Assembly (NCBI GenBank): GCA_949290735.1
Contig: CASESV010000009.1
Coordinates: 1 to 64,000 of the forward strand
Direction of reading: 5' to 3'
Length of the DNA stretch: 64,000 nucleotides
DNA from: an uncultured Mycoplasmataceae bacterium
GTDB taxonomy: Bacteria; Bacillota_I; Bacilli_A; Mycoplasmatales; Mycoplasmoidaceae
Within the stretch, counting starts at the first letter, position 1. The number at the start of each line of letters is the position of its first letter. The notes beneath the pieces are model-generated. The model ran no database searches and was not told the origin of the DNA. It worked only from the letters and a program-made list of their open reading frames with translations. Shown here one piece after another: positions 1 to 64,000 of this stretch. The translations under genes and the position numbers were made by a program.

Positions 1-582
1 TTTTAGATTTAAAGCTTTAACTAAAATAGCTTTTAAACCTTTTAATCTACCACCTTTAACCAATTGGGTTGCATTAGTGATACAAGTGAATCCACAATAC
101 GAACTTATTAAATTTTTTACTGCTTTTTCAATTTCAGCAAAAGACTTATTCATATCCATACCTTTTTTAACAGTTTCAATTGCCATGTTTTGCATGTAAC
201 CAAGTCCTCTTGAGTCAACAACTAATATTCTTTCTTTATCTCCAGTTGAATCTTCAATTTGTTTTTTAATATTTAAATATGTTTGATAAGTTCCACTAAA
301 TTCTTTAGTAATTGTGAAAATAACTACTTTTTCATATTCCTTTAATAGTTGTTCAACTTTTTCATACATTATTCCAAATGGAGCTTGACTTGTTTTAACA
401 TCATAACCTTTATCCAGTGCATCTAAAATTTCTTCTCTACTAATACCATATCAATCGTCATACAATTTATCTTGCCCATTAGAACCAATTATTACCCCAA
501 AAGGTATAACGTAGGAATCTTCATGTATATTTAATCCATCAGAATCACTAGACGTATCAAGTAGAAAGCAATATTTCTTCAT
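1..582 (-). CDS. DegV family fatty-acid-binding protein, C-terminus beyond window
   Basis: The gene starts at 582 and reads leftward past base 1, so only about 194 N-terminal residues are present. DegV proteins bind fatty acids; in Firmicutes, DegV-type FakB proteins present fatty acids to the FakA kinase. I see the N-terminal DTSSDSDG segment, the FTITKEFSGTYQ motif, a VVDSRGLGYMQ segment and LVKGGRLKG, all typical of the family. Three residues of coding (TAA of the upstream paralogue at 584-586, one spacer base, then ATG) show it is co-transcribed with the second DegV gene. Bases 1-55 are identical to 902-956 of that paralogue, pointing to recent gene conversion or duplication. The lipid specificity cannot be read from sequence. 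Confidence 0.9.
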
Positions 583-583
583 C

Positions 584-1466
584 TTACTCTCCTTCAAAAT
601 CTGTATATGCAATTACCGTAAATGACTGACTACCTAAGTGTGCAATAATTGCAGTAGGTAATTTTCTGTCAGTAATAAATTCAACATTTTCAAACATGTT
701 AAATTTGAGTTTTGTGTAGTTTATAATATCATTTAATTCATTAGAAGGAGGTAAATCTATAAAAATACAAACCTTTTTAATTTTATTTTTTTTAGTATTT
801 AGTTCTTTTTCAAGAATACTAAAACCCTTATCAATAGCTCCTGCTAATTTTGTTGCTTTATCTTGATAATCTAATTTTCCATCTTGATATTTAATAATTA
901 GTTTTAGATTTAAAGCTTTAACTAAAATAGCTTTTAAACCTTTTAATCTACCACCTGATACAAGTGAATCCACAATATGAATTTATATATTTTTTTACTG
1001 TTTTTTCAATATCTCCAAATGTTTTATTGCTATCAATTAATTTTTTGACTAATTTCATACATTCATTTTGCATATATCCTAAACTTTTAGAATCAACCAC
1101 AAGGATTCTATCTTTACCATATTTTGTTTCTAATGCTTTTTTGATATTTAAATAACTTTGATAAGTTCCACTAAATTCTTTAGTTATTGTGAATATAATT
1201 ACTTTTTCAAATTCTTTTAATAGATTCTCAACTTCATTATAACACTTACCATATGATGGTTGGCTTGTTTTTACATCATATCCTTTATCAAGAGCTTCAA
1301 TCACACTATCTCTATCTATTTGATATCAATCATCATATACTTTTTCTTCTTTTCCATCATTTATTATAATTCCAAAAGGGATTACAAAAGTATCACTATG
1401 GATATTTATTGCATCTTGATCACTTGATGTATCTATTAAAAAACAAAATTTTTTCTTATTGTTCAT
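584..1466 (-). pseudogene. DegV family protein, frameshifted by a 23-base deletion
   Basis: The reading frame opens at 1466 (a second in-frame ATG lies at 1472) with MNNKKKFCFLIDTSSD and continues through FTITKEFSGTYQ and the Cys-Gly-Phe-Thr-Cys segment. It then stops at a TAG at 948-950. The rest of the DegV domain (SGGRLKG to the C-terminus) is open in another frame, ending at 584. Compared with the downstream paralogue, 23 bases are missing between 956 and 957, exactly where the frame breaks and where the family has the conserved strand leading to L-(V/K)-x-GGR. The flanks of the gap are identical in both copies. The two halves could give fragments, but a working DegV protein is not expected. 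Recoding or an assembly error are the alternatives. Confidence 0.75.
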
Positions 1467-1473
1467 ATACATT

Positions 1474-1490
1474 ATTATATACTATATAAT
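1474..1490. promoter_or_regulatory. Divergent -10 elements between degV pair and ytpR
   Basis: On the plus strand TATAAT lies at 1485-1490, 16 bases before the ATG at 1507. On the minus strand TATAAT lies at 1479-1474, seven bases before the ATG at 1466, so that transcript would be leaderless. No clear -35 boxes or Shine-Dalgarno sequences are seen. Assignment is by motif only. Confidence 0.5.
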
Positions 1491-1506
1491 AAGATAAGTA
1501 GTATTT

Positions 1507-2082
1507 ATGAACATTTTTTACTCTAAAAAAACACTTGATAATAATTTAGTTGCACCAGTATTTGATAGTAATATTAAGTTAATCAATAAAAATAATAATT
1601 CACTTTTTGTTGACGATAATAACAATCTATTAGGATTTAATATTAAATGAAAAAACACAAACATCGCAGAAGGAAGATTGTTTCCAACAAATGAAATTAT
1701 TAAATACATTGAAGAACAATCAGGTTTGTCATTTAAAATGTCAACTAAAGGTTTTGTTGTAGGTCAGATTATTAATGCTGAGAAAATAGAAGATACTCAT
1801 TTAACAAAATGTAAAGTTGATATTGGTAGCGAAATTTTAGATATAGTTTGTGGAGCAAATAATGCCAGAAAAGATATTAAAGTTGTTGTTGCAACAAATG
1901 GGGTATTAATGCCATCAGGCTTATTAATTAGACCAACAAAACTTAAAGGTTATGATTCAATTGGGATGCTATGTAGCCAAAAAGAGTTAAATTTAACTGG
2001 ATTTAATGAGTCTGGTATTATTGAATTACCAGAAAATTATAAAGTGGGAGAGGTGCTAAAACAAATGTATAAAAATTTATAA
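1507..2082 (+). CDS. ytpR: YtpR-like tRNA-binding (EMAP II/OB-fold) domain protein
   Basis: A 191-residue protein. The C-terminal two thirds form a tRNA_bind OB-fold like that in the N-terminus of PheRS beta and in YtpR: a VGQIINAEKIEDTHLTKCKVD strand region, then IVCGANNAR, then a GYDSIGMLCS loop, which are the usual signatures. The N-terminal ~70 residues resemble the small extra domain of Firmicute YtpR. The likely role is RNA or tRNA binding; the exact function is unknown even in model species. The start at 1507 follows a -10 box at 1485-1490. TGA at about 1648 must be read as Trp. The next gene, rpoE, has its own promoter. Confidence 0.85.
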
Positions 2083-2110
2083 AATTACCTATTTTTTAAT
2101 CAATTTTATA

Positions 2111-2146
2111 TATAATATACTTGTATATCAACATCGTATAAAGGAG
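2111..2146 (+). promoter_or_regulatory. rpoE promoter -10 and ribosome binding site
   Basis: TATAAT at 2111-2116 is followed by a 5' leader with AAGGAG at 2141-2146, four bases before the rpoE ATG at 2151. This is one of the few strong Shine-Dalgarno sequences in the window. Confidence 0.6.
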
Positions 2147-2150
2147 TAAT

Positions 2151-2600
2151 ATGACAAACTTGTTAGAAATCGCAAAAGATGTTATCAGAAAAAATCATAA
2201 AAAAAATAAAGCAGTAGCTTTTAATGATTTATGAAAGAAAACAGCAAGTCAAGTAAAAATCAAGGATGTTAATGATGAAGAACAAATTTCTGACTTTTAC
2301 ATCTTATTACTTCAAGATCCGAATTTTATCAAAATAAATGGAAATGAATGAACATTAAAAGAATTTCATACATTTTCAGAAGTTGAAAAAATGTCTGAAC
2401 CAATTTATCAAACAGAAGAGTTTACAATTGCAGAAGATAATTATCAAGAATTTATGTCTGAATATGAAAAAAGTGAATTAAAACATAAAGGTAGAAATTC
2501 TGATACAACTGCTATGGATTTAGAAGAGCTTGAAAATTCTTCAATAGATGAAGATGACTTATTGGATGATGATGTTGAATATGATGATATAGAGGAATAA
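2151..2600 (+). CDS. rpoE: DNA-directed RNA polymerase delta subunit
   Basis: A 149-residue protein. The N-terminal ~85 residues match the HARE-HTH domain of RpoE (MTNLLEIAKDVIRKN, F-x-DLW, then D-x-F-x-LLQDPNF). The C-terminal ~60 residues are strongly acidic (runs of Asp and Glu near 2560-2600), as in the delta subunit of Firmicutes, where the acidic tail competes with nucleic acid and speeds polymerase recycling. Two TGA codons in the helix-turn-helix region occupy conserved Trp positions. Followed after 11 bases by fba; the same rpoE-fba-ychF order is known from M. genitalium. Function assignment is firm from domain layout. Confidence 0.92.
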
Positions 2601-2611
2601 GTAGGTGAATT

Positions 2612-3496
2612 ATGAAAAATAAATTATTTAGTACTTTGAAAGATGTTTTACCAGAAGCAAAATTACATAATTATGCAATAGCACAAATTAATATTAATAA
2701 TTTAGAATGAATTAAAGCTGTTTTAGATGCAGCTCAGGAAACAGCTACTCCAGTTATTTTAGGAGTTTCAGAAGGTGCTGCTAAATATATGTGTGGATTT
2801 AAAAATGTACATGATATGGTGGCAAATGTAATGGTAAATAAAAATATAACTGTACCAGTTGTTTTACATTTAGATCATGGTTCATTTGATGGTTGTAAAG
2901 CTGCATTAGAAGCAGGATTTAGTTCTGTAATGTATGATGGAAGTTCTAAACCATTTGATGTTAATATGGCAGAATCTTTTTCAATAACTAAACTAGCAAA
3001 AAAGTATAAGGCTTCTGTTGAAGTTGAAGTTGGTGGAGTTGGCGGAGAAGAAGATGGAGTTGTATCAATGGGAGAAAATGCAAATTTAAATGAATGTATT
3101 GCAATGAGTAGATTACCAATTGATGCATTAGCCGCTTCTGTTGGATCAATACATGGTTTATATCCAAAAAATTGAAAATCTTTAAACTTTGAATTATTAG
3201 CTGAAGTTAATTCAGGAACAAATGCTATTCCATTAGTTTTACATGGTGGAACAGGGATTCCAAATGATCAAATTAGAAGATCCATTGCATTAGGAATTAC
3301 CAAAATAAATGTTAATACTGAATGTCAAATCTCTTTTGCAGCTGCAACAAGAAATTACATTAAAGCAGATAAAGACCTTAATACTAATAAAAAAGGTTAT
3401 GACCCAAGAAAATTGTTAGCTCCAGGTGCTGAAGCAATTAAAAAAACATGTATTGAAAAATTTAAATTATTTGGTTCATTAGGAACTGCTAAATAG
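2612..3496 (+). CDS. fba: Class II fructose-1,6-bisphosphate aldolase
   Basis: A 294-residue cytoplasmic glycolytic enzyme that splits fructose-1,6-bisphosphate into glyceraldehyde-3-phosphate and dihydroxyacetone phosphate using a divalent metal. Family hallmarks are visible: HLDHG at residues 86-90 (catalytic Asp88, metal-ligand His89), VEVEVGGVGGEEDG, the second metal-binding segment LHGGTGIP, and the phosphate-binding KINVNTE. Length is usual for the short class II (ketose-bisphosphate) group. It sits between rpoE and ychF with gaps of 11 and 3 bases, suggesting one operon. Nothing anomalous. Confidence 0.96.
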
Positions 3497-3499
3497 TAT

Positions 3500-4603
3500 A
3501 TGAATTTATCAACAGGAATTATAGGTTTACCAAATGTTGGAAAATCAACATTATTTAATGCTATCACAAATTCACAAGCTGAAGCTGCAAATTATCCATT
3601 TGCAACAATAGAACCAAATGTAGGTATTGTTAATTTATATGATAAGAGATTAGAAACTTTAGCAAATTTAGTTAATCCAGAAAAAGTTGTTTATTCAACT
3701 GTTAAATTTGTTGATATTGCTGGATTAGTTAAAGGTGCTAGCAAAGGTGAAGGTTTAGGAAATAAATTTTTACAAAATATTAGAGAAGTTAATGCTATAG
3801 TGCATGTTGTTAGATGTTTTGAAGATAATAATATTACCCATGTTCATAATAAGATAGATCCTATTGATGATATTAACACAATCAATTTGGAATTAATTAT
3901 ATCTGATTTAGAAATCATTGAAAACAGAATGAATAAAATCAGAAAAACTGCTCAATCTACTAATGATAAAAAAATTAAAGAGGAATTCGAAGTTTTAAAT
4001 AAAATTTTTGATTGTTTAAGTAATGATAAAATGGCAATAGAAGCTAATTTATCACATGAAGAGTTAATGGTAATTAAACACTTTAATTTAATAACTCTAA
4101 AACCATTTTTATTTGTTGCAAACATATCAGAAAATGAACTATCCAATCCTGAAAATAATAAACATTATAGTGCATTAGTTAATTATGCTAAAGAAAAAAA
4201 TATAAATGTTATTCCAATTAGTGCAAAAATTGAATATGAGATATCAAGATTATCAAAGGAAGAACAAGCTGATTATATTAATATGCTTAATATAACTGAG
4301 CCAGGATTACATAAACTAACATCAGCTGCTTTCAAATTGTTGGGTCTTAGTACTTTTTTTACTGTTGGTAAAAAAGAAGTAAGATCATGAATTTTTAAAA
4401 ATGGTTCAACAGCTCCTCAATGTGCTGGAGAAATTCATTCTGATTTTGAACGGGGATTTATCAAAGTAGAAGTGATAAAGTATAATGATTATATTGAATA
4501 TAAAAATGAAAATGCAATTAAAGAAGCAGGTAAATTAAATCTTGAGGGAAAAACTTATATAGTTCAAGATGGTGATATATGTAATTTTAAATTTAATGTT
4601 TAA
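3500..4603 (+). CDS. ychF: Redox-regulated ATPase/GTPase YchF (Ola1 family)
   Basis: A 367-residue Obg-family P-loop protein that binds ribosomes and prefers [12 protein letters not shown] (residues 9-17) is the Walker A motif; [17 protein letters not shown] is the switch II region with the YchF-type sequence; a helical coiled-coil insertion spans roughly residues 135-200; the C-terminus is a TGS domain ([16 protein letters not shown], then a final V-Q-D-G-D stretch). TGA near 4388 encodes the Trp before IFKNG. The ATG at 3500 is three bases after the fba stop, so translation is probably coupled. High certainty. Confidence 0.96.
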
Positions 4604-4614
4604 GGGGATAATAT

Positions 4615-5265
4615 ATGGCTAAATTTAGAGCGTTAACATTACCAAAAGGATGAATAGAAGTTATTTGTGGCCCTATGTTTGCGGGTAAATCTGATGAATT
4701 AATTAGAACACTTCATAAGATGCAATATGCTGATATTGAATATGTTGTTTTTAAACCAACAACTGATAAAAGAAGTGATAAAGCTATTAAAAGTAGAAAT
4801 GGTTTAATTAATGATGCTCATGAAATTAATGAACCATATGAGATACTTGAATTTATCATGAATCAAAATAAGATTTTTAATGTCATAGCTATTGATGAAG
4901 CTCAATTTTTTTCAAATGATTTAGTTGATGTTGCCGATATTTTAGCAGATAATGGATATGTTGTTATAGTGGCAGGACTTGATAGGGATTTTAGAGGAGA
5001 ACCATTTGGACCAATTCCTAAATTACTTACCAAAGCTGATATTGTTAATAAATTAACTGCGATATGTACAGAATGCGGAGCTCCAGCAACTAGAACACAA
5101 AGATTAATTAATAATAAACCAGCTCATTATAATGATCCATTAATACTAGTTGGAAATACCGAATCATATGCAGCTAGATGTAGACACTGCCATAAAGTTC
5201 CAGGAAAAATTAGAAATGAGCTTGAACAAAGATTTGTAAAACACACCAAACAACTTAAGCTATAA
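4615..5265 (+). CDS. tdk: Thymidine kinase (type II)
   Basis: A 216-residue enzyme phosphorylating thymidine for dTTP salvage, needed because mollicutes do not make pyrimidines de novo. GPMFAGKS at residues 19-26 is the P-loop, AIDEAQFF the Walker B/DEAQFF motif, and AGLDRDFRGEPFGP the lid region. Two Cys pairs (C-x-x-C near TECGAP, and CRHCH) form the structural zinc site. It follows ychF by 11 bases. Its last 11 bases overlap the end of the convergent nuclease gene, so no separate terminator fits between them. Confidence 0.96.
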
Positions 5266-7207
5266 GAGATTTAATATAATATTCAACAGCGATCATTGCC
5301 CTAACATCGTTCTCACAGTATTTTTTTAAGTTAATGGATAATTTTTCTCACTCTTTATCATCGATAATGTCATAAAACCTTTTTGTCGTTTCTGTTTGAC
5401 AAATTAACCCATTTTGTATTTTTTCAATATCATGGTAGTCAATTGATCCACTTTTTTGATATAAATCATTTCTTGTTTTACATATGAATGGTAAAACTTT
5501 TTTAATAGAATAATATCCACCTAGTTCTCTAATAACAATTGGAGGACTTATTTTTTTATTATTAACATTAAAATAGTCAGCTAAATCATGTAAATTATTA
5601 ATAATACAATCAATTTTTTCACTATACTCATTTTCATTAATAAATTTTTTTAATTCTTTCAATCTTGACCTTTCAAATGATTTATTATAAACAATATATG
5701 AAAAGTCATTTCCCATGTATAATGAATCTACAATATTTTTAAAATCATTAATAGTTATTTCTTTTGGATCTAAAAGTATATTATTACATTTTAGATCTTT
5801 CCCATCTGTACCATCATTATGATCAACAATAATTGAACATTGAGTAATTATTTGCATAAAGGGCAAAGAATTATCAATAACTCTAATTGATGAATTTAGA
5901 GTTTCAAAATCAAAATAAACTTTCTTGTTTTTTAAATTTGAAATTAATAAGCTTATTGAGCCTTCATTGATCAATACATCTTGATTAGATAATATGAACA
6001 TTCTGTACTTTTCATCACTTTTAAAATATTTTTGTAAATCATCATTTTTTTTGATTGTTGATAAAGATTGTTGGTCTTGTTTTACAATATTTCCTGAGTA
6101 TTTAAAAAGGTTATAACCCTTCATTAAAAATAATTGTTTTAGTTCTGGAAATAAATTAGATAATTTTCAATAACTTTTTTCATTGGGATGTGGATTAATT
6201 TCATCAATCATATCAATTTCTTTTTCTAGCATTTTGTTTTTATGATCTATTAACTCTTTGATAATTGAATTAAATTTAACATCGACATTAATAATTTGCT
6301 TTTTTGCTTCTTCAACTGTTTGCTTCTTAACGGATAATTCCATTCTTGTTTCTAAATCAATGTAATTTTGTTCACATAAATTTTTAATAATTATTGGACA
6401 TTCAACAAAGTCGATAAAGTCCTTAGTTTTTTTCTCTATTCCCATACCTTTTTTGATAAGAGATTTAATATTTAAATCATCTGATTTTGTTGTTGGTGAT
6501 CTAACAATATTGAAAGATGGTGTTAAATCAAATGGAACCTCTTTTTTATTAGCATAGCAATATTTAATTAAACAAAGATTATAGTCAAAATAAAAATCTT
6601 CAAGATAATCAATTCCATTTAAAACTTTTGATTGAAAAAAAATATCTAGATAATGATGTCTCTTTGCTGTACTTGTATTTTTTGTTTCAACTAAAAGAAT
6701 TTCATCACCTTGTTTTACTATTGCATCAGGTTTTGTTATTAATACATTTGAAATAAATACAGGTTGAAATAATATAATATTTTCATTATCTAAAATTAAT
6801 TTTTTTGTAATCTCTGCAATTTCTTCTTGTTTTTTGAATTTGTAATCACCATTTTCAAGATCATATATTTTTTCTATATGTTTAAATTTTGAACAAATAA
6901 ATAATCTTGATTTTTCATCTATTATGATCCCTTCAATTATTTTAGGATCATCTTTATCAACATCTCCAAGTTCTTCCTTTACTTCTTTATAATATTCATA
7001 AGAATCAAAATCATATTCTCCATCATTATCTTCTTCAGTTTCAATTTCAATTTCTTTTATTTGTGTTTTAATAGTTGCTTGTATTTCTTGATTAGAAAAA
7101 AACCACAATGCGGGTTGTTTAGTAAAATAATTTATAAAGTCATATTTCCCAATATATTTTGATTTTTTCATAAAATTATAAGATATATTATTATTATACA
7201 TAATCAT
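5255..7207 (-). CDS. DUF2779-like protein: PD-(D/E)XK nuclease plus DEDD exonuclease-like domain
   Basis: A single 650-residue frame once TGA is read as Trp. The N-terminal half carries a RecB/Cas4-like PD-(D/E)XK core: Pro160-Asp161, then Val-Glu174-Thr-Lys176 followed by a helix, as in this nuclease superfamily. The C-terminal part has an RNase H-fold DEDD layout: FDFET at 432-436 (ExoI-like Asp and Glu), YNKSFE at 507-512 (ExoII-like), and Y630-x-x-x-D634 (ExoIII-like). This arrangement is what I know as DUF2779, widespread but uncharacterised. The residues between 50 and 90 are very acidic. It ends 11 bases inside tdk and starts 16 bases from a divergent gene. A DNA or RNA processing role is inferred. 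Confidence 0.75.
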
Positions 7208-7223
7208 AATGTATAATATTTAC
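7208..7223. promoter_or_regulatory. Overlapping bidirectional -10 elements between two divergent leaderless genes
   Basis: Only 16 bases separate the divergent ATGs at 7207 (minus) and 7224 (plus). TATAAT at 7212-7217 faces right and TATTAT (complement of 7213-7218) faces left. Each is five or six bases from its start codon, so both transcripts should begin at or next to the ATG. Confidence 0.55.
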
Positions 7224-7415
7224 ATGAATAATAGTGGCAAAAAAAATAAGTATAATCAAAATGAAGTCAAAACATTTTGAACACACAAAAAACCTTTTGA
7301 ATCAAAGTCAAAATATACTACTTCTGATGCAAGTATAAAAAATCGTTTTGATTTTGGTGAAGATGAAGAAGTTTTAGTTAGAAATATTAAATGATATGAC
7401 AAAAACAATTTTTAA
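7224..7415 (+). CDS. Small basic hypothetical protein overlapping cdd
   Basis: A 63-residue frame (two TGA codons as Trp) rich in Lys and Asn in its first half, with an acidic GEDEE patch and ending in VRNIKWYDKNNF. I do not recognise it. Support for reality: a well-placed -10 box at 7212-7217 gives it a leaderless start, and it overlaps the first 20 bases of cdd in another frame, a typical coupling arrangement. No membrane segment or cysteine is present. It may be a short regulatory or nucleic-acid-binding protein, or merely an upstream frame that loads ribosomes for cdd. Confidence 0.5.
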
Positions 7416-7800
7416 AGAATTAAAACAGCTTCATAAAAAAACTTATGCTATTTATTCTAATTATCCAGTATCATGTATCATTATTGATGATAAGGGTAAT
7501 CACTATTATGGGGTGAATATTGAAAACTCCTCTTATGGTCTTACAATGTGTGCTGAAAGGGTTGCAATTGGAAATGCAATTGTAGATGGTTCAAAGAAAT
7601 TTAAACAGATTCATATTCTTGCTGGTGAAAGTAACAACATTATAGGCGTGCCATGTGGTGCTTGTAGACAAGTTATGAATGAGTTTATTGATGATAACTG
7701 TGAGATATATTTATGGAGAATAGATGGGCAATATATAAAAACAAATATAAGTTCTTTAATACCAAGTGGATTTAATAAGAATTTTTTTAGTAAGGAGTAA
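7396..7800 (+). CDS. cdd: Cytidine deaminase
   Basis: A 134-residue zinc enzyme converting (deoxy)cytidine to (deoxy)uridine in pyrimidine salvage. The active site is clear: Cys52-Ala-Glu54 (the zinc ligand position occupied by Cys in the short homotetrameric form, and the proton-shuttle Glu) and PCGACRQ with zinc ligands Cys87 and Cys90. Length fits the ~130-residue tetrameric type. It overlaps the small upstream frame by 20 bases and is followed after two bases by manB; cdd beside a phosphohexomutase is also the order in M. genitalium. Confidence 0.95.
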   Translation: MTKTIFKELKQLHKKTYAIYSNYPVSCIIIDDKGNHYYGVNIENSSYGLTMCAERVAIGNAIVDGSKKFKQIHILAGESNNIIGVPCGACRQVMNEFIDDNCEIYLWRIDGQYIKTNISSLIPSGFNKNFFSKE

Positions 7801-7802
7801 TT

Positions 7803-9482
7803 ATGAGTAATAAAGAAAATTTAATTTACAATTATTGATTAAAATCACCAGATGTACCAGAATGTATGAAAGAATGAATGAGAGAAATGACTAGGGATGA
7901 GATTGAAATGTCATTTCAAGATACTCAAATTAAATTTGGAACAGCAGGTTACAGGGCAATTTTTGGACCAGGACCATTATTTTTGAATAAATTCACTTTT
8001 CAACAATTAGCTGTTGGATATGCAAAATTTATTTTATCTAATGATGATATAAGTCAGAAAAAAAACAAAAGATATAAGGTTTTTATAGGACATGATAATA
8101 GAAAATTTGCTAGAGAGATGTCAATTTTAGTAGCTGAAGTTTTAAGTTCATTCAATATAGAAGTTTATTTAAACGAGTATAACGATGTTATTACAACTCC
8201 AATGGTATCATATGTTGTTAGACATTTTAAATTTGATGGTGCTATTAATATTACAGCTAGTCATAATCCAAAAGAGTATTTAGGTTTTAAAGCATATAAT
8301 TCCTTAGGGGCACAGGTTAATGATAAAGAAGCAAATTTGATTTCATCATATTTACCTGAATGATCAGCTAATCTTACAAGATCATATATACCTAGAGTAG
8401 ATTTAATAAACTATTTAAGTAGTAAATGATTGTCTAAATATTACGAAAGCATAAAAAAATCTATATTTATTACTGAGTACAAAAAAACTAATGACCCAAT
8501 TGTAATTACTACACACCATGGTGCAGCTTCACTATATATTGAATCTTTCTTAAATTCTTTAGGACATAATGCTGTATTAGTTGAGGAACAATGTTATGAA
8601 GATGAAAATTTTGAGAATTCAAAAAATATGAATCCTGAAGATCCAGAATCATTTGAATTAGCTATTGAATTAGCAAATAAGATTCATTCTGATATTGCAA
8701 TTGGATTTGATCCTGATGGTGACCGTATGGCAGTTGCTATTAAACACAAGGGAAAGTGAAGATATTTATCTGGTAATGAAGCTGGAATTTTAGCAACCTA
8801 TTATTTTTTAACAAATAAAGATTTTGAAAATAAGGTTCCAGTAATTATTTCAACATACGTTTCAACATCATTAATCAATGAAATTGCAACAACACATAAT
8901 GCTTTAATATTAAGAACAGGTACAGGATTTAAAAATATTGCTCAAGCTATGGAACATATTGATTCTGAAAAGGCTGAATATGTTTTATCATTTGAAGAAG
9001 CAATAGGTATGAATATTTCTTTAGCAACTAGAGAAAAAGATTCATTTGCCGCTGCAGCATTATTTATTGAAATGTATAAATACTACAAAGAAAGAAAATT
9101 AGATTTAATTGATATTTTAGAAAATAGAATATATCAAAAATATAACAAATGATATGGAAGAACAGTTTCTTTAAAAATACCAGGTAATAATTGAAAAGCT
9201 AAAGCTAAGCAATTAGAAAAAAAAGTATTAACAATTAAAGAAGGAACAAAAATTTCTGGATTAACAATCAAACATGTATTTTGAAATGAAGCTGGTGGTT
9301 GTATTGAATGAGATTTAGGAAATGGATCATGAATTAAATTTAGAATTTCAGGAACAGAACCAAAATTTAAAATTTATATAAATCTAGTTATTGAAAGTAA
9401 AAAGGTATATTATAATTTTGATCAAGTTCAGGAATTTACAAATAATTTAGTAAAGAATATTAAAGGGAAATTATCTAAATAA
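7803..9482 (+). CDS. manB: Phosphohexomutase (phosphomannomutase/phosphoglucomutase family)
   Basis: A 559-residue member of the alpha-D-phosphohexomutase family, long form. The phosphoserine loop TASHNP has Ser153; the metal loop is DPDGDR at about 303-308; the sugar-binding loop is FEEAIG (near 9000); the phosphate-binding loop is RISGTEPKFKIYI near the C-terminus. The enzyme interconverts 1- and 6-phosphates of hexoses, or pentose phosphates from nucleoside breakdown, which suits its place after cdd. Substrate preference cannot be decided from sequence. Many TGA-Trp codons. The stop TAA shares its last base with the ATG of the next gene. Confidence 0.92.
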
Positions 9483-10267
9483 TGAATAAGATTGTATTGA
9501 TTAATTGAAATGAAGATATTAAAAAAACAAAAACTATTATTGATAGTATTAATTTTGTTTCATATTTATTTCAGGATCTTTCAATTTATAATTCATTTTC
9601 AAATGAACATTTGGAATCTATTAATAAAAGTGACTTTTCACAAAGCAATAGTCATCTTATTTGCCAAGATATCCCACAATTAAAAAAAGATACTTTCCCT
9701 ACAATTAATAACAATATTTTATTCAAAAATAAAACTGAAGGTATGATTATTTCTTCAAGAGATCATTATTATAATCCAGATACTAAAAGCAAATACACCC
9801 CACATAGTATTATTACTTCTGTTATTCAACAAAATAAGAAAGTTTTTTATACTTTAAGTGAAAATGGAATTCATTATTTGAAGAATGAAAGTGGGAAAAG
9901 GATCTTAGAAAAATTAAACAATGATTTATTACCTTTAAGTAATTTGTATTTAGAGAATTTGGTTATAATTTATAAACCATCATTTTTAGATAATAATGTA
10001 ACAGTATCAAATCAACATATCGATGAAATTATAAAGGTAATTAGAAGTTTTATGCATTCAGCATTTAATTTTCAATGTCCAGTTTTAGTAAGTGCTCCAA
10101 TAACACCTGAAAATATTTTATCTTTTTGTGTTACAAACAATATAGATGGGTTTATGATTGAACAGGGTAATTTAACTGAAGATCAAATCATAGATATTGT
10201 TAGAAAGGTTCATGGATGACAAAGAATAATCAAAAATCAATTAATGAGAAGAAGAAAATCATACTAG
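9482..10267 (+). CDS. Triosephosphate isomerase homologue lacking the catalytic residues
   Basis: A 261-residue TIM-barrel protein recognisable by N-terminal VLINWN, a C-terminal half aligning with TIM (VIIYKPSF for the usual YEPVWA; VSAPITPEN for YGGSVKPEN; IDGFMIEQGNL for DGALVGGASL), and its place before gpmI. The catalytic Lys of NWK is Asn10, the GHSERR His segment reads ISSRDH, the catalytic Glu is Lys165, loop 6 lacks the GTGKTAT sequence, and the phosphate-binding GG pairs are gone. Isomerase activity is therefore not expected. TGA at 10217 is read as Trp, adding a basic tail (QLMRRRKSY) that overlaps gpmI by 52 bases. It is intact, so it may be a retained pseudoenzyme rather than a decaying gene. 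Confidence 0.7.
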
Positions 10268-11751
10268 TTATTTTAGATGGATTTGGATATGGTAGAGAAG
10301 ATAATACTAACGCTATTTATTTAGCAAATCCAAAAACATTTAAAATGCTAGAAGAAAAATATCCTTCTATTAAAATAAATGCAAGTGAAGAATTTGTAGG
10401 TTTACCAAAGAATCAACCTGGTAATTCAGAAGTTGGTCATTTAACAATAGGAGCAGGAAGAATTTTTCATACTGGTTTAGGACTTATTAATAATGCTATT
10501 AAAACAAATGAATTTATGGAAAATATTGAACTAATTAAAGCGATTAAATTAGCAAAAGAAAGACATACAAATGTTCATTTATTAGGATTAGCAAGTAATG
10601 GTGATGTTCATGCTAGTTTAGGACATCTATATAAAGCCATTGAATTATGTAATAAGTATGATGTAATTCCGGTTATTGATCTTTTTTGTGATGGGAGAGA
10701 TACAAAAGAAAAACAATTTCTTGAAGATTTTATAAATATCAAAAATGACTTTTTAGATAAAAACAAAGCAAAACTTGGAATCATTGCAGGTAGATATTAT
10801 GCAATGGATAGAAATTCTAATTGAGATAGAACTGAACAAACTCTTGATTGTTTACTATCAATTGGAGAAAATACAGACCCAATTAAGTATATCGAAAATT
10901 GTTATAGCAACAATGAGACTGATGAATTTATCAAACCTAAATCATTTAACACTGAACAAACAAAAATTAAAGAAGGTGATAGTTTAATCTTTTTTAATTT
11001 TAGAAGTGATAGAATTAGACAATTGATTCACTTATTTACAAAAAATATTAATGACTATGAATATGTTTGTAAAAAAACATTTAATGTTCATATAGTTGGT
11101 TTTATGGATTATAAAATGAAAGGAATGAATAATATTGCTTTTATACAACCAGAAAATAAAGTGTACCTTGGTGAAATTGTATCTAAAAATAATTTAAAAC
11201 AATTAAGAATAGCTGAAACAGAAAAATATGCCCATGTTACATATTTTTTAGATAGTATGCATAAAGAAGAAATGCAAGGCATGAAATGTAAATTAATACC
11301 AAGTCCTTCAGTAGCAACATATGATTTAAAACCAGAGATGAGTGCTTCAGAGATTACTGATTATATTCTTGAAAATTACAAAAAATATGACTTAATAGTT
11401 GTTAATTATGCAAATTCTGATATGGTTGGTCATACTGGTATTATGGATGCTGCTAAAAAAGCTATTAGTGCTATAGATAATGAATTGACAAGACTTTATA
11501 ATGAGTTTTCAACAAATAATGAATACACAATGATTATAACCGCTGATCATGGAAACTCTGATGAAATGATCGATAAAAATGGTATAATTGTAACAAGTCA
11601 CACAATCAACAAAGTTCCTTTAATTATTGTTGACAATACATTAAAATTAAAAAAAGAAGAAGGAAGCTTAGTTAACATAACACCCACAATATTAGATTTG
11701 ATGGGGATTGAAAAACCTGATTGTATGGACGATTCTTTAATTGAAAAATAG
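10216..11751 (+). CDS. gpmI: 2,3-bisphosphoglycerate-independent phosphoglycerate mutase
   Basis: A 511-residue alkaline-phosphatase-superfamily enzyme of glycolysis interconverting 3- and 2-phosphoglycerate with Mn2+. DGFGYG (Asp21) opens the phosphatase domain, GNSEVGH has the nucleophile Ser71, DGRDT is in the mutase domain, GRYYAMDRN and NFRSDR follow, and C-terminal ADHGNSD supplies metal ligands. TGA at 10821-10823 encodes Trp in the NWDR segment. The ATG at 10216 lies inside the end of the TIM homologue, so the two are co-transcribed and translation is probably coupled. Length is normal and all key residues appear intact. Confidence 0.96.
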
Positions 11752-11759
11752 AGAAAACA

Positions 11760-13259
11760 ATGCTTTTTAGAAGAAATAAGATTAATAAAGGAATAAATGA
11801 CGCTGCATCTAGTAGTACTTCAACTACCAGTGATTTTACTTCTCTAAATGAAGTGAAAATAAAACGTAAACAAAACAGATTAGTTCAAAAATTATTTATT
11901 AATCAATATCATTATGCAGTTGAAAATTTTAATCAAAAAAAGAATTTCATTAAGAACTATTTAAAGCTTAATTGATTTTTTTTAATTAAAATTTTTTTAT
12001 GTTTATTACTTTTAGTTAGTTTTATTTTAGGATGTGTAATAAGTTTCGAACCCTTTTTTGTAGGCTCGCCAACTGATACATCTTTTTGAACTCCTGTTAA
12101 TAATTTTTATCTAGCAAAGCCAAATGGCTCTGGCTATACTTTTTCATTAACAAATAAGGCTATTGCTTTTATAGTTATTTTTGTATTATCTTTTTTATTA
12201 ACTATATTTTATTTTGTTTATTCTATTAAGAAAAACACATTGATATATAAAAAGTCAAAGATCACTAAAATTATTTCTATATCGTGTTATGTTTTATTAA
12301 TACTATCTTTTTTACTATTGTTTATTTCACTAATTATTCCTCCATCCTTTAATAGTCAATTAATAAATGGACAACAAGTAGCTAACTTAAAAAATTTAAT
12401 AGAAAATAGTACTGGATCAGAACAAGAATCATATATTAGACAGCTTTATGAGTTGTTTAATTTAAGTGTTCCAAACTCAGATCTTCTTGCTAATTATCAA
12501 ACAGATTATATTAATGGTGTTTTTAGTATTCCAACAACTGAAGTTGAAAATTACTTTTTTTCTCATAATGTTTATTTGTATCGCCCTTCTAACTTAAATG
12601 CTGTAGGTATTGCTTTTGTTTGTCTTATTTCTATTTTTGCTTTTGTAGCTTGTATTTTATTGCCTATAATTTTATTTGCTCTAACTATTAAAATTGATAT
12701 TAAATTGAACACAGGTATTAAAGATGATTGAAATGCAGCAAGAAAATGAATTTTTTTAAAGGCATCAACTATGAAATTATCATTTTTTAAAAAAGTTAAA
12801 GAAATTAATGATAAACCATCATTTAGAAAATATAAAAAACAACTTAGACAAGAAGGTGCTGCTCAATCTGATAGAGAACAATTATTTGGATCAGAAAAAA
12901 TTGATAACTCAAGAACTAATATTATTACAAAACAAGAAATTGAATCACACGAACCAAATAAAGCATTTTTAAACAATCAAGGACAATGAATGTATCATGA
13001 TGGCAATCATAATTACTTCATAGTTAAAAATGATACATGAGTAAGTTATGATATTAATAGTGAAATACATGAAGCACATGTTAATATAAATTTTGATAAA
13101 AAACAACAAACAAGTAAAAATGTAAAAGAAAGAAAATTATTTAAAAATAGTAAATTCTTAAATAAAATTGACGAAAAGAAAAAATCAAATAATAATAATG
13201 TGTCTGTTGATTTGCCAGATGAAGAGTTGGATAAAATTATTGGTGAATTAGATATTTAA
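11760..13259 (+). CDS. Hypothetical polytopic membrane protein
   Basis: A 499-residue protein that I do not assign to a family. An N-terminal cytosolic basic region (~70 residues) is followed by about four hydrophobic segments (roughly residues 72-95, 133-152, 169-192 and 283-310) with extracellular loops between them, the longer one (~195-280) rich in Asn and Ser. The C-terminal ~180 residues are hydrophilic, Lys-rich and end in an acidic PDEELDKIIGELDI. It follows gpmI by eight bases and precedes another membrane protein by three. The soluble tail suggests a cytosolic partner or scaffold role, but no enzyme motif is seen. Confidence 0.7.
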
Positions 13260-13262
13260 AAT

Positions 13263-13862
13263 ATGGTTAAGGTTAATCAAATTATTGTTTTAAGAGTTTT
13301 GAAAATAACATATTATCTACTAACTTTTTTTTGCTTAGCAACTTTTCTATCTATTGGTATATTATCTTTCATTATTCCAGAACAACCTATTAAAGGTGGA
13401 TTTTTAACTATAGGCACATATGAATCATATCAAATAACATCTAGTATATTGCCATCATTTCATATACAATGAATTGCTTTAGTGATATATATATTTAGTG
13501 TAATTTTTTATGTGTCAAGTATTGTTATATTTTTATTGATTGCCACGCGCTTTAAATTCAATTCTCAAAGATTCGATAAAGTGGCTTCATTGCAAATCAT
13601 TTGATACACATTACTTTTTATTTTAATATCAATAGTTTGTTTTAATGCTCCAAGTATTGCAAATAATTCATATTTAATTAATACTGATGGTTTTAAAAGT
13701 CTAAACTATATTTTTGATTTTAAAATTGAAAATGCTGTAATTATCTATAAATTTGCATCAAGTGGGATCGCAATCATCTTTTTCTTTGTTTTAGAAACAT
13801 TAATATTATTGATTTGTTATATAATTTTTTCTTATAATATGATAAAGAATAAGTACATTTAG
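13263..13862 (+). CDS. Hypothetical small membrane protein, four TM segments
   Basis: A 199-residue hydrophobic protein with segments at roughly residues 12-37, 72-98, 116-135 and 160-190, and no soluble domain of note. It starts three bases after the preceding membrane protein and ends eight bases before ileS, so the two membrane genes probably form a pair. The two share a layout in which a loop separates paired helices, but I see no convincing sequence similarity. No family is recognised. Confidence 0.65.
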
Positions 13863-13870
13863 AGGTTTAT

Positions 13871-16558
13871 ATGAGTAATAATTATAAAGATAGTTTATTA
13901 ATGCCCCAAACTGAATTTGAAATGAGAGCAAACTTAAATCAAAAAGAACCAAAAATTCAAGATTTTTGATTGAATAATTCTATATATCAAAAAATGTTAT
14001 CTAAAAATAACGGTAACAAAAAATTTACTTTACATGATGGTCCACCATATGCTAATGGAAATCTTCATGTTGGTCATGCATTAAATAAAATATTAAAAGA
14101 TTTCATTATTAGATATAAAACTTCAAAAGGGTATTATACAAATTTCATAGCTGGTTGAGATACACATGGATTGCCAATAGAAAATGCAATTTCTAAAATT
14201 GATAAGGATTTTGAATCATCAAATATGTCTCCAAATGAAAAAAGACATAAATGTAGAGAATATGCTTTATCTCAAGTTGAAAAACAAAAATCACAATTTA
14301 GAAGATTGGGAGTTGCTACTGATTTTGCTAAAACATATTTAACACTAGAACATAATTTTGTAATGAATGAACTAAAATTATTTAAAACAATGGTTGAAAA
14401 AAATCTTGTTTTTCAAGATTTTAAACCTGTGTATTGATCTTGAAGTACTAGATGCGCTTTAGCAGAGGCTGAAATTGAATATGCTAATTCTACAAGCCCC
14501 TCTATATATGTTGCATTTAAGTTAGTTGATGTTGATGCATCATTAGTAATATGAACTACAACTCCATGAACTATCCCAAGTAATCTAGCTATTGCAGTTA
14601 ATCCTAATATTGATTATGCTTTTGTTTTTGTCAATAATAATACTTATATTATTTCATCTAATTTATTAGATAGTGTAGCTAAAGAACTTGGATGAAAAGA
14701 TTATAAAATAAATAAAATTGTAAAAGGTACTGAACTTGAAAACTTAAAATATAAACATCCATGAATTGATAGAATTAGTCCTGTTATTTTGGCAGAATAT
14801 GTATCTAATGAAGGTGGTACTGGTTTAGTTCATAATGCTCCTGGTTTTGGACAAGATGACTATTATGCATGTAAGAAATATGGTATTAATGTTTATTGTC
14901 CTATAGATGATTTTGGGAAATTTACTAAAGAAATTAATGATTCAGAATTAGAAGGTGTATTTTATATTAATGCTAATGATATTATTTTAAATCGATTAAT
15001 GCAATCAAACTCTTTACTAAAAGCTAGTGAAATTGTTCATAGTGTTGCTCATGATTGAAGAACTCATAAACCAATTATTTATCGTGCAACAAAACAATGA
15101 TTTGTTAATATATCAAAAATTAAAGAACAAATAAATAATTCCTTAAAAAATGACGTAAGTTCATTGAATGCAAAAACCATTAATAGAATTATTGAAATGA
15201 TTGAAAATAGATATGAATGATGTATAAGCCGTCAAAGAGTGTGAGGTGTTCCTATTCCTATTATTTTTGATCAAGATAAAAATCCTATTTATGATCTTAA
15301 ACTTATTGATCATATTTTATCTGTCATAGATAGAGATGGTGTTGATATTTGATTTGAAAAAGATGCTTCTTATTTCATACCAGATTGAATGGATAAAACT
15401 AAAACATATTATAAAGAAAAAGATATCATTGATGTTTGATTTGATTCAGGTTCCTCATTTAATGTTTTATTTGAAAACCAATTAAATTATCCTGCTGATT
15501 TATATTTAGAGGGTAGTGATCAATTTAGAGGTTGATTTAATTCATCAGCTATTAATGGAACAATTCAAAATGGTCATGTTCCATATAAATTTTTATTACA
15601 ACATGGATTTGTTTTAGATGAACAAGGACTAAAAATGTCAAAATCGAAAGGTAACACAATTGATCCGATGAAGGTTTGCGAGGAACAGGGTGCAGATATA
15701 TTAAGATTATGAGTGGCAAGTAGTGAATATAATATTGATTTAAGATTTGGTCAAAATATTTTAAAGCAAGTAAGTGAAAACTACAAAAAAATAAGAAATA
15801 CACTTTTAAGATATACTATTTCAAATCTTCATGATTTCAATTATGATCAAGATTTTACTTATGAGCTTAGATTAGAAGATTATTATATTTTATCGCAACT
15901 TAAAAAAGTTATTAAACAAATCGATAAAGCATATGAAGAATATTCATTTATTGATGTAACAAAATTGTTAATGAATTTTACAAATGATTTAAGTCAATGA
16001 TATTTTGATATTATTAAAGATGCATTATATTGTGAGTCAAAGAATAGCATAGTAAGAAAGCAAATTCAAAGTACATTATATGTAATTTTAAAATCAATTA
16101 TAGTTGTTCTTTATCCTATACTTCCTCATACTTGCGAAGAATTATATCAATTATTCAATAAAGATAATAAAAAAGAATCAATTGCTCTTGAATCATGACC
16201 TGAATTAAACGAATTAGATGAATTAAATAATGAACAAAATAAACTATTTGATGATTTTTTTAATCTAAAAGATAAAGTATATCAAGCTTTAGAAAAGGCA
16301 AGACAAGAACAAATCATCAAAAAAAATAATGAAGCAACTGTTTTTGTTAGAAAAGAAATTGGAATAAAAGAACAACAATTAGCAAAATGGCTAAATGTGG
16401 CAGAAGTAATCTATACAGATAACGATAATATTCAGGTTCTAAACAATAATTATGATAAGTGTTTAAGATGTTGAAATCATTATAATAAAAAAGATATGGC
16501 CAATAATGAAATTTGTACTAGATGTTACAATGTTTTAAATTCTAAAAATTATCAATAA
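13871..16558 (+). CDS. ileS: Isoleucyl-tRNA synthetase
   Basis: An 895-residue class Ia synthetase charging tRNA-Ile. HVGH in the [11 protein letters not shown] segment is the HIGH motif and KMSKSKGN is the KMSKS loop. The editing (CP1) domain lies between, with the TTTPWTIPSNLA segment. The C-terminus has a zinc-ribbon (CLRCW...CTRCY), as in bacterial type 1 IleRS. Many TGA codons fall at conserved Trp positions, the clearest evidence of code 4 in the window. AGAGG at 13861-13865 is a modest ribosome site for the ATG at 13871. Confidence 0.97.
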
Positions 16559-16688
16559 AGAATTTCTTTTAAATCATTATTAATTTCTTTTTTAGTAATT
16601 ATCCTTAATAGATTTACACAAATTAGTTGCAAATCATAAATTTTTTTTCTTTTTATATAAATGAGTTGTCATATTGTTAATATCTAAA

Positions 16689-16694
16689 TATAAT
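16689..16694 (+). promoter_or_regulatory. -10 element of the helicase gene (leaderless)
   Basis: TATAAT ends eight bases before the ATG at 16703, leaving essentially no 5' untranslated region. The 144-base gap after ileS holds nothing else recognisable apart from T-rich runs. Confidence 0.5.
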
Positions 16695-16702
16695 ATAAGT
16701 AT

Positions 16703-19700
16703 ATGTCAACAAAAAAATTACAAGAAAGATTATTAACTATTACTAATCAAGATCCATGTATAAATACTAAAAAAAGATCATCACTACTTATTGATCTTTA
16801 TTCTTTTGTTGATAAAAAAGATCTGCATAAATTTTTATGATCAAAAAAAGATAAAATAAAAATAAATAATTCAGATTTCCAAAACATTAAAAATGACTTA
16901 AATTCATTTAAAAATAGTGAAGATTTTATTAATTATTGTTTAATTAACAACATTGATATATCAATAACAACACAAAAAGAATTAGATAAAAATTTTCAAG
17001 AAAATAAAACAAAGGCAATTAATGAAATTTTCAAAAAAACAATTACTACATCCAAGCTATTTCAAAAGTTTAAAAATAGAGCACGAGCTATAGAAAGAGA
17101 AGAAAATATTTATCCATTATATATAGCATCGGGATTTATTTCAGGAATTGATATTAATAATTCTCAAATTAATATGCCATTATTACTTTGAGAAATTGAT
17201 ATTTTAATTGAAAATGGAGATGTTTACTTACTTAAAAATAATGATGATATTACAGTAAATGAAAAAGCATTATTTTATTTGAATTACAATTATAATTTAA
17301 AAATTGATTCTAAGAAGGTTGATAGTATAAATAATATTCATAAAATAGCTCAATATCTTTCAAAAATATTAACTATTGATTTTGATTTAGAGACAAAAGA
17401 ATTTAAAAACGCTTCTAATGAACACTTAGTATTTAACAATAGTACAGTGCTTACTTTAATTGAACCATTAGGTGGGGTTATTAAAAGTGACATTGAAACA
17501 ATAGAAAAAAGAAGAGATGAACCTTTTGAAATTAATAAAAAATTAATTGATTATAAAAAAATAGAAAAAGAAGTCTTATCTAATCAAGATATATTATCAA
17601 TTAATAGATCATTAAACTTATATCAAAAAATAGCTGTTAGATCTTCACTTGAAAGAAATACATTAATTTATGGTCCTCCTGGAACAGGTAAATCAGAAAC
17701 TATTGCTTCACTCATTGCAAATATTATTTGTTCTGAAAAAAGTGTTTTAATGGTTTCTGAAAAAATGGCAGCACTTGATGTATTAGAAAAAAGATTATCT
17801 TGTATTAGTGATATTGCATTATTTGCATTTAAACCTGAACACAAAGACAAGTTTTACAATACATTATTAAATTTAGAGAAGATTTTAAAAAATAATATTA
17901 GTTTTGATGAATCAATTTTATTAAAAAATAAAAAGTTATTAAATAATTCATATAATGAATTACTTGATTCATTCAAACAAGTATTTAATATAGAAAAAAA
18001 ATTAAGAGATAAATATTCATTTAGCAATGAACTTAGTATGTCATATGCAATTGAAGATAATGAAATAAACAAAACAGTATTTGATTGATATCATGAAATT
18101 TTTAAAATATATTCAGATGCATCAAAGTTATGAAATTTTTATGATGATTTAAAAATTATGAATAGATTTATTTCAGATAAAAAAGATATATTAAATATGT
18201 TAGAAAAATATAATTTTAGATGTACAAGAAAGGAATTAATAGATTTTTTAGAATACTTTAATTCTAATAACTATCAATCATGATTACTTAAAAATTTTAT
18301 AAAGCAAAAAGATAATTATAAAAAAGCTCCATTGATTAAATCACAAGTAAAAAATGAAGCTGCAACAATTAAATTTTTTGAAGAACTAGTTAATTTAAAT
18401 ATTGATGAATTTAATTTTAAGTATTTTAATTATTTAATTAATATTCCTAATGAAATTAAAAATTCTAATGATTACCATAATCATTTAATTTTTTACTTAA
18501 TATTATCGAATTCAAAAGTTTCATTTTCTAAGCAAACAAATTATTTAAATGAAAAATTACAAGAATTTAAATCATTGCAAGAAAAAATAGCATTAAATAA
18601 TGCAGAAATAATTAGAATAATGTATTTATATAAATTAAAAAATAAACTTCTTAAAAATGAAAAAATTATGCATGATGTAAATAGTATTATTTCATATGCT
18701 CATTTAAAAAGAAGACCTAATATTAATGTTTTAATAAAAGAAAACTATGAAACTTTAAGATTAATTTTTCCGATATGAATTTTAAGTCCGATACAAACTT
18801 GTATTTTGACCCCATGTAAAAAGAATATTTTTGATTATGGAATATACGATGAAGCAAGTCAAATGTTTTTAGAAAAGGCATATCCTTTAGTATATCGTTG
18901 CAAGATTAATATTGTAGCAGGCGATGACAAACAATTGCAACCAACCTCATTTTTTATGAAAAAATATGATGAAGAAATTGATCAAGAAGAAATGACAAGC
19001 GTCAACTCTGGTATAAGTTTATTTGAACAAGCAAATGTTAGTATGTGAGCTAAATTTCATCTAAAAAATCATTATCGATCTGATGCTGCAGAATTAATTG
19101 AATTTAGTAATAAATATGTTTATGATAATCAATTAGAATATTGTAATAAAAATGTTGCAATCAAGAAGCCTATTGAACTTTATCAAATAGAAGGATTGTG
19201 AATACATCACCGTAATAATGAAGAAGCAGATAAAGTTATTGAATTAATAAATGATCCAAGATTTGTTAATGATTCTATTTTGATTGTTACATTTAATCAA
19301 CAACAAGCAAATTTACTAGAATCAAAAATATTTGATGAATTTATAGGAACTAAAATTTTTGATAAGTTAATGAATGAGAAAATAAAAATAAGATCTCTAG
19401 AAAATGTTCAAGGAGATGAAGCAGATATTGTTATTATATCCATTTCATATGCAAAAGATAAGAATGGTAAATTAAGAAATTTTTTTGGGCCACTATCACA
19501 ACAAGGTGGCATAAATCGTTTAAATGTTGCAATTACTAGAGCAAGAACTAAAATGATTGTTGTTAAATCAATTTTTAGTAATGATGTAAAACACTCTGAC
19601 AATATAAATAACAATATATTTAAAGAATTTTTAAGATTTGTTGAAGAAAAAGAATCAGAAGTAAATAATTTTGATTCAATAACCAATGAAAAAAATATAT

Positions 19701-20014
19701 TTTATAATGACATTATTGAATCTTTATCAGCAAAAATCGATTTATCAAAATATCAAATCATGAATAATTATAATATTGGAAAATATAATATTGATGTAGC
19801 AATTATTAACAAAACAAAAAATACTGTTAAGTTAGCAATAATAATTGAAAAATCTCTTAAAAATGAAAATGAATTTATAATAAATGAAACAATTAATAAG
19901 GTATTTTTTATTAATGATATGAAATATCCTGTTGTTTATTTTTCTGAAATTGAATGAAAAGTTAATAAACAACATTATATGAAAATAATTAATGATGTAA
20001 TTAATAAAACCTAG
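16703..20014 (+). CDS. Superfamily 1 DNA/RNA helicase (AAA_11/AAA_12 type)
   Basis: A 1103-residue protein. Helicase motifs in order: I GPPGTGKS (about 324-331), II YDEAS (about 715), III AGDDKQLQP (about 740), V VQGDEADIVIIS (about 900) and VI VAITRAR (about 943), placing it in the UPF1-like SF1 group found as large ATPases in many bacteria. Residues 1-300 hold a conserved-looking helicase N-terminal region, 380-690 a helical insertion, and 990-1103 a C-terminal domain possibly related to small restriction-endonuclease-like folds, though no catalytic set is clear. It stands alone between ileS and the sucrose operon. The substrate is unknown; similar genes occur in defence or repair contexts, which this neighbourhood does not support. 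Confidence 0.85.
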
Positions 20015-20127
20015 TTCATATTTGTTGGGGTATTTTTATCCATCTTATGAAATTAATTATTTGATACTCAATGTTGGCTTTAATTAATAATTTTATTAAA
20101 TTATTCAATACAATAAAAAAATATGTT

Positions 20128-20138
20128 TATAATATAAT
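20128..20138 (+). promoter_or_regulatory. Candidate -10 region of the sucrose operon
   Basis: Two overlapping TATAAT hexamers (20128-20133 and 20133-20138) lie 22-27 bases before the ATG at 20161. An earlier in-frame ATG at 20071 precedes these boxes and would add a hydrophobic extension absent from PTS IIB domains, so 20161 is preferred. Confidence 0.4.
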
Positions 20139-20160
20139 TGATTTAATCCTTAAAGTTATA

Positions 20161-22449
20161 ATGGCAAAAATTGATACATTTAAAGTAACGGTTGATCAAT
20201 TAGTAGAAGGACTAGGTGGAATTGATAATATTAAATCTGCCTTCAATTGTGCTACAAGATTTAGAGTCATAGTTTATGATGACGCAAGAGTAGACAAGAA
20301 GAAATTAGAAAAAGTAGAAAAATCTAAAGGGTTCTCAAAAGAAGGAGAACAATGACAAATAATTTTTGGTGCAGGGGTAGTTAATAAAGTTTATGACAAA
20401 TATATTGATATTTACAAAAAAACTTCTTCTTTATCTAATAATGATAATTTTGTAAGTAAGAAAATTAAGTGAAACAAAAATTATTCATTCAAAACAAATT
20501 CTTTTATTTATTTAAGAACTGGAATTAGAAGTTTTGCAGATATCTTTATTCCATTGATACCATTATTTATTGCAGGTGGTTTATCTCTTGCAATAAATTC
20601 ATTAATTTCAGTAGATGGTATAGGTAAACATAACGGAGAATGATTAAATGGAGCGGCACAAGTATTTTCTAAAATTTTTGATACTATAGGTGGCGCTATT
20701 CTTGGATCTTTACCAGTATTCATAGGATATACATCTGCTAAAAAGTGGGGTGGTAGTGGCTGATTAGGGGCAGCTATGGGTCTAATTTTAATTGCACCTG
20801 GTCTAATAAATTCTTATACATTAAATGCTAAAGAAATTAATTGATATTCAATTTTTGGAGCTACACCTGAAAGTGTTGATGGTGTTGCTAACATACCTGT
20901 TCTATGAGAGGGATCACCTAGAATATTTGATATTAAATATCCAGTATTTGGAATTCCATTAATGGGTTATCAAGCTCAAATTATTCCAACTTTACTTGTT
21001 ATAGCAATTGCTGTTCAAATTGAAAAAATAATGAAAAAAGTGTCACATGAATCATTTGCAATTATTTCAGTTCCACTTGTAACAGTAGTAGTAACAACAG
21101 TTTTAGCCTTTGCAATCATTGGTCCATTGGGATATACAGTTTCATTGGCTATTGCAGAAGCATTAAGAGCTATGTTTGTTTATACTAATTTTCCTGGTTT
21201 TGGTATAGGTGGCGCTATTCTTGGTGCTGTGTATGCTCCTATTGTTGTAACAGGTCTTCATCAAGGTTTTCTTCCAATAGAAACTCAATTATTAACAACA
21301 TATGGTGAATCATGAATCACACCTATTGCTTGTGTTTCAAATGTTTCACAAGCATTTGCATGTTTAGCAGCATCAATGTACATAAAAGATAAATCTAAAA
21401 AATCAGTTGCATACTCTGGTGGTATTTCTGCAAATCTTGGTATAACAGAGCCAGCCTTATTTGGTATTAATATTAATATAAAACATATATTCTTAGCAGG
21501 GATTATAGGTTCAGCGGTCGGAGGATATTGATTGGGTATGACACAAACCCCTGCTAATTCTGTTGGTTCAGCATCATGAATTGGGTTAATTCAATTTGAT
21601 GTAACAACACAATCAGATAACATTATTAAATGATATGAAAATGTTGCTAATGCTACACCATGAGGAAAATATATGACATCTTTTGGATTACCACCTATTG
21701 CAAATGCAGCAATAGCTATGACAATGTCATCATTAGTAGCATTTATTATGGTTAATGTTTTATCATTAACTAAAAGAGGTCAAAACATATTAAAGGAATA
21801 TAATGGATCAATATATTCAATGAAAATATTATCTCCACTAATAGAAAGATTAAATAAACAAAAGAAAAATAAAAAGGTTAAAGAATATTATATTTATGCC
21901 CCTATGAATGGTGAATTATTTATTGCTGGTAAAACAGGGGATGCTGTATTTGATTCTGAAATGATGGGTAAATCGTTTGCTATTAAATCTATTAAGCAAG
22001 AATATGATTTATACGCACCATTTAAAGGAAAAATTCAAAATATATTTGATACTGGACATGCAATAACAATTACAAATAAAAAAGGTAATTCTATATTGAT
22101 ACATATAGGATTAGATTCTGCACAGCTTAATCTTGGAGCTGAAAACATAAGAAAATTAAAATTTATAAAATTCCATAAGTTCATTTTATCCAATGTGTCA
22201 AAACCAAAGAAAATTAAAAAACCAATATTTAATAACTTACTTAGAATTTTTGCTTATAAAATATATAATTCATCATCTAAAATAGCTCATGTAGAAAATT
22301 ATAATTTAATAAAAAATGGAGCAAAAGATGATAAAGTTTTCTTTTCATTGTTAAGTGAAACAATTAAATCAAATCAAAAAATTGAATTTATTAAAGTTGA
22401 AGGATATGTATCAAAAGGTGAACCAATAATTAAGGTGATAACTGTATAA
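20161..22449 (+). CDS. PTS sugar transporter subunit IIBCA (sucrose/beta-glucoside family)
   Basis: A 762-residue membrane permease that imports and phosphorylates a sugar using HPr. IIB is at residues 1-90 with phospho-Cys30 in NCATRFRV; IIC spans about 120-550 with multiple membrane helices, and ANLGITEPALFGIN matches the conserved GITEP loop; IIA starts near 578 (YAPMNGEL) with His633 (GHAI) and catalytic His648 (IHIGLD), correctly 15 residues apart. An unusual Lys-rich insertion (about 665-745) separates His648 from the last IIA strand. With the adjacent GH32 hydrolase, sucrose is the likely substrate. The stop overlaps the next ATG by one base. Confidence 0.88.
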
Positions 22450-23801
22450 TGAGTGATAAAGAAATTAGATATAATCGTTCTTTTTTAGATTGAGACCAAT
22501 CTGATATTAAAAATGATAATAAAGAATATATGCCAAATATTCATATTCATCCAACAAAAGGACTATTAAATGACCCTAATTGTGTATTTTTTTTAGGTTC
22601 AAAGTATTACATTTTTTTTCAACATCATCCTAATAATACACTTCATGGCCTTAAGACAATGTCGTTAGCTATAACAAGTGATTTTAAAAATTATGAATAT
22701 AAATATATGTTAAACAAACCTACTGACAATTTTTCATATCATGGAATTTATTCTGGTAATGCTATTATTTATAATAAAAAAATAATTTGTATGTATACCG
22801 GTAATGCTAGAGACAATAAATGAATTAGAACTTCTTCAATTGTAATTGCAGAATATGATCTAAAAAATGAATCTTTTATCAACAAAAAGGTTATTATGAC
22901 TAATTTTGATTACGAATCATACACTGAACATTTTAGAGATCCTTTTATTTTTAAATATAAAAATTCATTATATTTTGCATTAGGTGCACAAAAACATAAT
23001 AATCAAGGAGTTATATTAATTTTTCAGTTAGATAATAATTTAATGCAAGCAAAATTATTGCATGAAATTCATTTTAATAATAAATATCGAATGATTGAAT
23101 GTCCAAATGTAATTATAAAAAATAAAACCATATGTTTTATTTATTCTCCTCAATTTAAACAAGAAATAATTTCGAATGATACTAATCCTGATATTGTTAG
23201 ATGTGTAGCTACTAATGTTAATAGAATATTTTGCATAAATAAGTTTAATATTGATTTATCAGATTTAAAAGAACAATATATAGATTATGGATTTGAATTT
23301 TATGCGCCACAAGTATTTTTAAAAAAATCTAAATATAATCTTATAGCATGATCAGGTATACCAACCAGCAATAATTATCCTGAATCTAAAAATGGTTGAA
23401 TTTTTTGTTTAAGTTCTATAAGAAAAATAAAAATAAAAAATGATAATATCGTATTTTCACTTTCACATAAAAATAAAAATGCTTTTAATATTAATGAATT
23501 AACAAATAAGAAAAGTGTGCATATGAAGATAAATGATCAACTTATAATTGGTGATGATAGATCCCAACTTGTAATTAATTTTTCAAACAATAAATATTTA
23601 ACTATTGAAAGAAAAGGTGCATCAAAATATTATCCATATAAAAATCAATCCATAATCAATTTTAATAAAGATATTAATAAACTAAAAATAGATATTTTTT
23701 ATGATGTATCAATTATTGAAATATGTATAAATAAGAAATATTGATTCACATCAAGACTTTATCCAACTAAATTCGAAATAAAAAGGAAATATTATGAATA
23801 A
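22449..23801 (+). CDS. scrB: Sucrose-6-phosphate hydrolase (GH32)
   Basis: A 450-residue GH32 five-bladed beta-propeller hydrolase. The nucleophile is Asp42 in LLNDPN, Asp164 lies in FRDP, and the acid/base Glu217 in IECP, so the catalytic triad is complete. There is no signal peptide, which fits cytoplasmic cleavage of sucrose-6-phosphate delivered by the PTS to glucose-6-phosphate and fructose. The C-terminal beta-sandwich is present. It overlaps the PTS gene by one base and the ROK kinase by eight, so the three genes form one operon. Cleavage of other beta-fructosides cannot be excluded. Confidence 0.88.
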
Positions 23802-24675
23802 ATACATTGTTTTTGATATTGGTGGAACATTTATTAAGTATGCTGTAATTGATGAAAAATTCAATATTTTAAAAAAAGATAAGTTCCCTTTTGATGCAAT
23901 AAATAGAGATTGCAAAAATGAAATGATAAAAGAAATTGGCGAAATAAGCAAGAAATTAATAATTGAATATGATAAAATTGTGGGCATAGGTGTCTCAACA
24001 GCAGGTGATGTTGATCCACATACAACTAAAATTATTGGTTCTGTTCCAAATCATAATAAATATATAGGAACAAATTTCAAAGAAGAATTATTAAAATATA
24101 TAGATCTTCCACTAGTCATTGATAATGATGCAAATATTGCAATATTGGGTGAATATGTAAACGGGAAATTAAAAGGTTATAAAAATGCAGTCATGATAAC
24201 ACTTGGAACAGATATAGGGTGCGGTATATTAATAGATGGAAAAGTTTTCACAGGTGAAAGTGGTTGTGCTGCAAATGCTGGATATTTAAACATTTTAGGA
24301 AGAAGATGGGGTACATATTTTTCTGCAATTGGTTTAAAGCGTTTAATCAAAGAAATTAAGAATATTGAAAACTTAGAACCAATAGATATATTATTAGATA
24401 ATAACCATCAAGATATTGCTAACTATTGATATGAGGGTTTGGCAATAGGCATTGCTAATATTATTGCACTTCTTTCGCCTAAGAAATTTGTTATTGGAGG
24501 AGGGTTAAGTGAATCAAAAAAAATTGACGTTGATAAAATTAAGAAAATTGTACATAAGCATTTAATTGAAAAACATATTTCAAATGCATGTGAAATAGAA
24601 TTATCTACTAGTGGTAATGAAGCGGCATTTTTTGGATGTGTAGAATTATTAAATAGAAAATTAATAAATGATTAA
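23794..24675 (+). CDS. ROK family sugar kinase, probable fructokinase
   Basis: A 293-residue kinase with the ATP-binding DIGGT at residues 8-12, IDNDANIAILGE for the catalytic Asp region, TLGTDIGCGILIDGKVFTG for the second phosphate site, and GGGLSES for adenosine binding. The zinc motif usual in ROK kinases (GH followed by CxCGxxGC) is absent: the region reads CAANAGYLNILGRRWG. Context implies it phosphorylates the fructose released by the hydrolase, feeding glycolysis; glucose or another hexose is possible. Translation is coupled to scrB by overlap. No transcription terminator is evident directly after it. Confidence 0.8.
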
Positions 24676-24801
24676 AAAATATTAAATCACTCTTAATTTT
24701 GTAAAAAAATGAACCTTTTTTCTAGAAATTTTATAAATATATTATATTATTGATATAAAAAAGTATATGTATTTCAATATTTTATGGTATAAGTAAATTA
24801 T

Positions 24802-24897
24802 ATGAAAAAATTTATTTTAAAGACTACAACCATTTGAAATATTATGAATTGTATGAATAATCCTTCATGCAATTTTGTGTTTTTGTTGGAGTGTTAG
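24802..24897 (+). CDS. Candidate 31-residue leader peptide of the opp operon
   Basis: An in-frame ATG-TAG frame encoding 31 residues (one TGA-Trp) with Cys at 17, 23 and 31; the last Cys codon is directly before the stop. An extended -10-like TGGTATAAG (24786-24794) lies just upstream, so it could be translated from a leaderless transcript. Its stop codon falls inside the 5' arm (24894-24903) of a helix that competes with the terminator at 24929-24961. That geometry is what a translation-sensing attenuator needs. The protein itself resembles nothing known. Direct evidence of translation is lacking. Confidence 0.5.
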
Positions 24898-24961
24898 TTT
24901 AGGTTATAAATATTTATTATAATTGTCTAAGCTAATCTGTCCAAAAGATTAGCTTTTTTTT
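24894..24961 (+). promoter_or_regulatory. Terminator/antiterminator attenuator before oppA
   Basis: The terminator stem is AAGCTAATC (24929-24937) with GATTAGCTT (24947-24955), followed by an eight-T run to 24961. The competing helix pairs 24894-24903 (TTAGTTTAGG) with 24926-24935 (TCTAAGCTAA), ten pairs with two G-U; it would consume the terminator's 5' arm. oppA begins 32 bases later with a strong GAGGAGG ribosome site. Alternatively the hairpin is simply the terminator of transcripts from the sucrose operon. Confidence 0.6.
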
Positions 24962-24992
24962 AAAAAATTACAAATTTTAAGAGGAGGGAGCC

Positions 24993-27629
24993 ATGAGAGC
25001 TAAGAAAAAATGAATTATAGCATTAACTACAATTGCAGCAGCTGCATTGGCTGCTTCTTCTTTAACAGTTCTATTATGACCTGTAGATGCTGCAACTGCA
25101 ATGAGTACATATATAACAAAATTTACAGGTAATGATGAATCTTCTAAAGCAAAAAATGAAGTTATACAAAATGCTATTAATGATGCAAGAGATGTTCTAA
25201 ATGATTACTATGATAAAAACCAGAATGCAAAATCTTTAAATTTTTATTTTTGTAATTTAAGAAGAAGTCAAACTCAAGGTGAACGTAATTTTTACACTGC
25301 ATTAGATCGTTCAATGAAATATATCGATGAAAGACTTGGAATACAAAATATTCAAAGAACACCAAAAACAGTAAATGATGCTTTTTATAACAAGAATACT
25401 GAAATGATGAGCTTTTATTGATCACCTGATTATAACAATATAGGTACATGAATTAAATATATGTTAACTGAAACATATACATTACCAAATATATGAAACT
25501 CTGTTTATAGCATATTAGAAGGAACAACTGGTGAAACATATAATTGATCTGCAAGTTTGAAAGATTTTATACAAGGTTATAACTTAACTGGCACTAACCA
25601 AAGCTTATACATGAGCCCAATTGAAATAGTTGAGTATGTAGCTTCTAATAAAAATACTAAAAAAATAAAGTTAGATGAAGTTTATACTACTTTAGCAAAT
25701 GTTATAGGAAATTGAATTGCTACTGAATCACCATTGGAGATAGAAGAAGAATTAGATCCTGAAACAAATAAAATGGTTAAAAAATATGGTGGAGATTCTG
25801 GTACCTTATCAAAAGGTATAGAATTTGTAAATTATGTTGCTAGTTTAAATCCAAATATACCATATCAAGAAGTTGGGAACGGTACATCTACTCCATATTT
25901 AGTTTCTAATGGTGTTTATATGCCAACAAATTCTAATTCTAATAACAATTTCCGTGATTGATATCTTTATAAAAATATTAACAATAAATCAGTTGTAAAA
26001 GATTGAAATAGTGCCGATCCTTTTACAAGTAACGAAACAGCTTGAAACGGACCATTTTCTAAAGCCACAAATACACTATTTGCTCAATCAATTTGAACAA
26101 ATTTAACCTCATGATCTACTAGAGGAGATGAAAATGATCCTATTTATGGTGAAAAATCAATTAAACTTTTATCTTCTTCAATTGTTGAAGATATTGATGA
26201 CCCTATAGTTTTAGAAAAATTTATAGATGAATTTGAAAATCAACATAAATTAACTTTCACTATTCGTCCTATTGAATGAGTTGACACTAATGGTAGAGGA
26301 ACAGGTTCTTATTTATCACCACAAGATTTTTGAGCTGGAATGTATTCATTTGCTTTATCTATTCAAAATGGATTAAATGCTAACAATGCATATTTTATAC
26401 AATTAGCTTCAATAAACTTTGAAAAAACTTTAACAGAAGATGCAAATAACCAACTTAGAAACCAATCTAAAAGTGAAACAAAAAAATTCACTATATATTT
26501 TGATGAACCAATTTTATCACTTGAAGATACATTAGATCTTTTACAAAAACAATATTTTTGCGCACTACCAGCTGAGCATGAAAAAGTAAAGAATATCTAT
26601 GATCCTGTTAGATATAATAGTATTGCTGTAAATTATCCTGGAACTAATACTTTAGATACTGCTGCAACTAATATGAAAATGTTTTATGGTGTCGGTGATG
26701 GTACAAATCCCGATGTATGAAAAGAGCTATGATCATCAGCTCCATACTATATAAGTAATGTTGATAAACAAAGTATCACATATAAAATAAATAAAGGATA
26801 TTTTGAATCATTTAAAGATTTAGCTACAACAAATGAATCTTATATATCTTATAATTTGGAAAAGACATTAGATGATGGTTCAATAATGGCAAAAATTCCA
26901 GAAATTAATGTTAAATATGCTGGTTCTTATAATTTAGATATATTATTTGAACAATTTATCTCAAAAGAAATAGATAAAACACCATTGCAAGGTGCTAATT
27001 TATTAACAGCAATTAATAATTATGGAAACAATTTAAGATATGAATCTACAAAAAAAATACAACAATCGAATGTTGTAGGATTTAATTTACAAGTATATGA
27101 AAAATGAACTGAACCATTAAGTTCTGTTCCAGCAGGCTATAATCAAGCAACAAATATTATTATTGATAGTGAAGGGAATCCGATGTGAGATCCGCAAACT
27201 AGAAAACCAACATACACTATGGATGAATATGGTAATTACGTTTTTGAAGAAGGTAAAAAACCAAAATTAAAATCTAACATTTCTCAAGAATATTATGATT
27301 TAATAGTTAAAGATTTTTATACACCAAACGGTACAAGCGCAAAAATTAGATTTGCAATTATGAACTCTATTAATTGAGTATCATTGCAAACATTAGTAAC
27401 ACCAGGTGTTACAGGTTCTATTCAATATTCTTTTATGCCTTATGGTGTTTATAATTTTGAAGATTCTAATGGGAATGATATTACTGGTGAATATTGAGAT
27501 TTAGCGGCAAATAAAAGATATATGACTAAAGAAGAATTAGATGATATGTCAGCTGAAAATATTAAAAAAAGAAAATCAGGAAATATGATTTGAACTTATG
27601 GTGAGTTGAGATCAGCAATGATTAAGTAG
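24993..27629 (+). CDS. oppA: Oligopeptide ABC transporter substrate-binding protein
   Basis: An 878-residue extracellular solute-binding protein (SBP_bac_5-like). A short basic N-terminus precedes one hydrophobic segment (roughly residues 7-28, ALTTIAAAALAASSL) with no lipobox Cys, so it is anchored by an uncleaved helix or a cleaved ordinary signal. The IRPIEWVDTNGRGTGSYLSPQDFWAG region resembles the DVxxT-x-R-DA region of OppA. It is larger than classical OppA (~540) as in other mollicutes. GAGGAGG just before the ATG is the strongest ribosome site here, suiting an abundant surface protein. First gene of oppA-BC-D-F and downstream of an attenuator. Confidence 0.85.
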
Positions 27630-27641
27630 AAAGGAGAAAAC

Positions 27642-29921
27642 ATGCTAAAGTACATACTTAAACGTTTAGGTTTTGCAATATTAGCTTTATTTGTACTATT
27701 AGTACTTGTTTTCTTTTTGATGCAAGCAGTTCCAGGATATCCTATTGTTAGACAAAATAACGATACTGATGTAACTTACATGGAAAAAGTAAGAAATGCA
27801 GGTTTATTGGAAAATGTTTTTGTCCAATTCTGAAACTTTTTAGTAAATTTATTTACAACAGGGCAGTTTGGTCAAATATATACAAATTCAGATAAAACCG
27901 TATATTCAGAAATGTTAGATCCAATTAAATATACAATGGTAATTGCAGCGCCAGCCTTTGTCTTGTCAAGTATAATTGGAGTGGTACTTGGAATTTTTAG
28001 TGCTTACTATCGGGGTAGGTTTATTGATGTTATTATTAATGCACTCAGTGTTTTATTTATTTCAATTCCTTCATTTATCCTCGCCCTCTATTTAATTAAA
28101 TTGGCAAATGTTATTGGATTGCCTACTCAATTCTTGATATTTGGTTCTGCACCACCTGGTAAGGTAATCTTATCAATGTTAATGCCAATTTTATCAATGA
28201 CATTTACTTCAATTCCTGTCATTACATACTATACAAGAAATGAATTAGTTGAAGTTTTTAAACAAGATTATATTAAAGTTGCTTTAGCTAAAGGTTACAA
28301 GTTTAGACAAGTGGTATTTAAATATGCTTTAAGAAATGCTTTAATTCCAATTATATCTGTTATCTTACCTTCGTTTATTGCGATCTTATCTGGTTCTATA
28401 ATTATAGAAAAATTCTTTAATGTTCCTGGAACTGCAAATATATTAATTGATAGTATTAGTACAAAAGAATTTTACATAGTTGTGTTTTCAGCTGTTTTCT
28501 ATGGTGCAATATACTTTCTTTTACAAATTATTGTTGATGTTTCATATACATTTATAGATCCTAGAATCGTTTTAGCTGAAAAGAAAGCGAACTCATGAAC
28601 AAAGAAAATAGGGTATTGATATGCTAGAAAGAAAAAATTAAATTTATTATTAAACCAAGACAAATATTTTAATTATTTTAATAAAAAAATAGATCAAAAT
28701 ATTGAAGTGGTAGATAACAATAATGATGTTAGTAATAGATTTGAAACTGATTCTGAAGAAGTTATTATGGATTATGATAATGTAGTAATTTATAATGAAC
28801 AAAAACCAATTCCAAATGTAAGCCAACATTTATTTAAAGAAGTTGATATTTTTAGTTTTTCATCAGAACAAATTGCTGGTAAGCCAACTAAGTATGCAAC
28901 AGATGTAATGAAACGTTTCTTTAAATCAAAATCTGCATTAATATTTACAATTATATTAGCTCTTATTGTCGTTGTAAGTCTAATTGTTTCATTAGCAAAT
29001 TTAAAAACAGTTAATCTGCCAATTACTGATTCATTACCAGGTTCTGTTTTGGCTTATTTGCCAACAAGAATACCATGATTAGGTATATCTGGGGTAAGCG
29101 ATGTAGTTATAGATAATGATACATATATTGCTTTATTGCCTTACAATGATCAATATGGCTTGTGAAGTTCTGTTGAGAATATAGGTGGGCAGTGAAAAAT
29201 TTATGATTTTAACCCATATAATATTCCATCATTATCAAATATTACATTGTTAATGGGTACTGATGGTTTAGGTAGAAATTGAAGTACTCTTTTATGAGTT
29301 GCAACTATTAAGTCTCTATTATTTGCTTTAGTTGTTGCAGTTCCTTCAATGATTATTGGTACTATATATGGAGCTGTTGCAGGTTCATATGCTGGTAGAT
29401 GAGCAGATACTATCATGATGAGAATTATTGAAATTTTAACATCAGTACCTTTAATTTTATGAATTATGATTTTAGGTTTGATATTTGGTGGTAATACTTT
29501 AAATTTATTTGTAATTGGAATTGCTTTAATTTTAGTAAACTGAATGGGACCAGCATCAACCACAAGAACATATATACTAAAATATAAAGATGCTGAATTT
29601 ATCCAAGCAGCTAAAACTTTAGGTGCATCAAAAGCAAGAATTATTTTTAACCATATGCTACCAAATATTTTAGGAAGATTATTTGTTAGATTAGTTAATA
29701 TGATTCCAAGAATTATTTTCTTTGAAGCATCACTAGTCTTTTTAGGTTTAAAATCTGCAAACGAAATATCATTGGGAACAATGATAGAAACAGCAAGACA
29801 AAATCAATATATACATTTATTATTAGGTCCAACAATTATGATGGTTTTAATTACATTATCATCACAAATTATTGCAAATAATCTAAATGATTCCTTAGAT
29901 CCGAAAGTGTCAGGTGATTAA
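27642..29921 (+). CDS. oppBC: Fused oligopeptide transporter permease OppB-OppC
   Basis: One uninterrupted 759-residue frame, with TGA read as Trp, covers both permeases. Residues 1-~320 are OppB: N-terminal helix LGFAILALFVLLVLVFF, then the EAA-like loop (YIKVALAKGYKFRQVVFKYALRNALIP). Residues ~320-410 form a hydrophilic cytosolic linker rich in Asp and Asn. Residues ~410-759 are OppC: first helix near 415-440, LLGTDGLGRN-type region, then EAA loop (FIQAAKTLGASKARIIFNHMLPN). No TAA or TAG occurs between, and OppB's C-terminus and OppC's N-terminus are both cytosolic, so the fusion is topologically possible. Normally these are separate genes. An assembly error is the alternative. Confidence 0.85.
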
Positions 29922-29922
29922 A

Positions 29923-31143
29923 ATGTTTAACAAAACTTTAAAACTTGAAAATTATGTTACTGATCCAAAATATAAACTTAAGGATAATCGTGTCTTGGAT
30001 ATTAGAAATTTAAAAGTTTCATTCAAAAACAAATTAGGTTATGTTCAAGCAGTTAGAGGTATTGATTTATCTTTAAGAAAAGGTGAAATAATTGGTTTAG
30101 TAGGTGAATCTGGTTCTGGAAAATCAGTTTCAATTAAATCAATACTTGGATTCAATGATGGATCAGTTTTAGATGCAGAATGTTTAAATTTAAATGGTAT
30201 AAACATACTAAGTATCAAAAAAAATCAATGACCTTTTGTTAGAGGTACTAGAGTTGGATATATCCCACAAGATCCATTAATGGCTTTAGATCCTACAAAA
30301 AAAATTAAAAATCAAATTTTAGATGCAATTAAAATAACACAGGTTAGAAAATATCATAACACTATTTTTGACATTGAGAATGACCAAAAACTAAATGAAC
30401 AAGAAAAACAATTAAAAAAACAAGAAGCTAAAAAAAATTACCATGAAAATACCAAAAAAGCTTCAATGTATAAAAGAATGATTGATGCTTTGAAATTTAT
30501 AGGTATAAATAATCCTGAAGATTCTATTGAATCATATCCTCATGAATTTTCAGGGGGAATGCGTCAAAGAATTGTTATTGCTATTACTATCATGGGAGAA
30601 CCAGATGTAATTATTGCTGATGAACCAACAACAGCACTAGATGTTACAATACAAGCAAAGGTAATTGATTTAATTAAAAAGCTTCGTGATAGTTTAGGAA
30701 TATCGATTATTTTTATTAGTCATAATATTGCATTAGTTGCTAATTTATGTGATTATCTTTATATTATGTATGCAGGAATGATTGTTGAAAAAGGTACAAT
30801 TGAAGATATTTTCTTAAGACCAAAACACCCATATACATGAGCTTTAATAACATCAATTCCAGATGAAAATAATGATGATGAATTAGTTTCAATTCCAGGA
30901 ACCCCACCAAATATGATAACACCTCCAAAAGGTGACGCTTTTGCTGCTAGAAATAAATATGCAAGAAAAATTGATTTTGAAAAGCAACCTCCTATGTTTC
31001 AAGTTTCTCAAACTCATTTTGCAGCAACATGATTATTGCATCCAGATGCCCCAAAATTATCATTACCTATAGAGGTTAAAAATAAAATAAGAATTGCAAA
31101 GAAATCAATATTATTAAAGAAAGAGAAGCATTATGGAAAGTAA
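29923..31143 (+). CDS. oppD: Oligopeptide transporter ATP-binding protein OppD
   Basis: A 406-residue ABC ATPase powering peptide import with OppF. Walker A GESGSGKS is near residue 62, the Q-loop follows at YIPQDPLMALDP, the signature FSGGMRQR near 208, and Walker B IIADEPTTALD after it. A Lys/Glu-rich insertion of about 50 residues (near 135-190) sits between Q-loop and signature. The C-terminal oligopeptide-transporter extension (PGTPPNM) is present but its usual cysteine cluster is not seen. It starts at 29923, one base after the oppBC stop, and overlaps oppF by 11 bases. Confidence 0.93.
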
Positions 31144-33505
31144 AAAAATATTAGTAGTAGATAAATTAAATAAATACTTCAATAAATCAGGAAAATTAGT
31201 AAAAGTACTTGATAATGTTTCTTTTGATGTTTATGAAAATGATTTTCTTGGAATTATTGGTGAATCTGGTTCTGGAAAATCAACAACAGGAAAATGTATA
31301 ATTAGACTTTATTCATCGTCATCAGGAAATATTATTTTTGATGACAAAATAATTAATCAAAATAAGATTTCTAAAAAAGACAAAAATTGATTATGTAGAA
31401 ATATGTCAATGGTCTTTCAAGACCCAATGTCATCATTAAATTCAAGAAAAAATGTTCTTTCAATCATTGCAGAACCATTGATTATTAATAAGACATTAAG
31501 TAGTGATACAAAAGCACTATTAAAAAGATGTAGCATTATTAATCAATATTTCCAAAATACTTATAAATGACAAGATTATAATTTAACAAAAGAATTTGTT
31601 TTACCATTCTATCAAAATTCTATAAAAAATTATCGAGATGCAATTAGTAAAATTAATAGCATTTCTCCAGGGTTAGAAAATTTATTAGAAATTAAAAATC
31701 AATTTATTGATTTAGAGAACAATTTAAAATCTGAAATTAAATTAATCACTGAGTATAATAGACTTATAAAATTATTAATTACATATAACTATGAAATATA
31801 TGTAAACAATGAATTGCATGAAACAGAATTAGATTATAAAGCTAAGGAAATTTTTTTAAAGAATGAAAAAAAATTAACTCAAGCTCCTAAAGAATATTGA
31901 GAACTTAAAGAACAATGTGATTATTTAGAAAATAAATTAAATAATTTTAAATCAGATATTGAGTTTAATTTTTGTCAACAAAGTCAAAATCGTTATAAAT
32001 CAATAATCAAAAGATATTCTAGTGAGATAAATACATTAAAAAATAATTCAATATTGACTAATTCAATTACTGAAAACATATCCCAAAAGGTTGAAATTTT
32101 AATTTTAAAAGACACATTGAGTGCTATGAATCATTTAAAAGATCATACATTTATGAAAGATTTTGAAATTGAAAAATTATCTAATGAAGTAAATACAATT
32201 ATCAAAAATAAATATAACTCTTTATTAAATGAAATATCAATATTAAATAAAATTTCAGAAGAACTTGATAAATTATCAAATGAAAATAGTTCAAAAGAAA
32301 TAATAAAAGAAAAATTAACAAATTACAAAAAACAATATGAGATTGTTGTTAATTTATATGATAAGCTAGAGAAAATTAATTTCATTGATCATGATGACAA
32401 TTTTAAGAAACTTATTAATGATTATATTAATTATTCAACAACAAACAAAAATCAATATCATGAAGACATAAAACAAAAACAAAAAGAGATTGATGATTTA
32501 AAGCAAAAACTTGAAAAATTAAAAAATAAAAAACTTTCTGAAAATAAAAATTATGAAGATGCTAAAAAAGAATTTGAAATTTCAAAACATATAAGAAATA
32601 ATTTTATTGATCAAGATAATGAGTTTTTTAATAATAATAAACTTCCATTAATAAAAAATCAAAACGAATTAATCAAAGAATATAAAAAACAAATTGTTAA
32701 ATTACAGAAAGAACTTAAAAAAAGTATTCAATCAAAGATAAAATTATCAAAAAAAGAAATTTCAAATGATAAGTCAAAATTAACTAATTTGAAAATTATT
32801 GAAAAAGAAATAAATTTAAAGTTTTTAACGATTGAAGCTATTAATTTTGAAATAGAAAATTATGAAGAAGATTTAAAATTGTATCGTCGTTTAAGAACTA
32901 AATCAAAAACAAAATTATATGCAAATTATAAGTCTTTAAAAAACTCATTAATGAGAACTTATGTTTATAACGCATTAGACGAGGTTGGTTTGAAAAATGA
33001 GCATGCTTATAGATATCCACATGAATTTTCAGGTGGTCAAAGACAAAGGATTGTTATTGCTAGAGCTCTTATTTCAAAACCAAAATTAGTAATTGCAGAT
33101 GAACCAATATCAGCGCTTGATGTTTCTATTCAAGCACAAGTTATTAATATTATGAAGTCTTTAGCAAATCGTTATGGAATTACTTTCTTATTTATAGCTC
33201 ATGATTTATCTATGGTGCGATATACATCAAACCGTTTAATCATTATGCATAGAGGTAAAATTGTTGAAAAAGGAAATACTAGTGAAGTATTTAATAATCC
33301 TATTCATCCTTATACAAAATCTTTAATTAAAGCTTCACCAGAACTTAGTAAAATTCATATCGATTTAGCGTCGTTTAGTTCAAGAATGGATTATGACAAA
33401 AATTATTCACCAACAAACCAACCAACATTCTATAAATTAGAAAATGAACAAGAACATTATGTTTTTGCAACGGAGGATCAATTTAAAAAATGAACAACAA
33501 AATAA
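31133..33505 (+). CDS. oppF: Oligopeptide transporter ATP-binding protein OppF with large helical insertion
   Basis: A 790-residue ABC ATPase. Walker [10 protein letters not shown] is at about 43-51 and the Q-loop at [12 protein letters not shown]; the signature FSGGQRQR comes only near residue 632, followed by [10 protein letters not shown]. Between them is about 430 extra residues of Lys/Glu/Asn-rich sequence with strong coiled-coil character. Similar insertions are known in OppF of M. pneumoniae relatives. The true stop is TAA at 33503, as the TGA at 33491 is Trp; the next gene starts inside this one at 33490. The insertion's function is unknown. Confidence 0.92.
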
Positions 33506-34053
33506 ATGGTTCCTCTAAAAATAGATTATCAAAAGGGTATGCAATAAATAAAATAAATAGCTCTAGTAATAGAGTGAATAAAACAAAAAAGGAATACGAT
33601 GTAAGACAATATCCTAATGGATTTATACCATTTTTCTTTTTATTATTATTTTATTTAATATTTACTATAGTAGTTTTAAGCATAGGTTTTACTGATGAAA
33701 AAATAAGTTCATTTTATCCTTGATACTGATCTACATTAAGTGCTTCTGTATCATATTTGCTAATGAATGTTTTATGATGAATAGGAAGAACAGGGAATCT
33801 TCCGACAGGTGGATACATTTTTATGAAATGCTCAAGAGCTATGAAGTTAAATAAAATAAGAGATAAAATTGATTTTACACTTCATGAGCCAGCTATCAAT
33901 GATGTTAATTCAAATAGTGAATTTAAAGAATATTGTTCTATTAGAAAAAACTACACCAAAAAATTTTTTGTAATTTCAATTACAACAAGTTTTTGTGTTT
34001 TTCTAATAAATATGATTATTTCATTTAGTGTAGCATATACAATATATGCTTAA
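33490..34053 (+). CDS. Small membrane protein, possibly DUF3899-like
   Basis: A 187-residue protein with a basic 45-residue cytosolic N-terminus, then hydrophobic segments at roughly 48-68, 78-97 and 160-185. A W-W-I-G-R-x-G-x-L-x-T-G-G segment follows the second helix; this layout recalls DUF3899 proteins of mollicutes, though I am unsure. It overlaps oppF by 16 bases and so is the last gene of the opp operon. It meets the convergent lipoprotein gene with a four-base overlap. No transport or enzyme motif is visible. Confidence 0.6.
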
Positions 34054-34691
34054 TAATTATCTATGATTAATTCTCCATCAATTATTTTTACTTTCTTTTT
34101 AGTTCTTTTTAAATATTTAACTACATAATATATAATGGCTGAAACTAAGATTACTGCAACAATACTAGCTATCCCAATTAAAACTATCATATAAGAATTG
34201 GAATTAACAATTCTAAAACCATTCATAATAAGATTAAAGTCTTTGCTTCCTCTATCTCCATTATTATTGATAACAACATTATTTAGTGTAAATGAAACAT
34301 AAACATTAACATCTCCATTTATTACTTTTAAGCTATTGTTATCTAATAATTTATCAAAGTTCTCATCATTTAACGTTTTTCCAAAAAAAGATTCTTGATT
34401 ACGAATAATAATATTTTTTGCAATCTCACCTGTGACTTGATAACTTGTTAAATTTAATTCATCATAGATATTTTGTAGATTTTTGATATTAAAAATTGGA
34501 ATAACACTTCCAGTCAAATTAATCAAATTAGTTACTAAGAGATCACTATTATCTTGTTTAGTTAAATTATTATAAGTTTTAATATTAGTCAACTTGTTAT
34601 TTAGTTTATTATTATGTAAAAAATAAATAGGTATAGTACTACAACTTGTTGAAATTGTTAATATAGCAAATAATGATCATTTTCATTTCAT
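34050..34691 (-). CDS. Lipoprotein with C-terminal membrane helix
   Basis: A 213-residue protein. The start at 34691 gives MKWKWSLFAILTISTSC, a lipoprotein signal peptide with Cys17 as the likely lipid-modified residue; two TGA codons encode Trp there. A ~135-residue extracellular, Asn-rich domain follows, then a hydrophobic helix (about residues 165-190), and a basic 20-residue tail. A lipid anchor at one end and a membrane helix at the other is an unusual combination that would hold the domain as a loop at the cell surface. No homology is recognised. Its own promoter probably lies within 34692-34760. Confidence 0.75.
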
Positions 34692-35192
34692 ATTAAAATT
34701 TTACCACATATATAGATATAGATTTTATATCATTATTTTGCTCAAATATCATTTTGATTAAATATTTAATTTTATAGCAGAATTAAATTATGTTGGAACT
34801 TATCAAAATTAAAAAAATGAATTTTAAAAATAAAAATAAAATTATCTTAGGTTTAACCTTTTTTAATGCAATGATTAATGTTCAATAACAGTTGACACAA
34901 TTCAATCAAATAGATTCGAAACCAATCTAATAATTATAGATATATTTATAATCATTATGAAATTAGATTTGACATAAATACTAAATTACTATATTAGATT
35001 TTATTGATAGAAAAACCTAAAAATACGGATTAAATATTAATAGAAAATTTAAATTATTAAAAATTTGTTAAAAGATGTTTTAAATTATTATTATATTTTA
35101 TGCATTTACATTAGAAACTATATCTAGAATTGATGAAATATATATTCATTAAGAAAATAATCTAAAAATGTCTTAAAAAATTTTTTTTCTAG
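34692..35192. other. Gene-poor AT-rich stretch
   Basis: About 500 bases with no convincing gene. A 32-residue frame at 34790-34888 (MLELIKIKKMNFKNKNKIILGL...) looks like a basic N-terminus plus start of a signal peptide and may be a remnant of a surface protein. An inverted repeat TAGATT/AATCTA lies near 34911-34930 and related AATCTA/TAGATT words recur to about 35005. No rRNA, tRNA or repeat array is seen. Confidence 0.5.
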
Positions 35193-35289
35193 TATAATTT
35201 GTATGTTTAATAATTCATTATTAATTTTTTAAGATTATTAAACCCTACTTGTCCAAGGTATGGACTTTATCCAAAAGAAGGGAATAAAT
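35193..35289 (+). promoter_or_regulatory. rpsF promoter and structured leader
   Basis: TATAAT at 35193-35198 starts a ~85-base leader. It contains GTCC/GGAC around a seven-base loop (about 35251-35265) just before AGAAGGGA, the rpsF ribosome site. The S6:S18 complex is known to regulate such operons through a leader hairpin in other bacteria; I infer the same here without a verified S6:S18 motif. The ATG at 35260 in frame with rpsF lies in this hairpin and is not preferred. Confidence 0.45.
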
Positions 35290-36048
35290 ATGGCAAATTA
35301 TGAAATTATGCTTGTTGTTTCTGGATCCATTGATGAAAAGGCAGCTAAAAAAGTTGCTGATGAAATATCATCAAGTATTAAGGAATGCAAACCTAAATTA
35401 CATGAATATGGTTCAAAACAATTAGCTTATAAAATTAAAAAAGATACTACTGGGTATTACTTTCAATACAATTTTGAATGTGAATCTCCTACAATGATTA
35501 ATGAATTTAGAAGATTGAGTTCTATTAATAAACAAGTTCTAAGAACATTAATTATTAATTTAGAAAAAGATTACGGATATAGAGCATCTGTAAATCCTAA
35601 AAAGATTCAAAGAAATAAAAAACGTGCTGAAATTCATGCGCAAATTAAAGCTGAAATTGAAAAGGCAAGAGCTGAAAAACAATCTGGTGTTGAAAACACA
35701 AAGATTGAAAAACCAGTTGTTGATGCTAAACCAGTTAAAGAAAAACCTGAGACATTAACTAAGCCAAAAAAAGCAAAAGCTAGTGACATTCCAGTAGATA
35801 AGAAACATGAAGTGGTTTCAATGAAAGAATTTGAAGACTACAATTATGATAAAAGAAGAAAAGAATGACACAAAAAAGCTTCAATTTGTAAAGATGATGA
35901 TAACTGAGCATCTGTATTATTAGAAAACGGAAAACATGTTTGTTATTATTGTTGAATTAAAAAACCTGAAACTTTAGAAAAATTAACAGGTGAAAGATCT
36001 GTTGATGCAGCTGCCACTTCAAGAAAGAAAAGAACTACTAAAAAATAG
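35290..36048 (+). CDS. rpsF: 30S ribosomal protein S6, extended
   Basis: A 252-residue protein. Residues 1-95 are the S6 ferredoxin-like fold (MANYEIMLVVSGSIDEKAAK, then Y-x-I-K-K-x-T-x-GYYFQYNFE, then RTLIINLEKD). The rest is a Lys/Glu/Pro-rich linker and a C-terminal ~60-residue segment with Cys at CKDD and a C-x-x-C (HVCYYCWIKKPE). Long S6 proteins are known in mollicutes, but the Cys-containing end could be a small zinc-binding motif. The start 35290 has AGAAGGGA upstream. It leads the rpsF-ssb-rpsR-rplI-dnaB operon. Confidence 0.95.
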
Positions 36049-36062
36049 TTGTGGAGGTAGAT

Positions 36063-36527
36063 GTGAATAAAGTTACATTATTAGGTTATATTTCACAAGA
36101 TCCAATTACTAAAGAGTATCCAGATAAAGGGTTTGTGGTTTCAAGATTTTCTATTGCAGTTAATGATATGAAAAACTATAACTTATCTTTTTTCTTTAAC
36201 TGTGTAGCATGAAATCAAACTGCTGAATATGTACAATCACATCTAAAAAAAGGTAATTTTGTTGCCATTGATGGGAGATTAACTAATCGTTCCTATATCA
36301 ATGATAGTGGTGCAAAAACATACATTACTGAAATCAATGTAGATAATATTAAAAACTTAGGATCTAGATCTTCAAATAAAAATCAAGATGCATCAGAAGA
36401 AGTAGATTTAAACACTTTATTAGATAAATCACAAAAAACAATGAACTTGGATGAATCTTTACAGAATAATGAAGTATCATCAAATACAGAGGATGTTTTT
36501 GTTGATTGAGAAGATGATATTGAATAG
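36063..36527 (+). CDS. ssb: Single-stranded DNA-binding protein
   Basis: A 154-residue OB-fold protein that coats single-stranded DNA in replication and repair. The N-terminus NKVTLLGYISQDP and the FFNCVAWNQTAEYVQSHLKKGNFVAIDGRL core are diagnostic. The C-terminal region is flexible and ends in an acidic tip (DWEDDIE) that recruits partner proteins, although it lacks the classical final Phe. The start is GTG at 36063, after GGAGG; the ATG at 36061 is out of frame. It lies between the two proteins S6 and S18 as in most Firmicutes. Confidence 0.94.
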
Positions 36528-36536
36528 GAGAAAATT

Positions 36537-36764
36537 ATGTCATACAATAAAAAAAGAAGTAAAAAAAGATATTGTAGTTTATGTTCTAAAGGAATAGCTC
36601 ATGTTGATTATAAAGATATTGAATTGTTAAAGAAGTATCTAAATATTTCCAACAAGATAGCCCCTAAAAGAACTACAGGATGTTGCACTAAACATCAAAG
36701 AGCAGTTTCTAATGCAATTAAAAGAGCTAGAATAATTGCATTATTACCATTTGTGACTGAATAA
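36537..36764 (+). CDS. rpsR: 30S ribosomal protein S18
   Basis: A 75-residue basic protein that pairs with S6 on the 30S platform. The YKDIELLKKYLN and IAPKRTTGCCTKHQRAVSNAIKRAR segments are typical; two Cys near the N-terminus (RYCSLC) and the CC-x-x-H in the second half give it a possible zinc site, as in some Firmicute S18 forms. GGAG at 36526-36529 serves as ribosome site. Nine bases follow the ssb stop. Confidence 0.96.
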   Translation: MSYNKKRSKKRYCSLCSKGIAHVDYKDIELLKKYLNISNKIAPKRTTGCCTKHQRAVSNAIKRARIIALLPFVTE

Positions 36765-36780
36765 AGAACTGAGAAAATTT

Positions 36781-37218
36781 ATGAAAGTTATATTATTAGC
36801 AGATGTTCCTAATTTAGGAAAGAAAAATGATATTGTTGAAGTGAGTGATGGATATGCGAAAAACTTTTTGTTCAAAAAGAAATTAGCTGTTCAAGAAAAT
36901 TCAACAAATTTAAATAAGTTAAATGAAAATTTAAAACACGAAAAAGAGATATATTTAAGTCAAGTTGAAGATGCTAATAAAATAAAAGAAAAAATTGAAA
37001 AAATAAAACCTATTTTTTATTTAAAGTCTAATCATGGTCATGCTTTTGGCAAGATTAGTGCTAAAGAATTAATTGATTATGTTAATAAAAATGAAAAGTT
37101 AATCAACAAATTCATGCTAAGTGATAAAGAATGAGGATTAGGACCTCATAAAGTTAAAATTAAATTACATAAAGAAGTTCAAGCTACATTATCAATAGAA
37201 GTATTAGAGAAGGAATAA
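36781..37218 (+). CDS. rplI: 50S ribosomal protein L9
   Basis: A 145-residue two-domain protein of the large subunit that helps maintain reading frame. N-terminal MKVILLADVPNLGKKNDIVEVSDGYAKNFLFKKKLA is the 23S-binding domain; a long connecting helix (about residues 40-75) leads to the C-terminal domain with GKISAKEL. TGA at 37133 encodes Trp. dnaB begins two bases after its stop, so they are translationally linked. Confidence 0.96.
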
Positions 37219-37219
37219 T

Positions 37220-38596
37220 ATGGATTTAATTAATAGCCCATATGGTGCTGAATCAATTGAATTACTTGAAAGATTAGTTCTTTCTATTATGTTGAATGAT
37301 CAACAAATGATACCAAATGTTGTTGCTAGATTGCAACCACATAATTTTACTAATGTTGATAATAAAGCTTTATATAGAAGAATTAAAGAATTTTACTTAG
37401 CCAAAAATACAATGGATCCAAATTTATTAATAACTTATATTAAAAATGAAGCTGATCCATCATTTGAAAATATTTCTCAATTTGTAGCAGAATTGATGAT
37501 CCTTTATACAAATTCATATGATTTAAATGATTACATTGAAATAATACTAATGGAATCTACATTGAGAGATTTAAGAGCATATGGTGAAAAACTTAAAACA
37601 TTAAATATTGATTATTATAAGTATGATGATGAAGTTTGAAATATTCAAAAAGAATTTTTAGATATTGTAAATTCTAAAACTTCAAATTCATTATTAGATA
37701 CAAAATCAGTTACTAAAAATTTTATGGATAGATTAGAACTTCTTAAAAATCATGGTGGTAAATTAACTGGAACAACCACAGGATTTAAAACGGTTAATGA
37801 ATTTACAAATGGGTTTCAACCAGGAGAATTAATCATATTAGCAGCTAGACCATCCATTGGTAAAACAGCATTAGCACTTAACATGCTATTAGCTGCTGCT
37901 AAAGAATGTAATGAAAATGAGTGTGTAGTTATATTTTCACTTGAGATGGGTTCTCAACAATTAATGGAAAGATTAGTTAGCTGTGAAACTAGTATTAATT
38001 CATATGCCTTTAAAAGAGGTACATGACAAGATGATGATGAATTTTTAATTAATGAATGTATTGATAGAATGAATAAATTACCAATTTTAATTGATGAGTC
38101 AACCAACCTTTCAATACTAGAAATTCAAACTAAATTAAAGCAAATTGCAGCTAATAAAAAAATTAAATTAGTTGTTATTGATTATCTTCAATTAGTTACA
38201 GGGACAAGAGGTCAAGGAGTTAATAGGCAAATTGAAGTAGCTCAAATTTCAAGAACTCTAAAATCTTTAGCAAGAGATATCGAGGCACCTATTATTTCAG
38301 TGGCACAACTATCAAGAAAAGTTGAAGAAAGAAGGGGAAATGATAAAAAATCAAAACCTATCTTATCAGATTTAAGAGAATCAGGATCAATAGAGCAAGA
38401 TGCAGATATTGTTATATTTTTAAATTATGAGAGAGATGAAATAGATGAAAAAAAATCATCAAACAACACAAAACAATATGCAAATACTGTAATAGTGGAT
38501 TTTATTATAGCTAAAAATCGTTCTGGTGCTACTGGTGAATTGAAATTACTATTTGAAAAAACCTTTGGCAGATATTCAGATTACAATAATTATTAA
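37220..38596 (+). CDS. dnaB: Replicative DNA helicase DnaB
   Basis: A 458-residue hexameric helicase that unwinds DNA at the replication fork. The N-terminal primase-interaction domain covers about residues 1-105; the RecA-like domain has Walker A ARPSIGKTA (near 212), the IFSLEMGSQQLMERL segment, Walker B VVIDYLQLV, the QISRTLKSLARD helix, and the C-terminal LSDLRESGSIEQDAD and IAKNRSGATG motifs. Two TGA-Trp codons. It closes the rpsF operon; a promoter for the peroxiredoxin follows. Confidence 0.97.
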
Positions 38597-38614
38597 TTTT
38601 TCATTAATTTATTA

Positions 38615-38643
38615 TATAATTAAATATTAAACAATGAAAGGAG
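38615..38643 (+). promoter_or_regulatory. Peroxiredoxin promoter and ribosome binding site
   Basis: TATAAT at 38615-38620 is followed by AAAGGAG at 38637-38643, seven bases before the ATG at 38651. Confidence 0.55.
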
Positions 38644-38650
38644 TTACCTT

Positions 38651-39247
38651 ATGATAGTAACTAAAAAAGTATTTGATTTTACAGCAACAGCTGTTATGCC
38701 TGATAATCAAATTAAAGAAATTAAATTATCTGAATGTTTAGGAAAAAATGGTGTAATTGTATTCTTTTATCCAAAAGATTTTACTTTTGTTTGTCCAACA
38801 GAAATTATAGCTTTTGATAACAAATTAAAAGACTTCCAAGAAAGAGGTTATAATGTTGTTGGTATTTCAACTGATAATGAATTTTGTCATTTTGCTTGAA
38901 AAAATACAGAAGTTAAAAAAGGTGGTATTGGTCAAGTTCAATTCCCATTAGTAGCTGATATCAAAAAAGAAATTTCAAGAGAGTTTGATGTTTTATTTGA
39001 TGATTCAGTAGCACTAAGAGGATCATTTTTAATTGATAAAAATATGATAGTAAGACATGCAGTAATTAATGATTTACCACTAGGTAGAAACATTGATGAA
39101 ATGGTTAGAATGGCTGATACTTTAAATTTTGTAACTGAACATGGAGAAGTTTGTCCAGCTAATTGACATAAAGGACAAGAAGCAATGAAAGCAGATCCAA
39201 AAGGAGTTGCTGACTATTTATCAAAACACTCTGATAAATTAAAATAA
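38651..39247 (+). CDS. Peroxiredoxin (2-Cys, AhpC/TSA family)
   Basis: A 198-residue thiol peroxidase reducing hydrogen peroxide and organic peroxides. The peroxidatic Cys48 is in FVCPTE and the resolving Cys168 in EVCPANW, making it a typical 2-Cys enzyme; SLRGSFLID-type and RHAVINDLPLGRN segments complete the active site. The C-terminal helix (YLSKHSDKLK) is present. No AhpF-like partner lies nearby, so thioredoxin is the likely reductant. It is a single-gene unit: own promoter upstream and a strong terminator just after. Confidence 0.95.
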
Positions 39248-39269
39248 TTAGATAATAATGAATATAAAG

Positions 39270-39300
39270 ACCAAAAAGTGTATAAGCTTTTTGGTTTTTT
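39270..39300 (+). terminator. Rho-independent terminator of the peroxiredoxin gene
   Basis: ACCAAAAAG (39270-39278) pairs perfectly with CTTTTTGGT (39287-39295) around an eight-base loop, followed by a T run to 39300. Confidence 0.85.
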
Positions 39301-39319
39301 ATTTCATAATATTATATAT

Positions 39320-40009
39320 ATGAAAATTAGATTAGATCGATATATATCAAATAATTCAAATTATTCAAGAAAGGAAACACAAAATATTATTCGTAAACAA
39401 AAAGTTTATGTAAATAATGAATGCATTAATGATCCGCAATATAAGATTAATATTAATGATATTGTTAAAGTGAATGATACAGTAATAGATAATTCAAAAA
39501 TTTATTTAGCTTTTAATAAACCAAAAGGATATATATGCTCAAATATTAGTAATAAGGATGGTCCTTCAATTTTTGAATTAATTCCTGAATATAATTCTAA
39601 TAAATTTCATATTATTGGTAGATTGGATAAAGATACAACAGGATTACTAATTATAACTAATGATGGTGATTTTACTCATTTTATAAAAAAACCTAATTCA
39701 AATATTGAAAAAGAATATGAGGTTGAACTTGAAAAAGAATTAACTGATGATATGATAAATATAATATCAAAACCAATCATTTTTGATAACAAAAGACTTA
39801 AACCATTTATTATTAAAAATATCAAACATAATAAACTTAATATAGTTTTAGTAGAAGGTAAATACCATCAAATAAAAAGGATATTTCAAATATGCAATAA
39901 TAAAGTCATTAAATTAAATAGAATTAGAATTGCTAGCTTACATTTAAATGACTTAAACATTAATTTTGGGCAATATAAAAAAATTACTAAAAATGATATC
40001 ATCAAGTAA
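39320..40009 (+). CDS. rRNA pseudouridine synthase, RsuA/RluB family
   Basis: A 229-residue RNA-modifying enzyme. An S4 RNA-binding domain (residues 3-50, RLDRYISNNSNYSRKETQ) precedes the catalytic domain with GRLDKDTTGLL, where Asp103 is the catalytic residue, and the C-terminal EGKYHQIKRIF motif. It probably modifies 23S or 16S rRNA; the target cannot be told. The start at 39320 gives the normal N-terminus; an upstream in-frame ATG lies in the terminator loop. A TATTAT at 39310-39315 almost touches the ATG, suggesting a leaderless transcript. Confidence 0.9.
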   Translation: MKIRLDRYISNNSNYSRKETQNIIRKQKVYVNNECINDPQYKININDIVKVNDTVIDNSKIYLAFNKPKGYICSNISNKDGPSIFELIPEYNSNKFHIIGRLDKDTTGLLIITNDGDFTHFIKKPNSNIEKEYEVELEKELTDDMINIISKPIIFDNKRLKPFIIKNIKHNKLNIVLVEGKYHQIKRIFQICNNKVIKLNRIRIASLHLNDLNINFGQYKKITKNDIIK

Positions 40010-40028
40010 TGTATAATAAAAGCAACTA

Positions 40029-40106
40029 TATCTAACTTGTAATATATCTCAAATTGGTGAGATGTTTCTACAAAAGGCCTTAACCTTTAACTTATAAGTA
40101 TAGATA
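40029..40106 (+). ncRNA. Purine riboswitch aptamer upstream of NCS2 permease
   Basis: P1 pairs TATCTA/TAGATA (40029-40034 with 40101-40106) plus CTTG/TAAG; P2 is ATCTCA/TGAGAT around loop AATTGG; the conserved junction GTTTCTAC follows; P3 is AAAGG/CCTTT with loop CCTTAA. Loop GG and CC can form the kissing contact. The position that pairs with ligand appears to be C (in AACTTA), as in guanine/hypoxanthine sensors. TAGATA can re-pair with TATCTA at 40137-40142, giving a possible switch near the ribosome site AAAGGAG (40150-40156). Confidence 0.8.
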
Positions 40107-40160
40107 AACATACTTCTATTGTTGTTGGATATAGTATATCTAATTAACGAAAGGAGTGTT

Positions 40161-41657
40161 ATGTTAAAACAAAATAAATTTATTTCATCAATAAATTCTT
40201 ATTTTAAAATCTCTGATAGAAAATCAACATTTAAAAAAGAAATTATTGGTGGAATATCTACTTTTTTAGCTATTATGTATATCTTAGCTGTTAATCCATC
40301 AATAATTGCAAATTCAAGTGGTATTGAATCAATTAATAATATTGATGGAGCATTATTTTTGGGTACAGCATTAATTAGTTTTTTAGGAACTTTTTTAATG
40401 GGAATATTTGCTAATGTTCCAATCACATTAGCTCCTGGAATGGGCTTAAATGCTTTTTTCACATATACTGTTGCCTCTCAATCAGGATTTGGATTGAATT
40501 ATTATGAAGCATTGATATGTGTTATTGTTTCTGGTGTATTATATTGTTTAATTGCAATTACTCCAGCCAGAACAAAAATTAATGAATATATGCCAAAGAA
40601 TTTTAAAATTATGATTGGTGCTATGATTGGATTCTTTTTAGCATATGTTGCTCTTGCAAATATTGGAATAGTTAATCATGGTTCTCCTATATCTGAAATA
40701 GGATCTAATTTTTCAAATTTAAATCCCCAATATCCTATAGTTATAGTTGGAACTATTGCATTAGTGATTGGAGTAATTTTACATTACTGTAGAGTCAAAT
40801 ATTCAATTATTATTACAACAATCATTACAATTATTATGTTGTTAATTGTTTGAGGGTTCAATAACAATTTTACGAATAATATTACTAGCAATGCATTTAG
40901 TTTAAAAAATTATAATTTTGACTCATTTGGATTAGTATTTAAAAATATTTTTAAATCTGAACCATGAGCAAAAGTTTTTGTAAATCCTGTTTCATATATT
41001 GCTATTTTTACCTTTTTATACGTTGATTTTTTTGATACTTCTTCTACTTTTATATCTATAGGAAGACAATCAAAGTTATTGAAAAAAACAAAATCAACTA
41101 ATCCTGATTTATGAATAAAAAGAGCTAATTATATTGATGCTACAAGTACAATATGTGGTGCATTTCTACTAACATCTTCAGCAACGTCTGTAGCAGAATC
41201 CATGTCAGCTGTTAATGCTGGAGCAAAAACAGGTTTTAGTGCTTTAATAACTTCACTATTATTTTTGTTATCAATTTTATTATGACCTATAATGGGTCCA
41301 TTTATGCCCATTAATGGATTTCAACCTGTTACAGGGCATGCAATTTTTATTACAGGTTTATTAATGATTAGTCAACTTAAAGAATTTGATTGAAAAAAAT
41401 ATTTAGATATTCCAGTGTTGGCTATATCAATTATTTTTGGGATGCTAGGATACTCAATATCCATTGGTTTATCTTGAGGGTTATTTTTTTATGTCATTAT
41501 TAATGAATTAAATTATTTTATTAGATTATTTAAAAAAGAAAACAATTTGGTTTACTTTGATAAGCAAACAAGGATAATTTTATATATTTTATTAATGTGT
41601 TCAATTACTTTTATAATATTTGATATATGTACAAAAACAAAAGTTTTTAATTATTAA
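40161..41657 (+). CDS. NCS2 family guanine/hypoxanthine permease (AzgA-like)
   Basis: A 498-residue polytopic transporter (about 12-14 helices). ITLAPGMGLNAFFTYTV is the NCS2 substrate-site helix, and VDFFDTSSTFISIG with TSVAESMSAVNAGAKTGFSAL are characteristic of the AzgA/PbuG branch that imports guanine, hypoxanthine or adenine by proton symport. The guanine-type riboswitch in front supports guanine/hypoxanthine. The start at 40161 follows AAAGGAG; the frame extends further upstream but that lies in the riboswitch. The end overlaps the convergent ferredoxin gene by four bases. Confidence 0.92.
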
Positions 41658-41893
41658 TTTTCATCATCTATTTTATATTTTTCTTTTAATTCATCATAGT
41701 CTTTTTGTTCACCAGCAGATATGGCATCTACAGGACATACATCAATAATATCATCTGCTTCAGTTTGATCATAATCACTATTTGTTGATCAAGCTTTACC
41801 ATCAATAAAATTTATTCTTAGATTACTACAAGCAACACAAGCTCCGCATCCAATACATTTATCTCTATTTATTAGTATTTTTTTCTTACTCAT
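41654..41893 (-). CDS. 4Fe-4S ferredoxin
   Basis: A 79-residue acidic electron carrier. Cys13-x-x-Cys16-x-x-Cys19 and a distant Cys53-Pro bind one 4Fe-4S cluster as in Bacillus-type ferredoxins; Cys22 is extra. The C-terminus is strongly acidic. Its redox partner is not evident from the neighbours. TGA supplies one Trp. It is transcribed after recU, 20 bases away, and converges on the purine permease. Confidence 0.9.
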
Positions 41894-41913
41894 AATTTGA
41901 TTCTTTCTACAAG

Positions 41914-42420
41914 TTAAATTCTATCAAAAATAAAACTTAAATAATCTTCAAAATTTAATATTCCAGGAAAAATTAATTCCATTTCATAACAATTTTGTTT
42001 AATTCATTCATATTCAATTTTAGTTTTACCAATAAATTCTTTCAGTTGAGTTGAGTTAATAATGAAATAATCATTTGTTGATACAAAATGAATTAATAAA
42101 AATGAATGGATTTTAAACCTTTCACAATTAATAATATGATTTAATTGATGCTTTTTTATAAGGTTCATCATAAAGTCTTTATTTTGTGTTTGTTTAGCTT
42201 CAAAATCAAACATCTTAGATTTATAACATCCATAATAATCAGTATATGCTTTTTCATTTAATTTTGCTTTTATGTAATAGCTAGAAATTTTTTCAACTAT
42301 TTGGATTGGAATTTGCCTTTTTAATATTAAACATATGCCTTTAGCTTCTAGGAATATACTAGAAGTATTTATTAGTGTTTCAAGGAAAATACCTTTATTA
42401 GAATTAATTTTATTTTTCAT
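41914..42420 (-). CDS. recU: Holliday junction resolvase RecU
   Basis: A 168-residue nuclease that cleaves four-way DNA junctions in recombination. NKGIFLETLINTSS is the N-terminal helix with the conserved Glu, DYYGCYKSKMFDFEAKQTQ carries the catalytic Asp and E-x-K, and HQLNHI follows, all in RecU order. Length matches the family. The reading ends FEDYLSFIFDRI. It is followed by the ferredoxin gene in the same direction, while the surface-protein gene at 42530 diverges from it across a 109-base region. Confidence 0.9.
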
Positions 42421-42508
42421 AACTAATATACCCTCATATATTACTAACTATTTTTTTTAAAATTTTTATAAAAATTTATATATTAAGTTTTTATCCAAAA
42501 GATATTGG

Positions 42509-42514
42509 TATAAT
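42509..42514 (+). promoter_or_regulatory. -10 element of the transglutaminase-like gene
   Basis: TATAAT preceded by TTGG lies 15 bases before the ATG at 42530; no Shine-Dalgarno sequence follows. Confidence 0.45.
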
Positions 42515-42529
42515 AAAAGTAATAAGATT

Positions 42530-45052
42530 ATGAAAAAAAGTAATTTAATTATTAGCATTGGTATTGGTTTAATAAGTAGCATTATTATTGCAACATCTGT
42601 AATTTGTCCATTATATGTATTGCAAAAAGCAACAAATAAATCTACTAAGGAAACTAAATTAAGATTTGATTTACCACCACCTCCATCAATTGATGCACAA
42701 AATCAAATGCTAACTGATAGTTTTATTGAAAGTAATAAAGAAGTGTTTTTTAATTGAGTAAAGACATACATTGGTGATAAACAGATACTACCTGATGGTA
42801 CAAACATAATAGAGAATGACATTTCATTTGATCCAAGTACTGGTGAATTAGTTATTATATATGAAATAGATAAATATTATTACAATGACATGGTTATTGA
42901 AAAAACAGAATATGTTAAGAACTATATTAGTGGTTTTAAGAAAATAAATATTGATATAGTAGGATCTGATTCTTTATTAGTAAATACAGAAGCACCTTTT
43001 ACAGCAGTCATAAATAATGGAAATGATGAAAATATTACTAATCAATGATATTATGATTGATCAATAAGTCCAGTGGTAAACTTTACAACAAACAACACCG
43101 CTCAATTAAATGTCGCTTTTAACAATGAAGGAAGTTATGTTATCACTGTAGATGTAAAAGAGAAGAAAGATTCAAACAAAACATTGTGTCTTTCTAAAAA
43201 AACTATTCAAATTAAAAGTTCTTCTGATAATTCAAACTCTAACAATGAAGTATTCAATGTTTCAATTGTTGATCTTAATAAAGAAAACAAAATTGATAAC
43301 GAATCACAATTTTCTTTAAATTTTTCACCTAAAAAACCAACTAAAAGTGTTTTTTATGAATGACAAACATCTTCACAAGAAGTGATTAACAATAATGGTT
43401 CTGATAATATTACAATTGTTTGAAAAAATCCAGGTTTACAAAAATTAAAGGTAATTGTTTATGATGGTAATAATAATCTTGCTAACATAATATGTGAAGA
43501 TGAAATTTTTGTCAATGTAACTGAAAATAAAAACTATAAATATGGTTTAGAATTACATGGACAAGATTTATATACAAATAAAAGTTATTCTAATCAACCA
43601 GCAAATTTTAATGATGTAATTAGTGAAGCAAACAAATTCATTAAAGAAAATTTAAAACTAGAAGATATTACAAAATATTTAGAACAATTTATAAATCAAT
43701 ACATAAATAATTTTATAAATGCAAGACAGTGCAAAATTTCATCTAATGTTTTAGAGAAAAATATTAATTTAGATTCAAGTAAAAAATTAAATGGAAATAT
43801 TAAAATTGAATTTTTATTTAATGAAGATATGACTTCAAATTATACTTCAGCAAATAGAATTAAAGGCGACAAAGAAATACACAATTTTGTATTTGAAAAC
43901 TCAAGTATTAATGCTTATATCAATACAGCAGTAAATAATTTTTTATCCTTTGAAATTAATACTAAGTACTTACAAAAACAAATTATAAGTACTAAGAATT
44001 ATACTGCTAATAATATTGGTTTATTAAATGAAAAAATATATCTTGATGATATTGATGAATTAACTCTCCAATTAAATAATTCTTTTTGTTCAATAGTTCC
44101 AGAAAAACTAATTAATAATTTATATTTAATTACAAGTAATAAATCTACTGATGATGAAAAAAATATAACAAAAGAAGTGATAACTAAAATTTTAAATAAG
44201 AATGCTACATTATTAGTAACAGGTAAAAGTCCTATTACTGGAACTAATATTTCCTCACCATTATTATGTATTGATTTAAGTAAATCATATACATTTAATA
44301 GTGACTATGTAAATCAATTAGCTTGAACATTAGGGTCAATTTTTAATTTTACTGGAACAAAATCTGGGAGCATAAAAATAATTGGTAATAAAGTATATAT
44401 TTCTTGTTCAGCAGTATTTCGTTTAATTAGTGCAGATAGGGTTATTGATCTAAATAATAATGGCCAACCATTAAATTCATCTTATGCTGAAATTTTATCA
44501 AATAACATTTATAGAAATTTATTAGAAATAAAAAATTCTTTCATAGATTGATATAATACCTCAATTAATGGTGATTGACAAACTTTTATTAATTCACTAT
44601 CTATTAGAGAAAGAGTCTTAAAGATTTATGAATGATTATTACCAAAAGTTTCTTATGGTGGAATGCAAAGTGCTAATTCATCGTCGCTAAATGGATTACT
44701 TGAGAAAAAAGTAATTTGTGAGGGGTATGCAAATTTATTTTCTTATTTATCAAACATTTTTCAAATTGAGTGCTTGACTATTATAGGTGAAGTTAAGCTT
44801 AATGCTGACGCTTCAGGTAGTGGTGGAAGTCATGCATGAAATTTAATTAAAGATGGAAATCAATGATTATGATGTGATCCTACTTGAGATGATGGAATGA
44901 CTGCTGGAAGTGATAAATATATTACTGAGTATTGTATGAAAACAACAGATGAATTCATGACTAAAGATACTCATTTAAATGTAACAAATTGAAATGGTGG
45001 TAATGATTTACCAATATTAGTTCCAAATTATAGTAAATTTAAAGATTCTTAG
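42530..45052 (+). CDS. Surface protein with C-terminal transglutaminase-like (papain-fold) domain
   Basis: An 840-residue protein. One N-terminal hydrophobic helix (about residues 7-32) exports and anchors it. Residues ~140-330 hold two PKD/Ig-like repeats (WYYDWSISP...; EWQTSSQEV...), residues ~340-690 an Asn-rich region, and residues ~695-800 a transglutaminase-like domain with Cys730 (CEGYA), His768 (GSHAWN) and Asp783 (CDPTWDD), the expected catalytic triad. Such domains act as proteases or cross-linkers; target unknown. Mycoplasma proteins of this type are poorly studied. A small membrane protein follows after 12 bases. Confidence 0.8.
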
Positions 45053-45064
45053 TGTAGAATTGTT

Positions 45065-45595
45065 ATGATGAATAATTATAATCCATTTAATAAATCTAAT
45101 AAAATTGTAAGTTTTAAAAAAAGTAAAAATATTATAAAATTTTTATTCTCTATATTTTTTGTAGGACTAATTGGGGTTACAGGAGTTTCAATATATTTTA
45201 TTATTAATAGATTGAATTCAAATGAAAATAAAGTAAGCAATAATAATTCAACAATTAAAATTATTGATAAACCAACAATAAATTCATTTAATAGTGAGAA
45301 ATATACTACAAGTTCATCGAAGTTTAAAAACGATTGAGATGCTATTGAAAATCTTTTTTTCAGTTCAAGTGTAGAAAATTTAAGATTATTAGGAGCTTCA
45401 TATGAATTTATAACTTATGATTATGAAACTTTGAATAAACTTAAAACTTACACTAGTTGATCATATTTAATTTTAAGTACACAAAAGGAATGTATGATAA
45501 ATGTTAAAATAACATTACCAAAAAATTATGTTTTTATTGATAACACAAATATAGTGAATTCAAATTATATTGTTTATAAAATTGAAAGTAAATAA
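45065..45595 (+). CDS. Small single-pass membrane protein
   Basis: A 176-residue protein: 25 basic cytosolic residues, one helix (about 26-48), then ~125 extracellular residues ending in a compact-looking domain (ITLPKNYVFIDN). It follows the transglutaminase-like gene by 12 bases, in the same direction, so the two may act together. No family is recognised and there is no lipobox. ATG occurs twice in a row (45065, 45068); either may start it. Confidence 0.65.
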
Positions 45596-45599
45596 TTGA

Positions 45600-45605
45600 T
45601 ATAAT
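45600..45605 (+). promoter_or_regulatory. lepA -10 element
   Basis: TATAAT ends 11 bases before the lepA ATG (45617), leaving only a few untranslated bases. Confidence 0.5.
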
Positions 45606-45616
45606 AATATAGATAT

Positions 45617-47413
45617 ATGGATAAAAAATTAATAAGAAATTTTTCAATTATTGCACATATTGATCATGGTAAGTCAACATTAAGTGACAGAATTATTGAA
45701 ATGACAAACACATTATCAAAAAGAGAAATGCAAAACCAAATTCTTGATTCAATGGATATTGAAAGAGAAAGAGGTATTACTATTAAATTAAATGCAATAC
45801 AAATTCTATATAAAGCAAATGATAATAATGAATATACTTTTCATCTTATAGATACACCAGGGCATGTTGACTTCACCTATGAGGTTAGTAGAAGTTTAGC
45901 AGCTTGTGAAGGTGCTTTATTAGTTGTGGATGCGGCACAAGGAATTGAAGCACAAACATTAAGTAATGTCTATTTAGCTCTCGAGAATAATCTTGAAATA
46001 ATTCCTGTGATAAACAAAGTTGATTTACCATCAGCTGATGTTGATAAAGTTAAAAAAGAAATTGAAGATGTTATAGGTCTTGATTGTAGTTATGCTCCTT
46101 GTATTTCAGCCAAAACAGGACTTAATATTAAAGATGTTTTAGAAGCTATAGTAAAATATATTCCAGCTCCAACTGATGCTAATGATGATGCACAATTAAA
46201 AGCTTTAATATTTGATTCATATTATGACTCATATAAGGGTGTAGTCTGTTTTGTAAGAATTAGACAAGGAAAATTAAAAGTTGGTGACAAAATTAAAATG
46301 ATGCAAACTAATAAAGAATTTATTGTAACTGAACTTGGGGTAAGAACTCCAAAAAATATTGATAAAAAAGAATTAGTGTCAGGTGAAGTTGGTTGAGTTG
46401 CAGCAGCAATTAAAACTATTAGAGATGTTGCTGTAGGTGATACTATTACTTTATCTGAAAACCCCACAAATGAACCACTACCAGGTTATAAAAAAATTTT
46501 ACCAATGGTTTATTGTGGTTTATATCCTATAGACACATCAAAATATGAAGATATGAAAGAAGCAATGCAAAAAATTAGCTTAAGTGATGCATCACTTACT
46601 TACGAATATGAAACCTCAAAGGCACTAGGATTTGGTATTAGATGTGGTTTTTTAGGACTACTTCATATGGATGTTATTAAAGAAAGAATAACAAGAGAGT
46701 TTAAGATAGATTTAATTACAACAGCACCAAGTGTGAACTATAAAGTTATTAAAACAAATGGGGAAATTATTGATGTTGATAATCCTTCAAATTTACCAGA
46801 TCCAACTGTTATAAAATCAATTGAAGAACCAATAGTTAAGTTGAGTATAATTGTTCCAGAAGAATATCTTGGTGCTGTTATGGAATTATGCCAAGATTTT
46901 AGAGGAGATTATATAAATCTTGAATATGTAGACCAAACTAGAAGAAAAGTTATTTACAAAATGCCATTAGGCGAGATTATGTATTCTTTTTTTGATAAAT
47001 TAAAATCTGTTTCAAAAGGATATGCAACTATGGATTATGAATTAGATAATTATCGCCATGATAGATTGGTTAAAGTTGATATCTTGCTTAATGGAGATAA
47101 AATTGATGCTTTAAGTTTTATCACTCATTACGACTTTGCACAAAAGAAATCAAGAGTTATTTGTGAAAAATTAAAAGAATTAATACCGAAACATCAATTT
47201 GAAATTCCTGTCCAAGCAGCAATTGGTGGGAAAATTATTGCAAGAGAAACAATTAAAGCAATGAGAAAAAATGTACTTGCTAAATGTTATGGTGGTGATA
47301 TTACAAGAAAGAAAAAATTGCTAGAACAACAAAAAGAAGGAAAGAAAAGATTAAAAGCAATTGGTTCAGTAAGTGTGCCTCAAGATGTATTTGTAAAGGT
47401 TTTAAGTGAATAG
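45617..47413 (+). CDS. lepA: Elongation factor 4 (LepA)
   Basis: A 598-residue translational GTPase that acts on stalled or mistranslocated ribosomes. HIDHGKST (residues 14-21) is the P-loop, RGITIK the switch I, DTPGHVDF the switch II, NKVDLP the guanine-specificity motif. The LepA-specific C-terminal domain ([44 protein letters not shown]) is intact. Length is usual. One TGA encodes Trp near 46394. It is the first of three closely spaced RNA/translation genes. Confidence 0.97.
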
Positions 47414-47414
47414 T

Positions 47415-48185
47415 ATGATATGTTCTATTACATCCCTATCTAATCAAAAAATTAAGAATCTATATAAAGATACTAGAGATACAAAAAAACAATTATTTGT
47501 AATTGAGTCATTTAATTTGATTAAAGAACACATAAATGATTCTGAGTTTTTTGACATCATTTTAACAACACAAGAATTTTTAGACAAAAATCAAATGTTA
47601 AAAAAACATAAAGAAATTATTGTAGTAAATCAAATTATTATTAATAAAATCGCTTTTACAAAATCTCCTGGTGAATGTATTGCTATTAAAAAGCTTAATA
47701 TTATGAATTTTGAAATTAACAAAAATAACAATTATATCATTCTTGATAATATTCAAGACCCAGGCAACATGGCAACAATTATTAGAACATCTGTTGCTTT
47801 AGGTATTAATAATTTTTTTATAAGTGATAAGTCAGTAAGTATTTATAATGATAAATTTTTAAGATCTACCATGGGAACAATTTTCAATATTAAGATTAAT
47901 ATCTATTCAAAATTATTAGATATTATTGATAAACTTGAATCTTTAGGTATAGAATGTATTGCTTCATGTTTAGATAAAACATCATGTTCTTTAGATTTAT
48001 ATAAACCAAAGTCAAAATTTCAAGCTTTTATTTTAGGCAATGAATCTAAAGGGATTAATAAAGAAGTGTTAAGTAAATTAAAAAATAAAATTTATATAAA
48101 AATTAATGATACAGATTCATTAAATGTTGCTTCAGCTGCTTCAATAATTTTATATCAAAAATATTTGTGAGACAAAAATGAATAA
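47415..48185 (+). CDS. SpoU/TrmH family RNA 2'-O-methyltransferase
   Basis: A 256-residue SPOUT enzyme. The N-terminal ~100 residues form a substrate-binding domain (ITSLSNQKIKNLYK). The catalytic part has motif 1 DNIQDPGNMATIIRTS, motif 2 FILGNESKGI and motif 3 IKINDTDSLNVASAASIILY, where the trefoil knot binds S-adenosylmethionine. The target is probably 23S rRNA or tRNA. The real end is 48185, past a TGA read as Trp. It overlaps miaA by eight bases. Confidence 0.9.
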
Positions 48186-49077
48186 AATAATAGTAATAAC
48201 AGGGCCAACAGCATCAGGAAAAACAAATTTAGCTATTAAAATAGCAAAAGATTTTAATGCTGAAATAATTAATGCAGATTCATTTCAAGTTTATAAAGAA
48301 ATTAATGCAGGAGTTAACAAGCCAAGTCAAAAACAAATGCAAGAAATTAAGCATCATCTAATTAATTCATTTTCGATTTATGATACATTTGATATTAAAG
48401 TTTTTCAAGATGAAGCCACTAAGATAATTAAAAGTATTCAAAATAAAAATATTATTATTTGTGGAGGTTCTAATCTTTATATTGATTCTTTGATTAAAGG
48501 ATATAACTTAAATAAATCTTTATCTAGAGAAGATATTGATTATTTTAATGATTGAAATTATGATGATATTTATAACTATGTTTATGAAAGAGACCCTGTT
48601 GAAGCTTTAAAAATCAATTACAATAATAAAAAGAGAATCATTAGAGCTGCGCAAATTATTCATTCTACAAATAATAAAAAATCTGAATTAGATAACCAAA
48701 AAAATCAATATATTTATGATTGTTTTATTATTGTAACAAAAATGGAAAGAGATCAACTTTATAAAAAAATAAATCTCAGAACTGAAAAAATGTTAATGAA
48801 TAAGTGAAAAGATGAAGTTCAAGAATTAATTAAAAAAGATAAAAATGTAATTAATCTTCAAGCATTTAAAGCAATAGGATATAAGCAAATAGCTGATTCT
48901 ATAATTTACAATCAAGATATTGATTTAGAAAAAATAAAACAAATTACTAGAAATCTTGCAAAAAAGCAAATGACATGGTGTAAAACAAAGTATTTAAATA
49001 ATAAATACGAACATGACATAATTAAAGATGATTATGAAACATTGAAAGACAAATTAAATAAATGATTAAACAATTAA
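48178..49077 (+). CDS. miaA: tRNA dimethylallyltransferase
   Basis: A 299-residue enzyme that adds a dimethylallyl group to A37 of tRNAs reading U-starting codons. GPTASGKT (residues 9-16) is the P-loop, NADSFQVYKEINAGVNKPS the substrate-binding segment, and GGSNLYIDSLIKG the family signature; FKAIGYKQI and MTWCKTKY follow in the C-terminal half. Three TGA-Trp codons. It ends eight bases from the convergent fmt gene, with no obvious terminator in the gap. Confidence 0.95.
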
Positions 49078-49085
49078 GTAAGATA

Positions 49086-50024
49086 TTAAATTAATTTTTC
49101 TCCAATTTTAAACTCGTGATGACCATTGATAATATCTTTAACATGCATTGGTTTCTTATTCGGTTGTTGAATAAGATCTAAACAGATATCAAAATCTTTA
49201 GTTGCAACAAATATTCCATTTTTATTTATTTCAACAATTGTTGCAGGGTCTTTTGTAGATTTTGTCATAGTTTTTGAAGCATGATGGATTTTATAAAGAT
49301 TATTTAAATATTTGAATTTAGCAATAGGCTTATCAAATAGACCTCTTATTTTACAATCTATATTATTTATGAAGTCATTAAAATTGATTATTTCATCTTC
49401 CTTTTTAATATTAAAACCTTTTGTTACTTTATTATTATCTTGTTCAATTGATTTAACATTATTAGATAGTAAGTCAAAGAAATGTTTTTTTATCATTTCT
49501 TGAGCAAGATTAGTTAATTTTATTAACATCGTCTTATAAGTATCATTTTCTAAAATATCTATACTTTGTTGAAAAATGATATTACCAGCATCCATTTCTT
49601 TGACTGTATACATTAATGTTATACCTGTTTTCTTATCTCCATTGATAATTGCTCAATGGATAGGCGCTCCACCCCTTAATTTAGGTAGTAATGATGCATG
49701 AATATTAACTGTTCCATATTTTGGAATCATTAATATAGAACTTGGTATAAATTGCCCATATGCACAAGTGATAATGATATCTGGCTCTAATTCTTTTATA
49801 TCTTCATATGATTCTGAAATTTTATTAGGTTGGATGATTTTAATATCATTTTCAAGGCAAAAAGATTTTACTTCTGAATATACTATTTCTTTTTTTCTAT
49901 TAATCTCTTTATCTGGTTGGCTTACAACTAAAACTAAATTAATATCTAACCCAAATAGAGTGCTTAAACATTCTTTAGCTATCCATGGTGTACCAAAAAA
50001 AATAACTCTTGGTTTATTATTCAT
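49086..50024 (-). CDS. fmt: Methionyl-tRNA formyltransferase
   Basis: A 312-residue enzyme formylating initiator Met-tRNA with 10-formyl-tetrahydrofolate. [17 protein letters not shown] begins the Rossmann-like domain; [18 protein letters not shown] contains the catalytic Asn/His region ([12 protein letters not shown]), and MDAGNI the catalytic Asp. The C-terminal OB-fold is at about 205-312. TGA within the middle is Trp. It lies one base downstream of the Lys/Glu-rich protein gene, so they form an operon. Confidence 0.95.
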
Positions 50025-50025
50025 A

Positions 50026-50700
50026 TTATGCCTTTTTATTTTTTTGTTTTTCTTTTTGTTTTTGTTTTTTTATATTTTCTTTTTCTAATTTTTTTTGTTG
50101 GATTTTTTCATTTTTTAATTTTGCTTCATCTTCTTTTTCTTTAATTGGTTTAATTCATTCTCATTCTTTTTTGAAATTCAAATTATCAGAAGCTTTAATA
50201 ACTCTATCAGTTTGCTTTTTATTTATTTTAATATATGTTATTTTGGCTTCAATAATTCTTGGTTCATCTATTTTTTTAGTTTTAGCATTTCTAGTAATAA
50301 AGTACAAGCATCAATATTCATCCCTATTCTTCATTTTTTCTTTTTTCTTTTTTTCTTTATATGCTTTTGGATCTTTCTTTTTTTCTAATTTTTCTTGTTC
50401 TTTTCTTTTTTTCTTTTCAATTTTATGTTTTTGTTTTAATTCTTTTGTAAGCAAATTTGAAGAATCATTTGGATCTGGTCTTTTAACCACAAATAATTCG
50501 ACTATTTCTTTTCCAACTTCATTATGATCTTTTAAATATTTTTTAACAGTTACTCAAGCTTCACTTTCTAATTTTTTTCTTTTTCCTGATATTACTTGCT
50601 GCCCTTGTTCTTTCTTTTTCTTTCTACTTCTCATAAAGAAAAATATTCCAAGTGGAACAATTAGAATTAGCAGAATAAGAAACATATTATTATTGCCCAT
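50026..50700 (-). CDS. Lys/Glu-rich protein with N-terminal membrane helix, possibly DUF5385
   Basis: A 224-residue protein starting [22 protein letters not shown], a single membrane anchor, followed by a cytosolic region. Two charged coiled-coil-like stretches (about residues 85-120 and the last 40 residues) are almost entirely Lys, Glu and Gln. Between them is a more ordered domain ([14 protein letters not shown]...[13 protein letters not shown]). It may belong to mollicute family DUF5385; I cannot confirm. It starts about 100 bases from the divergent rpsT gene and runs into fmt. Open plus-strand frames opposite it are artefacts of its composition. Confidence 0.7.
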
Positions 50701-50769
50701 AATTTATCTCCGAGAATCATTAAAATTATACAATATTAATTTTTTAAATTAATTTTAAATGATTTGTAT

Positions 50770-50775
50770 TATAAT
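50770..50775 (+). promoter_or_regulatory. rpsT -10 element
   Basis: TATAAT at 50770-50775 lies 28 bases before the rpsT ATG at 50804, with GAAAGG (50792-50797) as a ribosome site. Confidence 0.5.
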
Positions 50776-50803
50776 TAGTCTTGTATTTTATGAAAGGTTT
50801 GTA

Positions 50804-51049
50804 ATGGCAAATATTAAGTCTAATAAAAAGAGACATGCACAAGATGAAAAGAAAAGAGTTTTAAATCATTCTAAAAATTCAGAAGTGCGTACAAGAGTTA
50901 AAAAAGCAAGATCTTCAGGTGATGAAAAACAATTACCAGAAGTTTATTCTTGTGCTGATAAAGCTGCTAAAAGAGGCAGAATTCACAAAAACAAAGCTAA
51001 TCGTATTAAATCTAGAACAACAAAAGCAGTAACTAAATCTAAAAAATAA
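50804..51049 (+). CDS. rpsT: 30S ribosomal protein S20
   Basis: An 81-residue basic, all-helical protein binding 16S rRNA. MANIKSNKKRHAQDEKKR and the KAAKRGRIHKNKANRIKSRTTKAV C-terminus match the family. The ATG at 50804 is preferred over an upstream in-frame one because it gives the standard N-terminus and is preceded by GAAAGG. It is a single-gene unit with a possible terminator at 51108-51133. Confidence 0.96.
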   Translation: MANIKSNKKRHAQDEKKRVLNHSKNSEVRTRVKKARSSGDEKQLPEVYSCADKAAKRGRIHKNKANRIKSRTTKAVTKSKK

Positions 51050-51107
51050 TATTCTTATTAATATAAGCAAGATGAAATTCCAAAAATTTTTTTGCTATAG
51101 TCATTAT

Positions 51108-51133
51108 ACTTTTAATTATAAAATTAAAAGTTT
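51108..51133 (+). terminator. Hairpin after rpsT, possible terminator
   Basis: ACTTTTAATT (51108-51117) pairs fully with AATTAAAAGT (51122-51131) around a four-base loop, but only three T follow, so termination may be weak. Confidence 0.45.
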
Positions 51134-51137
51134 GTGG

Positions 51138-51280
51138 TAAAATTTAGTTGTATAAAGAAAGTAGTGTAAAACTCACCTGACATTTCTCCTTTTTTGTAAA
51201 TGTAGGTATATAAGCTTTAAGTTATAAAACTAAGATTATATGAGTCATACATATTTTTTTATATGTGTGACTCTTTCTTT
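51138..51280 (+). promoter_or_regulatory. infC operon promoter, leader and attenuator
   Basis: TAAAAT (51138-51143, after TGTGG) is a plausible extended -10. The leader has a hairpin ACCTGACATTT/AAATGTAGGT (51175-51185 with 51198-51207, one bulged G) and then a 13-pair hairpin (51242-51254 with 51261-51273, one G-T) ending in a T-rich run. This terminator sits only about 25 bases before the infC ATG, with no later promoter seen, as expected for L20-controlled attenuation known from B. subtilis. No clear antiterminator was found. Confidence 0.6.
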
Positions 51281-51303
51281 ATACATATTAAAATGAGGTA
51301 TTA

Positions 51304-51834
51304 ATGATTGAAAAACCAAAAAAAGATACACCAATGATCAATGAAAATATTAAATTAAAAAATTTAAATGTAATTGGTGAAAATGGTGAGAATCTAGGGT
51401 TAATGCTAACATCAGAAGCATTAAAAATCGCTCAATCTAAAGGATTAGACTTAGTTCTTATTTCATATAAGGATAATAAGGCAATAGCTAAAATTCTTGA
51501 TTATGGTAAGTTTAAATATAACCAAAAAAGAAAAGAAAGAGACGCTAGAAAAAATCAAACAATAATAAAAAATAAAGAAGTTAAAGTTAAACCTTTGATT
51601 GGTGATCATGACCTACAAGTAAGAGCGAATAATACTCTAAAATGATTAGCAGATGGTGATAGAGTTACATTTATCATTGAAGCTAGAGGAAGAATGTCCA
51701 CAAAACCAGAATATGTAACAATGGTTTATGATAAGTTTATGAAATTGCTTGGAGATCATGCAAAAATTCAAACTGAAATGAAAAAAATAAATGATTTTAG
51801 ATATGCAACAGTGTTAGTGCCAAATAAAAAATAG
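51304..51834 (+). CDS. infC: Translation initiation factor IF-3
   Basis: A 176-residue factor that keeps 30S subunits free and checks initiator tRNA. INENIKLKNLNVIGENGENLG is the N-terminal domain, the KILDYGKFKYNQKRKERDARKNQ linker/helix is the family signature, and KPLIGDHDLQVRANNTLKWLADGDRVTFIIEARGRM the C-terminal domain. It starts with ordinary ATG, unlike the AUU of many species. First gene of infC-rpmI-rplT. Confidence 0.97.
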
Positions 51835-51843
51835 GAGGTAGAA

Positions 51844-52035
51844 ATGAAAATTAGAGCTAAAACTAAAAGTTCAGCATCTAAGAGATTTACTAGAACTAAA
51901 TCTGGTAAATTAAAAAGAAAACATGCTTACCGTAGTCATATGGCTATAGGTTCTACAACAAAACAAAGAAGACAATTAAGAAAAGATGGATTAGTTCATA
52001 AATCAGATCACAAAAGATTTGATCAATGTTGTTAA
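51844..52035 (+). CDS. rpmI: 50S ribosomal protein L35
   Basis: A 63-residue very basic protein beginning MKIRAKTKSSASKRFTRT, with KHAYRSHMA and TTKQRRQLRK, all usual for L35. AGGAGG (51835 onward) precedes the ATG at 51844. It lies between infC and rplT. Confidence 0.97.
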   Translation: MKIRAKTKSSASKRFTRTKSGKLKRKHAYRSHMAIGSTTKQRRQLRKDGLVHKSDHKRFDQCC

Positions 52036-52054
52036 TTATTAAAAGGAGGAAATT

Positions 52055-52399
52055 ATGAGAGTAAAAGGTGGTCCTGCTACTAGAAGACGTAGAAAAAAAT
52101 GATTAGAACAAGCTGAAGGTTCATGAGGAACTAGACATACATCATTTAAAATCGCAAAACAAACAGTCATTAGAGCGGCTGAGTATGCATATAATGATAG
52201 AAGAAAAAGAAAAAATGATTTTAGAAAATTATGAATAGCAAGAATTAATGCTGCAGTTAGACCAATGGGTTACACATATAGTGATTTTATGCACAAACTA
52301 AAAGTTAATAATATCGAAATTAACCGTAAAGTATTATCTGAATTAGCTATTAATAATCCAAAAGAATTTGGAGCTTTAGTTAATAAAGTAATGAAATAA
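52055..52399 (+). CDS. rplT: 50S ribosomal protein L20
   Basis: A 114-residue protein needed early in 50S assembly; in Firmicutes it also represses its operon by binding the infC leader. [52 protein letters not shown] and the C-terminal NRKVLSELAINNP are diagnostic. AAAGGAGG precedes the ATG at 52055. Three TGA-Trp codons. Confidence 0.97.
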
Positions 52400-52416
52400 T
52401 TAATTTAATTATTTAG

Positions 52417-52422
52417 TATAAT
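52417..52422 (+). promoter_or_regulatory. -10 element of the 52446-55843 gene pair
   Basis: TATAAT 23 bases before the ATG at 52446; ATAAGG precedes the ATG as a weak ribosome site. Confidence 0.45.
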
Positions 52423-52445
52423 AAAAATAGCAATATAAGGTCATT

Positions 52446-53765
52446 ATGTACAATAAAGAAATTTATCAAGATTGAGAATTACATCCTGATGCAACACAAT
52501 TAGAAATTAAATATAAGTTTTTTGTTAAATTTATAGATGTTTTGAATGTTAAGTCATTAATTCACAAGGGTGATTCAGCTATTCAAAATCAATTTTCTAA
52601 TAAAGATGTAATTAGAAAATGACAAAATTTTAAATTAAGTAAAATTTTAAATCAATTTAATGAAATATCAGATTATAGATTCCCTGAAAATGAGTGATTT
52701 CAAAGTGAAAATATTTTTCATAAATCAATATTTATGTTAGGAGATATATTAAATTCACTTAAGGTTACAAATTATAAAGCTAATGAATTGGAAATCTATT
52801 ATGAACCAGTAATGTTTAAGTTAGCTCAAAAAAATTTAAATATTAATGAATTAGAAGAATGAGTATCAATGTTATCTACAAGAGTCAAATCTTATAATAC
52901 CAATAGTAAAATAAAATTTGATCTTGCTATTACTATTGATAAAAATAATGTGAATAACATTATGTGATTTATTGAAAACTTGTGTTTATGTTTTAAAGAT
53001 ATTAGTTCTTGATATCAAAATCAATTTGCTATTAAGGATGTACCACCAAATGAAAAAAATATTATTATTAATGTAATGAATCACATGATTGTTTATGCAT
53101 TATCTGATTTTTACATTAAATTACATTCTGTATATGAAAAGAGAAGTTTTCATGAAACATATGAAGTGGTATTATCAAAAATATCAAATTTATTAAATGA
53201 TGGTAGATTTGCGATAAATGCATACAAAGAGATATCTATTTTTTTATCAAAAATTCTAGCAGATGGATATATTTCACATAATGATTCAATTATTAAGAAT
53301 TTTATGTCTATAATTAATGTTTCATGTTCAGATGCAAACAAAGAAAAATTTGAAGATGCTATTTTTAAATTACTTAATAATAAAGAAGAATATAAAAAAA
53401 TAGTTTCAAAAAATTTAGCACATAAAGAATTAATTGAAAAACAAAAACAGGAATTATCAAACCAAAGAATTGAAAATAGTGAACAAGTTGTCAGTTTAGA
53501 TAAAGCTTTGAATACAAATTTAGTTAATAATAGCGATGTTCATGAATTAGATAATAATAAAAAATATACTTCTGAAATTAAATTAACATTAGAAGAACAA
53601 GATCAATTGTTGGATGAATTGGAAAATTTTAGCAAGAAACATCAACAACAAAAGCAAGATAAATCAAATATTAATCTCAAATCTATCTTCAAAGATACTA
53701 AATCAATTGATGAAGATATTACTTGAGGAGAAGTTATTAGTACAAGTAAATTAGGAGGCGAATAA
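52446..53765 (+). CDS. Hypothetical cytosolic protein paired with a pseudo-ABC protein
   Basis: A 439-residue protein of unknown family. Residues 1-~320 look largely helical and ordered (MYNKEIYQDWELHPDATQ; many Phe, Tyr and Trp, with several TGA-Trp codons); residues ~330-420 are Gln/Glu/Lys-rich with coiled-coil character; it ends KLGGE. No membrane helix or signal. Its stop codon shares a base with the ATG of the next gene (TAATG at 53763-53767), implying coupled synthesis and a shared complex. It follows rplT but has its own promoter. Confidence 0.7.
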
Positions 53766-55843
53766 TGTCAGGTATTTTAATTAAAAATGTCAAATATATA
53801 AAAGACACAAAATTATATTTATCAAACATCAATTTATTGGTAAATTATGATGAAAATTTAGTTATAGTAGCAAAAGATTCTGATGATATTAAAAGTTGTC
53901 AATATTTAACTAGACTAATAGCTTCAAATTTAAAACCTACTACAGGTACATTAGATTATGCAAAGACAAATGATAACAGAATTGTTATTGGATTTAATAA
54001 TTTTGAAAACATCATTAAGAAAAATATTAAAGTAAGTGATTTTATCAAAACATTAATTAAAACCCAAAAATTATCTCAACAAAACCTTTCTGAAATTGAA
54101 GAACTTAAAGAAATCCTTATAATACATGATTATTACAATAAAACAACAGGTTCATTAAATCATCAACAATTATTTACTTTAAATCTATTATCATTATTAA
54201 TTGTTAAACCACACATGATTTTTATTGATCATTTAAATTTACCTGGTAGTTCTAAAATTCATGCAGCAATTTTAAGTTATTTAAAAGAATATTGTAAATC
54301 ATACAAAATTAGAATGGTTATTTCATCTAATGAAAAATTTGTACAGGACATTATTGCTGACAGAAAACTTGTTGTTTCAAAATCAAAAATAATAACAGAT
54401 AATTTAATTAAAAGAGATAGTCAATTAAAAAGTATTGAAGTTGATAACAAAACAAAAGCTTTTGATTTAGAAGAAGATATTCAAGCTGTTTTAAATAATA
54501 AGGCTCCAACAAAAAAAGTTGGAATAGAAACTAGTGATCTTCCAGATAAGAAAATAATGGATCAATTAACTAAAGCTCTTGATGATACATTTGAACCAAT
54601 TAAAGAAGAGTATCCATCTAAAACTTCTTATACAAATGATTTACTAACAACAAAATATGAAGATGAATTAAATACAAATGAATTTCAGTATACTAACAGT
54701 CCATTGAATGAGAAATTTACTGGATCATTAGAATTTGAAAAAGAAGAAATTAAACAAAAAACAAGAAGATTCAATGACGATTCTAAAGATGTTTTAGAAG
54801 ATATTAAGATTTCTCAACCAAATAAAATACATTCTTCTACTAAACCATTTAATTCATCATCAAATATTGATAATAATTTATTAACAAATGATTTTTTGGC
54901 TGATTTAAAAGAAACTTACACAATAAGAAGAGAATTAGGTCAACAAATTAAGAGTCCTGATTTTACTCGTTTGAATCCAGATTTGCAATTAAAGGTATTT
55001 GATAATTATGAAAGAGCAGATTCATTAATAAAAGAGACAGATCCAGATGGTCTTTATGATCCTTATAAACAAGAAACAGTTGAAATTAATAGAAAAGATT
55101 ATTTACATGAACCAAGAAATAATACTGTTACAAAAATGCTAATTGAAGAAACTATTCATACTAGTAATATAGATGATGAAATAGAATATACATCAACAAG
55201 TCGTTATGAAACTGAAGAAATAAAAGACAATACTTTAAACAATGTTATTGATAATGTAGCTACAAGTGCTTATTTTGATAATGAAGATGATTTTGTAACA
55301 TACAAATATAAAACTTCTCAAACAAAAGATAGTAAACCAACTGGTGATTTCTTATATCATGATAATGAAAAGAAAAATAAACCTAAAAAATCATCTTGAA
55401 GAGATAGATTTGTTAAAAAAGATGTTGATAAGGCTTTATCAGAAGAAATATATGGTAAACAAAGAACTACTAAGACAACAAATAGTTTTAGTGATGAACT
55501 TGATGATTTTACAAAAGATTTAAAAAATGCTGAACCAACATCAAAAACAACTTCAATTTTAAATAATAACACATCAAAATATTACAATACATCAGATTCA
55601 CAAGAATTATTTGAAGATGATTCTAAAACTTCAAGTTTTAGAAATGAAACAAAAATAAATCGTCCAACAAGAAATTTCACTAAGACATCTCCAATAAATA
55701 AAGAAACTTCAGAGTTTAGAAAACCTCCAAAAACTATTGCAATTAAACAAAGATCAAAGAAAAATTTAATTGAAAGACTATATGATGAAGCTTTAGAAGA
55801 TAATGAAATAATTGAAGGTTTTAAAGACCAAAAATTTAAATAA
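53765..55843 (+). CDS. Degenerate ABC-ATPase-like protein with long disordered tail
   Basis: A 692-residue protein. Residues 1-~215 follow the ABC ATPase order but with broken motifs: the Walker A position reads AKDSDDIKS (36-44, glycines lost), then LTRLIASNLKPTTGTL as in real ABC proteins; the signature LSGGQ position reads SLNHQQ (130-135); Walker B reads MIFIDHL (151-157) with His instead of the catalytic Glu; the H-loop His is absent. ATP hydrolysis is unlikely. Residues ~220-692 are Asp/Glu/Lys/Thr-rich and predicted by eye to be disordered. Coupled to the gene before it; a DUF3137-like membrane protein follows. Confidence 0.65.
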
Positions 55844-55923
55844 TGTATTATTTAATAAACAATAATGAGAAAAAGTTAAAAAAATTGTATATAATTATAT
55901 TATTGTAATGATAGGGGTCTCAA

Positions 55924-57510
55924 ATGGAAAGAAATTCTATTAAAGCAGAAGAAATTAAACTTCCAGAAGGATATGATATCATCAATGATTATCAAGAAAA
56001 CACTGAACAAGCTGTAGTTGATAATTTATTTGACTACTTTGGTCGTGTATACTATAAGAATTATGGGAACACTGAAGTAAAAAAAGTAAGAAATCATTAC
56101 ATTTCTAAGCATGATTTAAATTTATTTAGATTATTAAATAAAAAGATTATAAAATTTGGAGTTGCAGTTGCTGTTTTAATAATCTTAGCAATCATTGGTT
56201 ATGTTTTATTTTACTTTTTAGCAGGAGCTACATTTGCAGATGTATTCAATTTAGCTGCCACCAATGCAGGTGTTAATGGATGATCAGAAGATGCATGAAG
56301 AGCACTATTCATAGTAATATTCACTATTATTTGTTTAGTTCTTTTTGCTGGTTTAATTTGCTTAGGCTTTGCAATTTATTGATTATGTATCAGAGGTATT
56401 GAATCAAAACGGATTCATGCTAAAATAGATGACTGAAATGCAGTTTTTGGTTCATTCTGTCACAATTTAAGTAAATCTGGAATTCACAATGCTATTCAAT
56501 CAGCAATTCCAACATTAGTTTTTGACAAACATACACCAACATATGATCGTAAAACTTATAATTTACATTCACGTATTTATAGTTTTGCAGATATTCCTAG
56601 AGATGCTAAGAAAATTGATTTCAAAAATCTAATCTCAGGATTTTATAAAGGTAGTCCTTTCTCAATTTCATATTCAGCATGAGAATGATTTAGAGAAGCT
56701 AAAGTTGTTAATGAAAAGACAAATAATGATGGACATAAGGTCTTTGTAAATGTTAAGAGATCGTTAAGAAGATTTGAAGATCAAATATGTGTTTTAACAG
56801 TTGATAGTTTTGCTGAAAATAAATTAAATTTTGTATTAAATAACCCAGATGGTAAAAATTTAAGATTACAAAATAAAATCTTTAACAATGTTTTCTCATT
56901 AGCAGTTAACAATCCAAAATTAGCTTATACAGTGTTTACTCCATATGTACAACACACATTAGCTAGATGTAAAACTTGATGTGATGCTGCTAGATCTATT
57001 CGTCAAGTTATTAAAGAAGGATCAAAAATTTATGTAGTATTTGATGGTAAATCAGATTTCTTTAAATTTGACAGAATTGTTGATCCTAAATTAAATTATG
57101 TATTTAATACACGTGATACTTATACTAATGTTGTAATTAATAACGATTCTAGAATTCAATCTAAACAAAAACTATTTGCTATTGGTTCACTAGATGAAAC
57201 AGCATCATTAATGACTGAGTATATTTTAGAAGAATTAGATATCTTATTCACTGCATTAGAAATGGCAACATGTTACCCATTAGATAATTCTATTATTGCT
57301 AAACAAAAATCAAAACAAACTTTATACGATGTTTTAGAAAAGAAACAAAACGAAAATATTAATTTAAAATATAGAAATATAAGTGATTTAAATGATAGAT
57401 TAATTTATGATGTTCCAGTTGCTAATATTGATTTAAGTCAGCCATGACAACCTAAATTTGAAGGTGAAAGAATTTCATTAAAAGAAGATAAATCTTTTCT
57501 TGATAATTAA
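55924..57510 (+). CDS. DUF3137-like membrane protein
   Basis: A 528-residue protein with a ~75-residue cytosolic N-terminus, two membrane helices (about residues 78-105 and 128-158), and a large cytosolic C-terminal domain. The NNVFSLAVNNPKLAYTVFTPYVQHTL segment followed by a D-G-K-x-x-F-F-x-F strand resembles DUF3137, a widespread family of unknown function. The C-terminal third (residues ~440-528) is Asn/Lys-rich and mobile-looking. AGGGG precedes the ATG. It follows the pseudo-ABC gene by 80 bases, with its own promoter (TATAATTATATTATTG region), and ends at a strong terminator. Confidence 0.7.
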
Positions 57511-57517
57511 TTAAGAT

Positions 57518-57547
57518 AAAAATCTCACATAATGTGAGATTTTTTTA
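57518..57547 (+). terminator. Rho-independent terminator after the DUF3137-like gene
   Basis: ATCTCACAT (57522-57530) and ATGTGAGAT (57532-57540), extended by A/T pairs, followed by a T run to about 57546. Confidence 0.85.
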
Positions 57548-57553
57548 TATAAT
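57548..57553 (+). promoter_or_regulatory. -10 element for the 57561 gene (leaderless)
   Basis: TATAAT directly after the terminator's T run, seven bases before the ATG at 57561. Confidence 0.5.
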
Positions 57554-57560
57554 TTCATTT

Positions 57561-57980
57561 ATGAAAGCATTTTTAGATAATCAAAAATGATATAAAAAAA
57601 TAAATTTAATCAATAATTTAATTTCTTTTTTAGTAATTATTTTTTGTATATTAACAATTGTTCTTTATCAATACAAGATTGCTTTAACTTATTCGATTTT
57701 GTTAATTACTTTTTTATTTGGGTTATTAGTTTATATATATCGAAATATTTATAGATTTAAAAACAATCCTTTTGACTTTAAAGAATTACATACATATTTA
57801 AATGTCGATACAATAATTTATTTTGTAATTATGATAATTGGTTTTAGTTTAACAATGTATAATTTTAGTTCCTTATATTTGTTAATTGCTTTTATTATTA
57901 GTTTTGTATATCAATGTATATTGTTTGAAATAGAAAATAAAATATTAAACAACAAAGTTTCAAGGAATGATAATGAGTAA
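57561..57980 (+). CDS. Small membrane protein, four TM segments
   Basis: A 139-residue protein with hydrophobic segments at about 18-38, 42-60, 83-100 and 104-124. No family recognised. It overlaps pncB by eight bases, so it may help nicotinate uptake or simply share its transcript. Confidence 0.6.
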
Positions 57981-59043
57981 AGTTAAATTAATAGATAAAA
58001 AATTAATTAGAACAGAGTTTTACACTACTGAATATTTTAAGAAAACTTATAAAATTTTGAAATCAAAAGAACAACAAAAGTCAACTTTTCAATTTAAAAG
58101 TTTTAGCACAGAACCATATATGGTTTGTGGTATATATGAATCAATTGAATTAATTAAAACGTATCTATCCAAAAAAGATTTTGAATCACTTGAAATAAAA
58201 TATTTTAATGATGGAACAATTATAAAACCTAACCAATGTGTTTTAAGTATAACAGGAGATTACCGATTAATTTGCAAATTAGAAAATATTATAGACTCTA
58301 TTTTAGCAAGAAGAAGTAGTGTTGCAACTAATTGTTATCAATTTTTAAAATATTTATCTCCTGAAAAGTTAATTTTTATGTCTGACAGAAGTGATGATTA
58401 TCACTTACATCCTTATGATGGTTATGCTGCTTATATAGCTGGAGTTAGATCATTCTCTAATGAATCACATGTTTATTTTATTAGCAATAAAAATGATGTT
58501 AATGTAATTGGAACCATGCCACATGCTTTAATTCAACAATATCATGGGGATATTGTAAAGGTCTATCATTCATTTAAACAAAAATTCCCAAATGATAAAA
58601 TAGTAATGCTTGTTGATTATGATAATGATGTTATTGGTACATTAGAAAAATTAAAACCATATTTAAATGATATTTGAGGTTTAAGAATTGACACATCACA
58701 AAAAATAATTGATAAATCAATTAAAAATAAATCAAAGAAAAATTATGGTGCAAGCGCTTTATTATTCAAAAATATTAAACAATGATTAATAAAGAATAAC
58801 ATCAAACATATTAAACTTATATGTTCAAGTGGAAATGATCTAGACAAAATTAAAGAGTTTACAAAAAATAATATTCCTGTTGATATTTATGGAATAGGTA
58901 CAAGTTTAAATAAACTATCATTGCACTTTACTGCTGATTTAGTAAAAATTGATAACCAATTAGAAGCAAAATTTGGTAGATCTTACATATCAACTAAAAA
59001 TATGAAGGATTATAAAAATGAAAAACCTTGCAAAAAATATTAG
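57973..59043 (+). CDS. pncB: Nicotinate phosphoribosyltransferase
   Basis: A 356-residue enzyme making nicotinate mononucleotide from nicotinate and PRPP, the salvage route to NAD. The N-terminal LIRTEFYTTEYFKKTY, the central GTMPHALIQQYHGD (His phosphorylation/substrate region), VDYDNDVIGTLE and LRIDTSQKI, and the phosphate-binding YGIGTSLNK are all in family order. It is shorter than E. coli PncB (~400), as in other mollicutes. The ATG at 57973 has AAGGA seven bases upstream. The gene overlaps rarA by 26 bases. Confidence 0.9.
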
Positions 59044-60247
59044 GCCAAAAAAAGTTAAAGATATTATTGGACAAAGCCATCTTTTATCTAGCAATTCAAT
59101 AATTATAAAAATGATTGAAAATAATTATTTGTTTTCCATTATTTTTTATGGTAATGCTGGAATTGGAAAAACTACATTTGCACAATGTATTGTTAATGAA
59201 CTAAATGTTGCTTATTCAATTTTCAATGCAAGCTATCAAACTAAAAAAGATCTAGAAGATATTATTAACAAATCAAAAAATTTTGATCAATACATTATTA
59301 TTATTGAAGAAGTTCATAGATTAAATAAAGATAAGCAAGATATTTTACTTTCAATTTTAGAAGAAAATAAAGTATTCTGTTTTTTTACAACAACAGAGAA
59401 TCCTTATTTTGTAATTAATCCAGCTATTAGAAGTAGGTGTCAAATTTTAGAATTAAAACCTGTATCTATTCAGGAATTAAATCAGGGTTTAATTAATATT
59501 ATTAAAAATCATAATTTAGAAATAAACATAAGTGATGAGTTACTATTTACTATTTCTCAGTATGCAAATGGGGACATAAGAGTTGCTCTTAATGTGATTG
59601 ATTTGTTAATTAATTTATATCCAAAACAAAAAATAACTAAAGAAATTTTACAATCAATAATTCAAAAACCAATAATTTTAGGATCACATTATGGAGATGA
59701 ATATCATAATTTAAAATCTGCTTTTCATAAATCACTAAGGGGTAGTGATGTAAATGCAAGCTTGCATTATTTAGCAAGATTAATAAAATTAAATGCTTTA
59801 GATGATATTTCAAGAAGGATGTTAGCTGTAGCATATGAGGATGTTGGCTTAGCTAATATCAATCTTGCAATGAGAGTATCATCAGGAATTGAAAGTTGTT
59901 ATCGCTTAGGATTTCCAGAAGCTAATAATATTCTTAGTAGCTTGTGCATTCAGCTTGCTTTATCGCCAAAATCAAATACAGCAAATAAAGCTATAGAATG
60001 TGCGTTAAATGATATAGATGATTCTAAAAGCTACCCCATCCCTAAACATTTATGAGATAGTCATTACCAATCTGCAATTAAATTAGGAGTTACTGGTTAT
60101 AAATATCCACATGACTATAAACATCATTATGTAAAGCAACAATATCTACCTCAAAAACTATTAGATGTTAATTATTTTAATCCCGATGAAAGTGTAGAAT
60201 TTGAAGCTAAATTATCCACTTGATTAAAAACATTAAGCAAACTATAA
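59018..60247 (+). CDS. rarA: Replication-associated recombination protein RarA (MgsA)
   Basis: A 409-residue AAA+ ATPase of the clamp-loader group that acts at stalled forks. NIRPKKVKDIIGQSHLL is the family N-terminus; GNAGIGKTT (45-53) is Walker A; Walker B reads IIIIEEVHR, where Glu replaces the usual Asp before the catalytic Glu; TTENPYFVINPAIRSR is sensor 1 and the arginine finger; GDIRVALNVID follows. The C-terminal domain includes HYGDEYHNLKSAFHKSLRGSD, LAVAYEDVGLAN and the GYKYPHDYKHHYVKQQYLP end, all RarA-specific. Confidence 0.93.
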
Positions 60248-60248
60248 T
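60243..60248 (+). promoter_or_regulatory. -10 element of the HAD gene (leaderless)
   Basis: TATAAT overlapping the end of rarA, six bases before the ATG at 60255. Confidence 0.5.
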
Positions 60249-60254
60249 ATATGT

Positions 60255-61076
60255 ATGAAAAAGAAAGCCTTTGTTTTTGATTTAGATGGAACATTATTGA
60301 ATAGTGATAAAAAAATATTTGATTGAAATCTTGAAATAATTAATAAACTAATTGATAATGGATATTTTGTAGGTATTATAACTGGTAGAAACTTTTCTCA
60401 AATCCAAGATTATTTAGAACCACTAAAAAAGATAAAATATTTTGTAGTGTTAAATGGTGGTGCTTTATATAACAATGAAACTAAAGAGCTAAAATATCTA
60501 TCTAAACCATTAGATAAAAATCTAGTTGAGTTTATGCTAAATAAAGTTATATCTATAAAAAGAGAATTACAATTCTCAAATTATGATAGACTTTATCGAG
60601 TTTATTTTGGAAACAACATTTTTGAAGATATTAAAGAACCAGGATTTTTTAAGGATGCAACAAAGAATCCGAAGTTTGATGATTGAAATGACATTAAAGA
60701 TTTATTAAATAAAGATGTATTAAGAATTGCTATAAGATGTGAAAAAGTTTATCGTCAAGAAATCATAAAAGAATTAATTCAACAAGGATTTGATAAACTA
60801 TGTGACTTATCTGAAAGTTCAAATACTTATGTTGAATGTGATCCAATTGGAATAAGTAAATTTAATACATTAAAAACAATATTAGATGAATACAATATAG
60901 ATTTATCTAATGTTTATGCTTTTGGTGATTCTGAAAATGATTTAAGTGTATTAGAAAAAGTAGGTCATAGCGTTTGTATGGGTAATGCTAACGATAATAT
61001 AAAAAATAAGTGTAAATATGTAATTGACAATAATAATACATTAGCAATAGCTGAGTTTTTAAAGCAGTTTTCATAA
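60255..61076 (+). CDS. HAD superfamily phosphatase, Cof type
   Basis: A 273-residue HAD hydrolase. DLDGT (residues 9-13) supplies the nucleophile Asp9 and acid/base Asp11, followed by IITGR, then the Cof-type cap, and GDSENDLSVLE with the magnesium ligands. Such enzymes hydrolyse sugar phosphates or flavin mononucleotide; the substrate is not predictable. Two TGA codons are Trp. It has its own -10 element and so probably a separate transcript. Confidence 0.9.
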
Positions 61077-61103
61077 AATATTGATTATCATATTATAAAT
61101 AAT

Positions 61104-61862
61104 ATGATATACTTAATTGGTATTATGCGAAATGATTCAATTATAAAAATTAAAAATTTATCATATATGTATGAAAAAGACAAAAAAGCTTTAGATGATA
61201 TAAACTTAGAAATTAACAAAGGTTCTTTCCATGGTTTAATCGGTGCTAATGGAGCAGGAAAATCAACATTATTAAAAATTTTAATAAAAGCATTAAACAT
61301 TCAATCAGGTGAGATTTATTATAAAGATTATAGTATCAATGATAAAAAAAACAATAATATCATTATTTCATACATCCCTGACGAATCAATTTTTCCTGCT
61401 GGCTTAAATGTTTATGAATATATAAAAAATGAAGTGAGCGTGAATAGAAAAATCTCAAATATTGATTTAAAAAAAGAATTAAATAAATGATTTGAACATT
61501 TTAATTTGATTGATGTAATTAAAAAATCACCTAACAATTTATCTTCTGGGCAAAAGAAGAAAATAGAATTAATAAGGGTTATTTTAGAAGAACCAGAAAT
61601 AATTATTCTTGATGAACCCACTAATTTTCTTGACCCCCAATCTAGACTATTTATGTTTGAATGCTTAAAATGACTTACAGAAAAGGGTGTTACCATTATT
61701 ATATCTAGCCATGTTATTCATGAATTAAATCAATATGTAGATTCTGCAACAATTTTAGATTGTGGTCAAATTAAATTTTCAGGCCAAACAATAGAACAAG
61801 ATATTTTAGCTATATATAATCAAATAAATTCAGAGAAGATAAAGGTGTTTAAAAATGAATAG
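61104..61862 (+). CDS. ABC transporter ATP-binding protein
   Basis: A 252-residue single ABC domain: Walker A GANGAGKST (47-55), signature LSSGQKKK, Walker B IIILDEPTNFLD, H-loop SSHVIHE. The start at 61104 is chosen because TATTAT (61091-61096) ends seven bases before it; ATG at 61125 gives an alternative start without a ribosome site. It overlaps the permease gene by eight bases. This pairing resembles type 2 ABC exporters or permeases acting on lipids, peptides or extracellular proteins; the direction of transport is inferred. Confidence 0.88.
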
Positions 61863-63699
61863 ATACATAAATTTATCAAAATACTATGTCTTCCAAGTTT
61901 CAAAATCACCAATCCTTATTTCTAGTTTAGTTAGTTTTATATTAGTACCAATTATAACCATTTTGATTAGTTATTTTTGTATCTCTAAAAATTTATACTA
62001 TTCTTCTTTTATAATTGCAATAATTTATCAATTATACACTTTTATATCATTAATGCTATTTACGATAAAGTTATTTAATGAAAATAAATATAACTTATCT
62101 GATATAAAGCTTTTAGGGAAGAATTATCATAGAATTAATTTATATTTAACCAAGTATTTATTAATATTATTAATTTTTATTATTTGTAATTTAGTTCTTT
62201 CAATAATAACAGCAATTATAATGGCTTCATTAAATCAACTATCTGAAGTAATTTTATCAACAATATTCTCAAATTTTTTTGGATTATTAATTAATGTTTT
62301 ATTTATGTTGCCATTATTAATTTTGATTTCAATATATTTTAAAAGAATCTGATCTCCTATTATCTCATTGTTAACAATATTAATTTTTCCTTTCACATCG
62401 ACAATTTCTAATTTATTTTTGACTTCTGATAATCAAAATAATAATTTACAACTTAATATTAACAATAATGAAGCTGCAGTAACATATAATAAAATTTATA
62501 AATTAGATAGCAATAATAAATATTTAGATTCAGCTAATGTATATAGTATCAATTATTTGTCTAATTCTGATATTAATAACAATTTGGATTTTGATAATAA
62601 TATTAATTATATGAATAAATTTGCTTCATTAATGCCAGGTAACATAACCTTAAGTGCACAACAAGCAATTTATTCTTCGATTATAAAAGACACGTCAAAA
62701 ATGATTAGTGATTATAATAAGAACAAGACATCATTAGTCAAATTAAAATCTAGCAATTTTAAAAATGTCTCATCATTTTTAGATGTCGATTCTAAATATA
62801 TACTTACAAATATTATAGATAATAATATCTTTAATTTATCATCAAGAGAATTACAAAAAACTATTTTAAATGATCTTATAAAGATTATAAATAAAAGTGA
62901 GTTTAAAAATATTGCTAAAAGCGAAATTGAACTTAATAGTTTATCAAATACTTTGTTTAATAATGAAATATGAAGCATTAATAATTTAGATGATACACAT
63001 TTATCATTTATTTTTGAGTTATTGGGTTCATCTGCAAGTTCTTTATTTTATTATTGATACTACAATGATATCTTTGAAGCAAATTCTGGTAATTTATTTA
63101 GTTATTTAGTTAAAGAAACAAATAATCAATCATTAATTAAATTAGTAGAAAAATTATGGACTAGTTATTCAACTTATTTAAATATAATTTTATTAGATAA
63201 TGATCAAAGACTAGTTAGTTTTAAACAATTAATTAACGATAAATACCCAATTAATTTTTCATATAATGCTGATTTATATCCATCAAAACAAGACTTAGAT
63301 TTTTTTAAAAAAGGATTAATTGTTTTTAAAAATAGCAATATTTATATACTGAAGAATAATGGAATATATGAAATCATAGATAATAATGAGTTTTACAAAT
63401 ATTTTCCTACAGAAATTAAAGATCAAGAATCATGAATTGAATATATTGTATCAGTTAATATACCAACAGTTCAATTTTTAAAAAATATTTACAATACAAT
63501 ACAATCTTTTTGCCAAAATTTATATGATTATAGATTTAGTAATAATTCATTTAATTTAAATTCTTTTGAATCAACTTTTGAAATAACAACGGTACCATAT
63601 ATTGTATTATGAGAATTATGGCTAACAGCTGAATTATTACTTATATTTATATTATTTTATTTAGCTTGAATTATTTATAAAAGGAGTGTATTAAATTAG
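61855..63699 (+). CDS. ABC transporter permease with large extracellular domain
   Basis: A 614-residue membrane protein. About six hydrophobic segments occur in the first 190 residues (roughly 20-45, 48-70, 95-122, 130-155 and 165-190), then a ~400-residue Asn/Ser-rich extracytoplasmic domain, and a last helix at about 585-608 with a short basic tail. No homologue recognised beyond ABC-2-like permeases. The AAAGGAG near its 3' end (63680-63686) sets up the next gene, whose ATG is two bases after its stop. All three genes 61104-64000 look like one operon. Confidence 0.7.
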
Positions 63700-63700
63700 T

Positions 63701-64000
63701 ATGAAGTTTTCTAAAAAAATAATCAAAATGATTATAATTTCTTTGAGTTGTATCTCGTCTATGTCTATTATTTCTGGAGCTATAGCAGGAATATTTGTAA
63801 AACAAAATAAAAAGGATTTTGTTGATAGCAATCAAAAGTACAGCTTTAATAATATAATATTCAATTCTAAAAAAGAAGCTCTTGAATATGCAAGTTCTTT
63901 AATTAAATTATCTAATATAGATGCAACTAATAAAAAAGTTTGGAATTTGGATTTAAATAATGCAAGTTATGTATTTGATGCACCAGATAAATTAAATGAG
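63701..64000 (+). CDS. Probable surface protein, truncated by the window end
   Basis: 100 residues are visible. A basic MKFSKKIIK start and a hydrophobic segment (about 10-33, MIIISLSCISSMSIISGAIAGIFV) form an export signal or anchor; a Cys at 17 is within the hydrophobic stretch but the context (LSC) is only a marginal lipobox. The following NSKKEALEYASSLI resembles repeats of surface proteins in this group that read 'F-x-S-K-x-x-A-x-x-Y-A'. It is the last visible gene of the ABC operon. The remainder lies outside the window. Confidence 0.6.
   Translation, partial: MKFSKKIIKMIIISLSCISSMSIISGAIAGIFVKQNKKDFVDSNQKYSFNNIIFNSKKEALEYASSLIKLSNIDATNKKVWNLDLNNASYVFDAPDKLNE

Follow-up and report, generated by a model that had tools for sequence, protein, structure and literature searches.

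In the 64,000-nt stretch of DNA analysed here (the window), which belongs to the 1.06-Mb draft genome of a mollicute using genetic code 4 (G000), the leader of the oligopeptide ABC importer operon is probably a ribosome-mediated transcription attenuator. The 317 nt that separate oppA from the stop codon of the preceding ROK kinase gene (24675) hold a short reading frame, both competing helices and the terminator (Table 1). Upstream lies a sucrose-type cluster (PTS, GH32, ROK kinase), carried entirely on the plus strand.

In the mechanism we propose, transcription would begin a short way before the leader ATG, and the 5′ end of the RNA would be the loading site for a ribosome. When charged tRNAs are ample, the ribosome would reach the stop codon and cover 24886-24907, blocking the antiterminator; the terminator would then fold and transcription would end before oppA. 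A stall in codons 8 to about 25, a range that includes Trp12, Cys17 and Cys23, would leave the 5′ arm of the antiterminator (region 2) free to pair with 24927-24943, which would destroy the terminator and allow opp to be transcribed. With no ribosome on the RNA, the leader would take its default structure and transcription would terminate. The signal would be slow translation on amino-acid shortage, and the response more peptide import.

Table 1. Features of the opp leader and operon in the window.
Feature	Position	Strand	Basis
Candidate extended -10 promoter element TGGTATAAG	24785..24793	+	sequence; transcript start predicted near 24800
Leader peptide frame, 31 codons, MKKFILKTTTIWNIMNCMNNPSCNFVFLLEC, near-leaderless (predicted)	24802..24897	+	sequence; homologous frames of other lineages keep frame
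Hairpin within frame, spans Cys17 and Cys23	24846..24875	+	-11.2 kcal/mol, p = 0.016
Antiterminator 5′ arm (region 2), includes stop codon	24886..24903	+	-14.5 kcal/mol, p = 0.002
Antiterminator 3′ arm (region 3), overlaps terminator 5′ arm	24927..24943	+	complement search, fold model
Intrinsic terminator, 10-bp stem, 7-nt loop, T run	24929..24961	+	sequence, terminator scan
Shine-Dalgarno sequence AGGAGGG of oppA	24982..24988	+	sequence
oppA-like substrate-binding lipoprotein, DUF5396 family	24993..27629	+	Pfam PF17374, E 1.7e-20
oppB-oppC fused permease	27642..29921	+	PF00528, PF19300, PF12911
oppD ATPase	29914..31143	+	PF00005, PF08352
oppF ATPase	31133..33505	+	PF00005, PF08352

The leader frame, read directly from the sequence with code 4, extends from the ATG at 24802 to the TAG at 24895-24897. 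It contains one TGA, read as Trp, and three Cys codons at 24850, 24868 and 24892 (Cys17, Cys23 and codon 31), and its stop lies inside the 5′ arm of the antiterminator, as an initial annotation of this DNA had described. A -10-like TATAAG with a TG, recognized by consensus match only, precedes the ATG and is the presumed promoter of the leader; given its position, the transcript start and the ATG would be about 2 nt apart, and no Shine-Dalgarno sequence accompanies the ATG. A TATAA(T/G) likewise precedes the leader ATG by 6-28 nt in seven of the compared lineages. M. gallisepticum lacks Rho, and its 5′ UTRs have a mode near 15 nt, with some transcripts leaderless (PMC4245973). The presumed coupling of transcription and translation finds a parallel in the physical RNA polymerase-ribosome expressomes of M. 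pneumoniae (PMC7858274), which we infer to be a family relative of the window organism. The sequence of this region that best resembles a sigma-70 promoter (TGGACA-16-TATAAT, 11 of 12 positions) is on the minus strand at 24916-24943, antisense within the antiterminator and terminator, and might drive an antisense transcript across the leader.

The ten-pair antiterminator of the initial annotation is formed by TTAGTTTAGG at 24894-24903 and TCTAAGCTAA at 24926-24935, G-U pairs included. The terminator, AAGCTAATC-tgtccaa-GATTAGCTT at 24929-24955 followed by a T run, is strong and lies 38 nt before the ATG of oppA and 254 nt past the previous stop codon. Both structures use 24929-24935 and are therefore mutually exclusive, as the same annotation had recognized, and its coordinates are borne out base by base. 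When the leader upstream of the terminator was searched against 500 dinucleotide shuffles, the terminator 5′ arm was found to pair best in a longer helix, 24886-24903/24927-24943, whose energy was matched by none of the shuffles. The leader as a whole folds at -42.9 kcal/mol, against a mean of -25.1 for dinucleotide shuffles (z = -5.7). For 30 other terminators of the window and its relatives, the identical complement test gave a median p of 0.63; four had p < 0.05, and two of these four are themselves attenuator-type: the L20 leader and, in G027, another leader of oppA.

Only two strong terminators in the 64-kb window stand directly before a gene start, that of oppA and that of infC-rplT. The latter belongs to an L20-leader-like attenuator before infC-rpmI-rplT (51153-51285; a sub-threshold Rfam match of 19.8 bits against a gathering score of 58.7), with a strong terminator at 51242-51273 and an antiterminator complement at p = 0.010. 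It served as a positive control and shares with the opp leader the placement of its terminator, but L20 leaders mediate ribosomal-protein autoregulation and have no leader peptide. The only riboswitch of the window at gathering score is a purine aptamer (40018-40113), located before a gene of the xanthine/uracil permease family at 40119. Rfam matches within the opp leader at E 0.8-3 were attributed to chance, as was a 38-nt match of the leader to its own genome (C10, E 4e-5), which falls inside uvrC.

An addition to the elements of the initial annotation is the hairpin inside the frame, whose p value is given at the resolution of 60 shuffles; combined over lineages, in-frame hairpins reach a Fisher probability of 6e-4. 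The hairpin of the window was also scored as terminator-like in the terminator scan. It likely acts as a pause hairpin, helps to sequester region 2 in the default fold, or does both. Hairpins occur inside the leader frame in several leaders, that of the window included, and may pause the polymerase until the ribosome arrives.

The dependence of the fold on ribosome position was computed with a model in which the ribosome masks the RNA as far as 15 nt past the P-site codon. With the full leader of the window, the predicted terminator probability is 0.97 without a ribosome. A stalled ribosome is predicted to give an antiterminator probability of 0.88 at codon 8, 0.92 at codons 12 and 21, 0.53 at Cys17 and 0.90 at Cys23, and a ribosome located anywhere from codon 27 through the stop to give a terminator probability of 0.90-0.97. 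This model agrees with the earlier proposal that a finished peptide would favour termination and an earlier stall read-through. A stall at the third Cys (codon 31) would place the ribosome in the terminating position. The terminated state of the ribosome-free leader was rejected as a special property of the window, since 52 of 100 shuffled frames give the same state.

In the same model, before arm 4 has been transcribed, the pattern of antitermination on early stalling and termination on late finishing is also predicted for G022a, G031a, G023, G026, G028, G029 and G073, and in G022a, G031a, G023 and G026 the ribosome-free state is off as well at this stage, before the last terminator arm. The pairing of regions 2 and 3 is computed to be independent of ribosome position in G022b, G031b, G076, G080, G082 and G025. 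At full-length equilibrium most leaders other than that of the window favour the terminator at any ribosome position, so that switching there would have to be kinetic.

Leaders of oppA and oppB were gathered across 95 genomes of the family, apparently Mycoplasmoidaceae, and the attenuator architecture recurs before these genes in roughly twelve lineages whose leader sequences are unrelated. A short frame and a terminator lie directly before the transporter gene in both paralogous operons of G022 and of G031, and also in G026/G028/G029, G025, G027, G073, G023, G090 and G071. To these are added five distinct Mycoplasmoides-type leaders (G078, G084, G080, G082 and G076, with G077 almost identical to G076); comparable opp units are present in Mycoplasma bradburyae (G077) and Mycoplasma imitans (G080). 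Of the 18 leaders tested, 12 have a complement to the terminator arm at p < 0.05, and ten lineages combined give a Fisher probability of 1e-7. Region 2 overlaps with the stop codon or the end of the frame in five leaders, those of the window, G026, G028, G029 and G073.

The five Mycoplasmoides-type species retain GATTGCTT (arm 1), AAGCAATC (arm 2) and GTGATTGCTT (arm 3) without change, with highly divergent spacers between them, and their terminator shows two compensatory pairs. Arm 2 could pair equally well with arm 1 or arm 3, and the arrangement is the classical 1:2, 2:3, 3:4 layout.

The frames themselves are maintained: those of G022a and G031a differ at 19 positions with no indel, a 10-nt indel lying just past the stop codon; those of G022b and G031b show 18 differences and no indel; those of G028 and G029 differ by a single 3-nt indel; and the leaders of G078 and G084 are kept in frame. 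The pN/pS of the peptides is 0.6-0.9 in several pairs and above 1 for G078/G080, indicating weak purifying selection, and the peptide itself evolves almost freely, as leader peptides in general do. Peptides cannot be aligned across lineages, and two candidates for cross-lineage homology, the shared motif T-I/V-W and 12 nt that are identical in the window and G029, were rejected as no better than shuffled peptides.

The initial annotation had looked to conservation in relatives as a check, and on this point the picture is mixed: conservation appears strong across the family but weak and patchy inside the window's own genus. There, G070 has a terminator with a frame of only 2 codons and a complement at p = 0.10, G071 has a frame of 11 codons, and no U-tailed terminator precedes opp in G068 or G069.

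Some of these loci have further features. In G022 and G031, about 140 nt between the leader frame and oppA are nearly identical (L077, reverse complement about 1295-1450, and L078, about 1085-1215), whereas the leader frame differs at 17% of positions; the stretch, which closes with an 18-bp hairpin lacking a T run, may be a separate structured RNA. The hairpin of G022b and G031b is strong but has no full T run. In G029, G028 and G026, long poly-T tracts of differing length lie within the first 60 bases of L104, L105 and L106, just upstream of the leader promoter region, and could act as a phase-variable promoter spacer.

The opp terminator might instead close the upstream sucrose-type operon, with oppA served by constitutive read-through or from a promoter that overlaps the terminator, and with the frame and the antiterminator present by chance. 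The upstream genes do share the strand of opp, the 317-nt gap contains no other strong terminator outside the leader, and short frames are cheap in AT-rich DNA. However, terminators at gene ends in the window lie 10-21 nt past the stop codon rather than 254 nt, there is no room for a promoter between the terminator and oppA, and the antiterminator is unexpected at p = 0.002. The unit also recurs behind other upstream genes: in G025 the terminator stands between divergent genes, so that no operon upstream could end there, and the upstream tRNA of G070 and the upstream gene of G027 have terminators of their own. We therefore regard this explanation as unlikely. We also give little credence to a peptide-independent attenuator in which a ligand- or protein-binding RNA, riboswitch-like, chooses the fold and the frame is incidental. 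The strong fold of the window leader and the G070 terminator without a usable frame would suit such an RNA, and the near identity of the non-coding part of G022b/G031b beside a frame diverged by 17% suggests an additional RNA element. Against it, an Rfam search of the window leader and 14 loci of relatives returned no family match except one tRNA, no sequence or aptamer is common to the lineages, frames are kept through indels, and the frame end overlaps region 2 in the five leaders named above. It is very improbable that the opp operon uses the 31-codon frame to make a functional small protein and not as a regulatory leader: the frame is defined and starts near the promoter, but lineages share no conserved peptide, selection is weak, Ala, Gly, Asp and Glu are under-represented, and the end of the frame overlaps the antiterminator.

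Within ribosome-mediated attenuation, the alternative to be weighed concerns the signal. The leader might sense translation rate without amino-acid specificity, as ermC, bmrB and vmlR do, so that any slowdown, including that caused by antibiotics, would turn opp on; this is a sub-version of attenuation and not an alternative to it, and we hold it to be a real but not the favoured possibility. The model supports it in that a stall anywhere from codon 8 to about 25 is predicted to antiterminate, and the leaders of G073, G023, G090 and G076 are free of Cys. With one leader per lineage, Cys is nevertheless the most enriched residue (17 of 365 residues, 4.7% against 0.70% in the proteins of the window, 6.7-fold, 1.6e-9), and three Cys in the 31 codons of the window leader have a probability of 1.3e-3 against the proteome. 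Against the background of the DNA's own out-of-frame triplets, however, the excess does not reach significance at the 5% level (p = 0.09), which makes general amino-acid shortage the safer statement; cysteine-specific sensing is only suggestive, and we treat the cysteine bias as a hypothesis. A search with Aminotran_5 returned a single class-V aminotransferase, from which we draw nothing about cysteine supply. In G074 (L087, about 1836-1901), a near-leaderless frame, MVCKCVCLQSILLIFHIDHCK, with four Cys in 21 codons and no terminator, lies directly before oppA. Its Cys content speaks against a nonspecific sensor, as does the role of Opp itself, which supplies amino acids and would make their shortage the natural signal.

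Leader-peptide attenuators have been called unusual outside Proteobacteria and Actinobacteria (PMC2965389). No earlier mollicute case was found in the literature searched, with subscription journals mostly outside its scope, in agreement with the initial annotation, which knew of none. The closest known geometry is that of M. tuberculosis ilvB1NC, of the trp/his/ilv type (PMC13236596): it too has a short upstream frame and an exclusive antiterminator and terminator, and a ribosome at the stop masks the antiterminator arm while an earlier stall gives read-through. Compared with attenuators of this type, the opp leader controls a peptide importer and not a biosynthetic operon, resides in a mollicute, is predicted to be leaderless, reads TGA as Trp and has no run of codons for one amino acid. 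The polycysteine leaderless sORFs of mycobacteria (Canestrari et al. 2020), as reported in PMC9031893 and PMC13236596, share the predicted leaderless start, the Cys codons and an amino-acid-responsive control of the downstream operon like that proposed here. By these accounts they act on translation through contiguous Cys codons, whereas the opp leader has scattered Cys codons and an intrinsic terminator; the G074 leader resembles them most. In the ermC, bmrCD and vmlR leaders of Firmicutes (PMC2965389, PMC4191407, PMC9226507), the position of the ribosome in the frame also selects the RNA fold, but these answer ribosome-targeting antibiotics and control resistance genes, unlike the proposed opp switch.

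T-box leaders (RF00230), known in Gram-positive bacteria, likewise switch between antiterminator and terminator according to amino-acid supply; the opp leader has a frame instead, does not match RF00230 and contains no specifier or T-box sequence. The T-box is absent from 94 of the 95 family genomes, which leaves the amino-acid-sensing niche open. The single clear case (117 bits, L124, G016:C6:15434-15665) is found in an incomplete draft and is possibly a relic or contamination.

As a tentative extension, which we advance with less than even confidence, leader-peptide attenuation of peptide import might be a general response of the T-box-free Mycoplasmoidaceae to amino-acid (perhaps cysteine) starvation, rebuilt many times with unrelated peptides and helices on one logic, including a translation-level polycysteine version in G074. 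If true, this would be the first ribosome-mediated attenuation system to be described in mollicutes. Transcription factors are few in mollicutes and T-boxes almost lacking in this family, so that how nutrient uptake is adjusted becomes an open question, one of 'regulation without regulators' (PMC4245973). A leader-peptide switch placed on the main amino-acid source would provide a simple answer, using the ribosome-polymerase coupling seen in M. pneumoniae, and the logic of the attenuator would persist while its peptides and helices turn over.
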